Assembly (NCBI GenBank): GCA_004296885.1
Contig: SCVN01000004.1
Location: 1 to 64,000 of the forward strand
Source: Nitrospirota bacterium
Lineage (GTDB): Bacteria > Nitrospirota > Nitrospiria > Nitrospirales > Nitrospiraceae
Direction: 5' to 3'
Length of the DNA: 64,000 bases
Below the pieces are notes generated by a model that saw only the letters and a program-made list of their open reading frames with translations, made no database searches and was not told the DNA's origin. The position numbers and the translations under genes were made by a program. Positions within the stretch are counted from its first letter, which is position 1; every line of letters starts with the position of its first letter. Positions 1 to 64,000 of the stretch are shown piece after piece.

Positions 1-120
1 CCCCTTGTCGCTGCACACCTTCGTCAGCGCCGAGGTCAACGTCGTCTTGCCGTGGTCCACGTGCCCGATCGTCCCAATGTTCACGTGGGGCTTCCGCCGC
101 TCGTATTTCGCCTTCGCCAT
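1..120 (-). CDS. tuf: Elongation factor Tu, N-terminal part
   Basis: The first 40 codons are present and the rest lies outside the window. EF-Tu is the GTPase that brings aminoacyl-tRNA to the ribosome. The N terminus [20 protein letters not shown] leads straight into the P-loop GHVDHGKTT, which is diagnostic. A GGGAGA Shine-Dalgarno lies just upstream of the ATG at 118-120. It follows tRNA-Tyr, tRNA-Gly and tRNA-Thr on the same strand, the classical bacterial tRNA-tuf arrangement, so it is probably co-transcribed with them from the promoter at 738-766. Confidence 0.97.
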
Positions 121-210
121 AGATCTTCTCCCTCGTTTTTTTCCTAGCCCTCAAGGGTCGCCCAGATCGGTCCGTCGCGTCTCACACGCGCCAGCACAAG
201 CAGCTTGGCA

Positions 211-286
211 TGGAGCCCACGACGCGGATTGAACGCGTGACCTCGTCCTTACCAAGGACGTGCTCTGCCAACTGAGCTACGTGGGC
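211..286 (-). tRNA. tRNA-Thr(GGT)
   Basis: Cloverleaf read by eye: acceptor GCCCACG/CGTGGGC, D arm GCTC/GAGC, anticodon stem CGTCC/GGACG with loop TTGGTAA (anticodon GGT), T loop TTCAATC, discriminator T and encoded CCA. It is the last tRNA before tuf. Its 3' trailer begins TGCCAAGC, weakly like the repeats that follow tRNA-Tyr and tRNA-Arg. Confidence 0.97.
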
Positions 287-356
287 ACCCTCTCATTCAC
301 CCAGCAGATCCACCGGCAACATCCATCGGCAACCGGCCTCGAAGACCGCGCCATCA

Positions 357-431
357 TGGAGCGGGCGACGGGATTTGAACCCGCGACAGCCAGCTTGGAA
401 GGCTGGAACTCTACCACTGAGCTACGCCCGC
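357..431 (-). tRNA. tRNA-Gly(TCC)
   Basis: Acceptor GCGGGCG/CGCCCGC, D arm GCTC/GAGT, anticodon stem CCAGC/GCTGG with loop CTTCCAA (anticodon TCC), T arm GCGGG/CCCGT, encoded CCA. It is the middle gene of the Tyr-Gly-Thr-tuf unit. Its trailer shows no convincing copy of the hairpin repeat found behind tRNA-Tyr. Confidence 0.97.
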
Positions 432-439
432 ATGAGACC

Positions 440-505
440 AAACCAAACTACGGTTTCTATCCGGCTCGCCTAAATCAAAGCTCGCCGGTTCGAGCAAGCT
501 TGGTG
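440..505 (-). repeat. tRNA-trailing hairpin repeat behind tRNA-Tyr
   Basis: On the minus strand it starts at the base after the tRNA-Tyr CCA with CACCAAGCTTGCTCGAA, nearly the same as the start of the unit behind tRNA-Arg at 22237. Hairpin 1 pairs 480-488 with 461-469 (CCGGC/GCCGG, then a tandem G-A/A-G mismatch, then two more pairs) around a 10-nt loop. The sequence ATAG follows, then hairpin 2 (AAACC/GGTTT, 452-456 with 440-444). The order matches the other family members: leader, GC stem, short second stem. Function unknown. Confidence 0.75.
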
Positions 506-590
506 TGGTGGGCAGGCAAGGATTCGAACCTTGGAAGCCGATGGCAACAGATTTACAGTCTGCCCCCTTTGTCCACTTGGGTACCTGCCC
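506..590 (-). tRNA. tRNA-Tyr(GTA)
   Basis: Class II tRNA with a long variable arm. Acceptor GGGCAGG/CCTGCCC, anticodon stem CAGAC/ATCTG region with loop reading GTA, T arm CAAGG/CCTTG, discriminator A and encoded CCA. It is the first gene of the tRNA-tuf transcription unit, downstream of the promoter at 738-766. Confidence 0.97.
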
Positions 591-737
591 GGCCGAGCCC
601 ATGAATCTTCGCGTAAAATTGAGATAAACCATGCCGAACGCAAAAGCAAACCATCCCATAGACAGTCCTCCCGCTATCACACGATGGAACCGGGTGACTG
701 TCTCAGGGATGGAGATATGTGGCTCAGGAAACGCCCG

Positions 738-766
738 ATTGTAGAAGCAAAACGGCAGATTGTCAA
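738..766 (-). promoter_or_regulatory. Strong sigma70 promoter for the tRNA-tuf unit
   Basis: On the minus strand there is TTGACA (766-761), exactly 17 bases, then TACAAT (743-738). A GC-rich discriminator CGGGCG follows, typical of stringently controlled stable-RNA promoters. The expected start is near 731, about 140 nt before tRNA-Tyr. Confidence 0.85.
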
Positions 767-785
767 GAGGAAGTTTGAGGCATTT

Positions 786-1700
786 TTATGACCGGCAGGG
801 CATTGCCTCTTTAGGAGCCAACCGATGCTGCTCCATGACTAAAGAGGCGCGTTGCGCCTGTCCTCCAGAAGCTCCAAATAACACTTCGAGCAACACCCGC
901 AACTCCTGTGGAGTGAGTCGATGAGAGGGAGCCAGATAGCGCTTACGGGTCACCTGCCGTTCGGCTTGGTCTTCCGGTTCATAGTAACCGATGAGATCCC
1001 CATCCTTGTCCGCTTTCCTCAGGCGTTGCAGCCACTGATCGTTTGCGTATGCAGGCCGACTCTGTTTCGACGCTCTGCCCAGCTCCAACTGGCTCCAGAT
1101 GGCCCAACCGACAAAAACAGCCCAGGACTCATTCAGTGCTTCCCAGGCTTCTCGCTCGCTGAGGAAGCGGATTTCCGTCGCTCCCCTCCTCTGCACGACG
1201 GGCGTAATCGTCACCACTTGATACCAACATCGCTGCCGCTCTTCGGCAAAGGCGCGCAGACGGAGAACCTCTGGGCTCAGAACTTTCTCATCGAGTTGCG
1301 ATCCAATGTAGTCCATGTACGCATGAAGGAATTCGTGAAACAGCGTGCTCACTTCACGGTGCGTCATCTTGGCCAGTGGCTTCAACGTTCCACCGGCCCC
1401 ATTAAACGACAGCGCGAGATTCAGCAGCATCCGATGTTCTTGGGGATGGTATTCCGCCGCAAACGCATGGAGATCTTCAAATTCCAGCGTGAGAAAGTCC
1501 GGCGGAATAACCCGCAGGAATTTTGTCGGGAGCCCCAATGCCTCAGCCTGGATAATCAAGTTGCTCCAGGGGCTCTTGGGAGGAACGGCATTGGCGCCAG
1601 GCTCACCTGCACCTGCATGCACCGGCCAACCACAAAGTCCGACGCTCATTACGGCAAGCAACAGCCATAGACGAAGCCGCCGCACGAGCGTCAATCCCAT
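786..1700 (-). CDS. Secreted HExxH metalloprotease-like protein
   Basis: A 304-residue protein with an N-terminal signal peptide (basic MGLTLVRRLR, then a hydrophobic stretch to about residue 30). In its first half the sequence TLFHEFLHAYMDY carries an HExxH motif expected to bind zinc, and EREAWEALNESWAVF further on could supply a third ligand. I do not recognise a named family. The ATG lies inside the end of the upstream helicase gene (10-base overlap), so translation is probably coupled. It is the last gene of the minus operon that starts at 4638. A secreted or periplasmic peptidase is inferred; substrate unknown. Confidence 0.7.
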   Translation of the reverse strand: MGLTLVRRLRLWLLLAVMSVGLCGWPVHAGAGEPGANAVPPKSPWSNLIIQAEALGLPTKFLRVIPPDFLTLEFEDLHAFAAEYHPQEHRMLLNLALSFNGAGGTLKPLAKMTHREVSTLFHEFLHAYMDYIGSQLDEKVLSPEVLRLRAFAEERQRCWYQVVTITPVVQRRGATEIRFLSEREAWEALNESWAVFVGWAIWSQLELGRASKQSRPAYANDQWLQRLRKADKDGDLIGYYEPEDQAERQVTRKRYLAPSHRLTPQELRVLLEVLFGASGGQAQRASLVMEQHRLAPKEAMPCRS

Positions 1701-3724
1701 TCGCGGAAGCGCTCGTCATACGCCCCGCTTTCTTCCACAAGGGCCCACGTGTCGAGTAGCGAGGACGGCACATCATCCAAGAAACGAGATGGCCTGGAGA
1801 GGATCGAGCCGGTGGATTTGTCAAACACGTTGATCGGATAGGTTAAGAACAAGTGCTGCTTCGCGCGGGTCACCGCGACATAGAAAAGTCGCCGCTCCTC
1901 TTCCAATTCCTCCTCGGTGGCAAAGGAATAGGCAGAGGGAAACCGCCCGTCCACGACCCACAGCACGAACACGCATTGCCATTCCAGCCCTTTGGCCGAG
2001 TGGATCGTGGAGAGCACCAATCGTTCGTCGTCCCGACTTCCTGCTTCCACATCCACCACACTCGAGTCCGGCGGTTCCAGCGCGAGATCGGCCAAAAACT
2101 CGTCCAGCTTGGGATAGCGTTCCGCCATGGAGTAGAGATGCTCCAGATCCCGCATACGTTTGGGATAATCGTCATACTGTTCCTTAAGAATCGGGAGATA
2201 ATAGCCGTAAATTTCATTCACTTGCTCGGCCGGCGTCAGCGAGCCGGTGCTGCCGGCCTCGTCCAACACCCGCGCAAGTTCCTTCAAAGCCCGCCCGGAC
2301 CGTCCGCTAACGTCCTTCAGAACATCGCCGGGTCGGAGATCAGGCTGTTCGGCCCGGATGAAAGACGCGATCAAATCCTGGGCTTTTTTCGGTCCCACGC
2401 CCTCCACGAGCAGCAGAACACGGTTCCAACTCACGGCATCCAGCGGATTCTCGATCACGCGCAAATGAGCCAGCAAATCCTTGACGTGCGCGGTCTCGAT
2501 GAACTTGAACCCGCCGCGCTTCACAAAGGGCAGATCCCTTCGAGAGAGCTCGATTTCCAGGTCGAAGGAGTGGAAACTGGACCGGAACAGGATAGCCATC
2601 TCGTCCAACGGGATCCCTTCTTCACGTAGTTCAAGAATCTTCTGGGCCACGAAACGGGACTGGGCATTTTCTCCCGCCGCTTGAACCAGAGCCGGCAGAG
2701 GACCGTCCAGCTTCCGCGTGAACAAGTGCTTGCTGTACTTCTCGGCAGCCCCGTGGATGATCTCGTTGGCCAGATTCAGGATCGGCTGGGTGCTCCGGTA
2801 ATTTTCTTCCAACTTGTAGATCGTGGCGCCGGGAAACAGCTGCGGAAACTCCATGATGTTCCGGAACGTGGCGCCGCGGAACGCATAGATGGATTGCGAG
2901 TCGTCCCCCACCACCATCACGTTGTCGTGCGTCGCCGCCAACTTTCGGACCAAGTCCGCCTGAAGCCGGTTCGTATCCTGGTACTCATCCACCAGAATGT
3001 AGCGAAAATTCGACGAGATCGCCTGACGTGTGGCCTCATGTTCGCTCAGCAGCAGGCGCAACTTGACGAGGAGATCGTCGTAGTCCATCAGCTGCCGCTG
3101 CCGCTTGGCTGCCTCGTAGGCTCTCTGAAGTTTGGCCAGCGCATCCAGATGCTCGGAGAAATGGGCAAACTCCGAGAGCACGACATCATCCAGCCCCTGA
3201 AGCGTGTTCTCGCACTTACTGAAGATTTCGGCGATCGTCGCCTTGCGCGGGAACCGCTTATCCTTTTCGTTCATCCCCAGTTGAGCGCGCAGCAAGTTGA
3301 TCAGATCTTCCGCGTCTCCGCGATCCAGGATCGTAAATCCCGACTCCAGCCCGATCGGCCGGCCATACCGGCGCAGCAAGAGATTGGCCATCGAGTGAAA
3401 GGTCCCCCCTTGGACCCGCTCACTGCGCGCTCCGATCAGGACACCGGCCCGCTGCAGCATCTCCTGCGCCGATTTGCGGGTGAAGGTCAGGAGCAGAATC
3501 GCCGACGGATCCACGCCCTTGTCGATGAGATAGGCCACGCGATAGACCAGCGCCCTGGTCTTGCCGCTACCGGCGCCGGCAATCACCAGCGAGGGGCCAT
3601 CTCCCGCCGTGACGGCGGCCAACTGCTGCGGATTCAGCGCCGCCGCATAGTCCAGCGACAGTTTCGCCGGTTGGGCCTCTTCCATCGGCCGTTTCAATAT
3701 ATAGGGCTTGACTTCTCGTTCCAT
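1691..3724 (-). CDS. UvrD/PcrA/Rep family DNA helicase
   Basis: Superfamily 1A 3'-5' helicase of 677 residues. Visible motifs: Q motif LNPQQLAAVTA, Walker A AGAGSGKT (about 49-56), motif II VDEYQDTN, motif III GDDSQSIYAFRG, motif V IHSAKGLEWQ and motif VI YVAVTRAK. These give ATP-driven unwinding in repair or replication restart. It is slightly shorter than E. coli UvrD and its C terminus lacks an obvious Tudor-like tail, so UvrD, PcrA and Rep cannot be separated here. AAAGG precedes the ATG. It sits 17 bases after the CsgG-like gene and overlaps the protease gene, an unusual set of operon partners. Confidence 0.93.
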   Translation of the reverse strand: MEREVKPYILKRPMEEAQPAKLSLDYAAALNPQQLAAVTAGDGPSLVIAGAGSGKTRALVYRVAYLIDKGVDPSAILLLTFTRKSAQEMLQRAGVLIGARSERVQGGTFHSMANLLLRRYGRPIGLESGFTILDRGDAEDLINLLRAQLGMNEKDKRFPRKATIAEIFSKCENTLQGLDDVVLSEFAHFSEHLDALAKLQRAYEAAKRQRQLMDYDDLLVKLRLLLSEHEATRQAISSNFRYILVDEYQDTNRLQADLVRKLAATHDNVMVVGDDSQSIYAFRGATFRNIMEFPQLFPGATIYKLEENYRSTQPILNLANEIIHGAAEKYSKHLFTRKLDGPLPALVQAAGENAQSRFVAQKILELREEGIPLDEMAILFRSSFHSFDLEIELSRRDLPFVKRGGFKFIETAHVKDLLAHLRVIENPLDAVSWNRVLLLVEGVGPKKAQDLIASFIRAEQPDLRPGDVLKDVSGRSGRALKELARVLDEAGSTGSLTPAEQVNEIYGYYLPILKEQYDDYPKRMRDLEHLYSMAERYPKLDEFLADLALEPPDSSVVDVEAGSRDDERLVLSTIHSAKGLEWQCVFVLWVVDGRFPSAYSFATEEELEEERRLFYVAVTRAKQHLFLTYPINVFDKSTGSILSRPSRFLDDVPSSLLDTWALVEESGAYDERFREWD

Positions 3725-3741
3725 GGCACCTTTCTTGCCGG

Positions 3742-4638
3742 CTATTTTTCTTCCTCGAACTTCCGATGGGCCTCAGCAGCCGCCTTGACATGCCCGACCG
3801 CCTCCATGTAGCGGGGCTTCGGCGTAATCTTCTCGGCCGCACGGTAGGCCTTCTCCGCCTTGTCAAACTCGCTCATGATCTCGTAGACGATGCCCAGATC
3901 ATACCAGGCTGCGCTGTTCATCGGGTCCTGCGCGACAATCCCTTCCCACTGGGCAATCGCATCTTCAGGCCGATTCGCCTTGATATACTCGATTCCTTGT
4001 TTCACGTCGGCATCGCCGAACAGCCAGCCGCCGTTTTCGAATCCCCGCTCGACCTTGACCGGATGGGGCTGCAGACTTGCCGCAGCCTTAGCCACGGCAT
4101 TCTGCGCCAGCTTCGCCATTAACTCCGGCCGCTCCCCTTCGTCCTTCCTGAACGTCCGCCGCAGCCCCCGTCCCTCGGCAGGATTGCCTCCGATGACTTG
4201 CCTGGCCATCAGGATCTCCCCTGTCTCCGTCTTCACAACCCGGTAGGACAGCGCGAGCTTTCCCTGGCCCAGATGCGGCATGACCTTCCCCAGCACGAGC
4301 GCATCCACCCCCAACACCCTACCGGCCTTGGCAGCCAGCTTCTCATCCACCACACCGGTCATCCCGAGGATTTGCTCCTGTTCTAGAGCCAACAGCTTCT
4401 CGCGTTCGACGACTTTGAAATATTGGCCCTCGACCAGATGGGCGGTCAGTAGCTCGGCGAGCTTTCTGCCTGAATCCCCAGGGCCCTCAAATGTCGTGAC
4501 AGCCAGCGAATGGACTCCTTTAGCTTTGAGATTGACCACGGCCGGCGCCTGCAAGGTGAAATTTAAATGCTGGGTCGCGCAGGCTGAGAGGCTGAGGGCC
4601 AGGCCGAGGAGAGTCGGTAGATGCAGCCTTATCTTCAC
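3742..4638 (-). CDS. CsgG-like/TPR outer-membrane lipoprotein
   Basis: A 298-residue lipoprotein. I chose the GTG at 4636-4638 because GAAGGA stands 7 bases upstream and the product begins VKIRLHLPTLLGLALSLSAC, a clean lipobox. The first half resembles the CsgG family: LAVTTFEGPGDSGRKLAELL, then the repeated VVEREKLLALEQEQ and VDALVLGKV. The C-terminal third has TPR-like helices (AAWYDLGIVYEIMSEFDKA). Such proteins act in envelope assembly or secretion; the exact role is unknown. First gene of the operon with the helicase and protease genes. Confidence 0.75.
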   Translation of the reverse strand: MKIRLHLPTLLGLALSLSACATQHLNFTLQAPAVVNLKAKGVHSLAVTTFEGPGDSGRKLAELLTAHLVEGQYFKVVEREKLLALEQEQILGMTGVVDEKLAAKAGRVLGVDALVLGKVMPHLGQGKLALSYRVVKTETGEILMARQVIGGNPAEGRGLRRTFRKDEGERPELMAKLAQNAVAKAAASLQPHPVKVERGFENGGWLFGDADVKQGIEYIKANRPEDAIAQWEGIVAQDPMNSAAWYDLGIVYEIMSEFDKAEKAYRAAEKITPKPRYMEAVGHVKAAAEAHRKFEEEK

Positions 4639-4677
4639 CACTTGTTCCTTCTGAGTAATCCCCGTGGATGCGGCAGA

Positions 4678-4706
4678 GAAATACCACAGAGCCCAACCTG
4701 TTGCAA
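4678..4706 (-). promoter_or_regulatory. Promoter for the CsgG-like/uvrD operon
   Basis: Minus strand TTGCAA (4706-4701), 17-base spacer, TATTTC (4683-4678). The start would be near 4671, giving a leader of about 33 nt with the GAAGGA site. It is back to back with the plus promoter at 4732-4760. Confidence 0.55.
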
Positions 4707-4731
4707 TGACCAACCGCCCCCCTACAGCATC

Positions 4732-4760
4732 TTGGAGTCCTGGGCGAATTTGTATATAAT
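4732..4760 (+). promoter_or_regulatory. Promoter for the glgP operon
   Basis: TTGGAG (4732-4737), 17-base spacer, perfect TATAAT (4755-4760). The start is expected near 4767, leaving a very short leader that just holds GGAGGA before the ATG at 4783. Confidence 0.8.
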
Positions 4761-4782
4761 GGGTCGCTCGGAGGAAAACACG

Positions 4783-5661
4783 ATGAGCGCGTCCAAAGAC
4801 TCAGACACCGACCTGCTGCGTGAACTGGCTGCGATGATGGTCGCGGTGGCCGGCGAGTCCGTCACCATGGTCAAGCGAAGCGCCCCTGACGCGGCCTTGA
4901 AACTCAAATCCAAACAGGAATGGGATATCTATCTCGAATTTCTCAAAGTCCTGTTCAACCTGGCCGATCGGCTGTCCGTCCTCCATCTCCCGATCCAAGA
5001 GCAACCTCCCTTTATGGACAGCCTTGAGGACCAGGTTTCCCAACACTTGAAAACGGTCCTGGCTCCGGCCCTTGGTCCCGACAGCGACGATATGGAAGTC
5101 ACGGTGACGATCGGCAAAGCCGTCGCCGACAGTCGGCAACGATACGAGCGATTTCGTTTTCTCGTGACAGACGAAAGCCCGGGCCGGGCCGACTATCTGA
5201 AAGTGATTGGAGAACGGATCGGAGAACTGATTGACGCGACCGGAAACGGCATGGTCACGTCTGCCGCAACCCTGTGCATCAGCTCCGCCATTCCTGCGAT
5301 GCAGGCCTTGTTTGACGAGGTCCTTTCGGGAAAGACGGCGACGGCGGCCGCCTCCCATCAGAGCAAACCGACAACGGTCGCTCCCCCCACACAGCCGGCA
5401 CAGCAGGAGGGCACATCCAAGCCGGGCACGACCGGAGCCTCCAATGAAATCAAACTCGTCAGCGTCATGGCCACCGTTTCGGGGGAAGAAGTGGAAACTC
5501 GTTGGGGCCTCCACCCTCGGTTTCGGCAAGATCTGACCCAGGATGAAAGCAAGGAACTGACCAAGCTCATGAACCGGGTCACCCAGATCCTCGGCGAGCG
5601 ATACGCGACCGTCGCCTTCTCATCGGACTGGGCCTCCTGGAACCAGATTGGCCACGCGTGA
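4783..5661 (+). CDS. Conserved hypothetical protein upstream of glgP
   Basis: A 292-residue soluble protein with no signal peptide. The start is set by GGAGGA at 4770-4775 and ATG at 4783. The N-terminal two thirds are predicted helical (LLRELAAMMVAVAGESVTMV, then LEFLKVLFNLADRLSVLHL). A Thr/Ala/Pro/Gln linker (about 190-220) leads to a C-terminal domain ending in WASWNQIGHA. I do not recognise it. It is the first gene of a unit with glycogen phosphorylase, 22 bases apart, so a link to storage metabolism is possible but unproven. Confidence 0.7.
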   Translation: MSASKDSDTDLLRELAAMMVAVAGESVTMVKRSAPDAALKLKSKQEWDIYLEFLKVLFNLADRLSVLHLPIQEQPPFMDSLEDQVSQHLKTVLAPALGPDSDDMEVTVTIGKAVADSRQRYERFRFLVTDESPGRADYLKVIGERIGELIDATGNGMVTSAATLCISSAIPAMQALFDEVLSGKTATAAASHQSKPTTVAPPTQPAQQEGTSKPGTTGASNEIKLVSVMATVSGEEVETRWGLHPRFRQDLTQDESKELTKLMNRVTQILGERYATVAFSSDWASWNQIGHA

Positions 5662-5683
5662 GAACCACCCAGAGGACATATTC

Positions 5684-7855
5684 GTGAGCGATCAACCGTC
5701 ACATCATCCCGCAACCCCTTACGAAATCCACCAACTTCCCCGCGCCTTGGGACGCCTGGGAGAACTGGCCAACAATCTCTGGTGGAGCTGGAAGCCCGAA
5801 GCGCGCCGGCTGTTTGAAACCATTGACCCGACCCTCTGGCGACTCGCCCACCACAATCCAGTCAAGCTACTCCACGATCTCAAACCGGAGCGGCTGGCGA
5901 CCCTCGCGGAAGACCCTGTGTTCGTCCGTCAATATTCGGCCGTATTGAAGGCGTTCGACCAGTACCTGGCCTCCCAAGGGACCTGGATCGCCACCCAACA
6001 TCCGGCGCTGGCCGGATCCGCCATCGCCTACTTCTCGGCGGAGTTCGGCCTCCACAACTCGCTCCCCATTTACAGCGGTGGCTTGGGCGTCTTGGCCGGA
6101 GACCATTGCAAGGAAGCCAGCGATTTGGGATTGCCTCTCACGGGACTCGGGTTCATGTACCCGCAAGGCTACTTTCACCAACGCATTACCCCAGATGGCT
6201 GGCAGGAGGCCGAGTACGTTCCCTTCAACCCTCAAGAATCCCCGATCCGGCAAGCCCATACCCCCCAAGGCGAGCCCTGCCGCATCACGGTCTCGCTCGG
6301 CGCCAGCATCGTGTCCGCCATCGTTTGGCATGTGCGGGTTGGCCGCATCGCCTTGTACTTGATCGACACGGACGTGCCCGAGAACGAGCCTCGGGATCGG
6401 GAACTCTCGGCCCGCCTCTATGGCGGCGATCAGGACATGCGCCTGCGCCAGGAGATCCTGCTGGGCATCGGCGGGGTCCGGGTCTTCCGGGCTCTGGGCC
6501 TGTCCCCGTCCGCCTGGCACGTCAACGAGGGCCATTCGGCCTTCCTCACGCTCGAACGACTGCGCGAGCACGTGCAAGCCGGACGCTCTCACGCCGAAGC
6601 CACCGAGCTCGTCCGGCAGAGCACCGTCTTCACCACCCATACGCCGGTTCCGGCCGGCCACGACGTGTTCCCCTTTTACATGGTGGAGTATTATTTCAAC
6701 GGTTATTGGGAGCAACTGGGCCTGACGCGCGAGGCCTTTCTCCAGTTGGGGGCTCACCCGGAGAAGCCGCACGAGGGGTTCAACATGACCGTGCTGGCCA
6801 TTCGCATGGCGCAGCACCTCAATGGAGTCAGCCGCGAACATGGGCGGGTCTCGCGGGCCATGTGGCGGGCGATCTGGCCTGGCCTCCCCGACGACCGCAT
6901 CCCGATCCGCAGCGTGACGAACGGCATCCACGTCCCGACCTGGGTCGCCCCTGAACTCAACCACCTCTACAGCAAACACCTGGGACCGGACTGGGCTGAG
7001 CGTTGCGACGATCCGGCGGTTTGGCATCGCGTGACCGACATCCCGGACGGCGAACTCTGGGCGGTGCGCCAGATGCTGAAGCGCAAGCTCATGAGCTTCA
7101 TCCGGGAACGCGCGCGCGGGGGCTGGGTCCACGGACGGATGACCGCCAATCAAGTGTTGGCCAGCGGCACCTTGCTTGATCCGGAAGCGCTGACGATCGG
7201 CTTCGCCCGCCGGTTTGCCACTTACAAACGGGCCACCCTGGTCTTCAGCGCCTTGGAACGGCTCAAACATCTACTCCAGGACCGCTGGCGCCCTGTGCAG
7301 ATCGTCTTCGCCGGCAAGGCGCACCCGGCCGATGAGCCTGGCCGACAATTCATCCACGAAGTCTACGGATTCTGCCGCGACCATGGGCTGGGCGGGCACA
7401 TCGCGTTCCTCGAAGATTACAATATGCACATGGCTAAATTCCTGGTCCAGGGGGTCGACGTCTGGCTCAACACCCCCAGACCTCCGATGGAGGCCAGCGG
7501 CACGAGCGGCCAGAAAGCCGCGCTGAACGGAGTCCCGAACCTGAGCGTCTTGGACGGCTGGTGGCACGAGGCCTACGACGGCGCGAACGGCTGGGCCATT
7601 CCCCTGGCCCCGGACCTGACCGATCCCCATGCGCTCGACGCGCACGACGCCGAACATCTCTACCGTATTCTGGAGGCGGACGTGATCCCGCTGTACTATC
7701 AGCGGGACCGGGACGACATCCCGCGCGGCTGGGTCGAACTCGTCAAAGACGCCATCCGCACCGTCGCCCCGCGATTTTCAGCCCGCCGGATGGTCAAGGA
7801 GTACACGAACCTGCTGTACGGCCCCGCCGCTTTCCCTCCGCCTTCAGCCTGGTGA
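5684..7855 (+). CDS. glgP: Alpha-glucan (glycogen) phosphorylase, short type
   Basis: Releases glucose-1-phosphate from glycogen. The 723-residue product starts at the GTG at 5684, set by AGAGGA at 5671-5676. An N-terminal DUF3417-type segment (LGRLGELANNLWWSWKPEA) precedes the phosphorylase core: AYFSAEFGLHNSLPIYSGGL, HVNEGHSAF, VTNGIHVPTW, GFARRFATYKRA, and EASGTSGQKAALNGV with the pyridoxal-phosphate lysine. This is the shorter Thermotoga/Mycobacterium-like class, not the 800-residue E. coli type. Its stop overlaps the start of the HEAT gene (TGATG), so the two are translationally coupled. GlgB (11.8 kb) and MalQ (32.1 kb) are encoded elsewhere in the window. Confidence 0.95.
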   Translation: MSDQPSHHPATPYEIHQLPRALGRLGELANNLWWSWKPEARRLFETIDPTLWRLAHHNPVKLLHDLKPERLATLAEDPVFVRQYSAVLKAFDQYLASQGTWIATQHPALAGSAIAYFSAEFGLHNSLPIYSGGLGVLAGDHCKEASDLGLPLTGLGFMYPQGYFHQRITPDGWQEAEYVPFNPQESPIRQAHTPQGEPCRITVSLGASIVSAIVWHVRVGRIALYLIDTDVPENEPRDRELSARLYGGDQDMRLRQEILLGIGGVRVFRALGLSPSAWHVNEGHSAFLTLERLREHVQAGRSHAEATELVRQSTVFTTHTPVPAGHDVFPFYMVEYYFNGYWEQLGLTREAFLQLGAHPEKPHEGFNMTVLAIRMAQHLNGVSREHGRVSRAMWRAIWPGLPDDRIPIRSVTNGIHVPTWVAPELNHLYSKHLGPDWAERCDDPAVWHRVTDIPDGELWAVRQMLKRKLMSFIRERARGGWVHGRMTANQVLASGTLLDPEALTIGFARRFATYKRATLVFSALERLKHLLQDRWRPVQIVFAGKAHPADEPGRQFIHEVYGFCRDHGLGGHIAFLEDYNMHMAKFLVQGVDVWLNTPRPPMEASGTSGQKAALNGVPNLSVLDGWWHEAYDGANGWAIPLAPDLTDPHALDAHDAEHLYRILEADVIPLYYQRDRDDIPRGWVELVKDAIRTVAPRFSARRMVKEYTNLLYGPAAFPPPSAW

Positions 7856-9285
7856 TGAGGGGTTCAGCCCCCGAATGCCTGGCCTGGCTGCGGTTGTCGG
7901 CCTTGATGCTGCTCCTCCTGGCCGGCCCGGCCGCCGCCGGTCCCAATCAATCGGACGCGCCGGTCAGCCCCAGCCAAGGCACAGTGCCCGCCCCGATCGA
8001 GCGGGAAATTCTCGCCGCAGCCAGGGGCGGCCACCATGACCGGGCCGTGCGCCTGTTTGAAGCTCTGCCGGCCGGGCAGACCCAGTCCCATCACCTGCTG
8101 GAAAGCGTCTTCCACAGCTACCTGCGCCTCGGCCGACCGGAACAGGCCTTCGCCCTCTATGGACGCCTGGTCCCGGCCGGCAAGCCGGATGTTGCGGCCT
8201 GGCTCCACGATCTGGCCCGCTCCTTCATCTCCGGCCATGCGCGCGACCAGCAGGAATATGTTCGGATCGCGGCCTTCACCACCCTGGCCGAAGCGGGAGA
8301 CCCGAGCATGGTCCCGCTGCTTGAAGACGGCCTCCTGGACCCATCCATTCTGGTCCGCGCCCGAGCAGTCGAGGGCCTAGGCCGGGTCGGCGAACGGGCC
8401 AAACGCACGGGCCAGGTGATGTCAACCGCGGCCCTGAAACGGGCACTCCTGGATCCAACCCCTCCCGTCCGTATTGCCGCGTTGAATGCGCTGGGAGACC
8501 TTGGGAACACAAAGGATCAGGCCACGCTGGACACCATGCTCCAGATCGCCAGGGCCGGGGAAGGCCCAATCCATGTATTCGCGCTGGCGGCCCTGTCAAA
8601 ACTGGGCCATGCGGGTGCCTTTGAGGAAATTATCAACGCCGCCACGCTTCCGGATCCGGACGTGCGCATGGCGGCGATCGGCGTGCTGGGCCGGCTCAAA
8701 CGTCCCACCAGCCTCTCGCTGCTGGCGCAATCCGTGTACGATCCGGAAGAATCCGTGCGGGCCTTCGCCGCCGGCGCCTTGGGAGAGTTCGGTGATCCCT
8801 CGGCCGTCGGCGCACTCACCCATGCGCTGGGCGACGACAGCCCCCGTGTACGGAGCGTCGCGGCCGCCAGTGTGGGTCGACTCGGCTTGGCCCATACCAA
8901 GTCTCTCTTGCGCCAGGCGGCGCGGGACCCGGTTGAGTTGGTCCGGGCCGGAGCCGTAGAGGGACTCTTACGATTGGGGGATACAGAAGCGGTGTTGCTC
9001 GCTGCTGAACTGGCCAAGCATGACGCACCGTCTGTCAGAAGCGCGGCCGCGCAGGCGCTGGGCTTGGCCGGAAATTGTCGGGCAATACCGGTTCTGGAGC
9101 AGTTACTCGCGGATCAACAGCCCCAACCCCGCCTGGCAGCGGCACGCGCGATCGGCAAGGTGGGCGATCGCGCCGGACTCGCAGTTCTCAAGAAGGCCTT
9201 GACGGACAATGACCCCGCCATCCGCATCACGGCAGCCGGCAGCTTGTTGCAAATCTTGTCACGCAATGCACAGGGGAAACGCTGA
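7855..9285 (+). CDS. Exported HEAT-repeat protein
   Basis: A 476-residue protein with a signal peptide ending around LLLLAGPAAAGP. Residues about 40-130 look like TPR helices (LESVFHSYLRLGRPEQAFAL). From about 140 to the end there are some ten HEAT/PBS-lyase repeats of the pattern DPxxxVRxxAxxALGxLGDxxA, giving a curved protein-binding solenoid. The ATG overlaps the glgP stop. Located outside the cytoplasm, it cannot act directly on glycogen phosphorylase; a scaffold role is inferred. Confidence 0.85.
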   Translation: MRGSAPECLAWLRLSALMLLLLAGPAAAGPNQSDAPVSPSQGTVPAPIEREILAAARGGHHDRAVRLFEALPAGQTQSHHLLESVFHSYLRLGRPEQAFALYGRLVPAGKPDVAAWLHDLARSFISGHARDQQEYVRIAAFTTLAEAGDPSMVPLLEDGLLDPSILVRARAVEGLGRVGERAKRTGQVMSTAALKRALLDPTPPVRIAALNALGDLGNTKDQATLDTMLQIARAGEGPIHVFALAALSKLGHAGAFEEIINAATLPDPDVRMAAIGVLGRLKRPTSLSLLAQSVYDPEESVRAFAAGALGEFGDPSAVGALTHALGDDSPRVRSVAAASVGRLGLAHTKSLLRQAARDPVELVRAGAVEGLLRLGDTEAVLLAAELAKHDAPSVRSAAAQALGLAGNCRAIPVLEQLLADQQPQPRLAAARAIGKVGDRAGLAVLKKALTDNDPAIRITAAGSLLQILSRNAQGKR

Positions 9286-9306
9286 GGGCAAGCGGAGGAG
9301 GATCCG

Positions 9307-9738
9307 ATGTTTAAGCTCTTGGGATGGGCGCTCCTGCTTGGGGCCACGTTCGGAGCCGGTTACTACGCCGGCCAGCATCCGATCGGCGAGTTGAAGAAGA
9401 CCGTGGCCGACCTGACTCGCACAGTGAAGAACACGACGCTGGGACTCGAACGGTCCGTACGCTTGCGCCAGGGCTTGATGGACGCGAAATCTGAAGTGAT
9501 CCAAGCCAAGTCCGACCTGCTGGATAAGAACTTCGGCAACGCCATGGCCGCCCTGACCAAGGCGATGGAACACCTGGAAAAAGCCGGCGAGGCCGAACGC
9601 GACGCGGGAAAATCTCAGCGGGTCAAACCGCTGACCGCCAAGGTGGAGGAAGCGAAGCGGGAGTTGGCGGCGGGAAAGACGCTGTCCAAGACCAAACTGG
9701 ACGAGATGCAGAAGGAGTTGGACACGCTGCTTCAGTAG
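9307..9738 (+). CDS. Membrane-anchored coiled-coil protein
   Basis: A 143-residue protein with one N-terminal membrane segment (LLGWALLLGATFGAGYYAG) and a Lys/Glu-rich helical body likely to form a coiled coil, ending in LDEMQKELDTLLQ. GGAGGA precedes the ATG. It is the last gene of the plus unit that starts at 4783, 21 bases after the HEAT gene, and may be its membrane partner. No named family recognised. It converges on the next gene with a 13-base gap. Confidence 0.75.
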   Translation: MFKLLGWALLLGATFGAGYYAGQHPIGELKKTVADLTRTVKNTTLGLERSVRLRQGLMDAKSEVIQAKSDLLDKNFGNAMAALTKAMEHLEKAGEAERDAGKSQRVKPLTAKVEEAKRELAAGKTLSKTKLDEMQKELDTLLQ

Positions 9739-9751
9739 GCGCGGATACCGC

Positions 9752-10585
9752 TCACGCCGTTACGGTTTTTTTCTTCCAGGCGGCCAGGATCCGTTCCACG
9801 CGCATTTTGACCACCATGTCGGGGTCCTTGAGCAAGGGCTTGATGGCCTCCCGGCCCCGCTCATCGCCGATCTTCTCGAGCGCCGCAGCGGCGGTCAGGC
9901 GCGTAAACCAATCCTTATCCTGCAACATCTCGATCAAGGGCTCCAAGGCCTGCGTTGATTTGATCCGCCCCAACGCGATAACGGCCTGCTTGCGGATGCT
10001 TTCATCCTTGTCTTTCAGCGCCGCGACCAACCGCACGATGGCCGGCTCACCCAGCGTGACGAGGGCATCGGTTGCGTCCAGGCCGAACTCATCGCTCCGG
10101 AGTTGGTTGACAAGAGGCTCCAAGACCCGCTCGTCCTTGATCCGGCCGAGCGCCCGGATAACGGATTTCCGAATATCCCAGTCCCGCAGTTGTTTGATTA
10201 AAGGCTCGACGGCCGGTGATCCGACCTGGCCCAGCGCATCGATCGCAGCCTCGCGTACCTGCCAGTCACCGTCGCGGAGGGCTCGGACGAGCGGTTCGAC
10301 GCAGCGTTCGTCGCCCATTTCCCCCAGCGTGATGACGGCCTCACGCCGCACCACCAAGTCCGGATCATTGAGAAGATCGATCTGGATCTCGATCTCATCC
10401 TTGACCTTTTCCTCATCCAGGAGCACTTCTTCGCCGGCTTTGGCGTCTGTCGGCTCGGCCGGCGTTTCTCCCGCCTGCGCATCGGCCGACGCTACGGTCT
10501 CCGCAACGTGATCGGCAAACTCGTCGCTCGGCTCCGGCGCCTCCGGCTGAACAAGGTCCGCGGCTTTTTTCTCGTCGTTGTTCAT
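9752..10585 (-). CDS. Cytoplasmic HEAT-repeat protein
   Basis: A 277-residue protein without a signal peptide. The acidic, Ala/Pro/Glu-rich first 80 residues look disordered. Six or seven HEAT/PBS-lyase-type repeats follow (PDLVVRREAVITLGEMGDE, DWQVREAAIDALGQVGS, DKDESIRKQAVIALGRI), ending in a basic AAWKKKTVTA. GGAG precedes the ATG. It lies 61 bases downstream of the small basic protein gene and is probably in its transcription unit. Likely a protein-binding scaffold; partner unknown. Confidence 0.82.
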   Translation of the reverse strand: MNNDEKKAADLVQPEAPEPSDEFADHVAETVASADAQAGETPAEPTDAKAGEEVLLDEEKVKDEIEIQIDLLNDPDLVVRREAVITLGEMGDERCVEPLVRALRDGDWQVREAAIDALGQVGSPAVEPLIKQLRDWDIRKSVIRALGRIKDERVLEPLVNQLRSDEFGLDATDALVTLGEPAIVRLVAALKDKDESIRKQAVIALGRIKSTQALEPLIEMLQDKDWFTRLTAAAALEKIGDERGREAIKPLLKDPDMVVKMRVERILAAWKKKTVTA

Positions 10586-10646
10586 CCCGCTCTCTCCGTC
10601 ACCATCCTGTACACATCATTACCGTCTGTGCGGACACCACGCCAGA

Positions 10647-10874
10647 CTACGCCTTGGGCGCCGACTCGGCTTTGGCACCGGCCTCGGCTTTCTTGCCCAT
10701 CGCGTGACGCTTGCGGTTAGCAAGGCTCCGCCGCTTGCGCTGCAACCGCTTGAGGCGTTTGTGCAACGCACGGAGCGATGCACTGCCTTCCGGGTTGTCC
10801 GTGGCCGCCTTCCGCTCACGGACTTTGGTCTTGAGCCGTGTCTCATCCTGCTCCAGGGGTGTCTTCTTAGCCAT
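10647..10874 (-). CDS. Small basic protein
   Basis: A 75-residue, Lys/Arg-rich protein (MAKKTPLEQDETRLKTKVRE; later LHKRLKRLQRKRRSLANRKR) with an Ala/Lys tail. GGAGGA lies about 8 bases from the ATG. The composition suggests nucleic-acid binding, comparable to small ribosome- or nucleoid-associated proteins, but I recognise no family. A good promoter stands at 10932-10961, so it is probably well expressed. Confidence 0.7.
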   Translation of the reverse strand: MAKKTPLEQDETRLKTKVRERKAATDNPEGSASLRALHKRLKRLQRKRRSLANRKRHAMGKKAEAGAKAESAPKA

Positions 10875-10931
10875 GCGAACGAATCCTCCGTCCTCTCATC
10901 GTGATCATCTTATTGCCTGCCTCAGCGCGCC

Positions 10932-10961
10932 AGTGTAGTGGAGACCCTTCGTTGCTGTCAA
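10932..10961 (-). promoter_or_regulatory. Promoter for the small basic protein and HEAT gene
   Basis: Minus strand TTGACA (10961-10956), 18-base spacer, TACACT (10937-10932). The start is predicted near 10925, about 50 nt before the ATG. Confidence 0.7.
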
Positions 10962-11017
10962 CCAAGGGATAGCCTCGTGGCTTAAGGTGGCACAAGAAAC
11001 GCGTGGGGGAATGCGGC

Positions 11018-11611
11018 TCAGGTATGACGTTCTTCTGAGGTCAGATGCACGGCTCGCCGTTCGCGGCGCCCGAGCACCAAGTCACCGGGATAGAGGGGAA
11101 CGCTCCGGGTCTTCCGGACATCGCGTTCGGCCCCCGACTGGTTCTGCCCGATACGGCTCCCTAGGACGGCCAACCCTTCGCGCCTTTCAAGCGGCAAGGA
11201 AAACCCGTGATCTCCGACCACCTCCAAGGACACAGCCGACAGGCCTCCTTCCGCCATTCCCAGCTTGCGCGCCGCGGCATAAGAAAGGTCCAGAATCCGC
11301 CCGTGCACATAGGGCCCTCGGTCATTGATCCGCACACGGATTTGCTGCCCGTTTTCCACGTTCGTCACGCGGACGACCGTGCCAAGCGGAAGCGTCCGAT
11401 GCGCCCCGCTCAAGGATTCCATATCGTAGATCTCACCGCTGGCCGTGACCCACCCGTGGAAATCCTCTCCGTACCAGGAGGCAATGCCCCGATCTTTCAT
11501 CCCGACATCTAAATCGGCCTGGCCTTTGGGAAGGCAGGTGCAGGCCGCCAACATGACAGTGACCATACTGATCAGAATCCACTTGGAACAGGACTCAATA
11601 CTTGGACTCAC
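11018..11611 (-). CDS. rlpA: RlpA-like septal ring lytic transglycosylase
   Basis: A 197-residue lipoprotein (GTG start; GGAGGA 5 bases upstream; lipobox LAAC near residue 23). The double-psi beta-barrel core is clear: GIASWYGEDFHGWVTASGE, AHRTLPLGTVVRVTNVENG, VRINDRGPYVHGRILDLSYA. RlpA cleaves denuded glycan strands at septa. There is no C-terminal SPOR domain, so it is a short form. It has its own promoter (11748-11776) and a leader of about 130 nt. Confidence 0.9.
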   Translation of the reverse strand: MSPSIESCSKWILISMVTVMLAACTCLPKGQADLDVGMKDRGIASWYGEDFHGWVTASGEIYDMESLSGAHRTLPLGTVVRVTNVENGQQIRVRINDRGPYVHGRILDLSYAAARKLGMAEGGLSAVSLEVVGDHGFSLPLERREGLAVLGSRIGQNQSGAERDVRKTRSVPLYPGDLVLGRRERRAVHLTSEERHT

Positions 11612-11747
11612 AAGGTCCTCCTTCTCGCGATAAACCTTCGCCTCGCTGTCTTAACAGCGTCCCAATGGCATCAGAGAAGCCGGGAAAATCCACCGGGGTA
11701 CTTGGGATACGCTTTGGAGATTAGTTGAGGATTAATGAAGTGGCGGT

Positions 11748-11776
11748 ACTATACCAAAGGCCAGTCGGCAAGTCAA
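11748..11776 (-). promoter_or_regulatory. Promoter for rlpA
   Basis: Minus strand TTGACT (11776-11771), 17-base spacer, TATAGT (11753-11748). It lies in the 208-base gap between rlpA and the end of glgB, which holds nothing else that I recognise. Confidence 0.8.
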
Positions 11777-11819
11777 TCCAAGACTTGATCGAAATAAAAT
11801 GGCAAGTAGTTTCAATGTC

Positions 11820-14027
11820 TTAAGATTGTTTCATGAACAGAAAACCAAGCGGTGGCAGGGTGAGAGAAATGGAATAGGGAAGACCATGGCAGGGGATCGC
11901 CTCGGCTTGCACCCCGCCTCCATTTCCCTGGTTGCTACCCCCATAGATAGCCGCATCGCTGTTCAGAAGTTCCCGGTACCAACCAGGCGTCGGCACCCCG
12001 ATCCGATAGCCATGCCGAGGAACCGGTGTTAAATTGCCGATGCAGAGGACACAATCGACCTGATCCTTGGAGCGGCGAAGAAACGAAATCACAGACTGTT
12101 CCGCGTCGCTAAAGTCAATCCATTGAAACCCTGCCCAGTCGAAGTCTACCTGGTGTAGGGATGGCTCAGCCAGATACAACTGATTGAGGTCTCGGACATA
12201 GCGTTGCAGGCCTGCATGGGGATCGTATTGGAGCAGGTGCCAGGAGAGGCTTGCATCGTGGTTCCACTCTGTCCACTGGCCAAATTCTCCCCCCATGAAC
12301 AACATCTTTTTCCCCGGGTGCCCATACATGTATCCGTAGAGAGCCCGCAGGTTGGCAAACTTCTGCCAATCATCCCCCGGCATCTTGGCTAACAACGCCC
12401 CCTTCCCATGGACCACTTCGTCATGGGACAGGACCAGGACAAAATTCTCGCTGAAGGCATAGACCAGCCCGAAGGTCAGCCTTTCCTGGTGATATTTGCG
12501 ATGGACCGGGTCGAGACTGAAATAGTCCAACATGTCATGCATCCAACCCATGTTCCACTTAAGGCCGAAACCCAACCCGCCGACGTAGGTCGGGCGGGAG
12601 ACCCCGGACCAGGCTGTAGACTCTTCCGCTATGGTCAAGACACCGGGATAGTCCCGATGGACCACCTGGTTGAATTCTTTGAGAAACTCAACCGCCTCCA
12701 GATTTTCATGGCCACCGAAGCGGTTGGGAATCCATTCTCCAGGCTGGCGGGCATAATCCAGATAGAGCATCGACGCCACCGCATCCATGCGCAGCCCATC
12801 GATGTGGTAACGGTCCAACCAGAATAAAGCGCTGTTCAACAAGAAGTTCCGCACCTCTACGCGCCCGAAGTTGAAGATCCGGCTGTGCCACTCCGGATGG
12901 TAGCCTGATCGGGGGTCTGCATGGTCGTAGAGGTGCGTCCCATCGAACCAGGCTAAGGCATGGGGATCATCGGGGAAATGGGCCGGCACCCAGTCCATCA
13001 AGACCCCAATGCCGGCCTGATGACAGGCATCCACGAAGGCCATGAAGTCCTCGATCGACCCGTGGCGGCTGGTAGGGGCAAAATACCCGGTCGTCTGATA
13101 CCCCCAGGACCCATCGAACGGATGCTCGGTCACCGGCATCAATTCCATGTGGGTAAAGCCCATGCCTTTTACGTAGGGAATGAGCTTTGCCGTCAGCTCA
13201 CGGTAGGTCAGCCAGCGGTGCCCCTCTTCGGGTACCCGCATCCAGGATCCCAGGTGCACCTCATAGATAGACAAGGGAGCGGCGAGCGGATCTCGCGCCG
13301 CACGAGCGGCCATCCACTCCCCATCGCCCCAGGCATGGCCCGCCAGGCTTCGGACGACGGAAGCGGTCTTGGGGCGCAGTTCCGCCGCAAAGGCGTAGGG
13401 ATCGGCCTTCAGAAACGGGGCCGGATATTCGCGCGAACGAATCTCATATTTGTAGGTCGCGCCTTCGGCCAACTCCGGAACGAAGAGTTCCCAAATCCCG
13501 GCCTGGCCGCGACTGCGCATGGCATGACGACGCCCGTCCCATCCGTTGAAGTCCCCGACCACGCTGACCCGCGTGGCATTGGGCGCCCAAACCGCAAACC
13601 GGACGCCGGCCACGCCATCCAGCACCGTCGGGTGGGCCCCCATCACTTCATAGGCCCGGTAATGGCGGCCTTCGGCAAGTAGGTGCAAGTCAAAGTCCGT
13701 GAGCAAGAGCGGAAACGCATAAGGATCATGTCGCTCGGTCACCGTCCCCCAGCGCTCCACCACCCTCAACTTGTATCGACACGACCCGGCACTGCGCGGG
13801 ATCGTCGCCTCGAAGAGCCCCGCCTCGTGGATGGACGCCATCGGAATGGGCTGGCCATCTTGCCCTTCCAGCACAAGGCTGGCCGACAGGGCCTCCGGCA
13901 AAAAGGCCCGAATGACCGTGGCAGAAGCTCCGTTGGGCAAGATCGGATGGGGCCCCAAGACGACAAACGGATCCCAATGCTCCGCGCTCACAAGCCGTTC
14001 GATCTGTTCGCGAAGATCGTCCACCAT
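11820..14027 (-). CDS. glgB: 1,4-alpha-glucan branching enzyme
   Basis: Forms alpha-1,6 branches in glycogen. The 735 residues are normal for GlgB. Order: N1 domain, N2/CBM48 ([20 protein letters not shown]), GH13 barrel, C-terminal beta domain. Catalytic landmarks: [24 protein letters not shown] with the nucleophile Asp, IAEESTAW with the general acid Glu, [18 protein letters not shown]. No real SD site precedes the ATG; the promoter at 14033-14061 places the transcript start within a base of the ATG, so the mRNA is probably leaderless. Works with GlgP and MalQ. Confidence 0.96.
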
Positions 14028-14032
14028 GGCCC

Positions 14033-14061
14033 ACTCTAACGTATCTCATCGTCTGTGGCAA
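14033..14061 (-). promoter_or_regulatory. glgB promoter giving a leaderless transcript
   Basis: Minus strand TTGCCA (14061-14056), 17-base spacer, TAGAGT (14038-14033), then only five bases (GGGCC) before the ATG at 14027. The predicted +1 is 14026-14027, the initiator codon itself. Confidence 0.6.
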
Positions 14062-14075
14062 CGCACGGCTCGTCC

Positions 14076-14104
14076 TTGACACCATCGAATGGCTTCCATA
14101 CTAT
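14076..14104 (+). promoter_or_regulatory. Promoter for mscS
   Basis: TTGACA (14076-14081), 17-base spacer, TACTAT (14099-14104). The start is expected near 14111, about 40 nt before the ATG. Divergent from the glgB promoter. Confidence 0.75.
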
Positions 14105-14151
14105 CCGCATAAGATCGGGCCTCACGCGACGGCACGCATGCACGGAGAGCC

Positions 14152-15240
14152 ATGCCATTTAGTGGATCGACGGAATTGATCAAGTTTTTGGCCATCCTGG
14201 GGCTCTTCATCGCGACCCTGGCGGTCGCCATGACGATCCGCACCCTGTCGTTCCGCACCCTGGTGCGCTGGGCGCGCGCCACCGGAACCAAGGCCGATGA
14301 CATCGTTGCGCAAAATTTGCGATGGCCGTCCATCGCTTGGTCCGTGCTGATCGCCATGTACATCGCGCTGGATCAAGCGCACCTGCCGCCGCGCCCGGCG
14401 GCCCTCGCCCTCAAGATCGTCTACGGGCTGCTGGTCCTCTCGGTCACCGCCGCCGTGGCAAACATATCGGGGACGGCCCTGAGACATACGCTGCAGGAGC
14501 GCCACCTCCCGATCCCGGCCACCGGACTTTCCTTCACGGTCTTCAAGGTCGCGATCTGGACCATGGGGCTGCTGGTCCTGCTCGGCAGCTTGGGAGTCTC
14601 CGTCACCCCGATTCTGACGGCGCTGGGTGTGGGCGGGCTGGCCGTCGCCTTGGCGCTCCAGGAAACCCTGTCGAATTTCTTCGCCGGCATCCACTTACTG
14701 TTGTCGCGGCCGATCCGGGTCGGCGATTTCGTCAAACTGGAAACCGCTCAAGAAGGGTACGTGGTGGACATCGGCTGGCGCTCCACCAAGCTGCGCACGT
14801 TGCAGCAGAACATCGTCGTAGTCCCGAACAGCAAGATGGCCCAGTCCATTCTGATCAACTATTCGATGCCGGAGCAGTGCCTGGCCATGCCGATACCGAT
14901 CGGTGTCAGTTACGATGCGGACCCTGAGCAGATCGAACGCGTGCTCTTGGAGGAAGCCCGCGCCGCAGCCGGTCAGGTCCCGGGATTGCTGGCAGACCCG
15001 GCTCCCAGCGTCCGGTTCATCCCGGGCTTCGGAGACTCCTCCCTGAATTTCACCCTGACCTGCCACGTACGGGAGTTCGAGGCCCAAGCGGCGGTCCAGC
15101 ACGAACTCCACAAGCGCATCCTCAAACGATTCCGGCAAGAGGGCATCGAAATTCCGTTTCCGCACCGGACCGTCCACCTGGTCGCTGATGCGGAAGCCGC
15201 CCCCGTCAGTCCCCTAGCACCACCACATAAGGGCGGTTGA
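14152..15240 (+). CDS. MscS-family mechanosensitive channel
   Basis: A 362-residue membrane protein. Four or five membrane segments precede the pore helix and beta domain: VTPILTALGVGGLAVALALQ, ETLSNFFAGIHLLLSRPIRV, GDFVKLETAQEGYVVDIGWR, then NIVVVPNSKMAQSILINYS. The C-terminal alpha/beta domain ends in IPFPHRTVHL, typical of MscS. It opens under membrane tension to release solutes in hypo-osmotic shock. CGGAGAG stands before the ATG. It ends 100 bases before a long perfect hairpin that probably terminates it. Confidence 0.92.
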   Translation: MPFSGSTELIKFLAILGLFIATLAVAMTIRTLSFRTLVRWARATGTKADDIVAQNLRWPSIAWSVLIAMYIALDQAHLPPRPAALALKIVYGLLVLSVTAAVANISGTALRHTLQERHLPIPATGLSFTVFKVAIWTMGLLVLLGSLGVSVTPILTALGVGGLAVALALQETLSNFFAGIHLLLSRPIRVGDFVKLETAQEGYVVDIGWRSTKLRTLQQNIVVVPNSKMAQSILINYSMPEQCLAMPIPIGVSYDADPEQIERVLLEEARAAAGQVPGLLADPAPSVRFIPGFGDSSLNFTLTCHVREFEAQAAVQHELHKRILKRFRQEGIEIPFPHRTVHLVADAEAAPVSPLAPPHKGG

Positions 15241-15341
15241 CGCGACACCCCTAAGATGATGGGCATTCTCGTCTACCTACCGGTGACGGCTTTGGCCAGG
15301 ACATGCGGGAGGATTACGGAATGGGGCAACTGGAGGAAGCT

Positions 15342-15378
15342 CGGTCGGCTATGACGGGTGCTCCGTCATAGCCGACCG
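15342..15378. terminator. Bidirectional terminator hairpin
   Basis: Perfect 16-bp stem (15342-15357 with 15363-15378; arm CGGTCGGCTATGACGG) and a 5-nt loop, between convergent mscS and the lipoprotein gene at 15400. There is no long U tract on either side (GCTGGTTTGATT on plus), so Rho-independent action is less certain than the pairing. Confidence 0.65.
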
Positions 15379-15399
15379 GCTGGTTTGATTGGAACAGGA

Positions 15400-15993
15400 T
15401 TACCGCAAGCGAAGCTGACCGTTCTCGACCCTGGTGACCTCGACGAACTTGTCCAAGCTTGCGGTCACCACCTCGCCCAGCAGATCCTCCACGTCATCGG
15501 GGCTGAACCAGAACACCCGCTGGGTTCCATCGCCGGTGATCGTCATGCGCACCAAACTGCCGTCCGCGTTGTTGCGTCCCTGGACCGTCACCTTGGCACG
15601 GACGGTGATCTCCGTGTTGAACACCTTGCTCTCGGCATCACCCTGGAAACTGGCAAGCGAACCGGAGAAGGTGACGTTCGGGCTGCTGCCGCCAACCGTC
15701 CAGCCACGGCGCTTGAAGTACTCTCTCATGATCTTCTCGAGAACGTCCTCCGGTTTTCCGCCCGGCACCACAAAGGTCGTCTCGCCGCCCCACAAATGAT
15801 GCCGCACGCCCACCCGGCTCTTGTCGGGACGCGCATCCTGGAAATCCTGCACGCTGACGGTCAAGCTGTCCGCCTTCTTGGCGGCCCCGGATCCAGCTTG
15901 GATATTCAACGTCACCGTCTCTTTCGTGGCGCATCCGACCATGGCCATCAGCCCCATGGCACAGCCCATCAGCAATACGTTGCGACCTGTCAC
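15400..15993 (-). CDS. YajG-like lipoprotein (tentative)
   Basis: A 197-residue lipoprotein from a GTG start with GGAGG upstream; lipobox MVGC near residue 21. The body has VSVQDFQDARPDKSRVG, an iron/YajG-like VxDxRxxK pattern, then ADGSLVRMTITGDGTQRVF and a C-terminal LVEV-type helix region. This fits the YajG-like outer-membrane lipoprotein fold, which I infer from the pattern only. It lies 63 bases downstream of pal. Confidence 0.65.
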   Translation of the reverse strand: MTGRNVLLMGCAMGLMAMVGCATKETVTLNIQAGSGAAKKADSLTVSVQDFQDARPDKSRVGVRHHLWGGETTFVVPGGKPEDVLEKIMREYFKRRGWTVGGSSPNVTFSGSLASFQGDAESKVFNTEITVRAKVTVQGRNNADGSLVRMTITGDGTQRVFWFSPDDVEDLLGEVVTASLDKFVEVTRVENGQLRLR

Positions 15994-16056
15994 GTCAGAC
16001 CTCCTCTAGTAGTAGCAGCCAGACACGTCCCGGCACATTATGGGAACCGGTACCCG

Positions 16057-16695
16057 TCACTGGGCTGAGAAATGCGCCCGCCGATTCTGTTGCCAGCATT
16101 CCTGGCTGTGTTCGGTGCAAAACGGTTTCTCTTTCCCGTAGCTCGTTACTTGCATCTGGGCCGCGGGCACGCCGAGGTCCGCCAGATACTTCTTGGCCGC
16201 CTGGGCCCGCCGCTCCCCCAGCACCAGATTGTACGCCGACGTCCCGCGCTCGTCGCAATGACCGGCGATCACGAGCTTCCAGCCGTTTTCCGTTTTGAGA
16301 AGACGGGCATTGGCGTCCAGGATCGGGCTGGCGTCCATCCGGATCGAGAACTTATCGTAATCGAAGTACACATCGGCCAATTCGGCCAGCTTGGAGGCTG
16401 CGGATGGAGCGGCTGCGGCCGGCTGTTCGACGACCTTTTCGGCCGGCCGTTCCACCGGCGCTGGAGCCGGCGCGGCTGCACGAGGCGCTTCGGCGACCGG
16501 CTGCTCCGTCACACGGACCTCTTCCTTCGGTGCAGACACAGTCGGAGCTTCGGCCTGTTTGTCGACCTTCGGGCCAGGCACCATGGCCTGGTCCTGCGTC
16601 CCAACTTGCACGCTCTTGCTGCATCCGCCCAGCGTCACCAGGACGCACAGGCCCAGGGCCACAACACTGACACGGTTGTATGGTCGTAAGTTCAT
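16057..16695 (-). CDS. pal: Peptidoglycan-associated lipoprotein, OmpA family
   Basis: A 212-residue lipoprotein; ATG at 16695 chosen for the GAGGAG 7 bases upstream. Lipobox TLGGC, then a Pro/Ala/Glu-rich linker (about 30-100) and an OmpA domain: DVYFDYDKFSIRMDASPILD, AGHCDERGTSAYNLVLGERR with the diaminopimelate-binding Asp and Arg, then VTSYGKEKPFC. Pal ties the outer membrane to peptidoglycan. Neither TolB nor YbgF lies next to it. A paralogue with the same Cys-containing tail is at 23848. Confidence 0.92.
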   Translation of the reverse strand: MNLRPYNRVSVVALGLCVLVTLGGCSKSVQVGTQDQAMVPGPKVDKQAEAPTVSAPKEEVRVTEQPVAEAPRAAAPAPAPVERPAEKVVEQPAAAAPSAASKLAELADVYFDYDKFSIRMDASPILDANARLLKTENGWKLVIAGHCDERGTSAYNLVLGERRAQAAKKYLADLGVPAAQMQVTSYGKEKPFCTEHSQECWQQNRRAHFSAQ

Positions 16696-16723
16696 CAGTC
16701 CACTCCTCAACTTATCGGGCGTG

Positions 16724-17074
16724 TTATCGGGCGTGAATGGAGCGGGCTACGAGCCCGTCGTCCTGTTTGACATAGGTCAGCTCCACTGATTCGCCCACCT
16801 TGAGCGCATCCAAACCGACCGTCTGCTTGCCGCGCGTGATCTTCGTGTCGGTCCCGACCGTGGCCCCGACGATCAACTCGTCCTTGCTTCCCTTCATGGC
16901 CTTCACCACGATGGTGTTGGGACTGTCCTGCACATTGACCGCCACGACTTCTCCACGGACCGCCCTGGCCGCCGCCTTGGATTCCGCGCTGACAGACGGA
17001 GCCACGGCCCACATAACCGCCAACCCAATGACTACCCCCCAACTCCAGCGTGCATACGTCGTCGCCTTTGTCAT
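16724..17074 (-). CDS. Small exported beta-rich protein (DUF5666-like)
   Basis: A 116-residue protein with a signal peptide ending near SVSAES. The mature part (VRGEVVAVNVQDSPNTIVVK, LKVGESVELTYVKQDDGLVA) has the alternating pattern of an OB-like or DUF5666 beta barrel. It lies 28 bases upstream of pal and is probably co-transcribed with it. Function unknown. The exported protein at 55165 has a similar layout and may be a distant relative. Confidence 0.7.
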   Translation of the reverse strand: MTKATTYARWSWGVVIGLAVMWAVAPSVSAESKAAARAVRGEVVAVNVQDSPNTIVVKAMKGSKDELIVGATVGTDTKITRGKQTVGLDALKVGESVELTYVKQDDGLVARSIHAR

Positions 17075-17127
17075 GTCTCACCCCTCTCTCTAACCAGACC
17101 TCTAGTCCCCTTGAAAACGATGGAACC

Positions 17128-17155
17128 ACTATAGCAGATTTTTCCGTATCGGCAA
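17128..17155 (-). promoter_or_regulatory. Promoter for the exported-protein/pal unit
   Basis: Minus strand TTGCCG (17155-17150), 16-base spacer, TATAGT (17133-17128). The start would be near 17121, about 47 nt before the ATG at 17074. Confidence 0.5.
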
Positions 17156-17241
17156 CAGGGACGAGCAGAAAAATGAAGTTCCGGCAGAAGCGCAGAAACG
17201 CCCAACGACAAAAGCGCCCGATGTCATACACCGGGCGGCCC

Positions 17242-17270
17242 TTGACTGCCCCGCGGTGAGTGGCTAATAT
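17242..17270 (+). promoter_or_regulatory. Promoter for the ABC-exporter operon
   Basis: TTGACT (17242-17247), 17-base spacer, TAATAT (17265-17270). The start would be near 17277, leaving about 108 nt of leader before the ATG at 17385, which has no strong SD. Confidence 0.65.
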
Positions 17271-17384
17271 CCGGCGAAGTTCGTCACGCTGGCGGGTCTT
17301 GCTTCGGAAGCCGCTGGTCCTGACACAAAGAGCAGCGCCAGGAACATCCACGCATCGTCAGTCGGCTACTTCCTTCATCATCGC

Positions 17385-18368
17385 ATGATCGACGCACAGA
17401 ACATCACGAAGCGGTACGGCGACCACACGGCCATCGAGCGGGTGACCTTCTCGGTGAACAAGGGCGAGGTGCTGGCCTTTCTCGGGCCGAACGGCGCCGG
17501 CAAAACGACCACCATGCGCATCCTGACCTGCTTCATGCCGGCCACGGAAGGCACGGCGCGCGTGGCCGGCTACGACTGTTTCGAACAGCCGCTCGAGGTC
17601 AAGCGCCGCATCGGCTACCTGCCCGAGACCCCGCCGGTCTACCAGGAATTGACCGTCGCCGAATATCTGACATTTACGGGGCGGTTGAAAGGCATGGGCC
17701 GCGCCGACCTGCGCCGCGCGCTGGACCGCACGATCGAACGCCTGTCGCTGGGCGACGTGCGACACCGCCTCATCGCCAACCTGTCCCGCGGCTATAAGCA
17801 GCGGGTGGGCCTGGCCCAGGCGTTGCTGCACGATCCGCCGGTCTTGATTCTCGACGAGCCGACCGTCGGGCTGGACCCGAAGCAAATCATCGAAATTCGC
17901 GAATTGATCAAGAGCTTGGCCGGATCGCACACGGTGATTCTCAGCACGCACATCCTGCCGGAGGCCACCGCGGTCTGCCAGCGCGTCGTGATTATCAGCG
18001 GCGGGCGGATCGCGGCGGTGGATACGCCGGAACGGCTCTCGGCGCGGCTGCGCCAATCGGAGAAGATCAGCGTTACCGTCAAAGCGCCCCCACCGGATCT
18101 GGCCGACCGCTTCCGCTCGCTTCCCGGCGTGTTGAGCGTCTTCGAGCCGACGGACTCGGGCGCGTTCCTGCTGGAATGCGAACTGGGCCGCGACTTACGG
18201 GACGACATCGCCCGCCTGATCGTGACACAAAGATGGGGGCTGTTGGAGCTGAAAGCCGTGTCCATGACACTGGAAGACGTCTTCCTGCGCCTCACGCAGC
18301 ACGAGGAAGGCATGCCGGAAACAGGCGCTGTGGAAGCCGGCAGGAGCCAGGAGGCCTCCCGCGCATGA
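17385..18368 (+). CDS. ABC transporter ATP-binding protein, Gld/Nat type
   Basis: A 327-residue ATPase with Walker A FLGPNGAGKTTTMR, Q loop YLPETPPVYQELTV, signature NLSRGYKQRVGLAQAL (LSRGY instead of LSGGQ), Walker B PPVLILDEPTVGLDP and switch His in ILSTHILPE. The C-terminal about 90 residues form the extra domain usual in GldA/NatA-like exporters. Its stop overlaps the permease ATG (ATGA). With the next three genes it forms a complete unit of ATPase, permease, GldG-like protein and DUF4340 protein. Substrate unknown. Confidence 0.93.
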   Translation: MIDAQNITKRYGDHTAIERVTFSVNKGEVLAFLGPNGAGKTTTMRILTCFMPATEGTARVAGYDCFEQPLEVKRRIGYLPETPPVYQELTVAEYLTFTGRLKGMGRADLRRALDRTIERLSLGDVRHRLIANLSRGYKQRVGLAQALLHDPPVLILDEPTVGLDPKQIIEIRELIKSLAGSHTVILSTHILPEATAVCQRVVIISGGRIAAVDTPERLSARLRQSEKISVTVKAPPPDLADRFRSLPGVLSVFEPTDSGAFLLECELGRDLRDDIARLIVTQRWGLLELKAVSMTLEDVFLRLTQHEEGMPETGAVEAGRSQEASRA

Positions 18369-19135
18369 CACCGGTCGCAGCCATCGTCGCCAAGGAATTG
18401 CGGTCCTACTTCGTCTCCCCGATCGTCTATGTCGTGGGCGCCGTGTTTTTGTTGATCTTCGGAGTCCTGTCCTATCTGGCGGTCGTCAACGCGGGAGCCC
18501 AGGCGGTGCGACTGATGCAGATACAGGGAGCCGCGGCTCAGCTCAATCTGAACGACCTGGTGTTCCGGCCGACGTTCTACAGCATTGCCATCATTCTCCT
18601 GCTGATCCTCCCACTCTTGACCATGCGGCTGTTCGCGGAGGAGCGCAAGCTGCGGACCTTCGAATTGCTGATGACTTCCCCGATCGGGATCAACGAAATG
18701 GTCGTGGGGAAATTTCTCGGCGCCTATGCCATCTTCCTGGGCCTGCTAGGCTTGAGCGGAATCGTCCCGGTGATCCTGTCGTTCTACAGCAGCTTCGACT
18801 GGAACCCGGTCCTGACGGGATACCTCGGTCTGGCCTTGCTCGGCGCTCTGTTTCTGGCCACCGGTGTCCTAGCCTCTGCCCTGACCGAAAACCAGATCGT
18901 CGCCGCTTTTCTGAGCTTCGGCCTGCTGATTCTGGTCTGGCTCCTGGGCGGAGTCGGCTCGGTCCTGGGTGATACGCCGTTGGGCAACATCCTGTCGTAC
19001 CTCTCCTTCATCGAGCATTACGACCGATTCGTCCGCGGGCTGGTGGATACAAAAGACCTGGTCTACTATTCCAGCGGCATGCTCCTGATGCTGTTCCTGG
19101 CCCATCGCGTCGTGGAGTCGCAGCGTTGGAAATAA
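18365..19135 (+). CDS. ABC-2 type permease
   Basis: A 256-residue protein with six hydrophobic segments and the ABC-2 motif around LTMRLFAEERKLRTFELLMT, near the start of the second third. It begins with the family-typical IVAKELRSYFVSPIVY, as in GldF-like permeases. Start by 4-base overlap with the ATPase gene. It makes the membrane channel of the exporter. Confidence 0.92.
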   Translation: MTPVAAIVAKELRSYFVSPIVYVVGAVFLLIFGVLSYLAVVNAGAQAVRLMQIQGAAAQLNLNDLVFRPTFYSIAIILLLILPLLTMRLFAEERKLRTFELLMTSPIGINEMVVGKFLGAYAIFLGLLGLSGIVPVILSFYSSFDWNPVLTGYLGLALLGALFLATGVLASALTENQIVAAFLSFGLLILVWLLGGVGSVLGDTPLGNILSYLSFIEHYDRFVRGLVDTKDLVYYSSGMLLMLFLAHRVVESQRWK

Positions 19136-19154
19136 GAGAGAAGCCAAGGACACG

Positions 19155-20678
19155 ATGAACCGATTGGCCTCATCTTTTGGCGTCGTGGGAGCCGGTTTGG
19201 CGGCGGGCGGATTCATCGCTTATACCCTGGCCCCCGACAAACTTTGGTTGGTCACCCTTTGCGAAGGGCTGGCCCTGGTCTGCCTGGTGGTCTACTTCGT
19301 CGCGCGTTTCGAGGCGCTCAAGGCCTTCTCCACCCGCCGCTCCACCCGTCTGGGCGCCAACAGCATCCTCATGGTGCTGCTCTTCGCGGCCATCCTGGCT
19401 ATCATCAATTTCCTCGCCGCACGCCACACCATGCGGTGGGACCTGTCCGAAACCCAGCACTTCACGCTGGCACCCCAAACGCACCGGGTCCTGCGCGGGC
19501 TCACACGCGAAGTCAAAGTCACCGTCTTTTCGCAGGAGCGGAGTCCGTCGTTCAACACCTATCGGGACCTGCTGGACGGTTACAAACAAGACAGCGACAA
19601 ACTCAAAGTGGAATTTGTGGACCCGGAGCGGCGGCCCGGCGTCGCCCGGCAATACGGCGTCACGCGAGTGGACACGGCGGTGGTCGAGAGCGGCCCGCAG
19701 ACCACCAGAGTGACCGCGCCGTCCGAAGCCGAGCTGACCGGAGCCCTGATCCGCGTGGCCAAGGACGCCAAGAAACGCATCCTGTTCCTGGATGGGCACG
19801 GCGAGCGCGGGATCGCCGACCAGGAGCGAAACGGCATGGCCCTGGCCAAGGAAGCCTTGACCAAACAGGGCTACGAGGTGGGCACCGTCTCCCTGCTCCA
19901 GACGTCGGCTGTGGCGGAGGGCACGTCGGTGCTCGTGCTGGCCGGCCCGCAGCGGCCCGTGACCAAAGAGGAGAAGGACCGTATCGCCCACTATGTCGCC
20001 GCCGGCGGTCATCTGCTGATTCTCCTGGACCCGGAGAGCCAGGCGGACCTGGAGGATCTCCTGCGACAGTGGGGTGTGGAAGCGGGGCAAGGCATTCTGG
20101 TGGACATGCAGGATCGGCTGGCGCAGGGTGACTTGGCGGCCTTGATGGTCCGCACCTTCACCGAACATGAAATCACCCAGGATTTCAATTTCGCCGTCCT
20201 ATTTCCCCTCTCCCGCCACCTCGTCTTCCATGAAGAAGCGGGCAAGGACTGGGACTTCGTCCCGCTGGCGCGCACGTCGGCCCGAAGCTGGGCGGTCAAG
20301 AACTTGAAGGGCAACGTGCTCACCTTGAACGAGAAGGAAGACATTCCCGGCCCCCTGCCGCTGGCCGCAGCCATGACCCCCAAAAAACCGCAGGAGGAAG
20401 GCAAGCCGCGCGCCGCCATCGTAATCGTGGGGAACTCCTCCTTCGCCAGCAACACCTATATCAACTTTCCCGGCAACACCGATTTCCTCCTCCACGCCCT
20501 GGGCTGGCTGGCCGAGGAACGGGAGCTGATCTCCATCGCCCCGAAAGAGCCGGCCTTCCGCCCTTTCATCCCCAACCCGACTCAGGAGCGCCTGCTGCTG
20601 TACGTCCAGGTGTTCTTCTTGCCCGCCCTGACGTTCCTCTGGGGCATGACCATCTGGAGAAAACGGCGCCGGCTGTAA
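19155..20678 (+). CDS. GldG-like ABC exporter auxiliary protein
   Basis: A 507-residue protein. Three N-terminal membrane segments (to about residue 85) lead into a large extracytoplasmic region with the GldG/ABC_transp_aux core: VTVFSQERSPSFNTYRDLLD, VEFVDPERRPGVARQYGV, KKRILFLDGHGERGI, then HLLILLDPESQADLEDLL. It ends with a membrane helix and a basic WRKRRRL tail. Members of this family are always found with such ABC pairs; in gliding bacteria they take part in motility, elsewhere the role is unclear. 19 bases after the permease gene. Confidence 0.88.
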   Translation: MNRLASSFGVVGAGLAAGGFIAYTLAPDKLWLVTLCEGLALVCLVVYFVARFEALKAFSTRRSTRLGANSILMVLLFAAILAIINFLAARHTMRWDLSETQHFTLAPQTHRVLRGLTREVKVTVFSQERSPSFNTYRDLLDGYKQDSDKLKVEFVDPERRPGVARQYGVTRVDTAVVESGPQTTRVTAPSEAELTGALIRVAKDAKKRILFLDGHGERGIADQERNGMALAKEALTKQGYEVGTVSLLQTSAVAEGTSVLVLAGPQRPVTKEEKDRIAHYVAAGGHLLILLDPESQADLEDLLRQWGVEAGQGILVDMQDRLAQGDLAALMVRTFTEHEITQDFNFAVLFPLSRHLVFHEEAGKDWDFVPLARTSARSWAVKNLKGNVLTLNEKEDIPGPLPLAAAMTPKKPQEEGKPRAAIVIVGNSSFASNTYINFPGNTDFLLHALGWLAEERELISIAPKEPAFRPFIPNPTQERLLLYVQVFFLPALTFLWGMTIWRKRRRL

Positions 20679-20683
20679 CAGCC

Positions 20684-22108
20684 ATGAAGAGCGTCTGGCT
20701 CACAATTGCGATGGTAGTGCTGTTGGTCGGGCTGGGGGCCTACGTCTACTTCGTCGAACTCCCGTCGGAACGCACCCAGACCGCCGCCGAAACCCAGGAC
20801 AAGAAGCTCATCCCCTTCGAGGAACAGGACATCACCGGGCTGATCGTCCGGACCGAGGTCGGCGAAGTCGTGCTGGCGCCGGATGAAAAACGCGCCTGGA
20901 AGATCACCGCCCCCATGGTCGCCGATGCCGATTCCCGCGAGGTCGAGTCTCTCCTGCGGGCCTTGGTGTTGGGAAGGATCTCCCGCGTGGTGGAAGAACA
21001 GACGGCGGCGCTGGGCCCATTCGGCCTGGAGAAACCGGCGACGGTCCTCACCCTCACCGCCGGCTCACGTCAGGAAACCTTGTCGGTCGGCGACAGCGGA
21101 CCGATCTCCTCCACCCTCTACGCCATGCGAGCGTCGGACAAAAAAGTTCTGCTGACCAGCCTGGCGCCCAAGGACGTGCTGAACAAGACCCTGCTGACGC
21201 TCCGCAAGAAAGAAGTGCTGCGCATGGATCAGACCAAAGTGGACCGGCTGCGTCTGGCCTATCCGGCCAACGAGATGGTCTTGTACCGGGTGAGGCAAGC
21301 CGACCTGCCGGGCCCCGCAGCCGGCAATGACAAGAAATCCTGGAAGCTGCGCTACCCGCTCGAGGCCGACGCGGACCAAGCCGAGGTCAACAGCCTGCTG
21401 ATCAAGCTGGAGAACCTGAAAGCGCTGGGGTTCGTGGATCCCGGCCCCCAACACGATGCCTTGCTGCGGAAACTGACGAAACCGGACGTAAAGATCACGG
21501 TGCATGCGGACGGAACGGACCAGATCGTAAAACTGTATCAACTGGACCTGACCACCGGCGAAGCCTATGCGGTGACGGCACAAGAGGCGCCGCTGTACCG
21601 GATTAGCCCGCTGGCGATCAAAGACCTCACCAAGGAGCTGTTCACGCTTCAGGATAAACGGCTGTTGGGCGTAAACATGGACGACCTGGCGATGCTGGCC
21701 GTGAAAACCAGAGACCAGCGGTACACATTGATCAATCAGAACGGCGACTGGGTGCTGGAAGATCAACCGGCCGAGAAACTGGAGCAGGAAGCGGCGGATT
21801 TATTCATCAGTCGCGTGGTGAATCTGCCGGCGGAAATCCGCGTCGTCAAGCAGGCAGGCCCCCTGGCTCCCTACGGTCTGGCCACGCCGACGGCCGAGTT
21901 CACGGCGACCGCCAAGGACGGGAAACAGCGGGGACGGCTGGTGCTCGGCACCAGCTCCGGCGGCCTCGTCTACGCCATGGGACACCTGGGACTCCCCGGC
22001 ATTTTCCAGGCCCGGGCCGACCTGCTCTCGCAGATCCCCGCCAAAGCGGACCTCAAGGCCAAGACTCGGCAAGTCAGCGGCCTGCCTCCCGAGCCAGGCC
22101 GCAAGTAA
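20684..22108 (+). CDS. DUF4340 domain protein
   Basis: A 474-residue protein with one N-terminal membrane helix (IAMVVLLVGLGAYVYFVEL) and a long extracytoplasmic part made of repeated DUF4340 modules: LVRTEVGEVVLAPDEKRAWK, later LAVKTRDQRYTLINQNGDWV, with DxxxV and WxLxxP-type turns and LGPFGLEKPATVLTL, LAPYGLATPTAEFTA marking two similar halves. It is the usual fourth partner of GldG-like exporters. Five bases separate it from the previous gene. Confidence 0.88.
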   Translation: MKSVWLTIAMVVLLVGLGAYVYFVELPSERTQTAAETQDKKLIPFEEQDITGLIVRTEVGEVVLAPDEKRAWKITAPMVADADSREVESLLRALVLGRISRVVEEQTAALGPFGLEKPATVLTLTAGSRQETLSVGDSGPISSTLYAMRASDKKVLLTSLAPKDVLNKTLLTLRKKEVLRMDQTKVDRLRLAYPANEMVLYRVRQADLPGPAAGNDKKSWKLRYPLEADADQAEVNSLLIKLENLKALGFVDPGPQHDALLRKLTKPDVKITVHADGTDQIVKLYQLDLTTGEAYAVTAQEAPLYRISPLAIKDLTKELFTLQDKRLLGVNMDDLAMLAVKTRDQRYTLINQNGDWVLEDQPAEKLEQEAADLFISRVVNLPAEIRVVKQAGPLAPYGLATPTAEFTATAKDGKQRGRLVLGTSSGGLVYAMGHLGLPGIFQARADLLSQIPAKADLKAKTRQVSGLPPEPGRK

Positions 22109-22159
22109 GCGTCCTCCTAGCTGGACTTTCCACAGCCCATTCGATATCGTAGCTTCCGC

Positions 22160-22236
22160 GCCCCCGTAGCTCAGTTGGATAGAGCGACGGTTTCCTAAAC
22201 CGCAGGTCACCCGTTCAATTCGGGTCGGGGGCACCA
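22160..22236 (+). tRNA. tRNA-Arg(CCT)
   Basis: Acceptor GCCCCCG/CGGGGGC, D arm GCTC/GAGC, anticodon loop TTCCTAA in the stem GGTTT region (anticodon CCT), T arm ACCCG/CGGGT with loop TTCAATT, discriminator A, encoded CCA. It reads AGG codons. A hairpin-repeat array begins at the next base. Confidence 0.97.
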
Positions 22237-22563
22237 TACCAAGCTTGCTTGAACCGCCCGCTTCGATCACATGCGGGCGGATAGTTACTTTGCCTCCAGT
22301 AGGCTTCGATACCGCACTTCGTGTGAGCCGCCGGCTATTTATAGTCTTATTGCGATTATCGCCGGCGGAGAATACCTTTAGTGTTTCTTAGGGCTGAGCT
22401 TGATCCGATTGTATTACGCTTGAACGGCGCGATCTTTATCGCTTTATCGAATTTACTGCGCGCAGAGAGAAACCTTAACGGCCCCATGTTGTTTGAACGA
22501 AGCTTGCGTGTACCGATCACCTATCTATTGAGGCGAACGGAGAAATACCGCCAGTGTTCTTAG
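22237..22563 (+). repeat. Array of four tRNA-trailing hairpin repeats
   Basis: Starts with TACCAAGCTTGCTTGAA right after the tRNA CCA. Unit 1 (22237-22301): stem 22254-22261/22273-22280 (CCGCCCGC/GCGGGCGG), 11-nt loop, then ATAGTTACTTTGCCTCCAGTA. Unit 2 (22310-22391): mini-stem CACTTCGTG, stem 22328-22335/22361-22368 (CCGCCGGC/GCCGGCGG), 25-nt AT-rich loop, then AGAATACC and a second weak stem. Unit 3 (22415-22486): stem 22425-22431/22459-22465 with one mismatch. Unit 4 (22495-22563): a degraded stem (7 of 9 pairs), then AGAAATACC and TTCTTAG. Unit 2 is closely matched behind tRNA-Pro; unit 1 behind tRNA-Tyr and in the 57.8 kb array. The array fills the gap before the cytochrome gene; a 60-codon frame inside it is not coding. 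Confidence 0.8.
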
Positions 22564-22630
22564 TTAAGACTGGCCAAGCTGATTAGTGCATGGGAGCCGC
22601 CGGATAGCATTCCATGAGCCGTTTCCAAAA

Positions 22631-23068
22631 ATGAGAACAGCCCTCCATAAAGCCCTGCCCGCCCTCTTCTGTCTCACGTTTGGCTTTCCCGATATAGTGG
22701 CAAGCGCTTTCGCACAAGACCCGCCAGTCGCGATGGGCGAGGCAACCCGAGGCAGGGTCATTTTTAACGGCATCGGAGGCTGTTTCAATTGCCACGGGAA
22801 CGACGGAGTCATCACTCGCCTGCCCCGGCACTCTCCTAAACTCGCAGACGAACTGGCTCGACTCGCTCCACCGCCGGCGGACTTGCGCAATCCGTCCCGT
22901 CTTAAGTCGCAGACCGATGCTGATCGACTCCGCTCGATCAAATTCGGCCATCCGGGGACCGCCATGTTTCCCAAGAAATTTCTTTCGGAGAGGGAAGTTG
23001 CCGATCTGTTGGCTTATTTGGCCACACTTCGAGAAGAGGCAGGCGGCAACGACAAGGCCGTTCCCTAG
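22631..23068 (+). CDS. Exported class I cytochrome c
   Basis: A 145-residue protein starting at the ATG at 22631, which gives a good signal peptide ending near FAQDP. The single haem motif is CFNCHG; the likely distal ligand is the Met of GTAMFPKKF. The end is acidic and flexible. Electron carrier in the periplasm; partners not evident from context. There is no strong SD before this ATG, and a GTG at 22586 would add 15 residues without improving the signal peptide. It follows the tRNA-Arg repeat array. Confidence 0.88.
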   Translation: MRTALHKALPALFCLTFGFPDIVASAFAQDPPVAMGEATRGRVIFNGIGGCFNCHGNDGVITRLPRHSPKLADELARLAPPPADLRNPSRLKSQTDADRLRSIKFGHPGTAMFPKKFLSEREVADLLAYLATLREEAGGNDKAVP

Positions 23069-23205
23069 CAGGCTATCGCACGTCGCGCAGCGGTATCGAA
23101 CGACAACAGAGTGGCCACACCACGTACCACTGCCAACAACCAAATACTACAATCAGAACGACGATCCCCTGCATCCAACCGCACCGTTCAAATATTCAAT
23201 TGCCC

Positions 23206-23235
23206 TTGACCAATCTTCCTCACAACTTCTACACT
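23206..23235 (+). promoter_or_regulatory. Promoter for the single-domain response regulator
   Basis: TTGACC (23206-23211), 18-base spacer, TACACT (23230-23235). The start is near 23242, about 64 nt upstream of the ATG. Confidence 0.65.
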
Positions 23236-23305
23236 GCAATCATCCATTTTTCCACCCGAATGAAACGACACAGCCAGCCACACGCCCCAATGGCTTGAAC
23301 GATCC

Positions 23306-23707
23306 ATGGCAACGACGACCGCGACTCAAACCGCCACTATCTTAGTCGTAGATGACGAGCCGGCCATCCAGCAACTCGCCTGCCGGATCCTCACCATGCA
23401 CGGCTATACAACCCTGGACCCACGCCACGCCGTGCATGCCATCCAGCTCTGCAAACAGCATCCGGAGCCCATCCATCTCCTGCTCACGGACGTCTTGATG
23501 CCTTACCTGCACGGCTACGATCTCGCCACCCAGGCCCGGGCATTGCGCCCCGATATGCGCGTGCTCTTTATGTCCGGCTACGAGGATAGCCACCTGTTGG
23601 GCCGCGTGGCCCCGGGCGAAGCGATTGTCTTGCTTCAAAAACCGTTCAGCGCCGACGACCTCCTCAAGAAAGTCCGCGAGGTTCTCTCCGCCCCCGCTCA
23701 GCCGTAG
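23306..23707 (+). CDS. Single-domain response regulator (receiver only)
   Basis: A 133-residue CheY-like receiver. It has the acidic pair VVDDE, the phosphoacceptor Asp in LLLTDVLMP, the Ser/Thr-type switch region VLFMSGYED and the conserved Lys in LLQKPFSADDLL. There is no output domain, so it must act through a partner or phosphorelay. No kinase gene is adjacent. The sequence around FMSGY and QKPF resembles the receiver at the end of the hybrid kinase at 62.8 kb. Confidence 0.92.
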   Translation: MATTTATQTATILVVDDEPAIQQLACRILTMHGYTTLDPRHAVHAIQLCKQHPEPIHLLLTDVLMPYLHGYDLATQARALRPDMRVLFMSGYEDSHLLGRVAPGEAIVLLQKPFSADDLLKKVREVLSAPAQP

Positions 23708-23847
23708 TATCTCAATACATCTGACTCGAGCCGACTCCCGCAAAAACAGCCACCGTCAAGAAATCGGTCGCAGAAAACAGCGCGGGGGTGGAGCCCGTAT
23801 GACAACAGCCCCACCCCCACGCCTCACTTCACACCGACTCGAACGGA

Positions 23848-24444
23848 TTAGCGCATCGCGAAATGCGCCCGTCGGTTCTGCCTCCAGCAATCCTCGTTTG
23901 ACTTGGTGCAGAAAGGTTTCTCCTTCCCATAGCTGGCCAGCTGCACCTTGGACATCGAAATTCCCAGGTCGGAGAGATAGCGCTGAACGGCCTGGACGCG
24001 CCGCTCCCCCAACACCAAGTTGTAGTCTTGACTGCCCCGTTCGTCGCAATGGCCCGTGATCACCAACTGCCAGTCCTGCTCCTCCCTGAGCAGCCGGGCA
24101 TTGGCCTCGAGCTTCGCCCGCCCTTCCTCGTTGAGCGTGCTCCGATCATAGTCAAAGTATACATCCGCCAAGGAAGCGGACACCGCCGCCAACCTGGCCG
24201 CCCGCGCCGCAGACATGGCCGATGCGGCCGCGTCAGCAGCGCCATCCGATCCTCTGGACGCAGTCGTGGACACAGGGCCGGAGAAGTCCGTCACACGGAT
24301 TTCGTCCGAATTCCCGATGGAACCGGACATGAACGCCTGATCTTGCACCGATGTCGCCACCTGCTTGTTGCTGCACCCGGCCATCATGAGCAATATCCCT
24401 AGACAAGCGCACCACGTATTTACACAGGAGCCTCTTCGTATCAT
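23848..24444 (-). CDS. Second Pal-like OmpA-family lipoprotein
   Basis: A 198-residue lipoprotein; AAGGAGG upstream of the ATG; lipobox MMAGC near residue 24. The OmpA domain reads DVYFDYDRSTLNEEGRAKLE, TGHCDERGSQDYNLVLGERR, LASYGKEKPFC, very close to the Pal at 16057, including a Cys-bearing tail ending QNRRAHFAMR. The linker is Ala/Ser-rich where Pal has Pro/Glu. Peptidoglycan anchoring is expected. A gene duplication is the likely origin. Confidence 0.9.
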   Translation of the reverse strand: MIRRGSCVNTWCACLGILLMMAGCSNKQVATSVQDQAFMSGSIGNSDEIRVTDFSGPVSTTASRGSDGAADAAASAMSAARAARLAAVSASLADVYFDYDRSTLNEEGRAKLEANARLLREEQDWQLVITGHCDERGSQDYNLVLGERRVQAVQRYLSDLGISMSKVQLASYGKEKPFCTKSNEDCWRQNRRAHFAMR

Positions 24445-25144
24445 ATGCCGCCTCCTTGTCTAACCATCGAATGAACGCAAACGTTTGAGCCTATCCGCGC
24501 CCTTCAGAATGGGCCCCCATTCGCCGGTCGTTCCATAAACAGGAACAGACTCAGACGATGCCCGCCTGGCGAATAGTTGCTCTATCGGCCAGCCGGACCG
24601 GCAACTGAAGATCGGAGCGATGGACGGCCTAACATGCCCATAAAGTCAGGCAGTTCGGTGAGGCATTCTGGTGTTCTACAAGGCAGGTCAGTTGTGGACC
24701 TGGCGGCTCATATAACACGCATATCAACACGTAAGCGAAAGAACTGGGGCCGATCTTTCAGTAATCGTGCAAAACGGACAGGAATCGATCAATCGAGGCG
24801 AGCGCTGAGGGCTTGGAATGGCGAATTACGGCTGGCACCACAGGGACGTGGACTTCGGCTGACTGCGATCATTGTGAACTTGTTCAAGGTCCGCTTCCCG
24901 GCCTCGACAAACTCTGCGGTTGCATTCCCGCCGACCCTGTGGTATGGTGAGCCACGTTCCACGACCATGGGCCAGGTGTGGAGACGCGCTAACAAGGCCC
25001 GACACTGATGTTGTTTTGCTCGGGAATCTGATCGGAAGCCAGCCCCAAGGCGTTTCTCCTCTGGATCGTCGGCCGCTTCTTCCTTTCTTACGTTCCACCT
25101 CTCGTCCAAGACAATATCCCTAATCCGAGGAGTTTTACGACGCG
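24445..25144. other. 700-base gap with no convincing gene
   Basis: I see no supported coding sequence; the 143-codon plus frame at 24577-25008 lacks an SD site and protein-like composition. The left end contains the palindrome CAAACGTTTG at 24478-24487, upstream of the pal paralogue. The right end holds the promoter at 24920-24948 and the long leader of the RNA helicase gene. Confidence 0.5.
24920..24948 (+). promoter_or_regulatory. Promoter for the DEAD-box helicase gene
   Basis: TTGCAT (24920-24925), 17-base spacer, TATGGT (24943-24948). The start near 24955 leaves a leader of about 190 nt, as often seen for cold-induced RNA helicase genes; no structure was established in it. Confidence 0.6.
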
Positions 25145-26500
25145 ATGGCATCGACCTTTGCTGATTTCCACTTGTCTGCTTTTCTCACCGAGCGCCTGAC
25201 CAGTCAGGGACTCACCACCCCCACCCCCATCCAGCAGGCTGCCATCCAGCCCGCGATCGAGGGGCGGGATGTGCTGGCCCAAGCCAAGACCGGCAGCGGC
25301 AAGACTTTGGCGTTCTTGATTCCGCTGATCGAAAAAGCCGTGCGCCCGACGCCAGCGCCGGTAACGGACCCGGCTCATGCGGCCGGCCCGCGCCGCCAGC
25401 CGACCGGCCAACCCCAGCTCCCCAACGCGCTCATTTTGGCGCCGACACGCGAGCTGGCGCTCCAGATCGAGACGGAGTTCCGGAAGTATGCGCCGCGGGC
25501 GCTGACGTCCCTCTCCGTGTACGGCGGCGTTCCGCTGGTGCGGCACTATCGGGCGTTGCAACGTCCGCCCATCGTGATCGTGGGCACACCGGGACGCCTG
25601 CTGGACTTGCTCAGAACCAAGCACCTGAACCTGAGCCACGTGCAGTACCTGGTCATGGACGAAGCCGACCAGATGCTGGATCGCGGGTTCCTTCGGGATA
25701 TCCGGCAGATCCTGGAGTACTTGCCCAAGCAGCGACAGACCCTGCTCTTTTCGGCCACCTTCGCCCCGGAGATTCAAGCGCTGGCCGAAACGATGATGCG
25801 CAACCCCGTCCAGGCCAAAGTGGACATGGGGGTGAGTTCACCGGTCAAGATTTCCCATGGTTATTACGTCGTGCCGGGCGAAGACATGCGGGTCCGCCTA
25901 GTGCACACGCTGCTGGGCAGCCTGCCGGCCGGCGGACGTGCCATGGTCTTCTGCGAGCAGAAGTATAAGGTGCGCAAACTGGCGGCCCGGCTCGGTGGCG
26001 AGTCGGCCTCGGTCGGGGCGATCACCGGCAACCACTCGCAGGCCCAGCGCGAGCGGACCCTCTCGGCCTTCCGGGCCGGCCGCATCAAGTCCCTCGTCGC
26101 GACCGACGTGGCCGCGCGCGGGCTGGATATCCCGGACGTGGCCAGCGTCATCCATTACGAGCTGCCCTCGACCCCGAACTCCTACGTGCATCGGGCCGGA
26201 CGGACCGGACGCGCGGAGAAGGAGGGCGCGACGGTCCTGATTCTCACCGCCCAGGAAGAGCGCGAATACCTGTACATGGTGCGCCGCCTCCGCATCGAGA
26301 CTCGCCGGCTGCAGGCTCCGGAGCTGATGCCCCTGCCGACGCCGGCCGTCCAGGAGCCGGAGGAGGAGGTGCGTCGTCATCAACCCAGGCGGCCGGTCCA
26401 GTATGCCGACCCGTCGCGCCGGCGGCACGAAGTGCGCTCCTGGGGGACTCAAGGCCCTCCGTCTCACGCCCAGGCGCCGAAACCACGCGCCACACGTTGA
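25145..26500 (+). CDS. rhlE: DEAD-box ATP-dependent RNA helicase
   Basis: A 451-residue protein with all DEAD-box motifs: Q motif TPIQQAAIQPA, I AKTGSGKT, Ia PTRELALQ, Ib TPGRLLDLL, II DEAD, III SATF, IV VFCEQKYKVRKLA, V TDVAARGLDI, VI HRAGRTGR. A basic, Arg/Pro-rich tail (RRHQPRRPVQYADPSRRRHE) likely binds RNA. This layout fits the RhlE group. It unwinds RNA in ribosome assembly or decay, possibly in the cold. GAGGAG lies 13 bases from the ATG, a longer spacing than usual. Confidence 0.93.
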   Translation: MASTFADFHLSAFLTERLTSQGLTTPTPIQQAAIQPAIEGRDVLAQAKTGSGKTLAFLIPLIEKAVRPTPAPVTDPAHAAGPRRQPTGQPQLPNALILAPTRELALQIETEFRKYAPRALTSLSVYGGVPLVRHYRALQRPPIVIVGTPGRLLDLLRTKHLNLSHVQYLVMDEADQMLDRGFLRDIRQILEYLPKQRQTLLFSATFAPEIQALAETMMRNPVQAKVDMGVSSPVKISHGYYVVPGEDMRVRLVHTLLGSLPAGGRAMVFCEQKYKVRKLAARLGGESASVGAITGNHSQAQRERTLSAFRAGRIKSLVATDVAARGLDIPDVASVIHYELPSTPNSYVHRAGRTGRAEKEGATVLILTAQEEREYLYMVRRLRIETRRLQAPELMPLPTPAVQEPEEEVRRHQPRRPVQYADPSRRRHEVRSWGTQGPPSHAQAPKPRATR

Positions 26501-26525
26501 CCGTCCGGATAAGAGGAGTCTGCCC

Positions 26526-27077
26526 ATGCCACAGACCGTGACCGGGCTTAGGAGTGCCGCACTGACCCTTGCCAGCTTGCTGCTCTGGACCCAACTGGCT
26601 CCGGCCGAAACCGGCTTGACGGTGGCGGATGGCATGAAAGTCACGATCGAGTACACGCTCACACTGCCCGACAAATCCGTCGCGGATTCCAACGTGGGCC
26701 AGGCGCCATTTTCTTTTACTCAGGGCGCCCACGAGATCGTGCCAGGGCTCGAAAAGTCCATGGTCGGCCTAAAAACAGGCGACAAAAAGCGCATCGACGT
26801 TCCGGCGGCGCAAGGCTACGGCACCTATGACGCCAAGGCCAAGGTTTCCGTGGACAAGACCAAGGTGCCAGCCGGCATCAAGGCGGGGCAGCTCCTCCGA
26901 TCGGCGGACGGCCGACCGGTGACGGTGGAGAAGGTGGAAGAGAAGACCGTGGTGCTCGACCTCAACCACCCGCTCGCCGGCAAGGATTTGGTCTTCGATG
27001 TGAAGGTGCTGAACGTCGAGAAGCAGGAGCCCAAACCGGCCGACAAACCAGCCGAAAAGCCGGTCGTGAAAAAATAG
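26526..27077 (+). CDS. Exported FKBP-type peptidyl-prolyl isomerase
   Basis: A 183-residue protein with a signal peptide (to about residue 27, QLAPAET). The SlyD-like FKBP core has VTIEYTLTLPDKSVADSN, FSFTQGAHEIVPGLEKSMVG and LDLNHPLAGKDLVFDVKVL, with an inserted flap domain in between. The usual Pro-Lys-rich tail is present, but not the His-rich metal-binding tail of SlyD. It catalyses proline isomerisation on exported proteins. GAGGAG precedes the ATG; 25 bases after the helicase gene. Confidence 0.92.
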   Translation: MPQTVTGLRSAALTLASLLLWTQLAPAETGLTVADGMKVTIEYTLTLPDKSVADSNVGQAPFSFTQGAHEIVPGLEKSMVGLKTGDKKRIDVPAAQGYGTYDAKAKVSVDKTKVPAGIKAGQLLRSADGRPVTVEKVEEKTVVLDLNHPLAGKDLVFDVKVLNVEKQEPKPADKPAEKPVVKK

Positions 27078-27117
27078 CCCCGCTGGCCGGCCGTTTGTAG
27101 CGGTCTTTCGTAGCGGC

Positions 27118-27627
27118 CTACGGGGTCTTGGTCAGGGCCAGGATCAATTCCTCAAACTGCGGGTAGGCTCGGAGCAACGGCTCCCGGCCTCCCGCCTCAA
27201 AATCAGAAAAATCGAACCCCGGGGTCATCGTCGTGCCTAAGAGGGCCCACCGCCCCCCCTTGCACAATCGTGACCCCTGCCACAAATCCCGCGACACGAC
27301 ATGCTGTACCCGCATCCCGGCCTCGAGGTCCGGCCCCAGGGTGACCACCGTTCCGGACTCACCGGGACCGAGTTGCAGCAGTTCCACCGGATCCCCCAAG
27401 TAAAAATGATAGACCTCGTCGCTCTTGAGCCGGTGCAGCACCGAACAAGTATCCGGCGTCAGCAAGTAATAGATCCCTGTCCCGAATGATCGGGCCCCTT
27501 CGTAGCGGCCAGGGAGGGCCTCCCCGGGAAGAGATTCCGCAGACCGGTACGATTCGGCATAATAACCCCCTTCCACCGGCAGGGGTTTGAGATGCAACAG
27601 CGCTTTTAGAGTCTCTACCGACAGCAT
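27118..27627 (-). CDS. Cupin, DUF985 family
   Basis: A 169-residue protein; the ATG at 27627 follows GGAGGAACGGCG. Family pattern: LKPLPVEGGYYAESYRSAES, FGTGIYYLLTPDTCSVLHRL, SDEVYHFYLGDPVELLQL, VVSRDLWQGSRLCKGGRWAL, LLGTTMTPGFDFSDFEAG. DUF985 proteins are single-domain cupins related to sugar epimerases with unsettled function. Its end is convergent with the FKBP gene, 40 bases apart. Confidence 0.88.
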   Translation of the reverse strand: MLSVETLKALLHLKPLPVEGGYYAESYRSAESLPGEALPGRYEGARSFGTGIYYLLTPDTCSVLHRLKSDEVYHFYLGDPVELLQLGPGESGTVVTLGPDLEAGMRVQHVVSRDLWQGSRLCKGGRWALLGTTMTPGFDFSDFEAGGREPLLRAYPQFEELILALTKTP

Positions 27628-27797
27628 CGCCGTTCCTCCAGGCCGGAGACGAGTGCGCACGATCAAGCCAACCGCGATGCTAGGAGTAGAGGACCGTCCA
27701 TGCAAAGTCAACAGCTCCGATGGCCGGCACGTCATTCTCCTTGACTCTCATCCCGGCCTTTCTGTACCCTTCCCATAATCTTGAGGAAGGGGTGTCG

Positions 27798-28622
27798 ATG
27801 CCCGGTTATCCTCTTGTTGCAGCCATCCCGTCAGCCCGCCTCTGGTTTCTTCCCTCCATCTTCCTGCTCACGTTGCTGAGTCTTGCCCCCCTTGCCTGGT
27901 CCGGGGAGGTTGTCTATCGCTATGTGGATGATCAGGGAGTCGCCACCTTCTCCAGTCAGCGGGATACGATACCGCTCAAGTACCAGGGCCAAGTGCAAGC
28001 CCTCGACGCCGTCACGTTCCAGCCGGTGCAAGACGCAGCCGCACCGACTGCACCGCCCGAGCCGGAGTTTCAAACCCCGGCCGGCCTGTCCAGACTGGCC
28101 AAGCCAGCCGGTCAGGCAACGCCGCCGGTTGCCCCCCAACCGATCCAGGCCGAACCGGCCGGGCCCTCATGGCTGGACCGGTTTGCCGGCACGACCATTC
28201 CGCTCCCTTCACAATTCCAGCTCGGCGTCGGACTGACCGCGCTTGTCCTTATCGTCTGTGCGGTGATGGTTTCGCGCATGCTGCAGAACCTCGTTTTGAA
28301 ACTCTTGCTCCGGACTTCGATCATGCTGCTCCTAGGTGGCTCCGTCTATCTCATATATTTTTCCGGCATGAACGAGCGCCTGGCGGAGACCACCAGGCAG
28401 CCGGGCCGGCGGACCACCACAGGGAAGGAGCTCCTCGGCGACATGAAAGGCAAGGCGGACCAGATGAAGGCAGCCCTGGACAAAGCGGCCGCCCCGGTGA
28501 CCGGCGTGATCGAAAAAACCAAGGCGGCGACCCTGGGCGAAGCCGACCAGGCGGTCAACGCCGCCAACCAATCCAACCAACAACTGGACAAGCGCCTTCG
28601 CGAAATTGAAGCCAATCCGTAG
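27798..28622 (+). CDS. Membrane protein with N-terminal DUF4124-like domain
   Basis: A 274-residue protein; GAGGAAGG precedes the ATG. A signal peptide (to about residue 38) leads to VVYRYVDDQGVATFSSQRD, the DUF4124 hallmark of a small cell-envelope domain. A Pro/Ala-rich stretch follows, then two membrane segments (LTALVLIVCAVMVSRML; SIMLLLGGSVYLIYF) and a Lys/Ala helix-rich cytoplasmic or periplasmic tail (SNQQLDKRLREIEANP). Function unknown. Confidence 0.75.
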   Translation: MPGYPLVAAIPSARLWFLPSIFLLTLLSLAPLAWSGEVVYRYVDDQGVATFSSQRDTIPLKYQGQVQALDAVTFQPVQDAAAPTAPPEPEFQTPAGLSRLAKPAGQATPPVAPQPIQAEPAGPSWLDRFAGTTIPLPSQFQLGVGLTALVLIVCAVMVSRMLQNLVLKLLLRTSIMLLLGGSVYLIYFSGMNERLAETTRQPGRRTTTGKELLGDMKGKADQMKAALDKAAAPVTGVIEKTKAATLGEADQAVNAANQSNQQLDKRLREIEANP

Positions 28623-28705
28623 CCACCTCTTGCGGAGATCGTCCGGACCATGGTTAACTGGGGGCAGACCGACGGTGGACACGGCCTCTCTCACCGCATT
28701 TTTTA

Positions 28706-28734
28706 TTGACTTGCTGCCGCGCATTCGTTACTTT
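28706..28734 (+). promoter_or_regulatory. Promoter for the RAM-domain protein gene
   Basis: TTGACT (28706-28711), 17-base spacer, TACTTT (28729-28734). The start is near 28741, about 67 nt before the ATG at 28808. Confidence 0.65.
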
Positions 28735-28807
28735 CCTCCGCCGGCACCCAGGGATTTGCCCACGATCACCCGCGCGGCAGCGCACAGCTAAGGACCGGAA
28801 AACCACA

Positions 28808-29050
28808 ATGCCTGAACGAGCCTATGTGCTAATCAACGTGATGCCGGGGCAGACCGCCAACGTGGTTCTGGCCTTGTCGACGATCAAAGAAATCAAAACC
28901 ATCGATGCCTGTTGGGGCAAGCCGGACATCTTCACCGTGGTCGAGGTGTCCGACCAGGATGCCCTCTCCACGCTGGTGCTGGCGAAAATCCACGCCATCG
29001 AGGGGGTTGCACAGACCGACACCCATCTGGTCTATCGGCTGAAAAAATAG
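28808..29050 (+). CDS. Stand-alone Lrp/AsnC ligand-binding (RAM) domain
   Basis: An 80-residue protein consisting only of the AsnC_trans_reg/RAM beta-alpha-beta-beta-alpha-beta fold: MPERAYVLINVMPGQTANVV, TIDACWGKPDIFTVVEVSD, IEGVAQTDTHLVYRL. It lacks the helix-turn-helix of full Lrp regulators, so it cannot bind DNA alone. Such proteins form oligomers that bind amino acids or modulate full-length Lrp proteins; no partner gene is in the window. AAGGA lies 13 bases before the ATG. Confidence 0.88.
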   Translation: MPERAYVLINVMPGQTANVVLALSTIKEIKTIDACWGKPDIFTVVEVSDQDALSTLVLAKIHAIEGVAQTDTHLVYRLKK

Positions 29051-29073
29051 CCTCTCGCCCGGAGGTTCTTGCC

Positions 29074-29544
29074 ATGGTCACCCCGCGCCCGTCAGTTGGT
29101 CGTTCACACTGGTTCCCGATCATCGTCCTCTGTGCTGCAGCCGCCGGCTGTTCCTGGCTCGGCACACAGAAGGATGCCGACCAGGCGCAAGCCATCTTGC
29201 CGGTGCCTGAGACGAAGGTGCGCACGGCGGTCATTCAGGTGCTGCAGGACGGGGGCTATCGTGTGAACGGCGGAGAGGAAGGGGACCACGTCCTGACCAC
29301 CGGCTATCGCCAGGAAATCGACAGCCCCTCGGACTGGCTGCTCCGCAGGCGGTTCGGCACAGGCCGCAGCCGCGTGGACGTGACGCTCGCGCCGGAAGGA
29401 GAAACCGCCACACGCCTGACGATCCAGGTGATCTATGAGGGCAAGGACGGACTGCTCGAATCCTGGAAGCCCTACCCCACGCCCCTGCCTCAGAGCGCGG
29501 AGAATCAACTGCGGCTCGTCAAGAACGCCCTGGGGTTACTCTAG
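29074..29544 (+). CDS. Lipoprotein of unknown function
   Basis: A 156-residue lipoprotein; GGAGG precedes the ATG, lipobox AAAGC near residue 26. The mature part (VRTAVIQVLQDGGYRVNGGE, TGYRQEIDSPSDWLLRRRFG, RVDVTLAPEGETATRLTIQV) resembles the small alpha/beta domain of outer-membrane BamC/NlpB-like lipoproteins, a comparison I make only from pattern. Its end overlaps the end of the convergent ntrC-type gene by 4 bases. Confidence 0.7.
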   Translation: MVTPRPSVGRSHWFPIIVLCAAAAGCSWLGTQKDADQAQAILPVPETKVRTAVIQVLQDGGYRVNGGEEGDHVLTTGYRQEIDSPSDWLLRRRFGTGRSRVDVTLAPEGETATRLTIQVIYEGKDGLLESWKPYPTPLPQSAENQLRLVKNALGLL

Positions 29545-30938
29545 TCCCCACTCCCCTCGCCCAAGTCCAGCCCGAACCGCTCGGCCATGCGATAGAGGGT
29601 CCGCCGGTCGATGCCGAGGATCTTGGCGGCTTGCACCTTGTTGCCTCCGGTTTCCTGCAACACCTGTTGGAGGTACCGCTTTTCCATTGCCTCCAAGGTG
29701 AGCAACGCGCCGGACCCGCCGGTTGCGCGGCCTGCCAAGCCGGGGACCGCATCACCGCTGGCTTGGCGAACGGCTTCCGGCAGATCGCTGGGGAGCACCA
29801 GCGGCCCGCGGCTCAACGAGACGACCCGCTCGATCACGTTCTCCAGCTCGCGCACGTTGCCGGGCCAGGCATATTGCTGCAGACAGGCCATCGTCTCCGG
29901 CAAAAACCCGCGAATCGGATGCGCCGGACCGTCGGCGGCTTGCTGGAGAAAATGGTGGGCCAGCATGGGAATGTCCTCGCGCCGCTCGCGTAAAGGCGGA
30001 AGAGTGATGCGCACCACGTTCAGCCGATAAAAAAGGTCTTCGCGGAACCGCCCCTCTTTCACCAACGCCGCCAGATCCCGGTTCGTCGCCGCGATCAGAC
30101 GGCAATCCAGCCGAACCACCGCCGTGCCGCCGACCCGCCGGACCTCCTGCTCCTGCAACACCCGCAGGAGTTTCACCTGTAAGGCCGGGCTGATGTCGCC
30201 GATCTCGTCCAGAAACAGCGTACCGCCGTTGGCCGTTTCGAACAGCCCCGGCTTGGCCCCGACCGCGCCCGTGAAGGCCCCCCGCTCATGACCGAACAGC
30301 TCGGACTCGAGCAGGGTTTCTGGCAAGGCGGCGCAATTGAGCGGTACGAAGGGTCCGTCCCGCCGCGCACTATTGGAATGGATCGCGCGGGCCACCAATT
30401 CCTTGCCGGTACCGCTTTCCCCTTCCAGGAGCACGGTGCTCCTGCCGGCCGCCACCTTGGCCACCAGCTTGTAGACCTCCAGCATCGGCGGACTGCTGCC
30501 GACCAGCGGAGAGCGGCTGTCGCGATCCCGTAGCTCTTCCCGGAACTTCGCATTCTCGCGGATGAGCCGCCGGTGGTCCAGACTGCGCCGCACGACCAGC
30601 TTGACTTCCTCCCGTCGAAACGGCTTGGCCAGGTAATCGTAGGCGCCCTGCTTCATCGCTTCGATCGCCCCCTCCATGGATCCGAACGCCGTGAGCAGCA
30701 CGATCGGCGTATCCGGATTGGAGGCCTTGTACGCCTGCAGCACTTCGAACCCGCTGACGTCCCCCATGCGGATGTCCGTGAGGACCAGATCGAACTGGGC
30801 CTGCCGGCCCCGCTCAATCGCCTCCCGCCCTCCGGCGACAGCCTCGACTTCATAGCCCTCCTTCTTGAGGGCTTCCACAAGCAGCTCGCGCGCCGCCGCA
30901 TCATCTTCCGCAACCAGAATCTTGGCGTCAGCCGACAC
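29541..30938 (-). CDS. NtrC-family sigma54-dependent response regulator
   Basis: A 465-residue regulator. Receiver (1-118) with Asp in [10 protein letters not shown] and Lys in YLAKPF. AAA+ domain (about 145-370) with Walker [15 protein letters not shown] loop in [12 protein letters not shown], Walker [10 protein letters not shown] and R finger [10 protein letters not shown]. Fis-type helix-turn-helix at the end ([20 protein letters not shown]). It activates RpoN-dependent promoters when phosphorylated. GTG start with AAGGAGAGGG upstream; it overlaps the kinase gene by 11 bases, so the two form a pair. Confidence 0.95.
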
Positions 30939-32103
30939 GACCCTCTCCTTCAGCCGGAACCGCGCCGGCCGACGCGCCCTGTGGCGGGGCGCAAGCGGGA
31001 AGCGCGATCACGACGGTGGTGCCCTTGTCCACCTGGCTCTCGATCGACAAGACTCCATTGTGGGCGTGGACGATTTGCCGGCTCAGAAACAACCCCAGGC
31101 CGCTGCCGTCCCCGATGGCCTTGGTGGTGAAAAACGGCTCGAAGGCCTGGCTCACATGTTCCTCCGGCATGCCGCAGCCGGTATCGAGCACGGTCAGCGT
31201 CACCATGGCTGCGGCGGGAGGCTCACCCGCGCGGTGTCGGGCTTCGGCTTCCTCCAACGTCACCGGCCGCTGGCCCACCGAGATCGTTACCCGGCCGCCC
31301 GGCTTCGTCGCCGCCAGCGCGTTGGCGATCAGATTGACCAGCACTTGCTGGAGCTGTTCCACATCGCCCCAGAGCAGGGGATCGCCCTTCCAGGGCTCGG
31401 CAGTCAGCGTCACACCTTTGGCGGCAAAGGAGGGCGCCATCAGCGCCACGACGGGCGGCACGAGACGCTCCACCGGCAACGGCGTCAGCCGGGGCTTCCG
31501 CTGCCGGGTGGAGGAGAGCAGCTCTTCGATAATCCGCACCACCCGGTTGATCTGCACGTCCACGATCTCCACCCGCTTGCGCATCTCCGGGGTGATGGCA
31601 GGATCCTCCCCCAGCGCCTGCACGTGCCAGGCGATGGAATGGAGCGGGGTCCCCACTTCATGGGCCACGGACGCCACCAGTTGCCCCACGGCAGCCAGCC
31701 GCTCGGCCCGGTTGAGCGCGTCCTTGATCTCGGCCAGTTGGGCGTTGGCCTGCAGGAGTTCCGCGCGCGCCGCTTCCTCCCTGGCCTTCCGTTCCTCCCT
31801 CGTCATCGCCAGGTAGGCCACGCCGACCAGCACACCCGCCACCATGGAGCGGTTGATGAGGGCGGACACGAACCGGCCCGGCTTCGTCGGCCTGAGCAGC
31901 CCGATATAGGTCGCCAGGATACAGAGAACGACCGTGGCATACATGAGCCGCCGGCTGCGAGCCGCCGCGATCAGCAGGATCGGAAGCACGAACCCGTAGG
32001 CGATCACCACGTTGGCCGGCGTGACCATTTCGGCGCTCACGATCGCGACGAACAGGGCCAGTGAGATACCCAGGACGAAGGGATGCTTGGCGACGAGCGT
32101 CAT
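30928..32103 (-). CDS. Membrane sensor histidine kinase
   Basis: A 391-residue kinase. The ATG at 32103 follows GGTGGGAGG. Four or five N-terminal membrane segments (to about residue 110), a short coiled coil, then the H box LVASVAHEVGTPLHSIAWH, N box QVLVNLIANALAATKPG, G boxes VLDTGCGMPEEH and GDGSGLGLFLSR. No separate sensory domain, so sensing is through the membrane part. It pairs with the NtrC-type regulator. It begins 8 bases after malQ, which suggests a shared transcript. Confidence 0.93.
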   Translation of the reverse strand: MTLVAKHPFVLGISLALFVAIVSAEMVTPANVVIAYGFVLPILLIAAARSRRLMYATVVLCILATYIGLLRPTKPGRFVSALINRSMVAGVLVGVAYLAMTREERKAREEAARAELLQANAQLAEIKDALNRAERLAAVGQLVASVAHEVGTPLHSIAWHVQALGEDPAITPEMRKRVEIVDVQINRVVRIIEELLSSTRQRKPRLTPLPVERLVPPVVALMAPSFAAKGVTLTAEPWKGDPLLWGDVEQLQQVLVNLIANALAATKPGGRVTISVGQRPVTLEEAEARHRAGEPPAAAMVTLTVLDTGCGMPEEHVSQAFEPFFTTKAIGDGSGLGLFLSRQIVHAHNGVLSIESQVDKGTTVVIALPACAPPQGASAGAVPAEGEGRVG

Positions 32104-32111
32104 CCTCCCAC

Positions 32112-34349
32112 CTATGCCCGGCCGGCCTTCTTGAAATCGGCGGCCAGCTGCACCAGGGCCGGCGCCGTCCACCAGGCTTCGAGCGGCAGCGTCATCTTCC
32201 GGGACCAGTTGGGATAACTATCCAACGTGCCCGGCACGTTCGCCTGCGACAACTCGCCAACCACATCGTCCAGCGCGGTCAAGACCACTCGGCAGGGCGT
32301 GCGCGCCAGAAACAGATGCATCGCCCGAGCCAACTCGGTCGTCATGGCCGGAAGCGACCCGGCATCGTCCGGCCTCGGCCAGAGCCCCTCCGCCTGCAAG
32401 GCTTCCAGCAGGCGCCGGCAATCCTGCGCCCGCTCGTCCTGCGCAGTCCGCAAGGCCTGGTCATCGGGCAGGAGTCCCAGGCTCCGCCGGATCTCCAGAT
32501 CCTTCCCGCCCCAATACCCGGCCAGGGTCGGCAGATCATGGGTCGTCACCACCGCCACAGCCTGACTCGGATACCCGCCCGGCTCCTTCCAGCGGCCATC
32601 GTCCTGCCTCTCGAAATAAAGGACACGGTAGGATAAGACCCCTGCCGCCGACAAGCTCGCCCGGACTTCATCGGGCACCGTGCCCAGATCTTCCCCGATG
32701 ATCATCGTCTTGTGTCTTACGCTCTCGAGCGCCAGAATGCCCAACAGATCCTCGAACGGGTAGGTGACATAGGTTCCGGCGGAAGCCGGCAGGCCGTGGG
32801 GAATCCAGAACAGACGGAAGAGGCCCATGACATGGTCCAACCTGAGCGCACCCCCGTACGTCAGGTTTTTGCGCAAGAGCTCGATGAACAGACGATACCG
32901 GCTCGCCCGCAGCCGGTGCGGATCCATCGGCGGAAAGCCCCAGTTCTGCCCCTCCAACGCAAAGGCATCGGGAGGGCACCCGCTGTCCACCGTCAACGCC
33001 AGGACATCTTGAAAGACCCAGGCATCGCTGCCCGACCGGCTGCCGCCGAGCGCCAGATCGTGATAGAGCCCCAGCGGCATGCCCAGCGTGCGGGTCCGCT
33101 GCGCGATGGCCGCCACCTGCTCGCCGGCAATCCATTGCACGTACTGGTGGAAACGCACGCGCAACGCCTGCGCCTGTCGGAACGCCGCGACCTCCGGTGA
33201 AGCCGGGTTGCGGTAGGGCGCCGGCCAGTCCTTCCACTCCCAGACATCCGGATGCCGCCGCCGCAACTCTTCGGAGAGAGCCTGAAACAGGGCAAATCGC
33301 TCGAGCCGCTCCCCTTCCTTCCGTACATAGTCCAGAAAGGTCTGCCCCCGTTGGGTGACCGCCATCTCTCCATGATCGCGCAGGTGTCGTTCTTGAAAAG
33401 TCTGGAAAAGCGCTTCCAGTACGGCCAATTTTGCGGCGCAGACCCGATCATAGTCCACCAACTCGCTTGCCCGGAGCGTAGACAGGGAGGATTGAAACCC
33501 CTCGTCGCTGAGCAACTTTCGGGCCGGCTCCGATTCAGCCAGTTCCGGCACTTGCTCCACCGCCACATACAAGACGTTCAGGAAGAGACGACTGTCCGGT
33601 GAGTAGGGACTGATGTGGTACGGCTTGGTGTTCTTCAGCGCATGCAACGGATTGAGACCCACGACCCCCGCGCCGAGATCCGTGGCGGCGCGCTCGACGA
33701 TCGCGGCCAGATCCCCAAAATCCCCGATACCCCAGTTCCGGGACGACCGAATTGAATAGAGCTGCAGGCTCAATCCCCAGATGCGCGCCCCCTCTTGTAG
33801 GGATGGCGGGAGGTAACATCGCGACGGCGTCACGATCAGGCGCAGGCTGCCCCGCACCTCGCCGGCGGCAGTCCCGGCACGAGCCACCACATCATAGTAC
33901 CCGCAGTCCAATCCGGCCGGGAGCGGCACCGCATAGCGGGCATAACGCCGGCCATCGAGCATCCTGGTTTCAGCCGGAGCCAAGCCCGGCCCGGCCTCGC
34001 CTTTTTGCTGGAGACGGCCGGACTCATCCAGAATCTCCCATGCGATGCGCAGTGCATGCGCCGCTGCCTCCTCCACCGGAACGGAGAAGGACCAGGAGCC
34101 CAATGATTGATCGATCCGGCGAACCAACACCGGCGCGCAGGGCTGCCGCCAGGATGCGTCATCCCATGCGGTCACCGCGGCCCGGATGGATTCCGGCTGC
34201 TCCGCCTGATAGCCCATGGAAGCCAGCACGGCCCGCTTGGTTTGCTCGGACGTCCGGTGCCGGCGCCCCCAGTTGTCGTAATACTCCGCCGCGATCCCAC
34301 ACCGGGCCGCCAGCTCATCGAGCCAAATTGGTTCTTGCGATGCCGTCAC
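32112..34349 (-). CDS. malQ: 4-alpha-glucanotransferase (amylomaltase)
   Basis: A GH77 enzyme of 745 residues that transfers maltodextrin units between glucans. Landmarks: GIGDFGDLAAIVERA, LNPLHALKNTKPYHISPYSP, LRLDHVMGLFRLFWIP with the catalytic Asp, IIGEDLGTVPDEVR with the Glu acid/base, and TTHDLPTLAGYW with the transition-state Asp. I start it at the GTG at 34347-34349; a longer frame beginning at a TTG (34383-34385) would put its start on the -35 box of the promoter. The promoter predicts a leaderless mRNA. Partners GlgP and GlgB are encoded elsewhere in the window. Confidence 0.94.
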   Translation of the reverse strand: MTASQEPIWLDELAARCGIAAEYYDNWGRRHRTSEQTKRAVLASMGYQAEQPESIRAAVTAWDDASWRQPCAPVLVRRIDQSLGSWSFSVPVEEAAAHALRIAWEILDESGRLQQKGEAGPGLAPAETRMLDGRRYARYAVPLPAGLDCGYYDVVARAGTAAGEVRGSLRLIVTPSRCYLPPSLQEGARIWGLSLQLYSIRSSRNWGIGDFGDLAAIVERAATDLGAGVVGLNPLHALKNTKPYHISPYSPDSRLFLNVLYVAVEQVPELAESEPARKLLSDEGFQSSLSTLRASELVDYDRVCAAKLAVLEALFQTFQERHLRDHGEMAVTQRGQTFLDYVRKEGERLERFALFQALSEELRRRHPDVWEWKDWPAPYRNPASPEVAAFRQAQALRVRFHQYVQWIAGEQVAAIAQRTRTLGMPLGLYHDLALGGSRSGSDAWVFQDVLALTVDSGCPPDAFALEGQNWGFPPMDPHRLRASRYRLFIELLRKNLTYGGALRLDHVMGLFRLFWIPHGLPASAGTYVTYPFEDLLGILALESVRHKTMIIGEDLGTVPDEVRASLSAAGVLSYRVLYFERQDDGRWKEPGGYPSQAVAVVTTHDLPTLAGYWGGKDLEIRRSLGLLPDDQALRTAQDERAQDCRRLLEALQAEGLWPRPDDAGSLPAMTTELARAMHLFLARTPCRVVLTALDDVVGELSQANVPGTLDSYPNWSRKMTLPLEAWWTAPALVQLAADFKKAGRA

Positions 34350-34356
34350 AAACTGG

Positions 34357-34385
34357 AGTCTAGGAACATGCGAAAGGCAAGTCAA
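34357..34385 (-). promoter_or_regulatory. malQ promoter giving a leaderless transcript
   Basis: Minus strand TTGACT (34385-34380), 17-base spacer, TAGACT (34362-34357). The predicted +1 is 34350, one base before the GTG initiator at 34349. No SD is present. Confidence 0.65.
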
Positions 34386-34439
34386 GGCGGCCCTGCGCTT
34401 TATGATCCCGCTTGCATAGCTCTAGCGGCCCCGATCTTG

Positions 34440-34445
34440 TACAAT
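34440..34445 (+). promoter_or_regulatory. -10 box (TACAAT) close to the next ATG
   Basis: TACAAT ends 7 bases before the ATG at 34453 with no SD between. A TTGCAT at 34412-34417 is 22 bases away, too far for a normal -35, so promoter strength is uncertain. If used, the transcript is leaderless. Confidence 0.4.
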
Positions 34446-34452
34446 TTCCCCC

Positions 34453-34806
34453 ATGCCGGAGATCGCGTTGGTACTCCTCGCCTTGCTGGCTATCGGGCTG
34501 CTCGGCTTGGCAACCACTTTATTGACGCCTCAGCTCATGACGACGGTGGGGCTCTGGACCCTGCTGTTCGGCCTCGTCGTCGGTATCCCGACCGGCTTGT
34601 GGTACCACGTGGTGCTCTACCGCTTTCTATCGAAAAAAATCGTGCTGCCGTCCCGATGGTGGTGGGCTCCCGTTGACTTGCATCCCCACTTGGCGCAAGA
34701 GGAACTGGCCAGGATCAAGCCCTGGTTCGTCACCGGGGGAGTCGGCTTTCTCCTGTCCCTGGCTGGCGGCCTGGCGGCCATGGCAGGACTCCTGCTGAAC
34801 CAGTGA
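34453..34806 (+). CDS. Small membrane protein
   Basis: A 117-residue protein with two N-terminal membrane segments (IALVLLALLAIGLLGLATTL and LWTLLFGLVVGIPTGLWYHV), a short polar loop rich in Trp and Lys (SRWWWAPVDLHPHL) and a third C-terminal segment (GVGFLLSLAGGLAAMAGLLL). Function unknown, family not recognised. The ATG lacks an SD and stands at the distance expected for a leaderless start from the TACAAT at 34440. Confidence 0.72.
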   Translation: MPEIALVLLALLAIGLLGLATTLLTPQLMTTVGLWTLLFGLVVGIPTGLWYHVVLYRFLSKKIVLPSRWWWAPVDLHPHLAQEELARIKPWFVTGGVGFLLSLAGGLAAMAGLLLNQ

Positions 34807-34924
34807 ACAATCATTTTCCGGAAGCTCCAGCGCACGACGCGGCGCGCGGCTCAGCGCAAACAGTTCTTGCAAGGGCGCTACGCGACCGCTACCATAACGC
34901 GCCGGTTATTTTTCGAGGAGCGCC

Positions 34925-35599
34925 TTGATTATTCCCTCGCTGGCACGATCCCTTGTGCGCGCCTGCCGCTTCTTCGGACTCGGCGGCGTCCTGCTGACCG
35001 CCGGCGGATGCTTCATGGGCATGTACTTTCCCACCAGCATGGACATCGAGCTAGCCGTCAAAACTCCGCTGCGGGGACCGGCCACCGACACCCGAACCAT
35101 TGCGATCGTCCTGCCGTCCAGCTTGGAGGAACAGTTCAGCCTCCCCGACGCCAGCCGCGGCAAACTGGACCAAGTCGGCTTGGCCATGGGCGAACGGCTC
35201 CAGCAGAGCGGTCGTTTCACGATCGTATCGCAAACGCAATATCAAGCGGCGCTCTCGGCCCAGCGACGCATGGCCCCTTCTCAAGCCGGCAGCCCGATGT
35301 CCGACCGCGACAGGACGGAGTCGATCCTGAACGCCGCCCGACTCGTCAAAGCAGACGGGGTGTTGCTGTTCGACGGGTCCTGGGAAAGCGCCGCCAACCT
35401 CGGCACGGTTTCATTCGGCAGGCCGGAATATCGGCGGCTGTTGACCCTCACGCTCCTTGAAGCCCATTCCGGCCAGACGATCTGGTACCAGGAAGCCACC
35501 GTCGTGATCCATGAAGGAATCGCCGTGCCACAGGAACCGGCTATCCGGGAAGCCCTCGTCGCCGACGTCACGGACAATTTTCTCCGGACCTTGCGCTAA
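34925..35599 (+). CDS. Lipoprotein of unknown function
   Basis: A 224-residue lipoprotein starting at TTG (34925), with GAGGAG 5-6 bases upstream and a lipobox TAGGC near residue 29. The body has TIAIVLPSSLEEQF, FTIVSQTQYQAALSAQRR, ADGVLLFDGSWESAANLGTV and LEAHSGQTIWYQEATVVI, a plan like CsgG/LPP20-type lipoproteins that oligomerise at the outer membrane. It precedes the exported protein at 35624 by 24 bases, so the pair is an operon. Confidence 0.72.
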   Translation: MIIPSLARSLVRACRFFGLGGVLLTAGGCFMGMYFPTSMDIELAVKTPLRGPATDTRTIAIVLPSSLEEQFSLPDASRGKLDQVGLAMGERLQQSGRFTIVSQTQYQAALSAQRRMAPSQAGSPMSDRDRTESILNAARLVKADGVLLFDGSWESAANLGTVSFGRPEYRRLLTLTLLEAHSGQTIWYQEATVVIHEGIAVPQEPAIREALVADVTDNFLRTLR

Positions 35600-35623
35600 C
35601 GTTCCGAGAGGAGGTGCGCCCTC

Positions 35624-36379
35624 ATGCTGTTGCAGAGAGAACGAGTCGGACGATTGAGCGTCGCGCTGGCCGTGACGGTGGGAATCGGCCTGGGCCTGTC
35701 CTGGCCGGCCCAGTCGCAGCCTCCCCAACCGGCTCAGAACGAACGGGTCGAGATCGTGGGGGACTACCGTTATACCTACCACGATCCGGTCAGCCTCGCC
35801 GAGGCCAAGAACATCGCCTACACGGAAGCCGTCCGCATGGCCGTCGATCGCGCCCGCCCCTTCCTCGAGGCCACCGCGTCCGTGACGGACCAGGCACTGC
35901 TCAATCAGGTGCGCCAGGTCATCGCTTCCGGCTACCTGAAGGACGTGCAGGTACTGGAGCAGGCGGACAAAGAGCGGACGGTCTACGCCAAGGTGCGCGC
36001 CACGATCAATCCGCAGGAGGTCAGGGCGGTGATCGAGCGGGAGATCAATCGTGGCCAGGGCAAGGAATGGCCCGGCCTGGACCAGAACCGCGCCCTGAAG
36101 ATTTTAAGCGTGCGTGAGGAGGAAGAGGGCACCGTCACCGTCGTGTTCAAGGCCCTGCAACGGCTGGACTGGCTGAACACGGCCTATGACGGCAGCCTGC
36201 GCGAAAGCGCGGATGTGATGATTGACTTTTACGACGACCACGGAGTTCCGATCGGCAGCGAACGGTCCTCGGCCCGCAAGGCCGCGCCGGGGGAAGTCTT
36301 GAACCCGGGGCAGATCGGGGTGCAGAAGTTCACCAAACCGCCCCGCACCCGCTCCTACCGGGCCTGGCTGGTAAAATAA
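35624..36379 (+). CDS. Exported protein, FlgT N-terminal-like (tentative)
   Basis: A 251-residue protein with a signal peptide ending around PAQSQPP; a very strong GGAGGTG precedes the ATG. VEIVGDYRYTYHDPVSLAEA followed by AYTEAVRMAVDRARPFLEAT and VLEQADKERTVYAKVRATIN matches the N-terminal pattern of FlgT/LPP20-like domains. The rest has FYDDHGVPIGSERSSARKA. No flagellar genes are nearby. Function unknown; likely a partner of the lipoprotein upstream. Confidence 0.7.
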   Translation: MLLQRERVGRLSVALAVTVGIGLGLSWPAQSQPPQPAQNERVEIVGDYRYTYHDPVSLAEAKNIAYTEAVRMAVDRARPFLEATASVTDQALLNQVRQVIASGYLKDVQVLEQADKERTVYAKVRATINPQEVRAVIEREINRGQGKEWPGLDQNRALKILSVREEEEGTVTVVFKALQRLDWLNTAYDGSLRESADVMIDFYDDHGVPIGSERSSARKAAPGEVLNPGQIGVQKFTKPPRTRSYRAWLVK

Positions 36380-36409
36380 TCCGGCCCGATCCGATCTTGT
36401 CCGTCAGTT

Positions 36410-36532
36410 CAGGATGCTCAAAAAGGTCTTCCGGCAAGGCCGCAGCGAGTGAAAAGCCGAGGCGTACTTTTGCTGTACGTCGAGGCTGTGAACGATGCGA
36501 GAACGAAGCCGGAAGCCTTTTTCAGCATCCTG
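36410..36532. repeat. MITE-like palindromic element, copy 1
   Basis: A 123-base element whose ends are inverted repeats: CAGGATGCTCAAAAAGG at 36410 and the complement of CAGGATGCTGAAAAAGG ending at 36532, both followed inward by a matching CTTCCGGC segment. The centre holds a smaller stem around GGCGTACTTTTGCTGTACGTC. No coding capacity. It sits between two genes that read toward it, and the SPFH gene ends just beside it. A second copy with the same ends is at 42875-43043. Confidence 0.75.
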
Positions 36533-36537
36533 CTATG

Positions 36538-37386
36538 CTATTTGTCGGCGCCGATCGGCGGCAAGTTGATCCCCACCTTCTCCATTCCCATGATGATCGT
36601 CAGATTGGAGTTGGGGGCATGGGACACGATCTCTTTCTGCACTTCGATCCGGCGCAGATCGACGAATTCCGGCGCGGTCAGTCCGAGACTTTCCCGGTAG
36701 GCTCGGTCCGCAATCCCTCGCTGCCGCTCCGCTTTCTCCCGCATCTCCTCGGCTTTCTGGAACTCCACCATCGTGATGCGGCGTTGCTCCTGAATGATCG
36801 TCTGCGCCGTCTGGTCGAGGACGCCTTTCGGCGGCAGGATGCCTCCCACAACCACCCGGTTCAGCCGGACCGGAACGTTCTGTTTTTCAATGATCCTGGT
36901 CCGCACCTCATGGTCGATCGCGTCCTGCAGCTTGACCCGCGTGGCGGACTTAGTGGTCAGCTCGAAGAGCGCATACTTCTGGACCTCTTCCCTGACGATG
37001 GTCCGGAACGCCTCTTTGATATTGTTGGTGTACCAGTTGGGCCCAAACCGCGCGATCAGCTCGGGCGACCGCCCCTCCACCACATTGGCGATGAAGAAGG
37101 CATCGAACGACACAGGGGCGTTTTCCGAGGAGATGATGTCGAAATGTTCCGAGTACTGGGTCGGCCGGATGTCGACGTCGATCACTTCGGTCGTCAAGGC
37201 CGCAAGGATGCGCCCGGTGGGGATAGGGACAGGGTCGACCCCACCATGACCGAAGAAGATCGGCTTCTGCACCAACACACCTTCATGTCCCGCGTCGATG
37301 GCCGGCATGATACAGCCCGTCGTCATCAGCAGCACGGCGCCCACCCCCAGCACCGGTGCCCATCGTCCCCATGATGAGATGTTCAT
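36538..37386 (-). CDS. SPFH/prohibitin-domain lipoprotein
   Basis: A 282-residue protein. The ATG at 37386 follows GAGGAGG; lipobox TTGC near residue 23. The SPFH/band-7 pattern is visible: AGHEGVLVQKPIFFGHGG, LTTEVIDVDIRPTQYSEHFD, IKEAFRTIVREEVQKYALFE, DHEVRTRIIEKQNVPVRLNR, then a long helix with EEMREKAERQRGIADRAYRE. Such proteins form ring-like membrane assemblies and recruit or regulate proteases. A lipidated form is less usual. Neighbouring protease genes are not present. Confidence 0.85.
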   Translation of the reverse strand: MNISSWGRWAPVLGVGAVLLMTTGCIMPAIDAGHEGVLVQKPIFFGHGGVDPVPIPTGRILAALTTEVIDVDIRPTQYSEHFDIISSENAPVSFDAFFIANVVEGRSPELIARFGPNWYTNNIKEAFRTIVREEVQKYALFELTTKSATRVKLQDAIDHEVRTRIIEKQNVPVRLNRVVVGGILPPKGVLDQTAQTIIQEQRRITMVEFQKAEEMREKAERQRGIADRAYRESLGLTAPEFVDLRRIEVQKEIVSHAPNSNLTIIMGMEKVGINLPPIGADK

Positions 37387-37582
37387 GAGCCCCTCCTCTG
37401 CTATAGGCCGAACCCGGCGAAGGGCCGGCCATCCATGGTGAGCGCCGAGTCCGCACAACGGCTGTTTGCGCCATTCAATCGAGATCCGATTCAGCTTATG
37501 AAGAACCGTCGCTGGAAGTCAAATGCGGGCACGGAGGAGGGTCGCAGGCGGAGAGCCGGAAGCGCGCGCTGAATCAGCGCAC

Positions 37583-37984
37583 CTACATGATCCCCGCCTG
37601 GCGCTGGAGCCAGCGGACATATTTGACGATCTGTTCCACATCGTCAGGCGTCACCCCGTCGATCCTGGGCATGTCGCCGAACTGCCAATGGTGGGCGCGG
37701 ACCCCGTTGGCCGCCGCCCGCTGGAAGGCCGGGTCTCCATGATGATTGGGCTCATAAATCTTGTGCACCAGCGGCGGCCCTTGACTGGTCCCCACGCCCC
37801 GCTCTCCATGGCAACGTGCGCAGTTGGCCTTAAACTTGGCCTCGCCCTTGCCGAACTCCGCCGGAACCGGCGGCACATCCGGCTTCGCCGATGCCATCGG
37901 GGCGGCTGTTGCCAATACCATCAGGGTCGCACCGCTCACGAGGCCGCATTTCAGCGCAGCGACGATCCAATTGGCCATGCTCAT
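37583..37984 (-). CDS. Exported class I cytochrome c
   Basis: A 133-residue protein with a signal peptide ending near PMASAKP. Haem motif CARCHG at about 55; likely axial Met in FGDMPRIDG. Electron transfer in the periplasm. It overlaps the upstream membrane-protein gene by 4 bases (ATGA), so the two are translationally coupled. Confidence 0.9.
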   Translation of the reverse strand: MSMANWIVAALKCGLVSGATLMVLATAAPMASAKPDVPPVPAEFGKGEAKFKANCARCHGERGVGTSQGPPLVHKIYEPNHHGDPAFQRAAANGVRAHHWQFGDMPRIDGVTPDDVEQIVKYVRWLQRQAGIM

Positions 37985-38163
37985 GATCCTTTCGGTCCAT
38001 TTCCAGGCTGACGCGGCTCGCCGGCCTTGGACTCCTTGCCGAACTCTTCCCGCAACATCCGCTTGACTTGGCCGGCGGTGAAATACCGGTAAAGTCTGGC
38101 GGAAATTGGCACCAGGACGATCAGCCCGATCGTGAGATACATGAAGAATTCTTCAGGCGACAT
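37981..38163 (-). CDS. Small single-span membrane protein
   Basis: A 60-residue protein: short acidic start (MSPEEFF), one membrane helix (LTIGLIVLVPISARLYRYF), then a basic, Lys/Gly-rich tail. CGGAG precedes the ATG. It overlaps the cytochrome gene (ATGA) and follows queC by 10 bases. Its position suggests a membrane partner for the cytochrome, but nothing further is supported. Confidence 0.75.
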   Translation of the reverse strand: MSPEEFFMYLTIGLIVLVPISARLYRYFTAGQVKRMLREEFGKESKAGEPRQPGNGPKGS

Positions 38164-38173
38164 GGGACTCCGT

Positions 38174-38863
38174 TCAACTCAGCGGGCCGGCATAGGCGAT
38201 AGGATCGGCCATCCCGGCCGCCTTGAAACCGTCCAACCGGATGCGGCAACTGTCGCATCGACCGCAGGCGGTCCCATCCGATGCGGGATCGTAACAGCTA
38301 TGCGTCAGGTGCAACGGCGCCCCCAACGCCAGCCCCTGGCGGATGATCTCGGCCTTCGTCATCTGGAGCAACGGCGCCCTGATGCCGATCCCGGCCCCGC
38401 CCACCCCGGCTTTGGTCCCCAGACGCGCCACCTGCTCGAAGGCCCGGATGTACTCCGGCCGGCAATCCGGATAGCCGGAATAGTCCAGCACGTTGGCGCC
38501 GAAGTAGATCCAGGCCGCTTGCCGGGTCTCTGCATACGCCAGGGCCAGCGACAGAAAGATCGTATTGCGCGCCGGCACATAGGTGACCGGAATGCCTTCC
38601 GCTCGCTCAGCCCCGGATCGATCCTTGGGGACGGCCTGTTCGCCGGTCAACGCCGAGCCGCCGATCGGCCGGAGGTCCAGCTCCAACACCAAATGGCCGG
38701 CGGCCCCCAGCGCAACACCGATCTGACGTGCCCGTTCGACTTCGATGCGATGCCGCTGTCCATACGCGACCGTCAGCAGATACAGGTCGCAACCGTCTCG
38801 CTTGGCTACCGCCGCCGTCACCGTGGAGTCGAGTCCCCCGCTGGCCAGCACCACGGCATTCAT
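38174..38863 (-). CDS. queC: 7-cyano-7-deazaguanine (preQ0) synthase
   Basis: Converts CDG to preQ0 with ATP and ammonia in the queuosine pathway. PP-loop LASGGLDSTV near the start, PVTYVPARNTIFLSLALAYA, GIRAPLLQMTKAEIIRQGLA, and zinc Cys in SCYDP and ACGRCDSCRIR. 229 residues from the ATG at 38863, which begins MNAVVLASGG as usual for QueC; a TTG 36 bases upstream would add an unneeded tail. queD and queE are not in the window. Confidence 0.93.
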   Translation of the reverse strand: MNAVVLASGGLDSTVTAAVAKRDGCDLYLLTVAYGQRHRIEVERARQIGVALGAAGHLVLELDLRPIGGSALTGEQAVPKDRSGAERAEGIPVTYVPARNTIFLSLALAYAETRQAAWIYFGANVLDYSGYPDCRPEYIRAFEQVARLGTKAGVGGAGIGIRAPLLQMTKAEIIRQGLALGAPLHLTHSCYDPASDGTACGRCDSCRIRLDGFKAAGMADPIAYAGPLS

Positions 38864-38971
38864 ATTATCCACCACCGGCGGGGGCCGGTCTGGCTTCAAC
38901 TGCGTGCGTCCAACGAGGGCCTTCCCAGGCCGCGCGTTGCGCGAGCACAGAAGCCGGACCGACCACCCGCC

Positions 38972-39535
38972 TCAATCACGTTCCTCGCCCTTTTCGATCT
39001 TTTCCATCAATTCTTGCTGGGATTGGCATTCGACGCACAGTTTGGCGAAGGGCACAGCGACCAGCCGCTTCTCGCTGATGTCCACTCCGCACTCGGCGCA
39101 GAGGCCGTAGGTGCCTTCATCCAATCTGGCAAGGGCCTCGTCGATCAACTGCCGCCTCCGATTCCGCATCTCCATGAGCGAGATCCCCAACTCCCGCTCC
39201 AGGTCCATCAACGCCTGGTCGCCGACATCCATCGCCGACTCCAGGCGGCGTTGCTGATCATCCGTCAAGGACTGCCCCAGCGAGGCGCCGATCTCATTCA
39301 TGATCTCCTGTCGCTTCGCCATCAACATGCGATGCAACGCGTCCCGGCGCCCGGCGTATTTCGATTTGGCTTTCGGCGCAATGTCGATCGTCGCGCTCGT
39401 TCGCTTCCGGTCAGAGGGCCTGGCCTCGGCCGCTCCCTTGCTCTTTGCTTTGGCCACAGATCGCTTTGCGGGCGGCTTGACGGATTTGGATATTTTATTC
39501 ACGGGCTTTTTGTTGACCTTTCCCTTCGTGGACAT
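38972..39535 (-). CDS. DksA/TraR-family zinc-finger protein
   Basis: A 187-residue protein. The first about 60 residues are a Lys/Ala-rich basic tail, longer than in DksA. The coiled-coil part (RRDALHRMLMAKRQEIMNEI; ISLMEMRNRRRQLIDEALAR) is followed by the zinc finger CAECG...CVECQ. DksA-type proteins bind the RNA polymerase secondary channel; the coiled-coil tip here lacks an obvious DxxDxA motif, so ppGpp-linked activity is uncertain. The basic tail could bind nucleic acid. Confidence 0.88.
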   Translation of the reverse strand: MSTKGKVNKKPVNKISKSVKPPAKRSVAKAKSKGAAEARPSDRKRTSATIDIAPKAKSKYAGRRDALHRMLMAKRQEIMNEIGASLGQSLTDDQQRRLESAMDVGDQALMDLERELGISLMEMRNRRRQLIDEALARLDEGTYGLCAECGVDISEKRLVAVPFAKLCVECQSQQELMEKIEKGEERD

Positions 39536-39687
39536 CGTCTACGCATCCCTCCCTTGGGCCATCGGCCTGAAAAAGGCGGCGTATTCTTAGCACGGCACTG
39601 TTGGTTTGACAAGCTCGACAACCGCCGCCGCAGGCTCAGCCCATGACCATGACCGCACGGCAAGCGGCCACAGCCGAATCGCAGCAG

Positions 39688-40203
39688 CTAGGGATAGGTG
39701 ATCATGGCATGCAACGGACAGCCATCCAACTTGTCCCGCCCCTTGAGATCGGTCAATTCCACCAACACCACCATGCCCGCAATCTCACCGCCGAGCTGGC
39801 GGATCAGGCTGATCGTGGCGGCGGCCGTTCCGCCGGTCGCGAGCAGATCGTCGACCACCAGCACCCGTTCGCCCATCGCGATCGCGTCGCGATGGATCGC
39901 GAGCGAGTTGGACCCATATTCCAGTTTGTACTTGACCTCATAAGTGTCGGCCGGCAGCTTGCCCGGTTTGCGCACCGGGACGAACCCTGCGCCGATCTGA
40001 TAGGCCAGCGGACTCCCGAGGATGAAGCCCCGGGATTCGATCCCGACGATCTTCGAGATGCCTCGGTCGCGATACCGAGCCGCCAACTCATCCTGCACCG
40101 TCCGAAACGCCCGGGCATCCTTCAGCAGCGTCGTGATGTCATAAAAAAGGATTCCGGGCTTGGGGAAGTCCGGCACTTCGCGAATCAGCTTCTTGTAGTC
40201 CAT
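39688..40203 (-). CDS. apt: Adenine phosphoribosyltransferase
   Basis: A 171-residue purine-salvage enzyme that makes AMP from adenine and PRPP. IREVPDFPKPGILFYDIT and GIESRGFILGSPLAYQIG are Apt signatures, and VLVVDDLLATGGTAAA is the PRPP-binding loop. The ATG at 40203 follows GAGGAG by 7 bases. Normal length for the family. It follows acyP by 34 bases on the same strand. Confidence 0.96.
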   Translation of the reverse strand: MDYKKLIREVPDFPKPGILFYDITTLLKDARAFRTVQDELAARYRDRGISKIVGIESRGFILGSPLAYQIGAGFVPVRKPGKLPADTYEVKYKLEYGSNSLAIHRDAIAMGERVLVVDDLLATGGTAAATISLIRQLGGEIAGMVVLVELTDLKGRDKLDGCPLHAMITYP

Positions 40204-40237
40204 CGGCAAGCTCCTCATCTCCTAAGATGGCCGTTGT

Positions 40238-40525
40238 TCAGTACCAGATCTGGAATCCGACGTATCGACCGGCAGGCGACTCCCATGCCACCTGAAGGGC
40301 CTCCACCCGTGCCAAGCGCGGCCCGGTCCGAAGCGTCCCCATGAAGACCTCCACCGTCGATCGTTGACCTTCCACTGCAACCTCGACCCGTCCGTCCTCG
40401 AGGTTCCGCACGCCCCCGGCGAGCCCGAGCCGGGAAGCTTCTTCTTGGGCATAGGCACGATAGCCGACGCCTTGCACCAAGCCGCTCACCAGAATCACTG
40501 CGCGGACTGTCTGTACGGAGGACAT
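40238..40525 (-). CDS. acyP: Acylphosphatase
   Basis: A 95-residue enzyme that hydrolyses acyl phosphates. The active-site Arg is in [11 protein letters not shown] and the catalytic Asn in [31 protein letters not shown] completes the fold. It looks co-transcribed with apt. There is no SD before the ATG; a weak TTCAAA-16-CATTGT would place +1 at the initiator, so this may be another leaderless start, with low certainty. Confidence 0.93.
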
Positions 40526-40601
40526 GGGGACACAATGGCCGGGGTGGAAATCGTTTGAACGGTGAGCGCGAGTTGCACGAAGAAGAACAAAAACGCTCCG
40601 G

Positions 40602-40677
40602 ACACTTGAGGTGTTTCTCCGGCGGCACCAATTACGATAAAACTCAAATTAGCCGCCGGCTCACACGAAGTGAGGTA
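40602..40677 (-). repeat. tRNA-trailing hairpin repeat behind tRNA-Pro
   Basis: On the minus strand it starts TACCTCACTTCGTGTGAG directly after the tRNA-Pro CCA. The main stem pairs 40652-40659 with 40619-40626 (CCGGCGGC/GCCGCCGG) around a 25-nt AT-rich loop, then AGAAACACC and a short ACAC/GTGT stem. It matches unit 2 of the tRNA-Arg array in leader, loop length and tail; the stem arms have swapped bases but still pair. Confidence 0.8.
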
Positions 40678-40754
40678 TGGTCGGGGCGACAGGATTTGAA
40701 CCTGCGACTCCCGCGTCCCGAACGCGGTGCGCTACCGGGCTGCGCTACGCCCCG
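40678..40754 (-). tRNA. tRNA-Pro(CGG)
   Basis: Acceptor CGGGGCG/CGCCCCG, D arm GCGC/GCGC, anticodon stem CCGCG/CGCGG with loop TTCGGGA (anticodon CGG), T loop TTCAAAT, discriminator A, encoded CCA. It stands between acyP and ald on the same strand. Confidence 0.97.
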
Positions 40755-40778
40755 ATCCGAATTCCCATTCCGCCCACT

Positions 40779-41882
40779 TCAGGCTGGCGACGTCCACGCC
40801 ATTCCATGGGCCTCGGCTACGGCACGACACATCACCTTGCCCTTCGCGACATTGATCCCGCGTGCAAAGCCGGGATCGGCGCGCATGGCCGGCTCGAGTC
40901 CCGCCGAGGCCAGGCGAACTATAAAGGGAAGCGTCGCGTTGGTCAAGGCCAAAGTCGAGGTGCGCGGCACAATTCCGGGCATGTTCGGCACGCAATAGTG
41001 CAAAACCCCCTCCACGCGATACACGGGATCGGAATGGCTGGTCGGGCGGGTCGTTTCAATACACCCCCCTTGATCCACCGCCACGTCCACGATGACGGAC
41101 CCGGGGCGCATGCGCGCCACAACCGAGCGGGACACCAGCTTGGGCGCCTTGGCCCCCCGCACCATCACAGCGCCGATAACCAGGTCCGCCTCTTCGACCA
41201 CCCGGTCAATCCAGGACTGCTGGGAGGCCAGCGTCACGATCCTCCCCCGGTAAAGCGCATCCAGTTCCCGCAGCCGCTCCAGATCCTGGTTGATCACCGT
41301 GACCTGGGCCCCCATCCCGACGGCAATCCCGGTCGCGGCGCTCCCGACTACCCCGGCTCCCAGCACCACGACTTTGCCGGGCGCGACGCCGGGGACTCCG
41401 CCCAGCAGCACGCCGGATCCCCCCTGCAGCCGCTCCAAATACCCGGCCCCGACCTGCACCGCCAGCCGGCCGGCAATCTCGCTCATGGGCTTGAGCATCG
41501 GCAGGCTTCCGTCCCGGCTCTCGGTTGTTTCATAGGCGATGGCCGTGACCTGCGCGTCCATCAACGCCCTCGTCAGCTCAACCGACGCGGCCAGATGCAG
41601 GTAGGTAAACAGGATCTGCGCGGGACGGAACAGGGTATACTCCGACGGCAGGGGCTCCTTGACTTTCACAATCAGCTCCGCCTCTTTGAAGAGCTGTTCC
41701 TTCGACCCGGCCAGGCGGGCGCCGGCCTGGCGATACTGTTCGTCGGAGAACCCGCTGCCTTCCCCGGCCGCCGGCTCAACCCATACCGTATGACCGGCGG
41801 CACAGAGGGTCCGGACCCCCTCCGGGGTCAGGCTCACCCGAAACTCATGGTCTTTGATTTCTCGCGGCACGCCGATGATCAT
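40779..41882 (-). CDS. ald: Alanine dehydrogenase
   Basis: A 367-residue NAD-dependent enzyme interconverting alanine and pyruvate plus ammonia. [20 protein letters not shown] is the classic start; the catalytic Lys is in [11 protein letters not shown] and His in FTYLHLAAS; the Rossmann motif is [39 protein letters not shown] is near the end. The ATG at 41882 follows GGGAGGAG. The promoter (41925-41930) lies inside a dyad that could be an operator. Confidence 0.95.
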
Positions 41883-41909
41883 GTCACTCCTCCCGATCAA
41901 CTCAACTCT

Positions 41910-41941
41910 CGTAGACAACGGGACATTATACTCCGTCTACG
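41910..41941 (-). promoter_or_regulatory. ald -10 box inside a dyad (operator candidate)
   Basis: Minus strand TATAAT (41930-41925) lies between the arms of an inverted repeat CGTAGAC (41941-41935) and GTCTACG (41916-41910). No good -35 exists at the right distance (TCCAGA), so the promoter may need an activator. The position over the -10 fits a repressor or activator site. Confidence 0.55.
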
Positions 41942-42033
41942 ACCCAATCTGGAGCCGTCCCCTCTACCCCACGAGGCTGGACAGGCCGTGAGTACCTATA
42001 GTATGATCCGCCCGTTTTCCGGAGGGCTCACCA

Positions 42034-42450
42034 GTGGCGGACGGACAGACGAGTTTCTCGGCGGGGCGGTGCGATGCCTGCGGGGCCCAGCAAGGGCCCT
42101 TGCAAAAACTCTCTCTGGGTAAGGATTTTTTCGGCCGCACCTACGACCGGCTGTCCCCTTCTTCCGATCAAAGCCCCAAGTGGTACTGCGATCCCTGCTC
42201 GATGCACAAAAACCTCCAACGGGATTTCCGCGATATCCGCGCCGAATTCGACAAGTTGAGCCAGGGACAACCCTCCGAGCTCGCCGGCACGGAACCGTTC
42301 CAGCGGGCCCAGTTGCGCCTCAGAGAAATCACCGCGATTTTGGCCGGGCATGCACTGGGATCACGCCTGCTCGATCCGGCCGATGTCCGCGCGTTGGTCG
42401 AACGGGTTCAAGCCCGTGCGGACACGCCACCTGCCGCCGGACCACGATAG
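42034..42450 (+). CDS. Four-cysteine protein of unknown function
   Basis: A 138-residue protein starting at the GTG at 42034, with GGAGGG 9 bases upstream. CDACG near the start and YCDPCS about 40 residues later make one likely zinc site or Fe-S site. The remainder is helical (MHKNLQRDFRDIRAEFDKLS). I recognise no family. It is followed 11 bases later by a 2Fe-2S ferredoxin gene. Confidence 0.65.
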   Translation: MADGQTSFSAGRCDACGAQQGPLQKLSLGKDFFGRTYDRLSPSSDQSPKWYCDPCSMHKNLQRDFRDIRAEFDKLSQGQPSELAGTEPFQRAQLRLREITAILAGHALGSRLLDPADVRALVERVQARADTPPAAGPR

Positions 42451-42461
42451 CAACGCGGCCC

Positions 42462-42803
42462 GTGTCCACCTTCACACATCATATTTTCGTCTGTATCAAC
42501 CAGCGGCCCAAGGGCGATCCCCGCGGCTGCTGCGCGGACAGCGGATCGGAGCGGTTGCACGCCTGCTTCAAGAAGGAAGTGGACCGCCTCGGCTTGAAGG
42601 GAACCGTCCGGGCCAACAAAGCCGGCTGCCTCGACCATTGCGAGTACGGCCCCAGCGTCGTGATCTATCCGGAAGGCGTCTGGTATTGGGTCGGGTCGGA
42701 AGCGGACGTGACCGAGATCATGGAACGTCATGTCGTCAAGGGCGAGATCGTCGAACGCCTGTTGATGCCGGACCATCCCGCGCCAAAGAAGCTGAAGCCC
42801 TGA
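42462..42803 (+). CDS. Thioredoxin-like 2Fe-2S ferredoxin
   Basis: A 113-residue protein (GTG at 42462, weak SD). THHIFVCINQRPKGDPRGCC and NKAGCLDHCEYGPSVVIYPE supply the Cys ligands of the Shethna/NuoE-like fold; GVWYWVGSEADVTEIMERHV completes it. These small ferredoxins carry electrons in varied pathways, some linked to nitrogen or cobalamin metabolism. It lies between two other Cys-bearing small proteins. Confidence 0.88.
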   Translation: MSTFTHHIFVCINQRPKGDPRGCCADSGSERLHACFKKEVDRLGLKGTVRANKAGCLDHCEYGPSVVIYPEGVWYWVGSEADVTEIMERHVVKGEIVERLLMPDHPAPKKLKP

Positions 42804-42874
42804 GGTGAAGCGCACCTCGTGAAGCGTGAAGTGCAAGAACAGAAGCCTCAGGGCATGCGATTCGCGAATACATC

Positions 42875-43043
42875 CAGGATGCTCAAAATGGCCGCCTTCT
42901 CACCCGCCCACCCCGCGTGCGCCAAACGCACGCTGCTCCCGCGGCTCAGCCGCAGGGAAGGCGGCGACTGAGGCATACGGTTTTCGGCATGTCGCAGGGA
43001 GACGCCTGACCGAGAACGAAGTTGGGGGCCATTTCCAGCATCC
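42875..43043. repeat. MITE-like palindromic element, copy 2
   Basis: A 169-base element with the same ends as copy 1: CAGGATGCTCAAAATGGCCG at 42875 and the complement of GGATGCTGGAAATGGCC ending at 43043. The interior differs and is longer, with its own stem-forming GC stretches. It lies 72 bases after the ferredoxin gene and ends just before the GAGGAG of the next gene. Confidence 0.7.
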
Positions 43044-43054
43044 GAGGAGCGGAC

Positions 43055-43462
43055 ATGGAAGAAAAATGGAAGGCCAACATGGAGAAGGTCGCCTTCATGA
43101 AACAGTTCCCTGGACTCACCGGGTCCTGGGAGCAGTTGCAGGGGAAGACCATCGAGATCGTCACGCCCCTCCCCTCGAAACCGGGGGCCGCGACGCTGGT
43201 CTGCACCGACGGAACCTTCGTGGTGGCTCCGCCGATCGATGCGCAGCCCCATGAGCTCGGCGAGAGCCTGCGCACCGCGCGCGCCGCGCTGGAACCCAAG
43301 CACCGCGACGCCTATCAGGAATACGATCGGCTGGTCAAGAAAGATCGGGACGCGCTGAAGGCGGCCCGGCTGGAGAAGATCGTCGGCGCCATCCAGAACA
43401 ATCTGGAACACATTCCCGAGCTCAAAGATCGACTACGCAAGCTCGTCAACGAATGGAAATGA
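43055..43462 (+). CDS. Conserved hypothetical protein
   Basis: A 135-residue cytoplasmic protein; GAGGAG lies 5 bases before the ATG at 43055. Beta-rich centre (GKTIEIVTPLPSKPGAATLV) and a long charged helix (EYDRLVKKDRDALKAARLEK). Not recognised. It is 13 bases upstream of a 4Fe-4S protein gene, in the small redox cluster 42.0-43.8 kb. Confidence 0.65.
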   Translation: MEEKWKANMEKVAFMKQFPGLTGSWEQLQGKTIEIVTPLPSKPGAATLVCTDGTFVVAPPIDAQPHELGESLRTARAALEPKHRDAYQEYDRLVKKDRDALKAARLEKIVGAIQNNLEHIPELKDRLRKLVNEWK

Positions 43463-43475
43463 GGATCGCCCGGCC

Positions 43476-43754
43476 ATGAACATGCTGGAGCTGTTCTCCA
43501 AAGCGCTGTTTGAAGGAGTCACGCCCATGATGGTCATCCGCGATCACCTCGTCCGCCATCCCGACCGCTGCACGCACCAAGCCATCTGCATGCCGGTCTG
43601 CCCGACCGGCGCCTGGCTCTCCACCCCGCCGTTCAAATTCGATTCCTCCCGTTGCCTGGAAGGCTGCCGCCTCTGCCTCGACGCCTGCCCGTCTCAGGCC
43701 ATCTACGCGGTCTTCCGAAAAGGCGAGAAGATCCTGGTTCCGCAGAAGAAGTAA
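43476..43754 (+). CDS. Small 4Fe-4S ferredoxin-type protein
   Basis: A 92-residue protein with two Cys groups: CTHQAICMPVCPTG and CLEGCRLCLDACPSQ, the second with an atypical CxxxCxxCxxxC spacing. It should bind one or two 4Fe-4S clusters and transfer electrons. The N terminus (MNMLELFSKALFEGVTPMMV) may help membrane or partner contact. SD is weak (GAGGA 11 bases away). Fourth gene of the small redox cluster. Confidence 0.85.
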   Translation: MNMLELFSKALFEGVTPMMVIRDHLVRHPDRCTHQAICMPVCPTGAWLSTPPFKFDSSRCLEGCRLCLDACPSQAIYAVFRKGEKILVPQKK

Positions 43755-43979
43755 GGCTGGCTCGGTCGGCAAGCGGCGCAAGGATTCAATACGCCATAGC
43801 GCTGCCCACACCATGCCTCACTCCACACGAGCCTCTGAGAAGCGGGGCATGGGACAACACCGTCACCCTTCCAGTCACTAACAGTTCGCGCTAGCCCCTG
43901 CTCCACATCGCCGCCATACACAAGGAAGCCAAGAGATATCTGCAACAAAGGGATGCGTTGGGCCTACTCCACGTAGGTA

Positions 43980-44008
43980 TTGACAGCTAAGCCTGGCCTT
44001 GCTATAGA
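43980..44008 (+). promoter_or_regulatory. Promoter for the two AT-richer lipoprotein genes
   Basis: TTGACA (43980-43985), 17-base spacer, TATAGA (44003-44008); the start is near 44015, followed by AGGAGG before the ATG at 44035. The 280-base gap upstream (43755-44034) otherwise shows only a small hairpin (CCTACtccacGTAGG, 43963-43977). Confidence 0.8.
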
Positions 44009-44034
44009 TCGCCGCCACTAAAGGAGGCGCGAGC

Positions 44035-44400
44035 ATGAGACGTCCACTTACAATTCTAACGTCGCTTTTCCTCTTTACTCTCTCCGCATGTACCTCCACA
44101 GGAAGCCTAGGAATTGTGACGAAACCGGCTTCAGACAATGCCTCCATTCTGAAATCGGGACGGAACATAGAGGAAGTTGGCATTACACAAGGAGAAAGCT
44201 GCCGTTTCTTCCTAATCGCCGTGGTTCCATGGGGCAATGGAACATTCTCCGATGCAGTGAATCAAGCATTGGCTGAAAAAGGAGGCGATGCACTGATCAA
44301 CGTCACTGTGAGTACAAGCCTGTACGGATTCATCCCCATCTACAACGTGTTTTCCTATACCTGCACAAAAGTTGAAGGAATTGCGGTCAAGTTCAAATAA
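44035..44400 (+). CDS. TRL-like lipoprotein
   Basis: A 121-residue lipoprotein; AGGAGG precedes the ATG; lipobox LSAC near residue 18. The pattern GKxxxxxCxxF then GGDALINVTVSTSLYGFIPI and a final VEGIAV matches the TRL-like outer-membrane lipoprotein family. Base composition is more AT-rich than its surroundings. Paired with the PEGA-like lipoprotein 26 bases downstream. Confidence 0.78.
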   Translation: MRRPLTILTSLFLFTLSACTSTGSLGIVTKPASDNASILKSGRNIEEVGITQGESCRFFLIAVVPWGNGTFSDAVNQALAEKGGDALINVTVSTSLYGFIPIYNVFSYTCTKVEGIAVKFK

Positions 44401-44426
44401 TAGTAGAGGATGCTCGGAGGGATACC

Positions 44427-44798
44427 ATGACCCGTAAGATTGCTATCCTGATAGCATTGCCCTTGCTCGGCACTCTTACAGGATGTGCCACCATCGTTAA
44501 CGGAACCTCCCAGGAACTCCACTTCACTTCAGAGCCTACAGCCGCTCAAGTGTTCGTCAACGGAGAGCCTATTGGCTATACTCCCTTGTTAACAAAGATT
44601 CAGAGAAACAATCCGGAGGTGGTCTTAAAAAAGGAGGGGTATCAGAATCAAAACGTCTACCTGGAGTACAAGTTGAGTGGATTTTTCTGGGTAGACTTCT
44701 TTCTATTGCCGCTAGTTGGCCCGATAACAGACACCATTACTGATTCCATGAGCGTGTACGAACCAACTTTCTATCACTCAAAATTGAAGCCCCAGTAA
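44427..44798 (+). CDS. PEGA-domain lipoprotein
   Basis: A 123-residue lipoprotein; GGAGGG precedes the ATG; lipobox LTGC near residue 19. The sequence SEPTAAQVFVNGEPIGYTPL is a clear PEGA repeat; a hydrophobic stretch (FFWVDFFLLPLVGPITDTIT) follows. Like its neighbour it has AT-rich codons. Such lipoproteins are common surface proteins; function unknown. Confidence 0.82.
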   Translation: MTRKIAILIALPLLGTLTGCATIVNGTSQELHFTSEPTAAQVFVNGEPIGYTPLLTKIQRNNPEVVLKKEGYQNQNVYLEYKLSGFFWVDFFLLPLVGPITDTITDSMSVYEPTFYHSKLKPQ

Positions 44799-44809
44799 TG
44801 TGAAACTTC

Positions 44810-45862
44810 TTACATAATCTGTTTTCTCAATCTCCCCCACAGAGCCGTGCCCACGTAGCCGCAGCCGCCCGTGAGTGTCGTCAGCGCCATGATCCGGTAG
44901 ACCTGTCCCTTCGGCATCTTGAGCTTGGCCGTCGCGTCCAGCCAATCGGGCGAGGCGGCGATCCGCTGCAAGGTCGCCCCGGCAAAGAGGATCGGCCACA
45001 TGCAGGCCAGACGGAGCCGAACTTCCCGCCTCGGGATCGCCAGCGTATAGAGCCAGCCTTGGTCCAAATGTTCCAAGGCCAGGCGCACCAGCTTGCCCAG
45101 GATCGGTTTGACCTTGGGTAAATTGTCTTTGCGCAGCAAGTCGCCCGGCATCAGCCCTGCTTCCTGAAGCAATGAGGAGGGAATGTAACAGCGTCCCCGC
45201 CGCAAGTCCCGTGGCAGGTCTTTGAGGATATTGGTGAGCTGGAGCCCTTTGCCGAACCTAACTCCGACCGCAGCCATGCGCTTCTCGTCCCAGGCGGCGA
45301 GTGCCGGCAGGTACGCGCACATCATCCCGGTCCAGAATTCACCCACGCAACCGGCCACATAGTAGGTGTAGCGATCCAGGTCCTCGAGTGCCGGAAGCGC
45401 CGCCAGCCGGTTCTGGTTGTCGCCCGGAAAGGATTGCAGGTCCATCACCATTCCATTGGTCAAGGTCACCATCAACGTGCGGATGCGGGTCCGGTCATCG
45501 GCCTCAAGGTCCAGATACAGGCGGAAGCAGTCTTCCAGTTGCGCCAACAATTGCCGCTCGGACGAATCGGCCTGATGCGGCGTCACTGCTGCTTGGATCG
45601 CCCGTACCTCGCCCCATGAAACTTCATCCGACTTGAACTGGCTCCTGAACTGCTCCAAGAACAGCAGCCGCTGCTCCCGGTCGATCAGATCCGTATCGGC
45701 GATCGTATCGGCTGCCCTGGCAAAGAGATAGGCCAGCCCGATCTGGTCGCGCACGCAACGGGGGAGCACGTTCAAGGTGAGAAAAAAAGACCGGGAGACC
45801 CGCTTGAGGAGATCGTTCAGTAGCACATGTCTGTGAACGGCGGTATGGGCGGCAGCAACCAC
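44810..45862 (-). CDS. Squalene synthase-type prenyltransferase
   Basis: A 350-residue squalene/phytoene synthase family enzyme that couples two farnesyl diphosphates head to head. RVSRSFFLTLNVLPRCVRDQ and AYLFARAADTIADTDLID carry the first Asp motif; LQLTNILKDLPRDLRRGRCY carries the second; YVAGCVGEFW is also typical. The C-terminal membrane-associated part is short. It resembles eukaryote-like squalene synthases found in some bacteria. Squalene would feed hopanoid or sterol synthesis; no cyclase gene is near. GTG start with AGGAA upstream. Confidence 0.9.
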   Translation of the reverse strand: MVAAAHTAVHRHVLLNDLLKRVSRSFFLTLNVLPRCVRDQIGLAYLFARAADTIADTDLIDREQRLLFLEQFRSQFKSDEVSWGEVRAIQAAVTPHQADSSERQLLAQLEDCFRLYLDLEADDRTRIRTLMVTLTNGMVMDLQSFPGDNQNRLAALPALEDLDRYTYYVAGCVGEFWTGMMCAYLPALAAWDEKRMAAVGVRFGKGLQLTNILKDLPRDLRRGRCYIPSSLLQEAGLMPGDLLRKDNLPKVKPILGKLVRLALEHLDQGWLYTLAIPRREVRLRLACMWPILFAGATLQRIAASPDWLDATAKLKMPKGQVYRIMALTTLTGGCGYVGTALWGRLRKQIM

Positions 45863-45874
45863 GCTGGTCGATTC

Positions 45875-46297
45875 CTAGCGGACTTCCAGGCGACCTTCCA
45901 TGCCTTTTTCCCGATGGCCGGGCAAGAACAGCAACTTCTTGTCGCAATAAAACAGGTAGACGCCTGGCTGTATGGGCGTGAAGCGAACGGTCACGGTCTT
46001 GCCCGCACCGACGTCCTGTTCGACGGCCAGTTCTTTGATGATGAAGTTATGCGGCGTGATCGTCGTGACGCTGGTCAGCGTCAACTCCACCGGCTTGCCT
46101 GCCTGGACGATTAGACGGTCGGGACTATATGAATAGCTGTCCAGGGTGATGGTGGCCCGTTGGACCCCATCGGCGCCCGGCTCCAGGGTCGCCGGCTCTC
46201 CGGCCCAAGCCACGGCAACGGCATTGACCCAGGCGACAAGCACTATCCAGAGGACCGTTCTGGCCCAAAGAGCGCGGGAGACACAAGAGCCGTTCAT
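45875..46297 (-). CDS. Exported cupredoxin-like copper protein
   Basis: A 140-residue protein with a signal peptide ending near AVAWAGEP. Cupredoxin pattern: DRLIVQAGKPVELTLTS, His in TPHNFII, VRFTPIQPGVYLFYCD with the Cys, then His and Met in LPGHREKGMEG. A type 1 copper site is expected, for electron transfer in the periplasm. It lies 12 bases upstream of the squalene synthase gene on the same strand, an unexplained pairing. Confidence 0.88.
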   Translation of the reverse strand: MNGSCVSRALWARTVLWIVLVAWVNAVAVAWAGEPATLEPGADGVQRATITLDSYSYSPDRLIVQAGKPVELTLTSVTTITPHNFIIKELAVEQDVGAGKTVTVRFTPIQPGVYLFYCDKKLLFLPGHREKGMEGRLEVR

Positions 46298-46598
46298 GGC
46301 CTTCTCTAGTAACAGAAGCAGTCAGGCGCGTCAACCGATTCAACCCAAGGAATCAGCAACTTGGCCCATCTGAAAGCTCAGGTGGAGCCTTGACGAACCG
46401 AAGAACGGCGTTATCTGCCTCCCCAACATGGCCACCAGGGATAGGGCCACAGATGTTTTTTTACCCTGAGGCTTGTATAATGAACACCAGTCCATCTGTT
46501 ATGCCACCGTGCATATTTGCCTAGCAAGGAACAACAACTTCTCCCGGCATAGCTGAATCGACGTGCCGGACTCAAGCAAGTTTAGTAGGAGGAATGAC
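46298..46598. other. Intergenic region with a possible htpX promoter
   Basis: 301 bases between the divergent cupredoxin and htpX genes. TATAAT at 46476-46481 suits a plus-strand promoter for htpX, but I find no convincing -35. Nothing else is supported. Confidence 0.4.
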
Positions 46599-47486
46599 AT
46601 GAAGTGGTTGAAGGGCATGGCTCTATTACTGATCGCCAACGTGTTGATTTTCGTCACGTTGTCGATTTCGTTCCATGTGTTGGTCAATTTTATCCTGCCG
46701 GCCTTTGGCATTGATGTCCGCGGGGCGGTCAACCAGCAGGATCTGGTCTGGGCCATGGTCATCGGATTCGGGGGCGCGTTCCTCAGCCTGGCCTTCTCGA
46801 AGCAAATGGCCCGGTCCATGCTGGAGTGCTATCAGATCACCCAGCCCAAGTCCCAAGCCGAGCACGTGATCTATTCGACGGTGCAGGACATCGCCCAGCG
46901 GGTCGGCATCAAAATGCCGGAAGTCTGGGTCTACGAAGGGGAAGACCCGAACGCGTTTGCCACGGGCCCCACGAAGAATAATTCGATGGTGGCCGTGTCC
47001 ACCGGCTTGTTGAGCCACCTCAACGAACAGGAAGTGCGGGCGGTCTTGGCCCACGAAATGGGCCATGTCTACAACGGCGACATGTTCACCACGACGGTCC
47101 TCGCTGGCCTGATGAACACGTTCGTGTACTTCATCAGCCGCTGGGTCTATCGGAACCTTGCCGAGCGCAACGAGATGTTGGCCTTTGGCGTCTACATGTT
47201 CCTACAGATCGTCCTGTCCTTCCTGGCCATGATCCCGATCAGCTGGTTCTCGCGCCGGCGGGAGTTCGGGGCCGACGCATTTTCCGCCAAGGCCTATGGA
47301 CGCGACGGGATGATTGCGGCGCTGCGGGCCATCGACCGATGGGTCAACCGGGCCCAGGTGGAGTACACCACCCAGGACGCCCTGGCCACCATGAAGATTT
47401 CCGGCAAGTCCAACGGGTTCATGCACCTGTTCGCCACGCACCCGCCGATCGAAGAGCGGATTGCGGCGCTCCAACGGCTGTCATAA
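46599..47486 (+). CDS. htpX: Membrane zinc protease HtpX
   Basis: A 295-residue M48 protease. The ATG at 46599 follows AGGAGG. Two N-terminal membrane helices, then the zinc site LAHEMGHVYNGD, two more helices (TVLAGLMNTFVYFISRWVYR; YMFLQIVLSFLAMIPISWF) and the third ligand Glu in RREFGADAFSAKAYGR. It degrades misfolded membrane proteins. Normal length; SHPPIEERI-like ending (THPPIEERIAALQRL). Followed by a glutathione peroxidase gene 16 bases away, a plausible stress pair. Confidence 0.96.
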   Translation: MKWLKGMALLLIANVLIFVTLSISFHVLVNFILPAFGIDVRGAVNQQDLVWAMVIGFGGAFLSLAFSKQMARSMLECYQITQPKSQAEHVIYSTVQDIAQRVGIKMPEVWVYEGEDPNAFATGPTKNNSMVAVSTGLLSHLNEQEVRAVLAHEMGHVYNGDMFTTTVLAGLMNTFVYFISRWVYRNLAERNEMLAFGVYMFLQIVLSFLAMIPISWFSRRREFGADAFSAKAYGRDGMIAALRAIDRWVNRAQVEYTTQDALATMKISGKSNGFMHLFATHPPIEERIAALQRLS

Positions 47487-47502
47487 GCGGAGGGAGGCTC
47501 CC

Positions 47503-48114
47503 ATGCACGGCGCGCGCGCATCCACCGGTGCTGTGTGGTTGTTCGTGGGGCTCGTACTAGGCTGCAGCCCAAGCTATTCGCTGGCGGAGGAACCGCCGGG
47601 CGGGAAAGGGCCGATTCTGATGGCTGCGCAAACCGGTTCGGTGTACGACTTCACGCTAAACGACATCGACGGCAAGCCCCTGTCGCTCGGCCAGTTCAAG
47701 GGGAAGGTCCTGTTGCTGGTCAACACCGCCAGCTTCTGCGGGAACACCCCCCAGTACGCGGACATGCAGGAGATGTACGAACGCTATCAGGCGAAGGGCC
47801 TGGAGATTCTGGCCTTTCCCGCCAACAATTTCGGCCAGCAGGAGCCGGGCACCAACCAGGAAATCAAGAGTTTCTGTTACACCAAGTACAGCCTGACCTT
47901 TCCGCTGTTCATGAAGATCAGCGTGAAGGGCGGCGACAAACATCCCCTCTACCACTACCTCACCGAACAGAGCCCGTTCCCGGGCGAAGTGGAGTGGAAT
48001 TTCCAGAAGTACCTGGTGGACCGCAAGGGCAACGTCGTGGCCCGCTACCAGCACCGCACCAAACCTCTGGCCGATGAGATCGTACGGGACGTGGAGCGGG
48101 AATTGGCGAAGTAG
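47503..48114 (+). CDS. Exported glutathione peroxidase family protein
   Basis: A 203-residue protein with an N-terminal signal sequence (GLVLGCSPSYSLAEEP, possibly a lipobox at LGC). The GPx fold: VNTASFCGNTPQYADMQEMY with the catalytic Cys, FPANNFGQQEPGTNQEI with the Gln, VEWNFQKYLVDRKGNVV with the Trp/Asn. Cys replaces selenocysteine, so it is a thioredoxin-type peroxidase removing periplasmic hydroperoxides. GGAGGGAGG precedes the ATG. Confidence 0.93.
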   Translation: MHGARASTGAVWLFVGLVLGCSPSYSLAEEPPGGKGPILMAAQTGSVYDFTLNDIDGKPLSLGQFKGKVLLLVNTASFCGNTPQYADMQEMYERYQAKGLEILAFPANNFGQQEPGTNQEIKSFCYTKYSLTFPLFMKISVKGGDKHPLYHYLTEQSPFPGEVEWNFQKYLVDRKGNVVARYQHRTKPLADEIVRDVERELAK

Positions 48115-48176
48115 TTCACCGTTGACAGTACTCAGTTATCAGTAAAACTTCCTCACTGAAAACTGACGACTGATCA

Positions 48177-48449
48177 CTAAGCTTTCTTGATGAAGCCGAT
48201 GTGCTCCCGGTATTGCTGGATGGCGGCCGCAAGGGATTTTCCGCCGAGGGGAATATTGGCGTCCAGCGTATCCTCGATGGCCGGATCGTCGATGACGACA
48301 TCGTAGCGATCCTGGACGTTGGTCAGGACCATCCCTTTCCCCACGTCGCGCGGCAGAAAGATCTCCTTCCACACTTCCTTTTCGACCAGACACACATCCT
48401 TGAACCGCTCATACAGCAGCGCCAGCTTCTCCGGGTCCGTCACTTTCAT
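48177..48449 (-). CDS. Conserved hypothetical protein
   Basis: A 90-residue soluble protein: TDPEKLALLYERFKDVCLVE, then PLGGKSLAAAIQQYREHIGF near the end. AAGGAG lies 11 bases before the ATG. No family recognised. The FmdB-like gene lies 58 bases upstream on the same strand. Confidence 0.65.
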   Translation of the reverse strand: MKVTDPEKLALLYERFKDVCLVEKEVWKEIFLPRDVGKGMVLTNVQDRYDVVIDDPAIEDTLDANIPLGGKSLAAAIQQYREHIGFIKKA

Positions 48450-48507
48450 TCGTCCACGTTCTCCTTCATGCCTTGCGGTTTACGCCTGACGCTGCGCGCC
48501 TCGCGGT

Positions 48508-48783
48508 TCAATGCTCGTGCCCGCAGGGCCCCTCACCGCCCGAGCCATCCCCCATGTCCGACGGAGCCGGAAGGCCCGTCATGTTCAAGGGGGTCGGATC
48601 GGGAGACGAGACCCCCACGGCTCCCGACCGGGCGGCAAAGGAAGAAAAGATCCGCGTGATCGGAGCGCCGCACTCCCGACACTCGGCCAGACTCGCCTCG
48701 GTCATGCGTTGCAGATATTCCTTGCGCCGCGCACAAGGAGGCTGACGCAGGCACCGCTCCGCCATATATTCATACATCGGCAT
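48508..48783 (-). CDS. FmdB-like zinc-ribbon protein
   Basis: A 91-residue protein that begins MPMYEYMAERCL, like FmdB zinc ribbons, with RCLRQPPC and later AECRECGAPITRIFSSF as the two Cys pairs; the first pair is spaced wider than usual. The Gly/Ser/Pro-rich tail ends in CGHEH, which could add a metal site. GAGG precedes the ATG. Function of the family is unsettled. Confidence 0.72.
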   Translation of the reverse strand: MPMYEYMAERCLRQPPCARRKEYLQRMTEASLAECRECGAPITRIFSSFAARSGAVGVSSPDPTPLNMTGLPAPSDMGDGSGGEGPCGHEH

Positions 48784-48815
48784 AACGCCTCGCTACGACC
48801 GTCGCAGGATGAAGA

Positions 48816-49475
48816 TTACCGGGGAGGAGATGCGGACTTGGCAGGCTGATCGCTGATCTGAAAGCGCATCGTCCCGACCTGGTTCACCGCATGAAACGCC
48901 TGTTGTCCCTCCGGGCTGATGAAGATCTTTACCAGATAGGAGCCCTGCTTCCACCCGTCGACCGGCTGCTTCAATTCCAAAAACCCCTGTTTTTCATGCC
49001 AGGGCACGAATAGGGAATCCTTCCCCACCGGCTGGTCCGACAACTTGCCCTGGGCATCCTCCAGGAACCACATCGCACCGAATGTTGCCGGGTCTTCCAG
49101 CGTAGGCACTTCAAACACGATATAGACAGCCGAGGTATCCGGAGGAAACACGGATGTCCCAGGTTCGATCGGCTTCAGGCGGGGGTCCTGGGTATACCAG
49201 CCCTTGCGGCCGAACGTATCCCATTCCACCTCGTAGCCCTTGGCCATGACGATCCAGGTGAACAGCGATTGCGGCACATTGCGCTTCTGGAGGTCTAGGG
49301 ACGGCATCTTGGTCTCGTCTACCGCCGTCTCCGCCTGTTCCTTTGGAGCCAGCAACTCGCGCGCCTCAACCACTCCGTGCGCACCTCCCACGAGGGCACA
49401 CAAAAGCGCCCATGCGGGCAGCCGAATCGCCCCTCCCCCGAGCATAAAAGGCCTCGTAACCCCGATCCCCATCAT
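48816..49475 (-). CDS. Exported protein of unknown function
   Basis: A 219-residue protein with a signal peptide (LLCALVGGAHGVVEARE). The mature part is beta-rich: SLFTWIVMAKGYEVEWDTFG, TSAVYIVFEVPTLEDPATFG, GFLELKQPVDGWKQGSYLVK, IFISPEGQQAFHAVNQVGTM. Not recognised. The initiator has no SD, and the promoter at 49482-49510 places +1 exactly at the ATG, so a leaderless transcript is likely. Divergent from the MFS gene. Confidence 0.7.
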   Translation of the reverse strand: MMGIGVTRPFMLGGGAIRLPAWALLCALVGGAHGVVEARELLAPKEQAETAVDETKMPSLDLQKRNVPQSLFTWIVMAKGYEVEWDTFGRKGWYTQDPRLKPIEPGTSVFPPDTSAVYIVFEVPTLEDPATFGAMWFLEDAQGKLSDQPVGKDSLFVPWHEKQGFLELKQPVDGWKQGSYLVKIFISPEGQQAFHAVNQVGTMRFQISDQPAKSASPPR

Positions 49476-49481
49476 GAAAAT

Positions 49482-49510
49482 AGCCTACTGCAAGAGGGGG
49501 TGCATTGCAA
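49482..49510 (-). promoter_or_regulatory. Promoter giving a leaderless transcript
   Basis: Minus strand TTGCAA (49510-49505), 17-base spacer, TAGGCT (49487-49482). The predicted +1 is 49475, the A of the ATG. Confidence 0.5.
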
Positions 49511-49536
49511 CTGACGGCGCCAGCGGCCGGCTCGTC

Positions 49537-49545
49537 TGTTATAAT
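49537..49545 (+). promoter_or_regulatory. Extended -10 promoter for the MFS gene
   Basis: TGTTATAAT (TG at 49537-49538, TATAAT at 49540-49545) is a perfect extended -10, so no -35 is needed. The start is near 49552, about 88 nt before the ATG at 49640. Confidence 0.7.
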
Positions 49546-49639
49546 GGCGCAAGTCGGTTCTCCGCCCCCCCCCCGCAGAGTCGGCCGCGCACGTTCGGAT
49601 GCGCCCTCCTTCACGACTCCAGACATAGTGGAAGACCGG

Positions 49640-51016
49640 ATGAGCAAGACGACGGACGACCGGTACGACATACGAGAACAGAGCCGGCGCGCCGGCCTCC
49701 GCGACGGAGCCTTTTACGCCGCCGCGCAAGGCGGAGGGGAGAACTATCTCTCCGCCTTCGCTCTGCTCCTCCACGCCACCCCTTTGCAGATCGGGTTGCT
49801 GTCGGCCCTTCCCCAGCTGGTGGGCACCTGGGCCCAGTTGATCTCGGTCAAAGTCTTGAACCGACTCCGGCACCGCAAGACGATCATACTGGCTGGCGCC
49901 GGAAGCCAGACGTTCTTTTGGTTGCCGCTCGTGGCCCTCCCCCTCATGTTTCCGGACTACGGGGCCTGGCTGCTGATCGCCTGCGCGGTAGGCTACTTCG
50001 CCTTGGGCCATTTCATCGTGCCGGCCTGGCACAGCCTCATTACGGATTTGATCGAGCCCAACGAACGAGGAGCCTATTTTGCCCGCCGGGCCAAAATCAT
50101 GGCCGTCACCAACTTCTCGGCCCTCTGCCTGGCCGGGCTGATCCTCCAATCGGCCCAGACCTCGGACATCCCCTGGTCCTGGGCCGGATTCGCCGTGATT
50201 TTCCTCCTGGCCGCCGCCGCCAGGGCCGGCTCCACCTCCGCTCTGGCCCGTATCGACGAAGCCACCGCCACCGCCACGTGCGAAGCGGAGGTGCACCTGC
50301 TGGACTTTTTACGCCACGAGCGCAGCGTGAACTTCAAGCGGTTCCTGCTGTTTTCCGGTCTCATGCACGTCTGTGTCCTGATCGCCGGCCCCTATTTCGT
50401 GATTTACATGATCCGGGATTTGCACTTCACCTACCTGGAGTATGGAACCTGGCTGGCGGCCGGCGTCCTGGGGCAGTTCCTCACGCTCAAACCCTGGGGC
50501 TTGATCAGCGATCGGTATGGGAACAAGAAGCTCATGGTGGTGACCGGACTCGCGGTGCCGATCCTGCCCATGCTCTACTTGCTCTCTACCAACCTGGCCT
50601 TTCTCGTCCTCGTAAATTTATTGGGGGGCATCGTCTGGGCTGGTCTCGCGCTCGGCCTGCAAAACTACGTCTTCGACGCCGTGCGCGCGGAGGACCGGGC
50701 GAAAGGCGTCGCGGTCTGGCATACGATCAACGCCATCGGCTGGTTTGTCGGCGCCATGGTGGGAGGCTGGCTGGCAACCGTGACGCCCGCGGAGATTCAT
50801 TGGGCCGGCGTAAACGTGCAGTTGGCCTCGAATTTGCCGGTGGTCTTCTTTCTCTCCGGCCTCCTCCGGCTGATCGTGTCTCTCACGTTACTGGGCACCT
50901 TCGGCGAAGCGCGCGCGGTTGAAGCAATCTCGCACCGGCAACTCCTGACGAAGTTGCCCCTCGTCAAACCGCTCAGCGAGGCCCTCGGCAAACGTGAGCG
51001 CGGCGGGGAAGCCTGA
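49640..51016 (+). CDS. MFS transporter
   Basis: A 458-residue membrane protein with about 12 hydrophobic segments. RAGLRDGAFYAAAQGGGENY opens it, AYFARRAKIMAVTNFSALCL follows in the N half, and KPWGLISDRYGNKKLMVVTG is the MFS loop motif (GxxxDRxGxxK) in the second half. Substrate unknown; it resembles broad MFS_1 members. Start: ATG at 49640 with a weak GGAAGA 7 bases upstream; a GTG 12 bases earlier is possible. Confidence 0.88.
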   Translation: MSKTTDDRYDIREQSRRAGLRDGAFYAAAQGGGENYLSAFALLLHATPLQIGLLSALPQLVGTWAQLISVKVLNRLRHRKTIILAGAGSQTFFWLPLVALPLMFPDYGAWLLIACAVGYFALGHFIVPAWHSLITDLIEPNERGAYFARRAKIMAVTNFSALCLAGLILQSAQTSDIPWSWAGFAVIFLLAAAARAGSTSALARIDEATATATCEAEVHLLDFLRHERSVNFKRFLLFSGLMHVCVLIAGPYFVIYMIRDLHFTYLEYGTWLAAGVLGQFLTLKPWGLISDRYGNKKLMVVTGLAVPILPMLYLLSTNLAFLVLVNLLGGIVWAGLALGLQNYVFDAVRAEDRAKGVAVWHTINAIGWFVGAMVGGWLATVTPAEIHWAGVNVQLASNLPVVFFLSGLLRLIVSLTLLGTFGEARAVEAISHRQLLTKLPLVKPLSEALGKRERGGEA

Positions 51017-51048
51017 CGCTCGAACGGCCTTAGCCTATCCTTGTCCTG

Positions 51049-51255
51049 TCAGTGCATCATCCCGTGGGAAGAGCCTTGCGGGCCTTGTCCCCGCTCCGCT
51101 TCCTCCTGCTTCATCTTTTCGTTGAATTGATCGGCATGGTTCCGAATGTCCTTCTGAGGAACCGGTTGGGGAGGCTCCGCGCAACCGACGAGCGACAGAC
51201 TTCCAAGCATCACCGCCGCGGCCAACATTCCGAACAGACGTTCCGATCTCTCCAT
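51049..51255 (-). CDS. Small lipoprotein
   Basis: A 68-residue lipoprotein; GGAGGA precedes the ATG; lipobox VGC near residue 25. The mature part is a short charged tail (NHADQFNEKMKQEEAERGQG) ending in HGMMH, which might bind metal. Convergent with the MFS gene, 32 bases apart. No family recognised. Confidence 0.7.
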   Translation of the reverse strand: MERSERLFGMLAAAVMLGSLSLVGCAEPPQPVPQKDIRNHADQFNEKMKQEEAERGQGPQGSSHGMMH

Positions 51256-51420
51256 GACGCTTCCTCCTTCAATACGGTTCGCGCCTCAGCGGATCTATTA
51301 TGCAATACCATGTCGTGACTTGCCAGCCTGCCACGAATATGTGAGGCCATCACCATGGGGCCAAGAGGCAAACTTCATTGACAAGCAACCGGCGACCTGT
51401 GTACCCTGTCCAAACCTAGA

Positions 51421-51454
51421 GGGCCTCCTTGAGCCCGCCGACGGAGGCTCTTTT
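51421..51454 (+). promoter_or_regulatory. Hairpin that hides the Shine-Dalgarno, with a T tract
   Basis: GGGCCTCC (51421-51428) pairs with GGAGGCTC (51443-51450), all eight positions with one G-T wobble, and TTTT follows. The 3' arm contains the only SD (GGAGG, 51443-51447) of the gene that starts at 51456. The element could act as an intrinsic terminator or as a translation switch. TTGACA at 51378-51383 may be the -35 of a promoter before it. Confidence 0.55.
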
Positions 51455-51455
51455 A

Positions 51456-51983
51456 ATGTTCCCGACCTGCCGCAGCCGAACTTTAGTCGCACTCTTTGCT
51501 CTCGTCCTGCTCTGCGCAACGACCGCTCATACGGCAGACCTCAGCACCCCTGAAGGCGTCCTTCGGGCGCTGGTGAGGGCGAATGAAGACAAGGACATGG
51601 CCACAATTGCCAAGTTCATGGCCCATGACGACGACATCATCAGCTATACGATCGAGGGGCGCAAATACGTCGGCTGGGCGGACTTCGCCCGCGACATGGA
51701 GACCGAGTTCAAGGACGCCACGCGCATCGAGATCCCGATCACCGAACTGAAAGTCTGGACGCGCGGAGAGACCGTCTGGTTTGCGATGGAGCTGGACTAT
51801 ATTCGCTACCTCGGCAGCGGCAAAGAGGAAGTGCGGATGCTCCTCCCCCTGCGCGAGACCGGCATCATGGAGCGGCGCAACGGGCAGTGGATGCTGGTGA
51901 CGTTCCATGAGTCCTTTCGCAGCGAAGTGTCCATCACGCCGGGCACATCGAGCAGCAATCAAGCGTTTCCGTCTTTGAAGTAA
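51456..51983 (+). CDS. Exported SnoaL/ketosteroid-isomerase-like protein
   Basis: A 175-residue protein with a signal peptide ending near AHTADL. STPEGVLRALVRANEDKDMA, TIAKFMAHDDDIISYTIEGR, WADFARDMETEFKDATRIEI and RRNGQWMLVTFHESFRS follow the NTF2/SnoaL-like cone fold. It has no sure enzymatic function. Its SD is sequestered in the hairpin at 51421-51454. It is followed by an exported TPR gene whose start codon is odd. Confidence 0.75.
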   Translation: MFPTCRSRTLVALFALVLLCATTAHTADLSTPEGVLRALVRANEDKDMATIAKFMAHDDDIISYTIEGRKYVGWADFARDMETEFKDATRIEIPITELKVWTRGETVWFAMELDYIRYLGSGKEEVRMLLPLRETGIMERRNGQWMLVTFHESFRSEVSITPGTSSSNQAFPSLK

Positions 51984-52026
51984 GAAATCGGACCGTCTCG
52001 TTGACTTCCGGCAGCCGGAGCGCAAT

Positions 52027-52794
52027 ACGAAACCAGCCCCCACCAGTCCCAGATCCCGTTCGCTGACGCTGCTGCTCGCCTGCGCACTGCTCCTGTGGCT
52101 GGCGCTTCCGTCGGCCGCCCAACCGCCTGCGCCGCCGCCCGATTACCCCCAGTCGCTGGAGAAAGACCTAAAACAGCTCCTGGAGGCCAAGGCCCAAGAG
52201 TCCTCCGATCCCAAGCTGCTCATACAATTGGCCGGCCTCTACCTCGAGATCGGCGAAGAGCTCTATACCGAGAAGCCGCGGAAGCTGGCCGCCTTTGAGG
52301 AAGGGGCGCGCCTTGCCAAACGCGCCATCGAACTGGACGACAAAAACGCGGAGGCGCACTACCTCTACGCCGCCAACATGGGCAGCGCCGCGGACACGAA
52401 GGGTATCGCCGCCTCGCTCCTTGCACTGGACGACATCAAAACCCATGCGAAACGGACCCTGGAGCTGCAGAAAGACCACGTGGGCGCGCTCCACATGGCC
52501 GGCATGATGTTGGAAGAATTGCCCCAGTTCCTAGGCGGCAACCAAGCCGTCGCCCTCGACTACCTGAAAAAGGCCGTATCCATCGATCCCAGCTATTCCC
52601 ATGCCCGGCTGGATTTGGCCAAGATGTACGTCAAACGCCGCGACCCGGAATCGGCGCAGCGTGAACTGCACGCGATCATCGCGATGGACCACCCGAGCGA
52701 CGCCTATGCCTGGGCCCGCCGGTACCGTCCGGAAGCGGAAAAACTCCTGGCCACGTTGAAGCCGGGGGAGTCTGCCGGAGCCAACGCCAAGTAA
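52027..52794 (+). CDS. Exported TPR protein with apparent ACG start
   Basis: The open frame runs back to an in-frame TGA near 51979 with no ATG, GTG or TTG before a TTG at 52228. Starting at ACG (52027), 6 bases after GGAG (52017-52020), gives 255 residues and a complete signal peptide: a basic KPAPTSPRSRSLT, then LLLACALLLWLALPSAAQ. The mature part has TPR helices (AEAHYLYAANMGSAADTKGI; GGNQAVALDYLKKAVSIDPS), like the TRAP-associated TatT type. The TTG would drop the signal peptide. An ATG-to-ACG change is the simplest explanation. Confidence 0.7.
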   Translation, partial: TKPAPTSPRSRSLTLLLACALLLWLALPSAAQPPAPPPDYPQSLEKDLKQLLEAKAQESSDPKLLIQLAGLYLEIGEELYTEKPRKLAAFEEGARLAKRAIELDDKNAEAHYLYAANMGSAADTKGIAASLLALDDIKTHAKRTLELQKDHVGALHMAGMMLEELPQFLGGNQAVALDYLKKAVSIDPSYSHARLDLAKMYVKRRDPESAQRELHAIIAMDHPSDAYAWARRYRPEAEKLLATLKPGESAGANAK

Positions 52795-52826
52795 GCGGAC
52801 GGTTTCACACGAGGAGTTCCCAACCT

Positions 52827-53825
52827 ATGAAGCTGATTACCCTAACACTGATGCTCAGCCTGATTGTGGCCGGTCCTGCCCTGGCGGACGGCAACCACCA
52901 GCACGGCGGGCACGCCCCCACCCTGGAAGAAAAAACCACGGTCACCCTGGAAGGCAACACCCTGACCCTCACCTTCGGGCCGATGGACCTGCCGACCGGC
53001 CACGACGGCGACCTCGCCGCCAGCATCCCCAAACATATCTTCCAGATCCTCAAGGATCGCCACATGGTCGGCTACAAATCGGCCATCTTCACGAAGGACG
53101 GGAAACCCCTGCCACGCCAGTGGCTTCACCACGTCCTGCTGATGAACCTCGACAAGGACAGCGTGTCCTGTCCGGGCGAGCCGCTGTTCTTCGCCGGAGC
53201 CGGCATGGAAATGACCGAAACGAAGTTCCCCGCCGGCTACGGGGTCAGGCTTGAAAAGGACAAGAAGCTGATGGTCGTGGTGGCCTTCTACCACAAGGCC
53301 CTGCCCACGAAGGACGTCATGGCCACGTTCACGATGGAACTGGCCCCGGAAGGGGCGCCCGTGCAGGACATGGACGTGTATCAGGTCGGCGTCAACATCG
53401 TCTGTTACAGCAAGTTCGATCAACGGGGCCCGAACCAGACCGACGAGGGGATCATCATCAACCCCGGCTTGCAGGTGCAGTCGGCCCCGCTCAAGTTCAA
53501 CATGGACGGCTGCGTGAAGTTCGCCTATCCCCACGGCCATGATCAGTTGCTGCTCATCGCGCTGGACAATAAGACCACCAAGAAGACGCTGCTCCGGACC
53601 GTGCCGGACGTCGAAGCGGACGGCAACTTCCGGGCCTTCCAGCCCCACCAAGTCTACAAAGACGATCGCGGCTTTTCCGTGAACACTCGCGACGACTATG
53701 AGATGACCATGGTCTACCATCGCCCCTTGCACGACCCGGAGGAGGGGCACGGTATGGGCAACTATCTGCTCTACATGACGCCGGGAACCTGCCCGGGGGA
53801 TGCGTCGGCCGCGGCGGCGCGCTGA
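52827..53825 (+). CDS. Exported PHM-like copper-fold protein
   Basis: A 332-residue protein with a signal peptide ending near GPALADG and a His-rich mature start (NHQHGGHA). WLHHVLLMNLDKDSVSCPGE is reminiscent of the copper His pair of ascorbate-dependent type II monooxygenases (PHM fold), with a second half containing AYPHGHDQLLLIALDN and MTMVYHRPLHDPEEGHGMGN. The family call is by pattern only. It follows the TPR gene by 32 bases. Confidence 0.6.
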   Translation: MKLITLTLMLSLIVAGPALADGNHQHGGHAPTLEEKTTVTLEGNTLTLTFGPMDLPTGHDGDLAASIPKHIFQILKDRHMVGYKSAIFTKDGKPLPRQWLHHVLLMNLDKDSVSCPGEPLFFAGAGMEMTETKFPAGYGVRLEKDKKLMVVVAFYHKALPTKDVMATFTMELAPEGAPVQDMDVYQVGVNIVCYSKFDQRGPNQTDEGIIINPGLQVQSAPLKFNMDGCVKFAYPHGHDQLLLIALDNKTTKKTLLRTVPDVEADGNFRAFQPHQVYKDDRGFSVNTRDDYEMTMVYHRPLHDPEEGHGMGNYLLYMTPGTCPGDASAAAAR

Positions 53826-53837
53826 GAAAGGACTCCC

Positions 53838-54284
53838 ATGTCACTGTTCGACCGTCTATCGGAAGATTTGAAGCAAGCCATGCGGAGCAAGGACCAGCTC
53901 CGCATGGACGTGATCCGCATGATCAAGGCCGCGGCGCTGAACAAGGAGATCGAGCTTAAGAAGGACCTGGACGACGCGGACCTGAGCCGCATCATGACCC
54001 AGCTCATCAAGCAGCGCAAAGAGTCGGTCGAGCAGTATCAGAAAGCCAAGCGGGACGACCTGGCCGGCAAAGAACTCAAAGAGATCGCCATCATCGAAGG
54101 CTACCTGCCCAAAGCCCTCTCGGCGGACGAAATTGCGCAGGCGATCGCGGCGGCGATCCAGGAGACCGGCGCGACTTCGCTCAAGGACATGGGCGCCGTC
54201 ATGAAAGCCGTCATGGCCCGCCTGGTCGGCCAGACGGTGGACGGCAAACAGGTCAGTGAACTGGTGCGCACCAAACTTACATAG
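53838..54284 (+). CDS. GatB/YqeY domain protein
   Basis: A 148-residue protein: LFDRLSEDLKQAMRSKDQLR, IRMIKAAALNKEIELKKDLD, RKESVEQYQKAKRDDLAGKE, EIAIIEGYLPKALSADEIAQ, MGAVMKAVMARLVGQTVDGK. These are the signatures of YqeY, related to the tRNA-binding tail of GatB. Usually lies next to rpsU or dnaG; not here. AAAGGA precedes the ATG, 12 bases after the previous stop. Confidence 0.93.
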   Translation: MSLFDRLSEDLKQAMRSKDQLRMDVIRMIKAAALNKEIELKKDLDDADLSRIMTQLIKQRKESVEQYQKAKRDDLAGKELKEIAIIEGYLPKALSADEIAQAIAAAIQETGATSLKDMGAVMKAVMARLVGQTVDGKQVSELVRTKLT

Positions 54285-54338
54285 TTGCTCCCCGACCGTG
54301 CCTCTCCAGAACTTCTTTTCAGTCCCCACGGCACATCC

Positions 54339-54920
54339 ATGAAACGGATCTGCGTCTTCTGCGGGTCCAGGGAAGGCAATAGGCCTGTCTATACGGAAGC
54401 AGCCAGGGCTGTGGGCGGCCTGCTGGCCCGCGAAGGGATCGGGCTGGTCTATGGAGGGGGTGGGATCGGGCTCATGAAACTCCTGGCCGATGCGGTCCTG
54501 GACGCAGGAGGTCAAGTGACGGGCGTCATTCCCCATGCCCTGACCACCCAGGAGATTGCCCATCCCCGCGTCACCGACCTTCGAGTCGTCGGCTCCATGC
54601 ACGAACGAAAAGCCTTGATGGCGGAGCTGTCCGATGCGTTTATCGCCCTGCCCGGCGGGTACGGCACCCTGGAGGAATTCTGCGAAGTAGTCACCTGGGC
54701 GCAACTGGGCTTGCACCGGAAACCTTGCGGGCTGCTGAACGTCGCCGGGTTCTACGATCCCCTACTCGCCCAGCTCGACCGGCAAGTGACCGAAGGGTTC
54801 CTCAGCCCAACCATGCGCACCCTGGTGATCGAAGCCAAGGAGCCGGGGCAGTTACTCATCAGCATTCAGGCTTACCGGTCGCCGGTTACGGAGCAGCCCA
54901 TCAGGCTAGATCAGACCTAG
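54339..54920 (+). CDS. LOG-family nucleotide 5'-monophosphate phosphoribohydrolase
   Basis: A 193-residue TIGR00730-type protein with a Rossmann fold: ICVFCGSREGNRPVYTEAAR, GLVYGGGGIGLMKLLADAVL, MHERKALMAELSDAFIALPG, PGGYGTLEEFCEVVTWAQLG. It hydrolyses the N-glycosidic bond of purine monophosphates, as in cytokinin-activating LOG proteins. No SD is seen before the ATG. A diverged copy of its last third lies at 57062-57184. Confidence 0.92.
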   Translation: MKRICVFCGSREGNRPVYTEAARAVGGLLAREGIGLVYGGGGIGLMKLLADAVLDAGGQVTGVIPHALTTQEIAHPRVTDLRVVGSMHERKALMAELSDAFIALPGGYGTLEEFCEVVTWAQLGLHRKPCGLLNVAGFYDPLLAQLDRQVTEGFLSPTMRTLVIEAKEPGQLLISIQAYRSPVTEQPIRLDQT

Positions 54921-55031
54921 CCGAACCGACAACGTCTTTCCAGGTTTTCGGTTTATTCGAGATTCTTTACTCCAATTCCGAGCCTGCCGATATCATTGGC
55001 TCCGTGCACACCTTTGCCGGAACGCCGACAG

Positions 55032-55068
55032 AGCAAGGGCTCCGGACGTTTCGTCCGGAGCCCTTGCT
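55032..55068. terminator. Bidirectional terminator hairpin
   Basis: Perfect 17-bp stem: AGCAAGGGCTCCGGACG (55032-55048) and its complement (55052-55068) with a 3-nt loop, between the convergent LOG gene and the exported-protein gene at 55165. A short TCCTC tail instead of a U tract. Very stable; termination inferred from position. Confidence 0.7.
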
Positions 55069-55164
55069 TCCTCAGCTCAGTTCACGTCCGTCTTCGCTAG
55101 CCCGGACTGGCTGGTCAACGTGGCTGCCCGATCAACAGAATTGGTGTAACCCGTGAGCGACGAA

Positions 55165-55494
55165 TCAGCCCTTGGGTTCCGGAGCATCCTTCCCGTCAGG
55201 GATGATCTTCACGACCTTGAGAACCTTTCCCATTTCGTCCAGTTCGACCTCGACACTGACGTGGTCGCCTTCCGTCAGCCCTTTCATCAGGTCAATGCTG
55301 GCGACGGGCAGCGATTCCGTCTTCCCGCGGTCGATCTGGATTGTGACCTTCAAGCCGGCCCAATCGATGCTCTTGATGGTACCGCCCACAAAATTCGTGG
55401 CCGCCGCCGAGGCATCAACGCCGGACGGACTGCTCATGCCGACCATACCCACGACACAGACCAAACCGACCATTGCGATGAGTAACGTTTTCAT
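55165..55494 (-). CDS. Small exported protein
   Basis: A 109-residue protein with a signal peptide ending near VDASAA; AAAGGAGG precedes the ATG. FVGGTIKSIDWAGLKVTIQI and LTEGDHVSVEVELDEMGKVL suggest a small beta barrel, similar in layout to the exported protein at 16724. It overlaps the upstream gene (ATGA). Function unknown. Confidence 0.72.
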   Translation of the reverse strand: MKTLLIAMVGLVCVVGMVGMSSPSGVDASAAATNFVGGTIKSIDWAGLKVTIQIDRGKTESLPVASIDLMKGLTEGDHVSVEVELDEMGKVLKVVKIIPDGKDAPEPKG

Positions 55495-55766
55495 GATGCT
55501 CCCTCCTTTATTTGCCCCACAGCCAGTTGACCAGCCAAGGCGTCGGGATTCCCATGGCGGATGCTACGGACATCCCAATGGTGACTCTGGTTCAGCGCAG
55601 CGCCTCGCGGCAAGTCCGGCGCTTCGCGCGACGATTGCCTATCCATCCTCTCAAGATGCAGCTTGTCCATATAGAGGACCAGCCAAGGGAGGCATAGCAG
55701 GAAGATGACCGCGCTGACGCCAATCAGCAGCCCCAACAACAGGATCTCCATCGCGCCTAACGACAT
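55491..55766 (-). CDS. Small membrane protein
   Basis: A 91-residue protein; GGAGG before the ATG at 55766. One N-terminal membrane segment (AMEILLLGLLIGVSAVIFLL), then a polar tail with HHWDVRSIRHGN. No family recognised. Coupled to the exported protein by the ATGA overlap. Confidence 0.7.
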   Translation of the reverse strand: MSLGAMEILLLGLLIGVSAVIFLLCLPWLVLYMDKLHLERMDRQSSREAPDLPRGAALNQSHHWDVRSIRHGNPDALAGQLAVGQIKEGAS

Positions 55767-56447
55767 GGCCCCCTCCTTCGCCACTTGTAGTACTGTAGTA
55801 CATGGACCAGCCTTGCTGGCATTGAGAGGAGCAAAGAGAATGCCGACGGACGCGCGCGCGTGGAGGTTATTGAATTTGCAGATTTATTCATTTGGCTTTG
55901 TTCAGAAACGCCAATTTGTTCTCCATCATCCTGCAGGGAACTTCCCACAAACGTTTTCCCCTTCCAAGTAAACCCATTGAAATTTCTATAAGCACGACTG
56001 TATGCAATCCCCTGCAACGACCACGAGCGCCAGGCCTGTGTTTCCCATCTCACACCTGTAGGGATTTGCCTCTCGTCAAGGAACAACGTATTGCCAATCG
56101 TTTAGATGATGAGCGGACATAAGGCGTAGGGTTGCGCCTTCACTGTTCAGAGTGAGTTCCTCTTTGCCAATTTATCCAACCTATTGGAATCATGGGAGGG
56201 TCCACATAACCCAAGACATGGCATTTCTCTTGCGCATAGAGAAAAGCGACGGGAGGAGCGATCCTCAACGAAGAGGGGCGGACCAAGACGGCAAAGTCCG
56301 ACAAGAGCAACACCGCGACGGTGGCGACAAGACACGATTCGAAGCGCGAGGTACGGGCGGATTGATACAGCTCCACGGCTGCCGTTCGGCGTCGGACCGA
56401 GCGACCCAAAGCCCTCTCTCCTACCCGACAATACAGGAGGTGACGCC
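55767..56447. other. Gap of about 680 bases without a convincing gene
   Basis: Only short overlapping frames are open. The minus frame at 55757-56086 reads WRSWSLQGIAYSRAYRNFNG, protein-like, but has no SD or promoter I can defend and may be a gene remnant. The part 55860-56130 is more AT-rich than its surroundings. No repeats from the hairpin family were seen here. Confidence 0.4.
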
Positions 56448-56630
56448 ATGCGATATGTCACAATCCTCTGCGAACACAAGACGCCAAGAACCTGCGCCGA
56501 TTGCGGGCAACCGTCCAAACTCCTGACCAGAGCCTATAATCGTTTTACCCAATCCGAGGTACGGCTCTGCCCTCCCTGCATCGTCTGGCACGACCAACAG
56601 GTGGACGACCTAGTCCCAACCAGATCATAG
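56448..56630 (+). CDS. Small zinc-ribbon-like protein
   Basis: A 60-residue protein behind a perfect AGGAGGTGACG. Cys pairs CADCG and CPPC (in VRLCPPCIVWHDQQVDD), with CEH near the start, suggest a zinc or metal site. No family recognised. First of three tiny plus genes in this gene-poor stretch. Confidence 0.65.
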   Translation: MRYVTILCEHKTPRTCADCGQPSKLLTRAYNRFTQSEVRLCPPCIVWHDQQVDDLVPTRS

Positions 56631-56745
56631 AACCGTTCGCATGTGCTCGATCGCTGTTGCGGGGCCGCGCCGGGAACGGTTCACCCGTACCATCGGCACA
56701 GGGCGAGCACGCGCAGCCAGATCATGACATTCCGGAGAGCACGGC

Positions 56746-56862
56746 ATGGCCACACCAGAACTCTTCACCGGGGATCGTTTCTACAACAACACCTTGCCGG
56801 CGAGCCTTCTGCTCTGGCTGGTGTTGGTCTTGATCGTCGGAACCTGGTGGAGCAGCGGCTAG
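56746..56862 (+). CDS. Tiny membrane protein (38 residues)
   Basis: Short polar start (MATPELFTGDRFYNNTL), then one strong membrane helix (PASLLLWLVLVLIVGTWW) ending SSG. GGAGAG lies 6 bases before the ATG. Too short for usual gene callers. The combination of SD, start and helix supports it. Function unknown. Confidence 0.6.
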   Translation: MATPELFTGDRFYNNTLPASLLLWLVLVLIVGTWWSSG

Positions 56863-56897
56863 ATCGGCCCGGCCATGCACCAGCACAGCGCCGAGCC

Positions 56898-57119
56898 ATG
56901 TACGCCGTTCTTGTGCTGTCCGCCTGCCTGAGTTGTAGCCCTTCCCCGAACACCCCCTATGCGGATGGACTCCAGCAGTTTGCCTGTGCACATAGCGAGG
57001 CACGTCCCGGGGAGTGCAAGAGAAAGCTGAGGGAGGCAAAAATGAAAGGAGCGTTGCAGACCTCGCCCAGCTCGACCGGCGGATGGCCGAGGGATTCCTC
57101 AGCCCAACAAGAACCCTAG
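56898..57119 (+). CDS. Possible small lipoprotein, perhaps truncated
   Basis: A 73-residue frame from ATG at 56898: MYAVLVLSACLSCSPSPNTP, a plausible lipoprotein start, then a Cys-bearing, Lys-rich mature part. SD is weak. From 57062 its reading runs out of frame through the duplicated LOG fragment, so the true C terminus may have been replaced. Evidence is limited. Confidence 0.4.
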   Translation: MYAVLVLSACLSCSPSPNTPYADGLQQFACAHSEARPGECKRKLREAKMKGALQTSPSSTGGWPRDSSAQQEP

Positions 57120-57184
57120 TGATCGAAGCCGAGGAGCCGGAGCAGTTACTCGCACGCTCAAAACCTATCGGTCGCCGGTTACGG
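57062..57184 (+). pseudogene. Fragment duplicated from the LOG gene C terminus
   Basis: The DNA from 57062 to 57184 matches 54765-54891 closely: same CTCGCCCAGCTCGACCGGC start and GGTCGCCGGTTACGG end, with a 3-4 base deletion and scattered changes between. In frame it reads LAQLDRRMAEGFLSPTRTLV, against LAQLDRQVTEGFLSPTMRTL in the gene. No start or N-terminal part remains, so it is a pseudogene fragment about 2.2 kb from its source. Confidence 0.85.
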
Positions 57185-57224
57185 GGAGGAGGATAGCGGA
57201 GGGGGAGAACAGAAAATACCGATT

Positions 57225-57395
57225 TTAGGCTTCTTGCCAGCCATTGTGGAGATATCGATGGCGCAGCACGAGTTGAGCAAAGATAGGGGCCATGAGCCAG
57301 GAAAGGCCGAACGTCACGAACGCCGCCAGGACAGCCAATATGACACCGATCCATGCTTCATGTTTCGCCCAATAAAAAGGACCGAAGAGAAGTGT
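57225..57395 (-). pseudogene. Membrane half of a zinc-ribbon protein beyond a TGA
   Basis: Directly after the TGA (57396-57398) that ends the zinc-ribbon frame, the same frame stays open for 56 codons and reads TLLFGPFYWAKHEAWIGVIL, AVLAAFVTFGLSWLMAPIFA, then RYLHNGWQEA and a TAA. This is a membrane domain with no start or SD of its own. Families with an N-terminal zinc ribbon and this FGPFYW-type membrane tail exist, usually with Trp where the TGA stands, so one TGG-to-TGA change split a single gene. Confidence 0.75.
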
Positions 57396-57617
57396 TCAGA
57401 GAAATGGATTAGTGATCTCGACGATCTGGCCGGTTGCTGGGTTGCGAAAACGCATGGCTGTTTCGCCGGTCATTTTGGATTTTTCTGGCAGACTGCTGGA
57501 AGGCTCTTTTGAAAGGCTGACCATGCTTGCCTGAGGGATGGGGTAAGCACATGATGGGCAAGCTCGTGCTAATGATGAAATCTCCTTGCCACATTCAGGG
57601 CATTTGATGAGTGCCAT
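57396..57617 (-). CDS. Zinc-ribbon protein, truncated by a TGA
   Basis: A 73-residue product behind AAGGAG. MALIKCPECGKEISSLARAC and PSCAYPIP form a zinc ribbon; MRFRNPATGQIVEITNPFL is the hinge to the lost membrane half (57225-57395). The soluble zinc-ribbon part can still be made. Elsewhere in the window TGA is used as a normal stop, so recoding is unlikely but not excluded. Confidence 0.75.
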   Translation of the reverse strand: MALIKCPECGKEISSLARACPSCAYPIPQASMVSLSKEPSSSLPEKSKMTGETAMRFRNPATGQIVEITNPFL

Positions 57618-57693
57618 GGTTTTTCTCTCCTTTTTCCTCAGCAGCCACTGTACCTAGTCGCTGCTCTTTGTCCTCTTAATCTGCGATCACCAT

Positions 57694-57726
57694 AAAAAAA
57701 GGCCAGCCCCCTTACGAGAGCTGACC
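57694..57726 (-). terminator. Rho-independent terminator after the orphan repeat array
   Basis: Minus strand GGTCAGC (57726-57720), loop CTCGTAAGGGG, GCTGGCC (57707-57701), then seven T. Stem with one G-T wobble. It lies downstream of the hairpin-repeat array (57801-57985) and upstream of the zinc-ribbon gene, so it ends transcription of the array. Confidence 0.85.
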
Positions 57727-57800
57727 CTTAACGCATCTACCTCACTATTCCCACATTGGACCTTTAGGCGATTACGCAACTCCTTACGCGTCAACAAGAA

Positions 57801-57985
57801 TTTGATTACTGGAGGCAAAGTAACTATCCGCCGCGAGTTTATCGAGCGCGGCGGGTCAAGCGAAGAAGAGAACCCCAAGATTGCTGGTGGGGTTCTCCGC
57901 CGCGCAAATCAATAGCGCGTCGGTACACGCCAAGCGAAGAATTTGATTGCTGGAGGCAAACAATCTCTCCGCAGCGATTTGATCG
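57801..57985 (-). repeat. Orphan array of three tRNA-trailing-type hairpin repeats
   Basis: No tRNA adjoins. Unit A: stem 57847-57854/57828-57835 (CCGCCGCG/CGCGGCGG on minus), 11-nt loop, then ATAGTTAC and TTTGCCTCCAGTA, with a 26-base identity to 22276-22301. Unit B: stem 57915-57923/57897-57905 with one mismatch, followed by a perfect 9-bp second stem (GAGAACCCC/GGGGTTCTC, 57868-57876 with 57889-57897). Unit C: second stem GATTG/CAATC intact (57945-57949, 57961-57965), first stem arm without partner, so it is cut. Units are linked by CTTCGCTTG. It reads on the minus strand into the terminator. Confidence 0.8.
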
Positions 57986-58127
57986 AAGATCTTGACTTCA
58001 ACTCAGCGCAGACGGACCGCATCGGCTCCGCTCGCACCGTATCTGAACGACGACACATCCGAAGAAGACGGAACTGAACGAACTTACGAAGCGGAGCGGC
58101 AAGAAGGATCGGCCGGACACATGGCAT

Positions 58128-58304
58128 TCATTTTTGGCAGAACCAGAGCGCGTAGAAGCGGTGATTGCAGGAATGGCACTCGAAGGGATAGAGGCCCAGC
58201 CAGCTGAGGATTCGCTCGTCACAATGCCGATGCGCCCGCTCTCCCCAGCGAAACCGGCAGATGGGGCAGCGAGCCGAAACGAGTGTCGGCAGCCAACTGA
58301 ACAT
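58128..58304 (-). CDS. Small zinc-ribbon protein
   Basis: A 58-residue protein: two Cys pairs, CPIC and CHSC, separated by SWLGLYPFECHSC with an arginine/aromatic tail NHRFYALWF. Short proteins with this plan are widespread and of unknown role. ATG at 58304 with GAAGG 6 bases upstream. It lies upstream of the repeat array on the same strand and might share a transcript with it. Confidence 0.65.
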   Translation of the reverse strand: MFSWLPTLVSARCPICRFRWGERAHRHCDERILSWLGLYPFECHSCNHRFYALWFCQK

Positions 58305-58451
58305 GAACACCTTCAACGGTCCCTCTTCTCCGCCGATTCATTCACTGAGGCGCGCAGCGAGTTGCTCGCTGCTTCGGCTCGCGATCTTCCAAGGCCGGCC
58401 GACGCATCTTATTCGATCGAGAGGGGCCAAGCGGAAAACTGGTCTCTCAGC

Positions 58452-61400
58452 TCACACCACTGTTTCATGCGGGAGCTGAGCGTGCGCCTCTCCGCTTTCG
58501 GAAGAAACAATCTGACAGTCCAACGCCTTGTCGCTGGATTCACGACGGTCGTTGCTCTGCGTCTCAGGTCGGGGCTCAGGTGGTTCCGCTCTTTGGTCCT
58601 GCATCGGAGGCAGACGGACGATGAACGCCGCCCCTCGGCCGACCTCGCTCTCCACGGTCACCGTCCCGCTCAGCTCGCTCACAATCCGGCGCGCGATCGA
58701 CAGGCCGAGCCCTCGAGACTGGCCGGCCGGCTTCAGGGTGAAGAACGGCTCAAACAGGCGGGCCTGGTGTTCCGGCGCAACGCCGGGGCCATCGTCCTGG
58801 ATTCGTACTTCAATCCAGTTCGCCTGGTCGCCCTGCCCTCCGATCTCCCCCGCGCTCTGTTCTTCTGCTCCCGGCGCGGCGGCGCGGGAACGCGGCGATT
58901 CGGCGAGAGCCGTCGTCACGGTCAACATGCCCTTCCCATGCGCCGATGCCATCGCCTGCTGTGCGTTGGTGATCAGGCTCAACAGGACCTGAACCACATC
59001 GTTGGCGTCGGCCAAGACGGGCGGAAGATGCTCCTGAAGATGCGTCTGTATCTGAATCTGATGGATGGCCAGATCATTGGCGGCCAGGTCGAGGGTCCGC
59101 TGGACCAGCCCATTCACCTGGCAGGCCTGCCGCTGCCCTCCGGATGAACGGGAGACGGCCAGGGTCCGCTGCACGATCTCAGCCGCCCGCTGGGCCGCCT
59201 CCTGGATCGAGGACAACTCGTCCGTCAAGCCCTCGAAGCGCCCCTGCTTCAGCTCTTCTACCGCAAGTTGGGCGTAGCCGGCGATCATGAAGAGCGGGTT
59301 GTTCAACTCGTGCGCAACGCCGTCAAGCAGCGTGCCGAGAGACGCCATCTTCTCCGACTGGCGCAGCATCTGTTCGGTACGCCTCCGCTCCGTTTGATCC
59401 CGCATGACGAGCAGCCACCCGACGACCGCCTCACCCTTCCGGACGGCGGTGCTGGTCACTTCAAGCCACAAAGCCCGGCCGTCTTTGAGAAAGATCTCGA
59501 ATTCCATCAGCGGGGGCACCGGCCGACCGAGACCGATGGCCGCCAGGTTCGACCTGGCCAGCGGCTGGCAGGCGAAAGCCTCCATCAGGGAACTGCCGAT
59601 CAGTTTTTCCATGGGCTGCCCCATGATCAGTTCCGTCCGGCAATTGGACCACTGGATAATGTGCCGATCATTGAGAAACAGAATGGCGTCGGTCGCATGG
59701 TCAATCGCCAGCCGGAACCGTTCTTCGCTCTCTTCGGCCTGCTCGGCCATCCGCAGTCGGCCGAGGAACTGGCCGATCTTGATGCCCACGTCGGCCATCA
59801 TGTCCAACAGCTCGGCATCGAGCGGACGCACCTCGCGACTGAAGAATTCGATCACGCCCAAAACCTCGTCTCCGATCTTGATCGGAAAGGCGAACGCCGC
59901 ATGCAGGCCGGCCTTCGCGGCAATCGGTGCCCGTGGGAAGTTGGGGTCCTTCACCACATCGGGCAGCCAGGCCGGTGTGCCGCTGGCCCAAACGCGGCCG
60001 GGCAAACCGACCCCTGACTGGAACTGGCTGGCGCAGGTCGCAGCGACAAAGTCCTGGGCCGGAACCGATTTGGCCAGCCAAACCGTCTCACACCGGAGTA
60101 TCGGTTGATCCGGCTCCACGAGCCAGACGGCACCCATGTCCCAACCCGTTGTCTCGCAGACGGCCCTCAGAATCGGTGGAGCCGCATCCGCCAGGGTCTT
60201 GGATTGAACCAGCGCGCTGCTCACGGCCAATTGCGAGGCCTGTCGTTTCTCCGCCCGGCGGCGCGGCCGGTCGTCGCGCAAGGCGAGCACGATGCCGACC
60301 AACGCGCCTTGCCCGTCTCTGATCGGAGCCGCGCTCCCCTCGATGGAGAGTTCCTTGCCATCGCGTGTGATCAGCAGCAGGCGCTTGCCAAGCGAGACGA
60401 CCCCGCCCTCTCGGATGACGTTGGCAACCGGGTTCTCGATCGCTCGTTTGGTCTCTTCGTTGACAATCTGAACGACCTTGGAGAGCGCGACCCCAATGGC
60501 GTCTTTCTGTTCCCAGCCGGTGAGGTGCTCCGCGAGCGGATTCATAAAGGTGATGGAACCGTTCCTGGCGGCAGCCACCACGCCGTCGCCGACACTGGTC
60601 AAGGTCGCCGTCAATTGCTCGGCCTGTTGCGTTGCCTGCACCGAGATTCGTTGGAGCCGTGCGCCGGTCCAAAGAAGCAGGGTCACCATCGGCAGCCACA
60701 CGGCACTCCCGACGAGCGCCAGTTTCCACAGGAACTGCCGAATCGGCGTCAAGATGTCATCGTGGTTTATCCTCACGAGGACGCCCCAATTCAGCAAGCC
60801 TTTGGTCTTCGCGTAGCCAGTGATCACCGGGATACCGCGCCGCATATGGGTTTCCTCGACGTAACCGGACGGGCCCGATCCCACCAGCAGGGCCGACGGT
60901 AGCGCCCACTCCCTGAGGTTGACCCGTAGTTCTTCCCGTAACATCGAATCTGCGATCACTGTACCGTCGCCGGCCAGGAACTGATACTCGATGACGGCCG
61001 CTGTACCGTGTTGGGCCTGGAGGGCCATAACCGTGCCCGCAAACACGGCTTCCAGAACCGGCAAACTGACTTGCGTCATCACCGTGCCGAGCCATTCCCC
61101 GCCTTGTCCTCGGATCGGCGCGGCGAAGGTCACGGCCAGGGCTCTGGCGAGCCCGTCGGTGACGGCCACATCCTCAACCACGATCCCGCCCCTTTTGCGA
61201 ACCAACGCGAACCATGAGGCTTGGCTCACATCCAACCCCACACTGCCGGGATCGGTCGCAGCGAGAATCCGACCGTTCGGATCGGTCACCCCCAACCAGC
61301 GATAGACCGGATAGGCGTCTTGGACAGATTTCAGATACGGAGTCATCGCGGCCGGGTTCCCTGCGTGAAGGACCGGCGATACCGTCAGCATATGAATGTC

Positions 61401-61673
61401 GCCGTACCGTTCAGCAAGAAGCAGGTCTAGTTTGCCGGCAATCTCGACGGCGGCCAAGGCCATGTTCTCTCCCGCGCTCGCGACCAGCCGCTGTTCGATG
61501 AACCGCAGTGCAATCGCACCCACCGCACAAGCAAGGAGGGTGACCCCAGCCGTCAGGGCCAGCAGCCGCCAAGACATCCGGCGGCCGGACTGCGCGGCTC
61601 GGTCACGGTGCTTCCAGAAAGGCATCATCACCCCTGTGAGCAGTGGCACGCTCTTCATGTCTTTGCACGCCAT
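58452..61673 (-). CDS. Large multi-sensor histidine kinase
   Basis: A 1073-residue kinase. Membrane helix at about 35-55; an extracytoplasmic double-CACHE domain (about 60-310: DPNGRILAATDPGSVGLDVS); second helix about 316-340; PAS about 355-470; GAF about 485-640; PAS about 655-775; H box LLDGVAHELNNPLFMIAGYA; N box LLSLITNAQQAMASAHG; G boxes QDDGPGVAPEHQARLF and SRGLGLSIARRI. The N and G boxes are intact, so it should be active. Three sensor types in one protein allow several inputs. AGGA before the ATG. It follows the double-receiver gene by 68 bases. Confidence 0.93.
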   Translation of the reverse strand: MACKDMKSVPLLTGVMMPFWKHRDRAAQSGRRMSWRLLALTAGVTLLACAVGAIALRFIEQRLVASAGENMALAAVEIAGKLDLLLAERYGDIHMLTVSPVLHAGNPAAMTPYLKSVQDAYPVYRWLGVTDPNGRILAATDPGSVGLDVSQASWFALVRKRGGIVVEDVAVTDGLARALAVTFAAPIRGQGGEWLGTVMTQVSLPVLEAVFAGTVMALQAQHGTAAVIEYQFLAGDGTVIADSMLREELRVNLREWALPSALLVGSGPSGYVEETHMRRGIPVITGYAKTKGLLNWGVLVRINHDDILTPIRQFLWKLALVGSAVWLPMVTLLLWTGARLQRISVQATQQAEQLTATLTSVGDGVVAAARNGSITFMNPLAEHLTGWEQKDAIGVALSKVVQIVNEETKRAIENPVANVIREGGVVSLGKRLLLITRDGKELSIEGSAAPIRDGQGALVGIVLALRDDRPRRRAEKRQASQLAVSSALVQSKTLADAAPPILRAVCETTGWDMGAVWLVEPDQPILRCETVWLAKSVPAQDFVAATCASQFQSGVGLPGRVWASGTPAWLPDVVKDPNFPRAPIAAKAGLHAAFAFPIKIGDEVLGVIEFFSREVRPLDAELLDMMADVGIKIGQFLGRLRMAEQAEESEERFRLAIDHATDAILFLNDRHIIQWSNCRTELIMGQPMEKLIGSSLMEAFACQPLARSNLAAIGLGRPVPPLMEFEIFLKDGRALWLEVTSTAVRKGEAVVGWLLVMRDQTERRRTEQMLRQSEKMASLGTLLDGVAHELNNPLFMIAGYAQLAVEELKQGRFEGLTDELSSIQEAAQRAAEIVQRTLAVSRSSGGQRQACQVNGLVQRTLDLAANDLAIHQIQIQTHLQEHLPPVLADANDVVQVLLSLITNAQQAMASAHGKGMLTVTTALAESPRSRAAAPGAEEQSAGEIGGQGDQANWIEVRIQDDGPGVAPEHQARLFEPFFTLKPAGQSRGLGLSIARRIVSELSGTVTVESEVGRGAAFIVRLPPMQDQRAEPPEPRPETQSNDRRESSDKALDCQIVSSESGEAHAQLPHETVV

Positions 61674-61741
61674 GTCATGTTCCTATCGGAGGCGGCCTGT
61701 TCGTCTTTCTGCATAGGGAAAGCCTACGCTATCATCGACCG

Positions 61742-62572
61742 TCATGCTCGTTGTGGGTTCGCTCCGCTGACCTGTGGCTCTGAGTTGGCGACAAGCAGCC
61801 CCACTTGCACGACTAATTCCAGGCGATCCAGATTCACCGGCTTCCCAATGACGTCCACCGATCCGAGGTCAAGCGTCTGCTGCAACAGCTTCTCATCCTG
61901 GCTGGCCGTCAGAGCCACCGCCCCGCCCACATAGTGCCTAGCCCGCAGCTCGCGCAACACATCGAGACCGTTCATGCCGGGCATATACATGTCCAGGATG
62001 ACCAGGTCGGGCTGCTGTTGCGCCACCATCGCGAGGGCCTCCGCACCGTTTTGCGCCACGCGGACCCGATAGCCCCGCAAGGTGAGAAATTTCATCAGCA
62101 GGTTACGGATCATCGCTTCATCATCCACCACCAGAATGGTCGCCCCCTCCCGGCTCTCCACCGATGCCACTCGATTAGGAATCCCGGCAGGCAGGGCCAT
62201 GGCGGCAGGACTCGACCTCTGAAGTGATCGCTCCATGGCTCCAAGCACCACGTCGAATGACAGCCCTTTCTTCAGAAAGTCGCTCACCCCCAACTCCCTG
62301 GCCTGGTTTTCCATCTTCACGTTTCCTCCAGCCGTCAACACCATGACGGCAGCCATCGGGCTCATCGCTCGGATCTGCTTCAGCACGTCGATCCCGTCCA
62401 TCCCGGGCATGCGGAGGTCCAGCAGCGTGATGCTGGGTTGGTGCTGCTGAAACAGCGTCAGGGCTTCATGGCCATCGGTGGCCGTCAGCACCTCGTGCCC
62501 GTGGGAACTGAGCACTGCGCGCAGCAGATCGCAAATCATCTGCTCATCGTCCACCACCAATATCTTCCCCAT
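61742..62572 (-). CDS. Double-receiver response regulator
   Basis: A 276-residue protein made of two receivers. First (1-120): VVDDE, Asp in LLDLRMPGMDG, Lys in FLKKGLS. Second (about 140-260): VVDDE, Asp in VILDMYMPGMNG, Lys in VIGKPVN. The Ala/Pro linker is short and no output domain exists, so it may act as a phosphate relay or scaffold between the kinases on each side. GGAGGTG precedes the ATG. Confidence 0.93.
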   Translation of the reverse strand: MGKILVVDDEQMICDLLRAVLSSHGHEVLTATDGHEALTLFQQHQPSITLLDLRMPGMDGIDVLKQIRAMSPMAAVMVLTAGGNVKMENQARELGVSDFLKKGLSFDVVLGAMERSLQRSSPAAMALPAGIPNRVASVESREGATILVVDDEAMIRNLLMKFLTLRGYRVRVAQNGAEALAMVAQQQPDLVILDMYMPGMNGLDVLRELRARHYVGGAVALTASQDEKLLQQTLDLGSVDVIGKPVNLDRLELVVQVGLLVANSEPQVSGANPQRA

Positions 62573-62644
62573 CCTGCACCTCCAAATTAGTCCTGCGCTG
62601 CGATCCGTGATCGGCCGCGACCCTTTGGGCCAATTACCGGCTGT

Positions 62645-62722
62645 TCATCGGTTTCCCTCCATCACCGGCAGCCGCACGGTGAAGGTGGCATCCGGCTGCC
62701 CACTGACGCTCCAGATGCCGTG
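62645..62722 (-). pseudogene. Possible remnant of a histidine kinase C terminus
   Basis: In the 269-base gap between two kinase-system genes, a minus frame ends GHGIWSVSGQPDATFTVRLP then VMEGNR and a stop. This resembles the last strand of a HATPase domain (HGGxIWVxSxPGxGATFTVRLP), with no N or G boxes before it. It may be a decayed kinase tail. Short and only suggestive. Confidence 0.35.
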
Positions 62723-62841
62723 TCCACTCGTTCGAGCAGGACTCCAGGGTTCGCCCGGTCTGCTGAACTGATGGAAGCTTCCTGACAAAGCCGCATCAAC
62801 AAAACAGCGATCCCCGACGTTCGCTCGCGAAACGACACGCA

Positions 62842-64000
62842 TCACGGTCCGGCTCCCTGTTTCGATGAAGCCAACGCCTCGCGCACCTTCGCTGTCAGTG
62901 CATGGGGCGTAAAGGGCTTCTGCAGAAAGACGCCCCCCTGGGCCCACACCTGTTGATGGAAAGTACTGCTATCTGTATAACCTGACATGAACAGTACCTT
63001 CATTTCGGGACGCGTCGGCATTAGACGTTTGCTCAACTGGCCTCCGTTCATGTCCGGCATGATCACATCGGTGAGCAAGAGGTGGATCGACCCGACGTAC
63101 TCGCGGCTCACCTGTAGTGCCTCATCGCCGTGGCATGCCTCCAAGACCGTATAGCCGTTTGAGCAGAGGATGTCTCCGACGAGCGAGCGCACCAAATCCT
63201 CGTCCTCGACCAGCAGGATGGTTTCATTGCCCCCCTGAATCTTGTGAGGCTGGTTTCCGGAATACACGTCATCAGCCACGCTATCTTCACGCGGCAAGAA
63301 GATGGTGAGCATCGTGCCTCGACCGGGTTGGCTGTGGATCTCGATATGCCCTCCGCTCTGATCGATGATCCCATGGACGATGGAGAGGCCAAACCCAGTG
63401 CCCTTGCCCCTTGGCTTGGTGGTGAAGAAGGGCTCAAAGATGCGAGACTGCGTGGCTTCGTCCATCCCAACCCCGTTGTCGCTGACCACCAGCAGCACGT
63501 ACGGACCGGGATGGAGGTGGGAGTGTCGATGCCCGCCAGCCTCGCCCAGTACGAGGTTGGTCGTTTCAATAGTGAGTCGCCCTCCCTTCGGCATGGCATC
63601 ACGGGCATTGACCGCCAGGTTCAGAATGACTTGCTCGATTTGCCCGATGTCGGCCTTCACACAGCCGAGATCCGTTTCCAGCCGGGTCACGAGTTCGATC
63701 GGCCCGAGCAAGCGCCGCAGGATCGCCTCGATCCCGGCAATGACGACGTTGAGATCCACTCTTCTCGGCTGGATGACCTGCTTGCGGCTGAAGGCCAGGA
63801 GCTGGTGCGTCAACGCGGCAGCCCGCTCGCTGGCCTGACGGATTTCCTGGATGCTCTCGAACTGGGGATCGCCCTGCGGAAGCGTGAACAACAACATCTC
63901 GCTATTGCCGGTGATGACCGTCAGCAGGTTGTTGAAGTCATGGGCGATGCCGCCGGCCAGTTGCCCCATCGCCTCCATTTTCTGCGCGTGGCGCAACTGC
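62842..64000 (-). CDS. Hybrid histidine kinase, 5' end outside the window
   Basis: At least 386 residues; the frame is open to the window edge and begins before the H box, so the N terminus is missing. H box GGIAHDFNNLLTVITGNSE (HWE/HDFN type), N box QVILNLAVNARDAMPKGG, G boxes SDNGVGMDEATQSRIF and KGTGFGLSIVHG. A C-terminal receiver follows with Asp in LLLTDVIMPDMNG and Lys in VFLQKPF. It is likely a hybrid kinase that passes phosphate to its own receiver, then perhaps to the double-receiver protein. Confidence 0.93.
   Translation of the reverse strand, partial: QLRHAQKMEAMGQLAGGIAHDFNNLLTVITGNSEMLLFTLPQGDPQFESIQEIRQASERAAALTHQLLAFSRKQVIQPRRVDLNVVIAGIEAILRRLLGPIELVTRLETDLGCVKADIGQIEQVILNLAVNARDAMPKGGRLTIETTNLVLGEAGGHRHSHLHPGPYVLLVVSDNGVGMDEATQSRIFEPFFTTKPRGKGTGFGLSIVHGIIDQSGGHIEIHSQPGRGTMLTIFLPREDSVADDVYSGNQPHKIQGGNETILLVEDEDLVRSLVGDILCSNGYTVLEACHGDEALQVSREYVGSIHLLLTDVIMPDMNGGQLSKRLMPTRPEMKVLFMSGYTDSSTFHQQVWAQGGVFLQKPFTPHALTAKVREALASSKQGAGP

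Follow-up and report, generated by a model that had tools for sequence, protein, structure and literature searches.

A hairpin repeat family that begins at tRNA CCA ends in Nitrospiraceae, probably a small non-autonomous mobile DNA repeat

In the window, i.e. the whole 64-kb stretch of DNA analysed here, three tRNA genes are followed by a hairpin of similar plan that starts exactly at the first base after the CCA end, hereafter CCA+1. This raises the question of whether these hairpins are a part of the tRNA transcript, or DNA elements for which the tRNA end is a place of insertion.

ARAGORN identifies five tRNAs in the window. The units 3' of tRNA-Tyr, tRNA-Arg and tRNA-Pro all have CCA+1 as their first base and lie on the strand of the tRNA. 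They share one plan: YACC, a mini-stem, CCG, a GC-rich stem, CGGA and a weak 3' hairpin. The block at 22237-22563 consists of four such units in tandem, of which units 1 and 2 fold well while units 3 and 4 are decayed. The features are listed below; R1 is a covariance model built from 36 short-loop units.

440..505, minus strand: divergent unit at the tRNA-Tyr CCA+1, between tRNA-Tyr and tRNA-Gly (R1 23.8 bits, E 0.015; fold z -3.5)
506..590, minus strand: tRNA-Tyr(GTA) (ARAGORN, Rfam)
22160..22236, plus strand: tRNA-Arg(CCT) with an encoded CCA end (ARAGORN, Rfam)
22237..22309, plus strand: unit 1, short-loop type A, beginning at CCA+1; stem CCGCCCGC/GCGGGCGG, loop TTCGATCACAT (R1 match 22237-22302, 92.6 bits, E 4.5e-20; fold -27.0 kcal/mol, z -2.6)
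22310..22395, plus strand: unit 2, long-loop type B; stem CCGCCGGC/GCCGGCGG (R1 match 22310-22394, 34.8 bits, E 2.4e-5; fold z -2.3)
22402..22480, plus strand: unit 3, type B with a decayed stem (HMM 34 bits; fold z +1.4)
22481..22563, plus strand: unit 4, type B, decayed (HMM 15 bits; fold z -0.8)
40602..40677, minus strand: lone type B unit at the tRNA-Pro CCA+1; stem CCGGCGGC/GCCGCCGG (R1 33.4 bits, E 5.7e-5; fold z -3.7)
40678..40754, minus strand: tRNA-Pro(CGG) (ARAGORN, Rfam)
57806..57886, minus strand: type A unit in an array displaced from tRNA-Ala(CGC) (R1 54.6 bits, E 2.2e-10)
57887..57946 (limits approximate), minus strand: short-loop unit with an internal mismatch, CCGACGCG...CGCGGCGG (sequence reading; homologous unit in the congener G001)
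57947..57995, minus strand: partial unit at the displaced-array junction (R1 23.6 bits, E 0.018)

The ARAGORN positions, the sequence reading and the R1 matches agree with the first-pass annotation that the same kind of unit stands at CCA+1 of tRNA-Tyr, tRNA-Arg and tRNA-Pro. Behind tRNA-Thr at 211 there is a possible unit remnant, TGCCAAGCTGCTTG, and by sequence reading no unit is present behind tRNA-Gly at 357.

The units behind these three tRNAs belong to one family of hairpin repeats of about 65-80 letters. Two alignments were made, one of the 36 type A units, which have a short loop (TTCGATCANAT), and one of 26 type B units, whose loop is long. In type A, 98.3% of the main-stem cells are paired, and over the whole structure 91.4% are paired, compared with 28-39% when the partner is slid. 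Two-sided changes occur in 62 cells versus 17 in shuffles, and in type B they are found in five of the eight main-stem pairs. The covariation that had been claimed for the main stem is thus real. The mini-stem is also supported (93% paired), while of all helices the 3' hairpin is conserved least, with 75% pairing and weak support; outer pairing of the units is present in some predicted folds only. The stems of both types are flanked by A/G before CCG and by A(T/G)AG or AGAA after CGG. CCTCC or CCTCA is frequent in the loop of the 3' hairpin, and CCNCMAG is found in 23 of 30 tRNA-linked type A copies. In the alignment no tRNA acceptor or T-stem sequence is seen in the units except for a 7-nt likeness, the unit loop TTCGATC, which by sequence reading matches the tRNA T-loop consensus.

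The family is apparently undescribed. A search of 22150-22650 against Rfam 15, to E 5, returned only the tRNA and one sub-threshold match antisense to the tRNA itself, and the whole window at gathering score returned tRNAs only. Nor did open-access full-text literature give an account of tRNA-linked hairpin repeats in Nitrospira, although one may have been published elsewhere. Within these sources, the earlier statement that no described family has this plan holds.

R1 finds the window copies again and yields 63 matches (E up to 0.1) in the 3.26 Mb of the own genome. Eleven of these begin at CCA+1 or, in the case of tRNA-Leu(TAG), one base later; the expectation under random placement is far below 0.01. 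The first-pass annotation had staked its reading on further copies and on covariation in the stems, and both were found. By eye, and with decayed copies included, a type A, type B or short-loop unit stands at CCA+1 of about 15 of the 43 tRNAs, and the trailers of another four have a related hairpin, type D; this reading covered the regions near tRNAs and repeats. Over half of the tRNAs are without a unit, and the majority of copies lie away from tRNAs.

Type D hairpins (CCCCGAGCTTGCTTGGCGGGAGC...GATCCGC) have a mini-stem as in the units and also begin at CCA+1 (L017 1576, L023 1800 and L065 1200, both on the minus strand, L160 and L186). Most tRNA-Ser genes have yet another hairpin repeat, CTTGGCGCGATA...TGGCGCGCC, from near CCA+1 (e.g. 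L063, L198 and L178), which is also found in other trailers.

The family appears to be restricted taxonomically. When 84,980 species genomes were searched with a CCA-plus-unit pattern, 17 stretches matched, and those with unit structure are from Nitrospirota assemblies. Two pattern matches outside Nitrospirota (L206, L210) have neither unit structure nor tRNA and are taken as chance. Within the phylum 37 of 246 genomes have a match, 36 of them in the same family, Nitrospiraceae, and one in another family. This last genome (G072, 77% complete) contains a strong unit match (L258), which could represent transfer, wider spread or contamination. No unit match was found on plasmids. Viral carriage was also considered; the two pattern matches on viral contigs belong to another conserved stretch and look fortuitous.

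Comparison of the trailers of 43, 42 and 43 tRNAs in three congeners reveals both occupied and empty sites. A unit follows tRNA-Ala(CGC) in two of the three congeners, and tRNA-Leu(CAG) and tRNA-Glu(CTC) in one each, the latter being of type D. At tRNA-Arg(CCT), tRNA-Pro(CGG), tRNA-Lys(TTT), tRNA-Met and tRNA-Ser(GCT) the type of unit varies by species while the CCA+1 register is constant. In a second genus a different set of tRNAs is occupied, e.g. tRNA-Cys and tRNA-Arg(TCG). The same insertion site is used in two genera, so some insertions are old. Empty orthologues are also found for sites at Shine-Dalgarno complements (L084 in G003, L281 in G001, and L278 in G001 and G002). Sequence similarity between occupied and empty orthologues often breaks off at the junction itself, which hides the exact extent of the insert; no clean target-site duplication was seen at orthologous sites, and the 3' limit of the units is variable. 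As to whether the newest copy of an array stands next to the tRNA, HMM scores, which include the leader, favour the first unit in 14 of 16 arrays, while by stem pairing alone the result is 4 versus 4.

Some trailers carry larger rearrangements. The array at 57.8 kb has no adjacent tRNA and is the displaced trailer of tRNA-Ala(CGC), which in this genome lies about 14 kb away; in congener G001 the homologous array touches tRNA-Ala(CGC). The intervening segment contains sensor-kinase and response-regulator genes (window 57800-64000, contig C4 to 71881), its junction lies inside the unit loop TTCGATCAAAT, and no integrase was seen in the inspected ends. At tRNA-Pro(TGG) of L012 (G000) and L092 (G003), an insertion of about 150 bp repeats the tRNA 3' end (CTCTCGCCCCGACCA), and in G003 a unit follows the repeated tRNA end. 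In L215 (7283) and L218 (7269) the loop of a type A unit contains an additional small inserted hairpin, CTCGACCCAGAGGCTCTCGACGGGTC.

The units are found in several host contexts. Among 230 loci from several genomes, 44 are at a tRNA CCA, 6 at tRNA 3' fragments, 21 at a Shine-Dalgarno complement, 48 in a palindrome loop, 54 in runs and 57 elsewhere; these loci were fetched by similarity, so the proportions are no census. Since the context table was phase-adjusted towards CA, the junction statistic was drawn from the unadjusted set, limited to copies with a CC leader: position -1 is A in 119 of 139 copies and position -2 is C in 117 of 139. The same CA/YACC junction is common to the tRNA ends, the CCTCCA sites, the palindrome loop and the other hairpin repeat. 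At the Shine-Dalgarno complements the start codon of an opposite-strand gene is 10-17 nt from the unit, and CCTCCA directly precedes it in 16 of 21 cases; two of the 21 are the tRNA-Ser case described next, where the opposite-strand "gene" is only an open frame. At this tRNA-Ser 5' end, in three species, the unit is directed away from the tRNA and the complement of the acceptor strand reads CCCCTCCA, which speaks for recognition of a DNA sequence and not of membership of a tRNA transcript. A possible further acceptor, the 16S rRNA 3'-end pattern GGATCACCTCCTT, gave no match in this assembly. Units are also nested: in two species the loop of a type D hairpin hosts one, and a dispersed palindromic element has a short native loop in some copies and a unit in its place in others. 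This palindromic element, about 110-250 bp long (AGGATGNTCAAAAAGGCC ... GGCCTTTTTCAGCATCCT), has 33 matching pieces in the own genome, e.g. G000:C19:79789-79935, C7:264042-264123 (L129) and, in part, window 43008-43030.

Not all tRNAs are used equally. With an HMM, in three genomes, a unit is found behind 32 of 73 tRNAs with discriminator A and behind 6 of 55 other tRNAs, and a stricter structural count points in the same direction (p 0.016); as the genomes are relatives, the counts are not independent of one another. The motif (C)CA is far too common to account for the tRNA preference, and CACCA is common in a genome as well, so the preference needs another feature of the tRNA. Candidates are the hairpin-forming DNA of the tRNA gene, tolerance, or an RNA step.

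Selection on an RNA hairpin would be expected to tolerate G-U pairs on the transcribed strand for longer than A-C mismatches. The 1,536 main-stem cells contain 14 G-U and 21 A-C (p 0.31, with small counts), i.e. G-U is no commoner than A-C and there is no RNA-strand signature. The lack of one-strand selection together with the multiple contexts favours a hairpin that is recognised as DNA and decays neutrally after insertion, and decayed units do persist in the genome. The covariation among copies would then reflect the active source elements. As covariation in a mobile hairpin mimics that of RNA, units that occupy tRNA trailers and the borders of ribosome-binding sites can be mistaken for conserved RNA genes.

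We suggest that the units are probably a non-autonomous, hairpin-based mobile DNA repeat of Nitrospiraceae, inserted in one orientation 3' of a (C)CA motif. In its favour are the exact register, the junction common to all contexts, the variety of host sites, filled and empty orthologous positions, the nesting and the covariation. Of the earlier proposal of a mobile element targeting tRNA 3' ends, the mobile element is retained, while tRNA ends become only one of several targets. A selected RNA module would belong to the tRNA trailer, where the unit could fold in the precursor and fix CCA 3' processing, or stabilise or terminate the transcript, the other copies being spill-over. The exact CCA+1 start on the strand of the tRNA, a register that stays constant while the unit is swapped, the strong covariation with conserved loops and the T-loop-like TTCGATC would all fit. 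However, over half of the tRNAs are unoccupied, congeners differ in which tRNAs have a unit, the bulk of the copies lies beyond tRNA transcripts, decayed units persist, G-U is not in excess over A-C, and a terminator scan of 22150-22700 found no U-tract or intrinsic terminator. The processing or stability module that had been proposed earlier is therefore unlikely. The same distribution, with unit-less tRNAs, congener differences and no strand bias, speaks against a family of small RNAs made from tRNA precursors, acting as sponges or regulators with the CCTCC loop as an anti-Shine-Dalgarno. Such RNAs would be comparable in kind to the tRNA-trailer sponges of E. coli, and both the frequent CCTCC/CCTCA loop and the presumed co-transcription of a unit with its tRNA are in their favour, but the loop sits in the least conserved helix, and we consider this early suggestion very improbable.

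The units could also have spread mainly by recombination, with tRNA trailers undergoing gene conversion and units serving as crossover points where larger segments are inserted, and with no dedicated transposition. At tRNA-Pro(CGG) the flank is common to the congeners while the stem sequences differ, and only in this genome is tRNA-Ala(CGC) separated by 14 kb from its array; both would suit such exchange. It leaves unexplained, however, those copies that have no common flank, namely at Shine-Dalgarno complements, inside palindrome loops and within type D hairpins, and we find it quite unlikely as the main route. Somewhat less doubtful, though still speculative, is an undescribed minimal mobile hairpin whose machinery recognises mature-tRNA-like CCA ends, possibly via RNA, by reverse transcription switching onto tRNA 3' ends, or via extruded single strands of tRNA genes; tRNA genes would then be landing pads for 70-bp elements.

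For the DNA repeat inserted 3' of (C)CA, which we prefer, an enzyme would recognise the hairpin as DNA and place each copy, always in the same orientation, directly behind a short motif with (C)CA as its end. The main acceptors would be the encoded CCA ends of tRNAs and CCTCCA, the Shine-Dalgarno complement, with the loop of other hairpin repeats as a third. Tolerance may come from the mature tRNA and the ribosome-binding site being left intact at tRNA ends and at positions just upstream of the Shine-Dalgarno. CCTCMAG is usual in the 3' part of the unit itself, so each insertion would bring a new acceptor-like site, and this repetition of the motif could drive the piling up of units and A+B pairs into runs. 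No mobilising gene was found in a Y1 profile search of eight genomes. The unit-rich genomes G000, G001 and G007 contain no Y1 transposase (PF01797), and a RAYT/Y1 mover is therefore rejected for these three, save for one acting from elsewhere or since lost. The Y1 genes of G003, G008, G015 and G022 have no adjacent unit apart from one weak partial match (E 0.03). Identification of the mover would explain the recognition of CCA ends and might uncover a new way in which small repeats transpose.

Several known systems resemble the units in part. Like REP/BIME sequences with RAYT, they are short extragenic palindromes with similar stem length and alternative complementary residues, present in dozens of copies, pairs and runs (PMC3733652); the 63 R1 matches, the runs and the A+B pairs place them among high-copy extragenic palindromes. 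In a 2013 survey, where REP families are defined by GTAG/CGTC tags, Nitrospira is not mentioned (PMC3733652). The units differ in that the stem base lacks such a tag, that three unit-rich genomes are devoid of Y1 transposase, and that the start is fixed after CCA and at Shine-Dalgarno complements.

As in MITEs and the pneumococcal BOX and RUP elements, the units are non-autonomous, dispersed and nested, but no terminal inverted repeats matched to an IS and no clear target-site duplication were seen. IS200/IS605-type elements have subterminal hairpins and a fixed orientation, and insert 3' of a motif resembling their own 3' end with no evident target-site duplication. With these and their non-autonomous derivatives the units share the hairpins and the fixed orientation 3' of a short motif, here the CA junction. 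Because of this orientation, the motif 5' of the insertion and the unit's own 3' CCTCMAG resembling the target, an IS200/IS605-type single-strand process would fit best functionally. We do not claim membership: the units have no linked Y1 enzyme, are much smaller and prefer tRNA ends.

The rtT repeats behind E. coli tyrT are likewise repeats in the trailer of a tRNA operon. They include tRNA 3'-end sequence and are confined to one operon, while the units are dozens of dispersed hairpins with a plan of their own and without tRNA acceptor or T-stem sequence. Finally, large integrative elements classically insert at tRNA 3' ends. The units are similarly addressed to the tRNA 3' end and leave the tRNA intact; in contrast, they are gene-less and only 65-80 bp long, and no duplicated tRNA end flanks them. 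Elements of this size thus share the address of large integrative elements with the precision of a single base, across a family of nitrifiers and apparently free of RAYT. On the whole the units resemble a very small mobile element, addressed with unusual precision, more than a component of the tRNA machinery.
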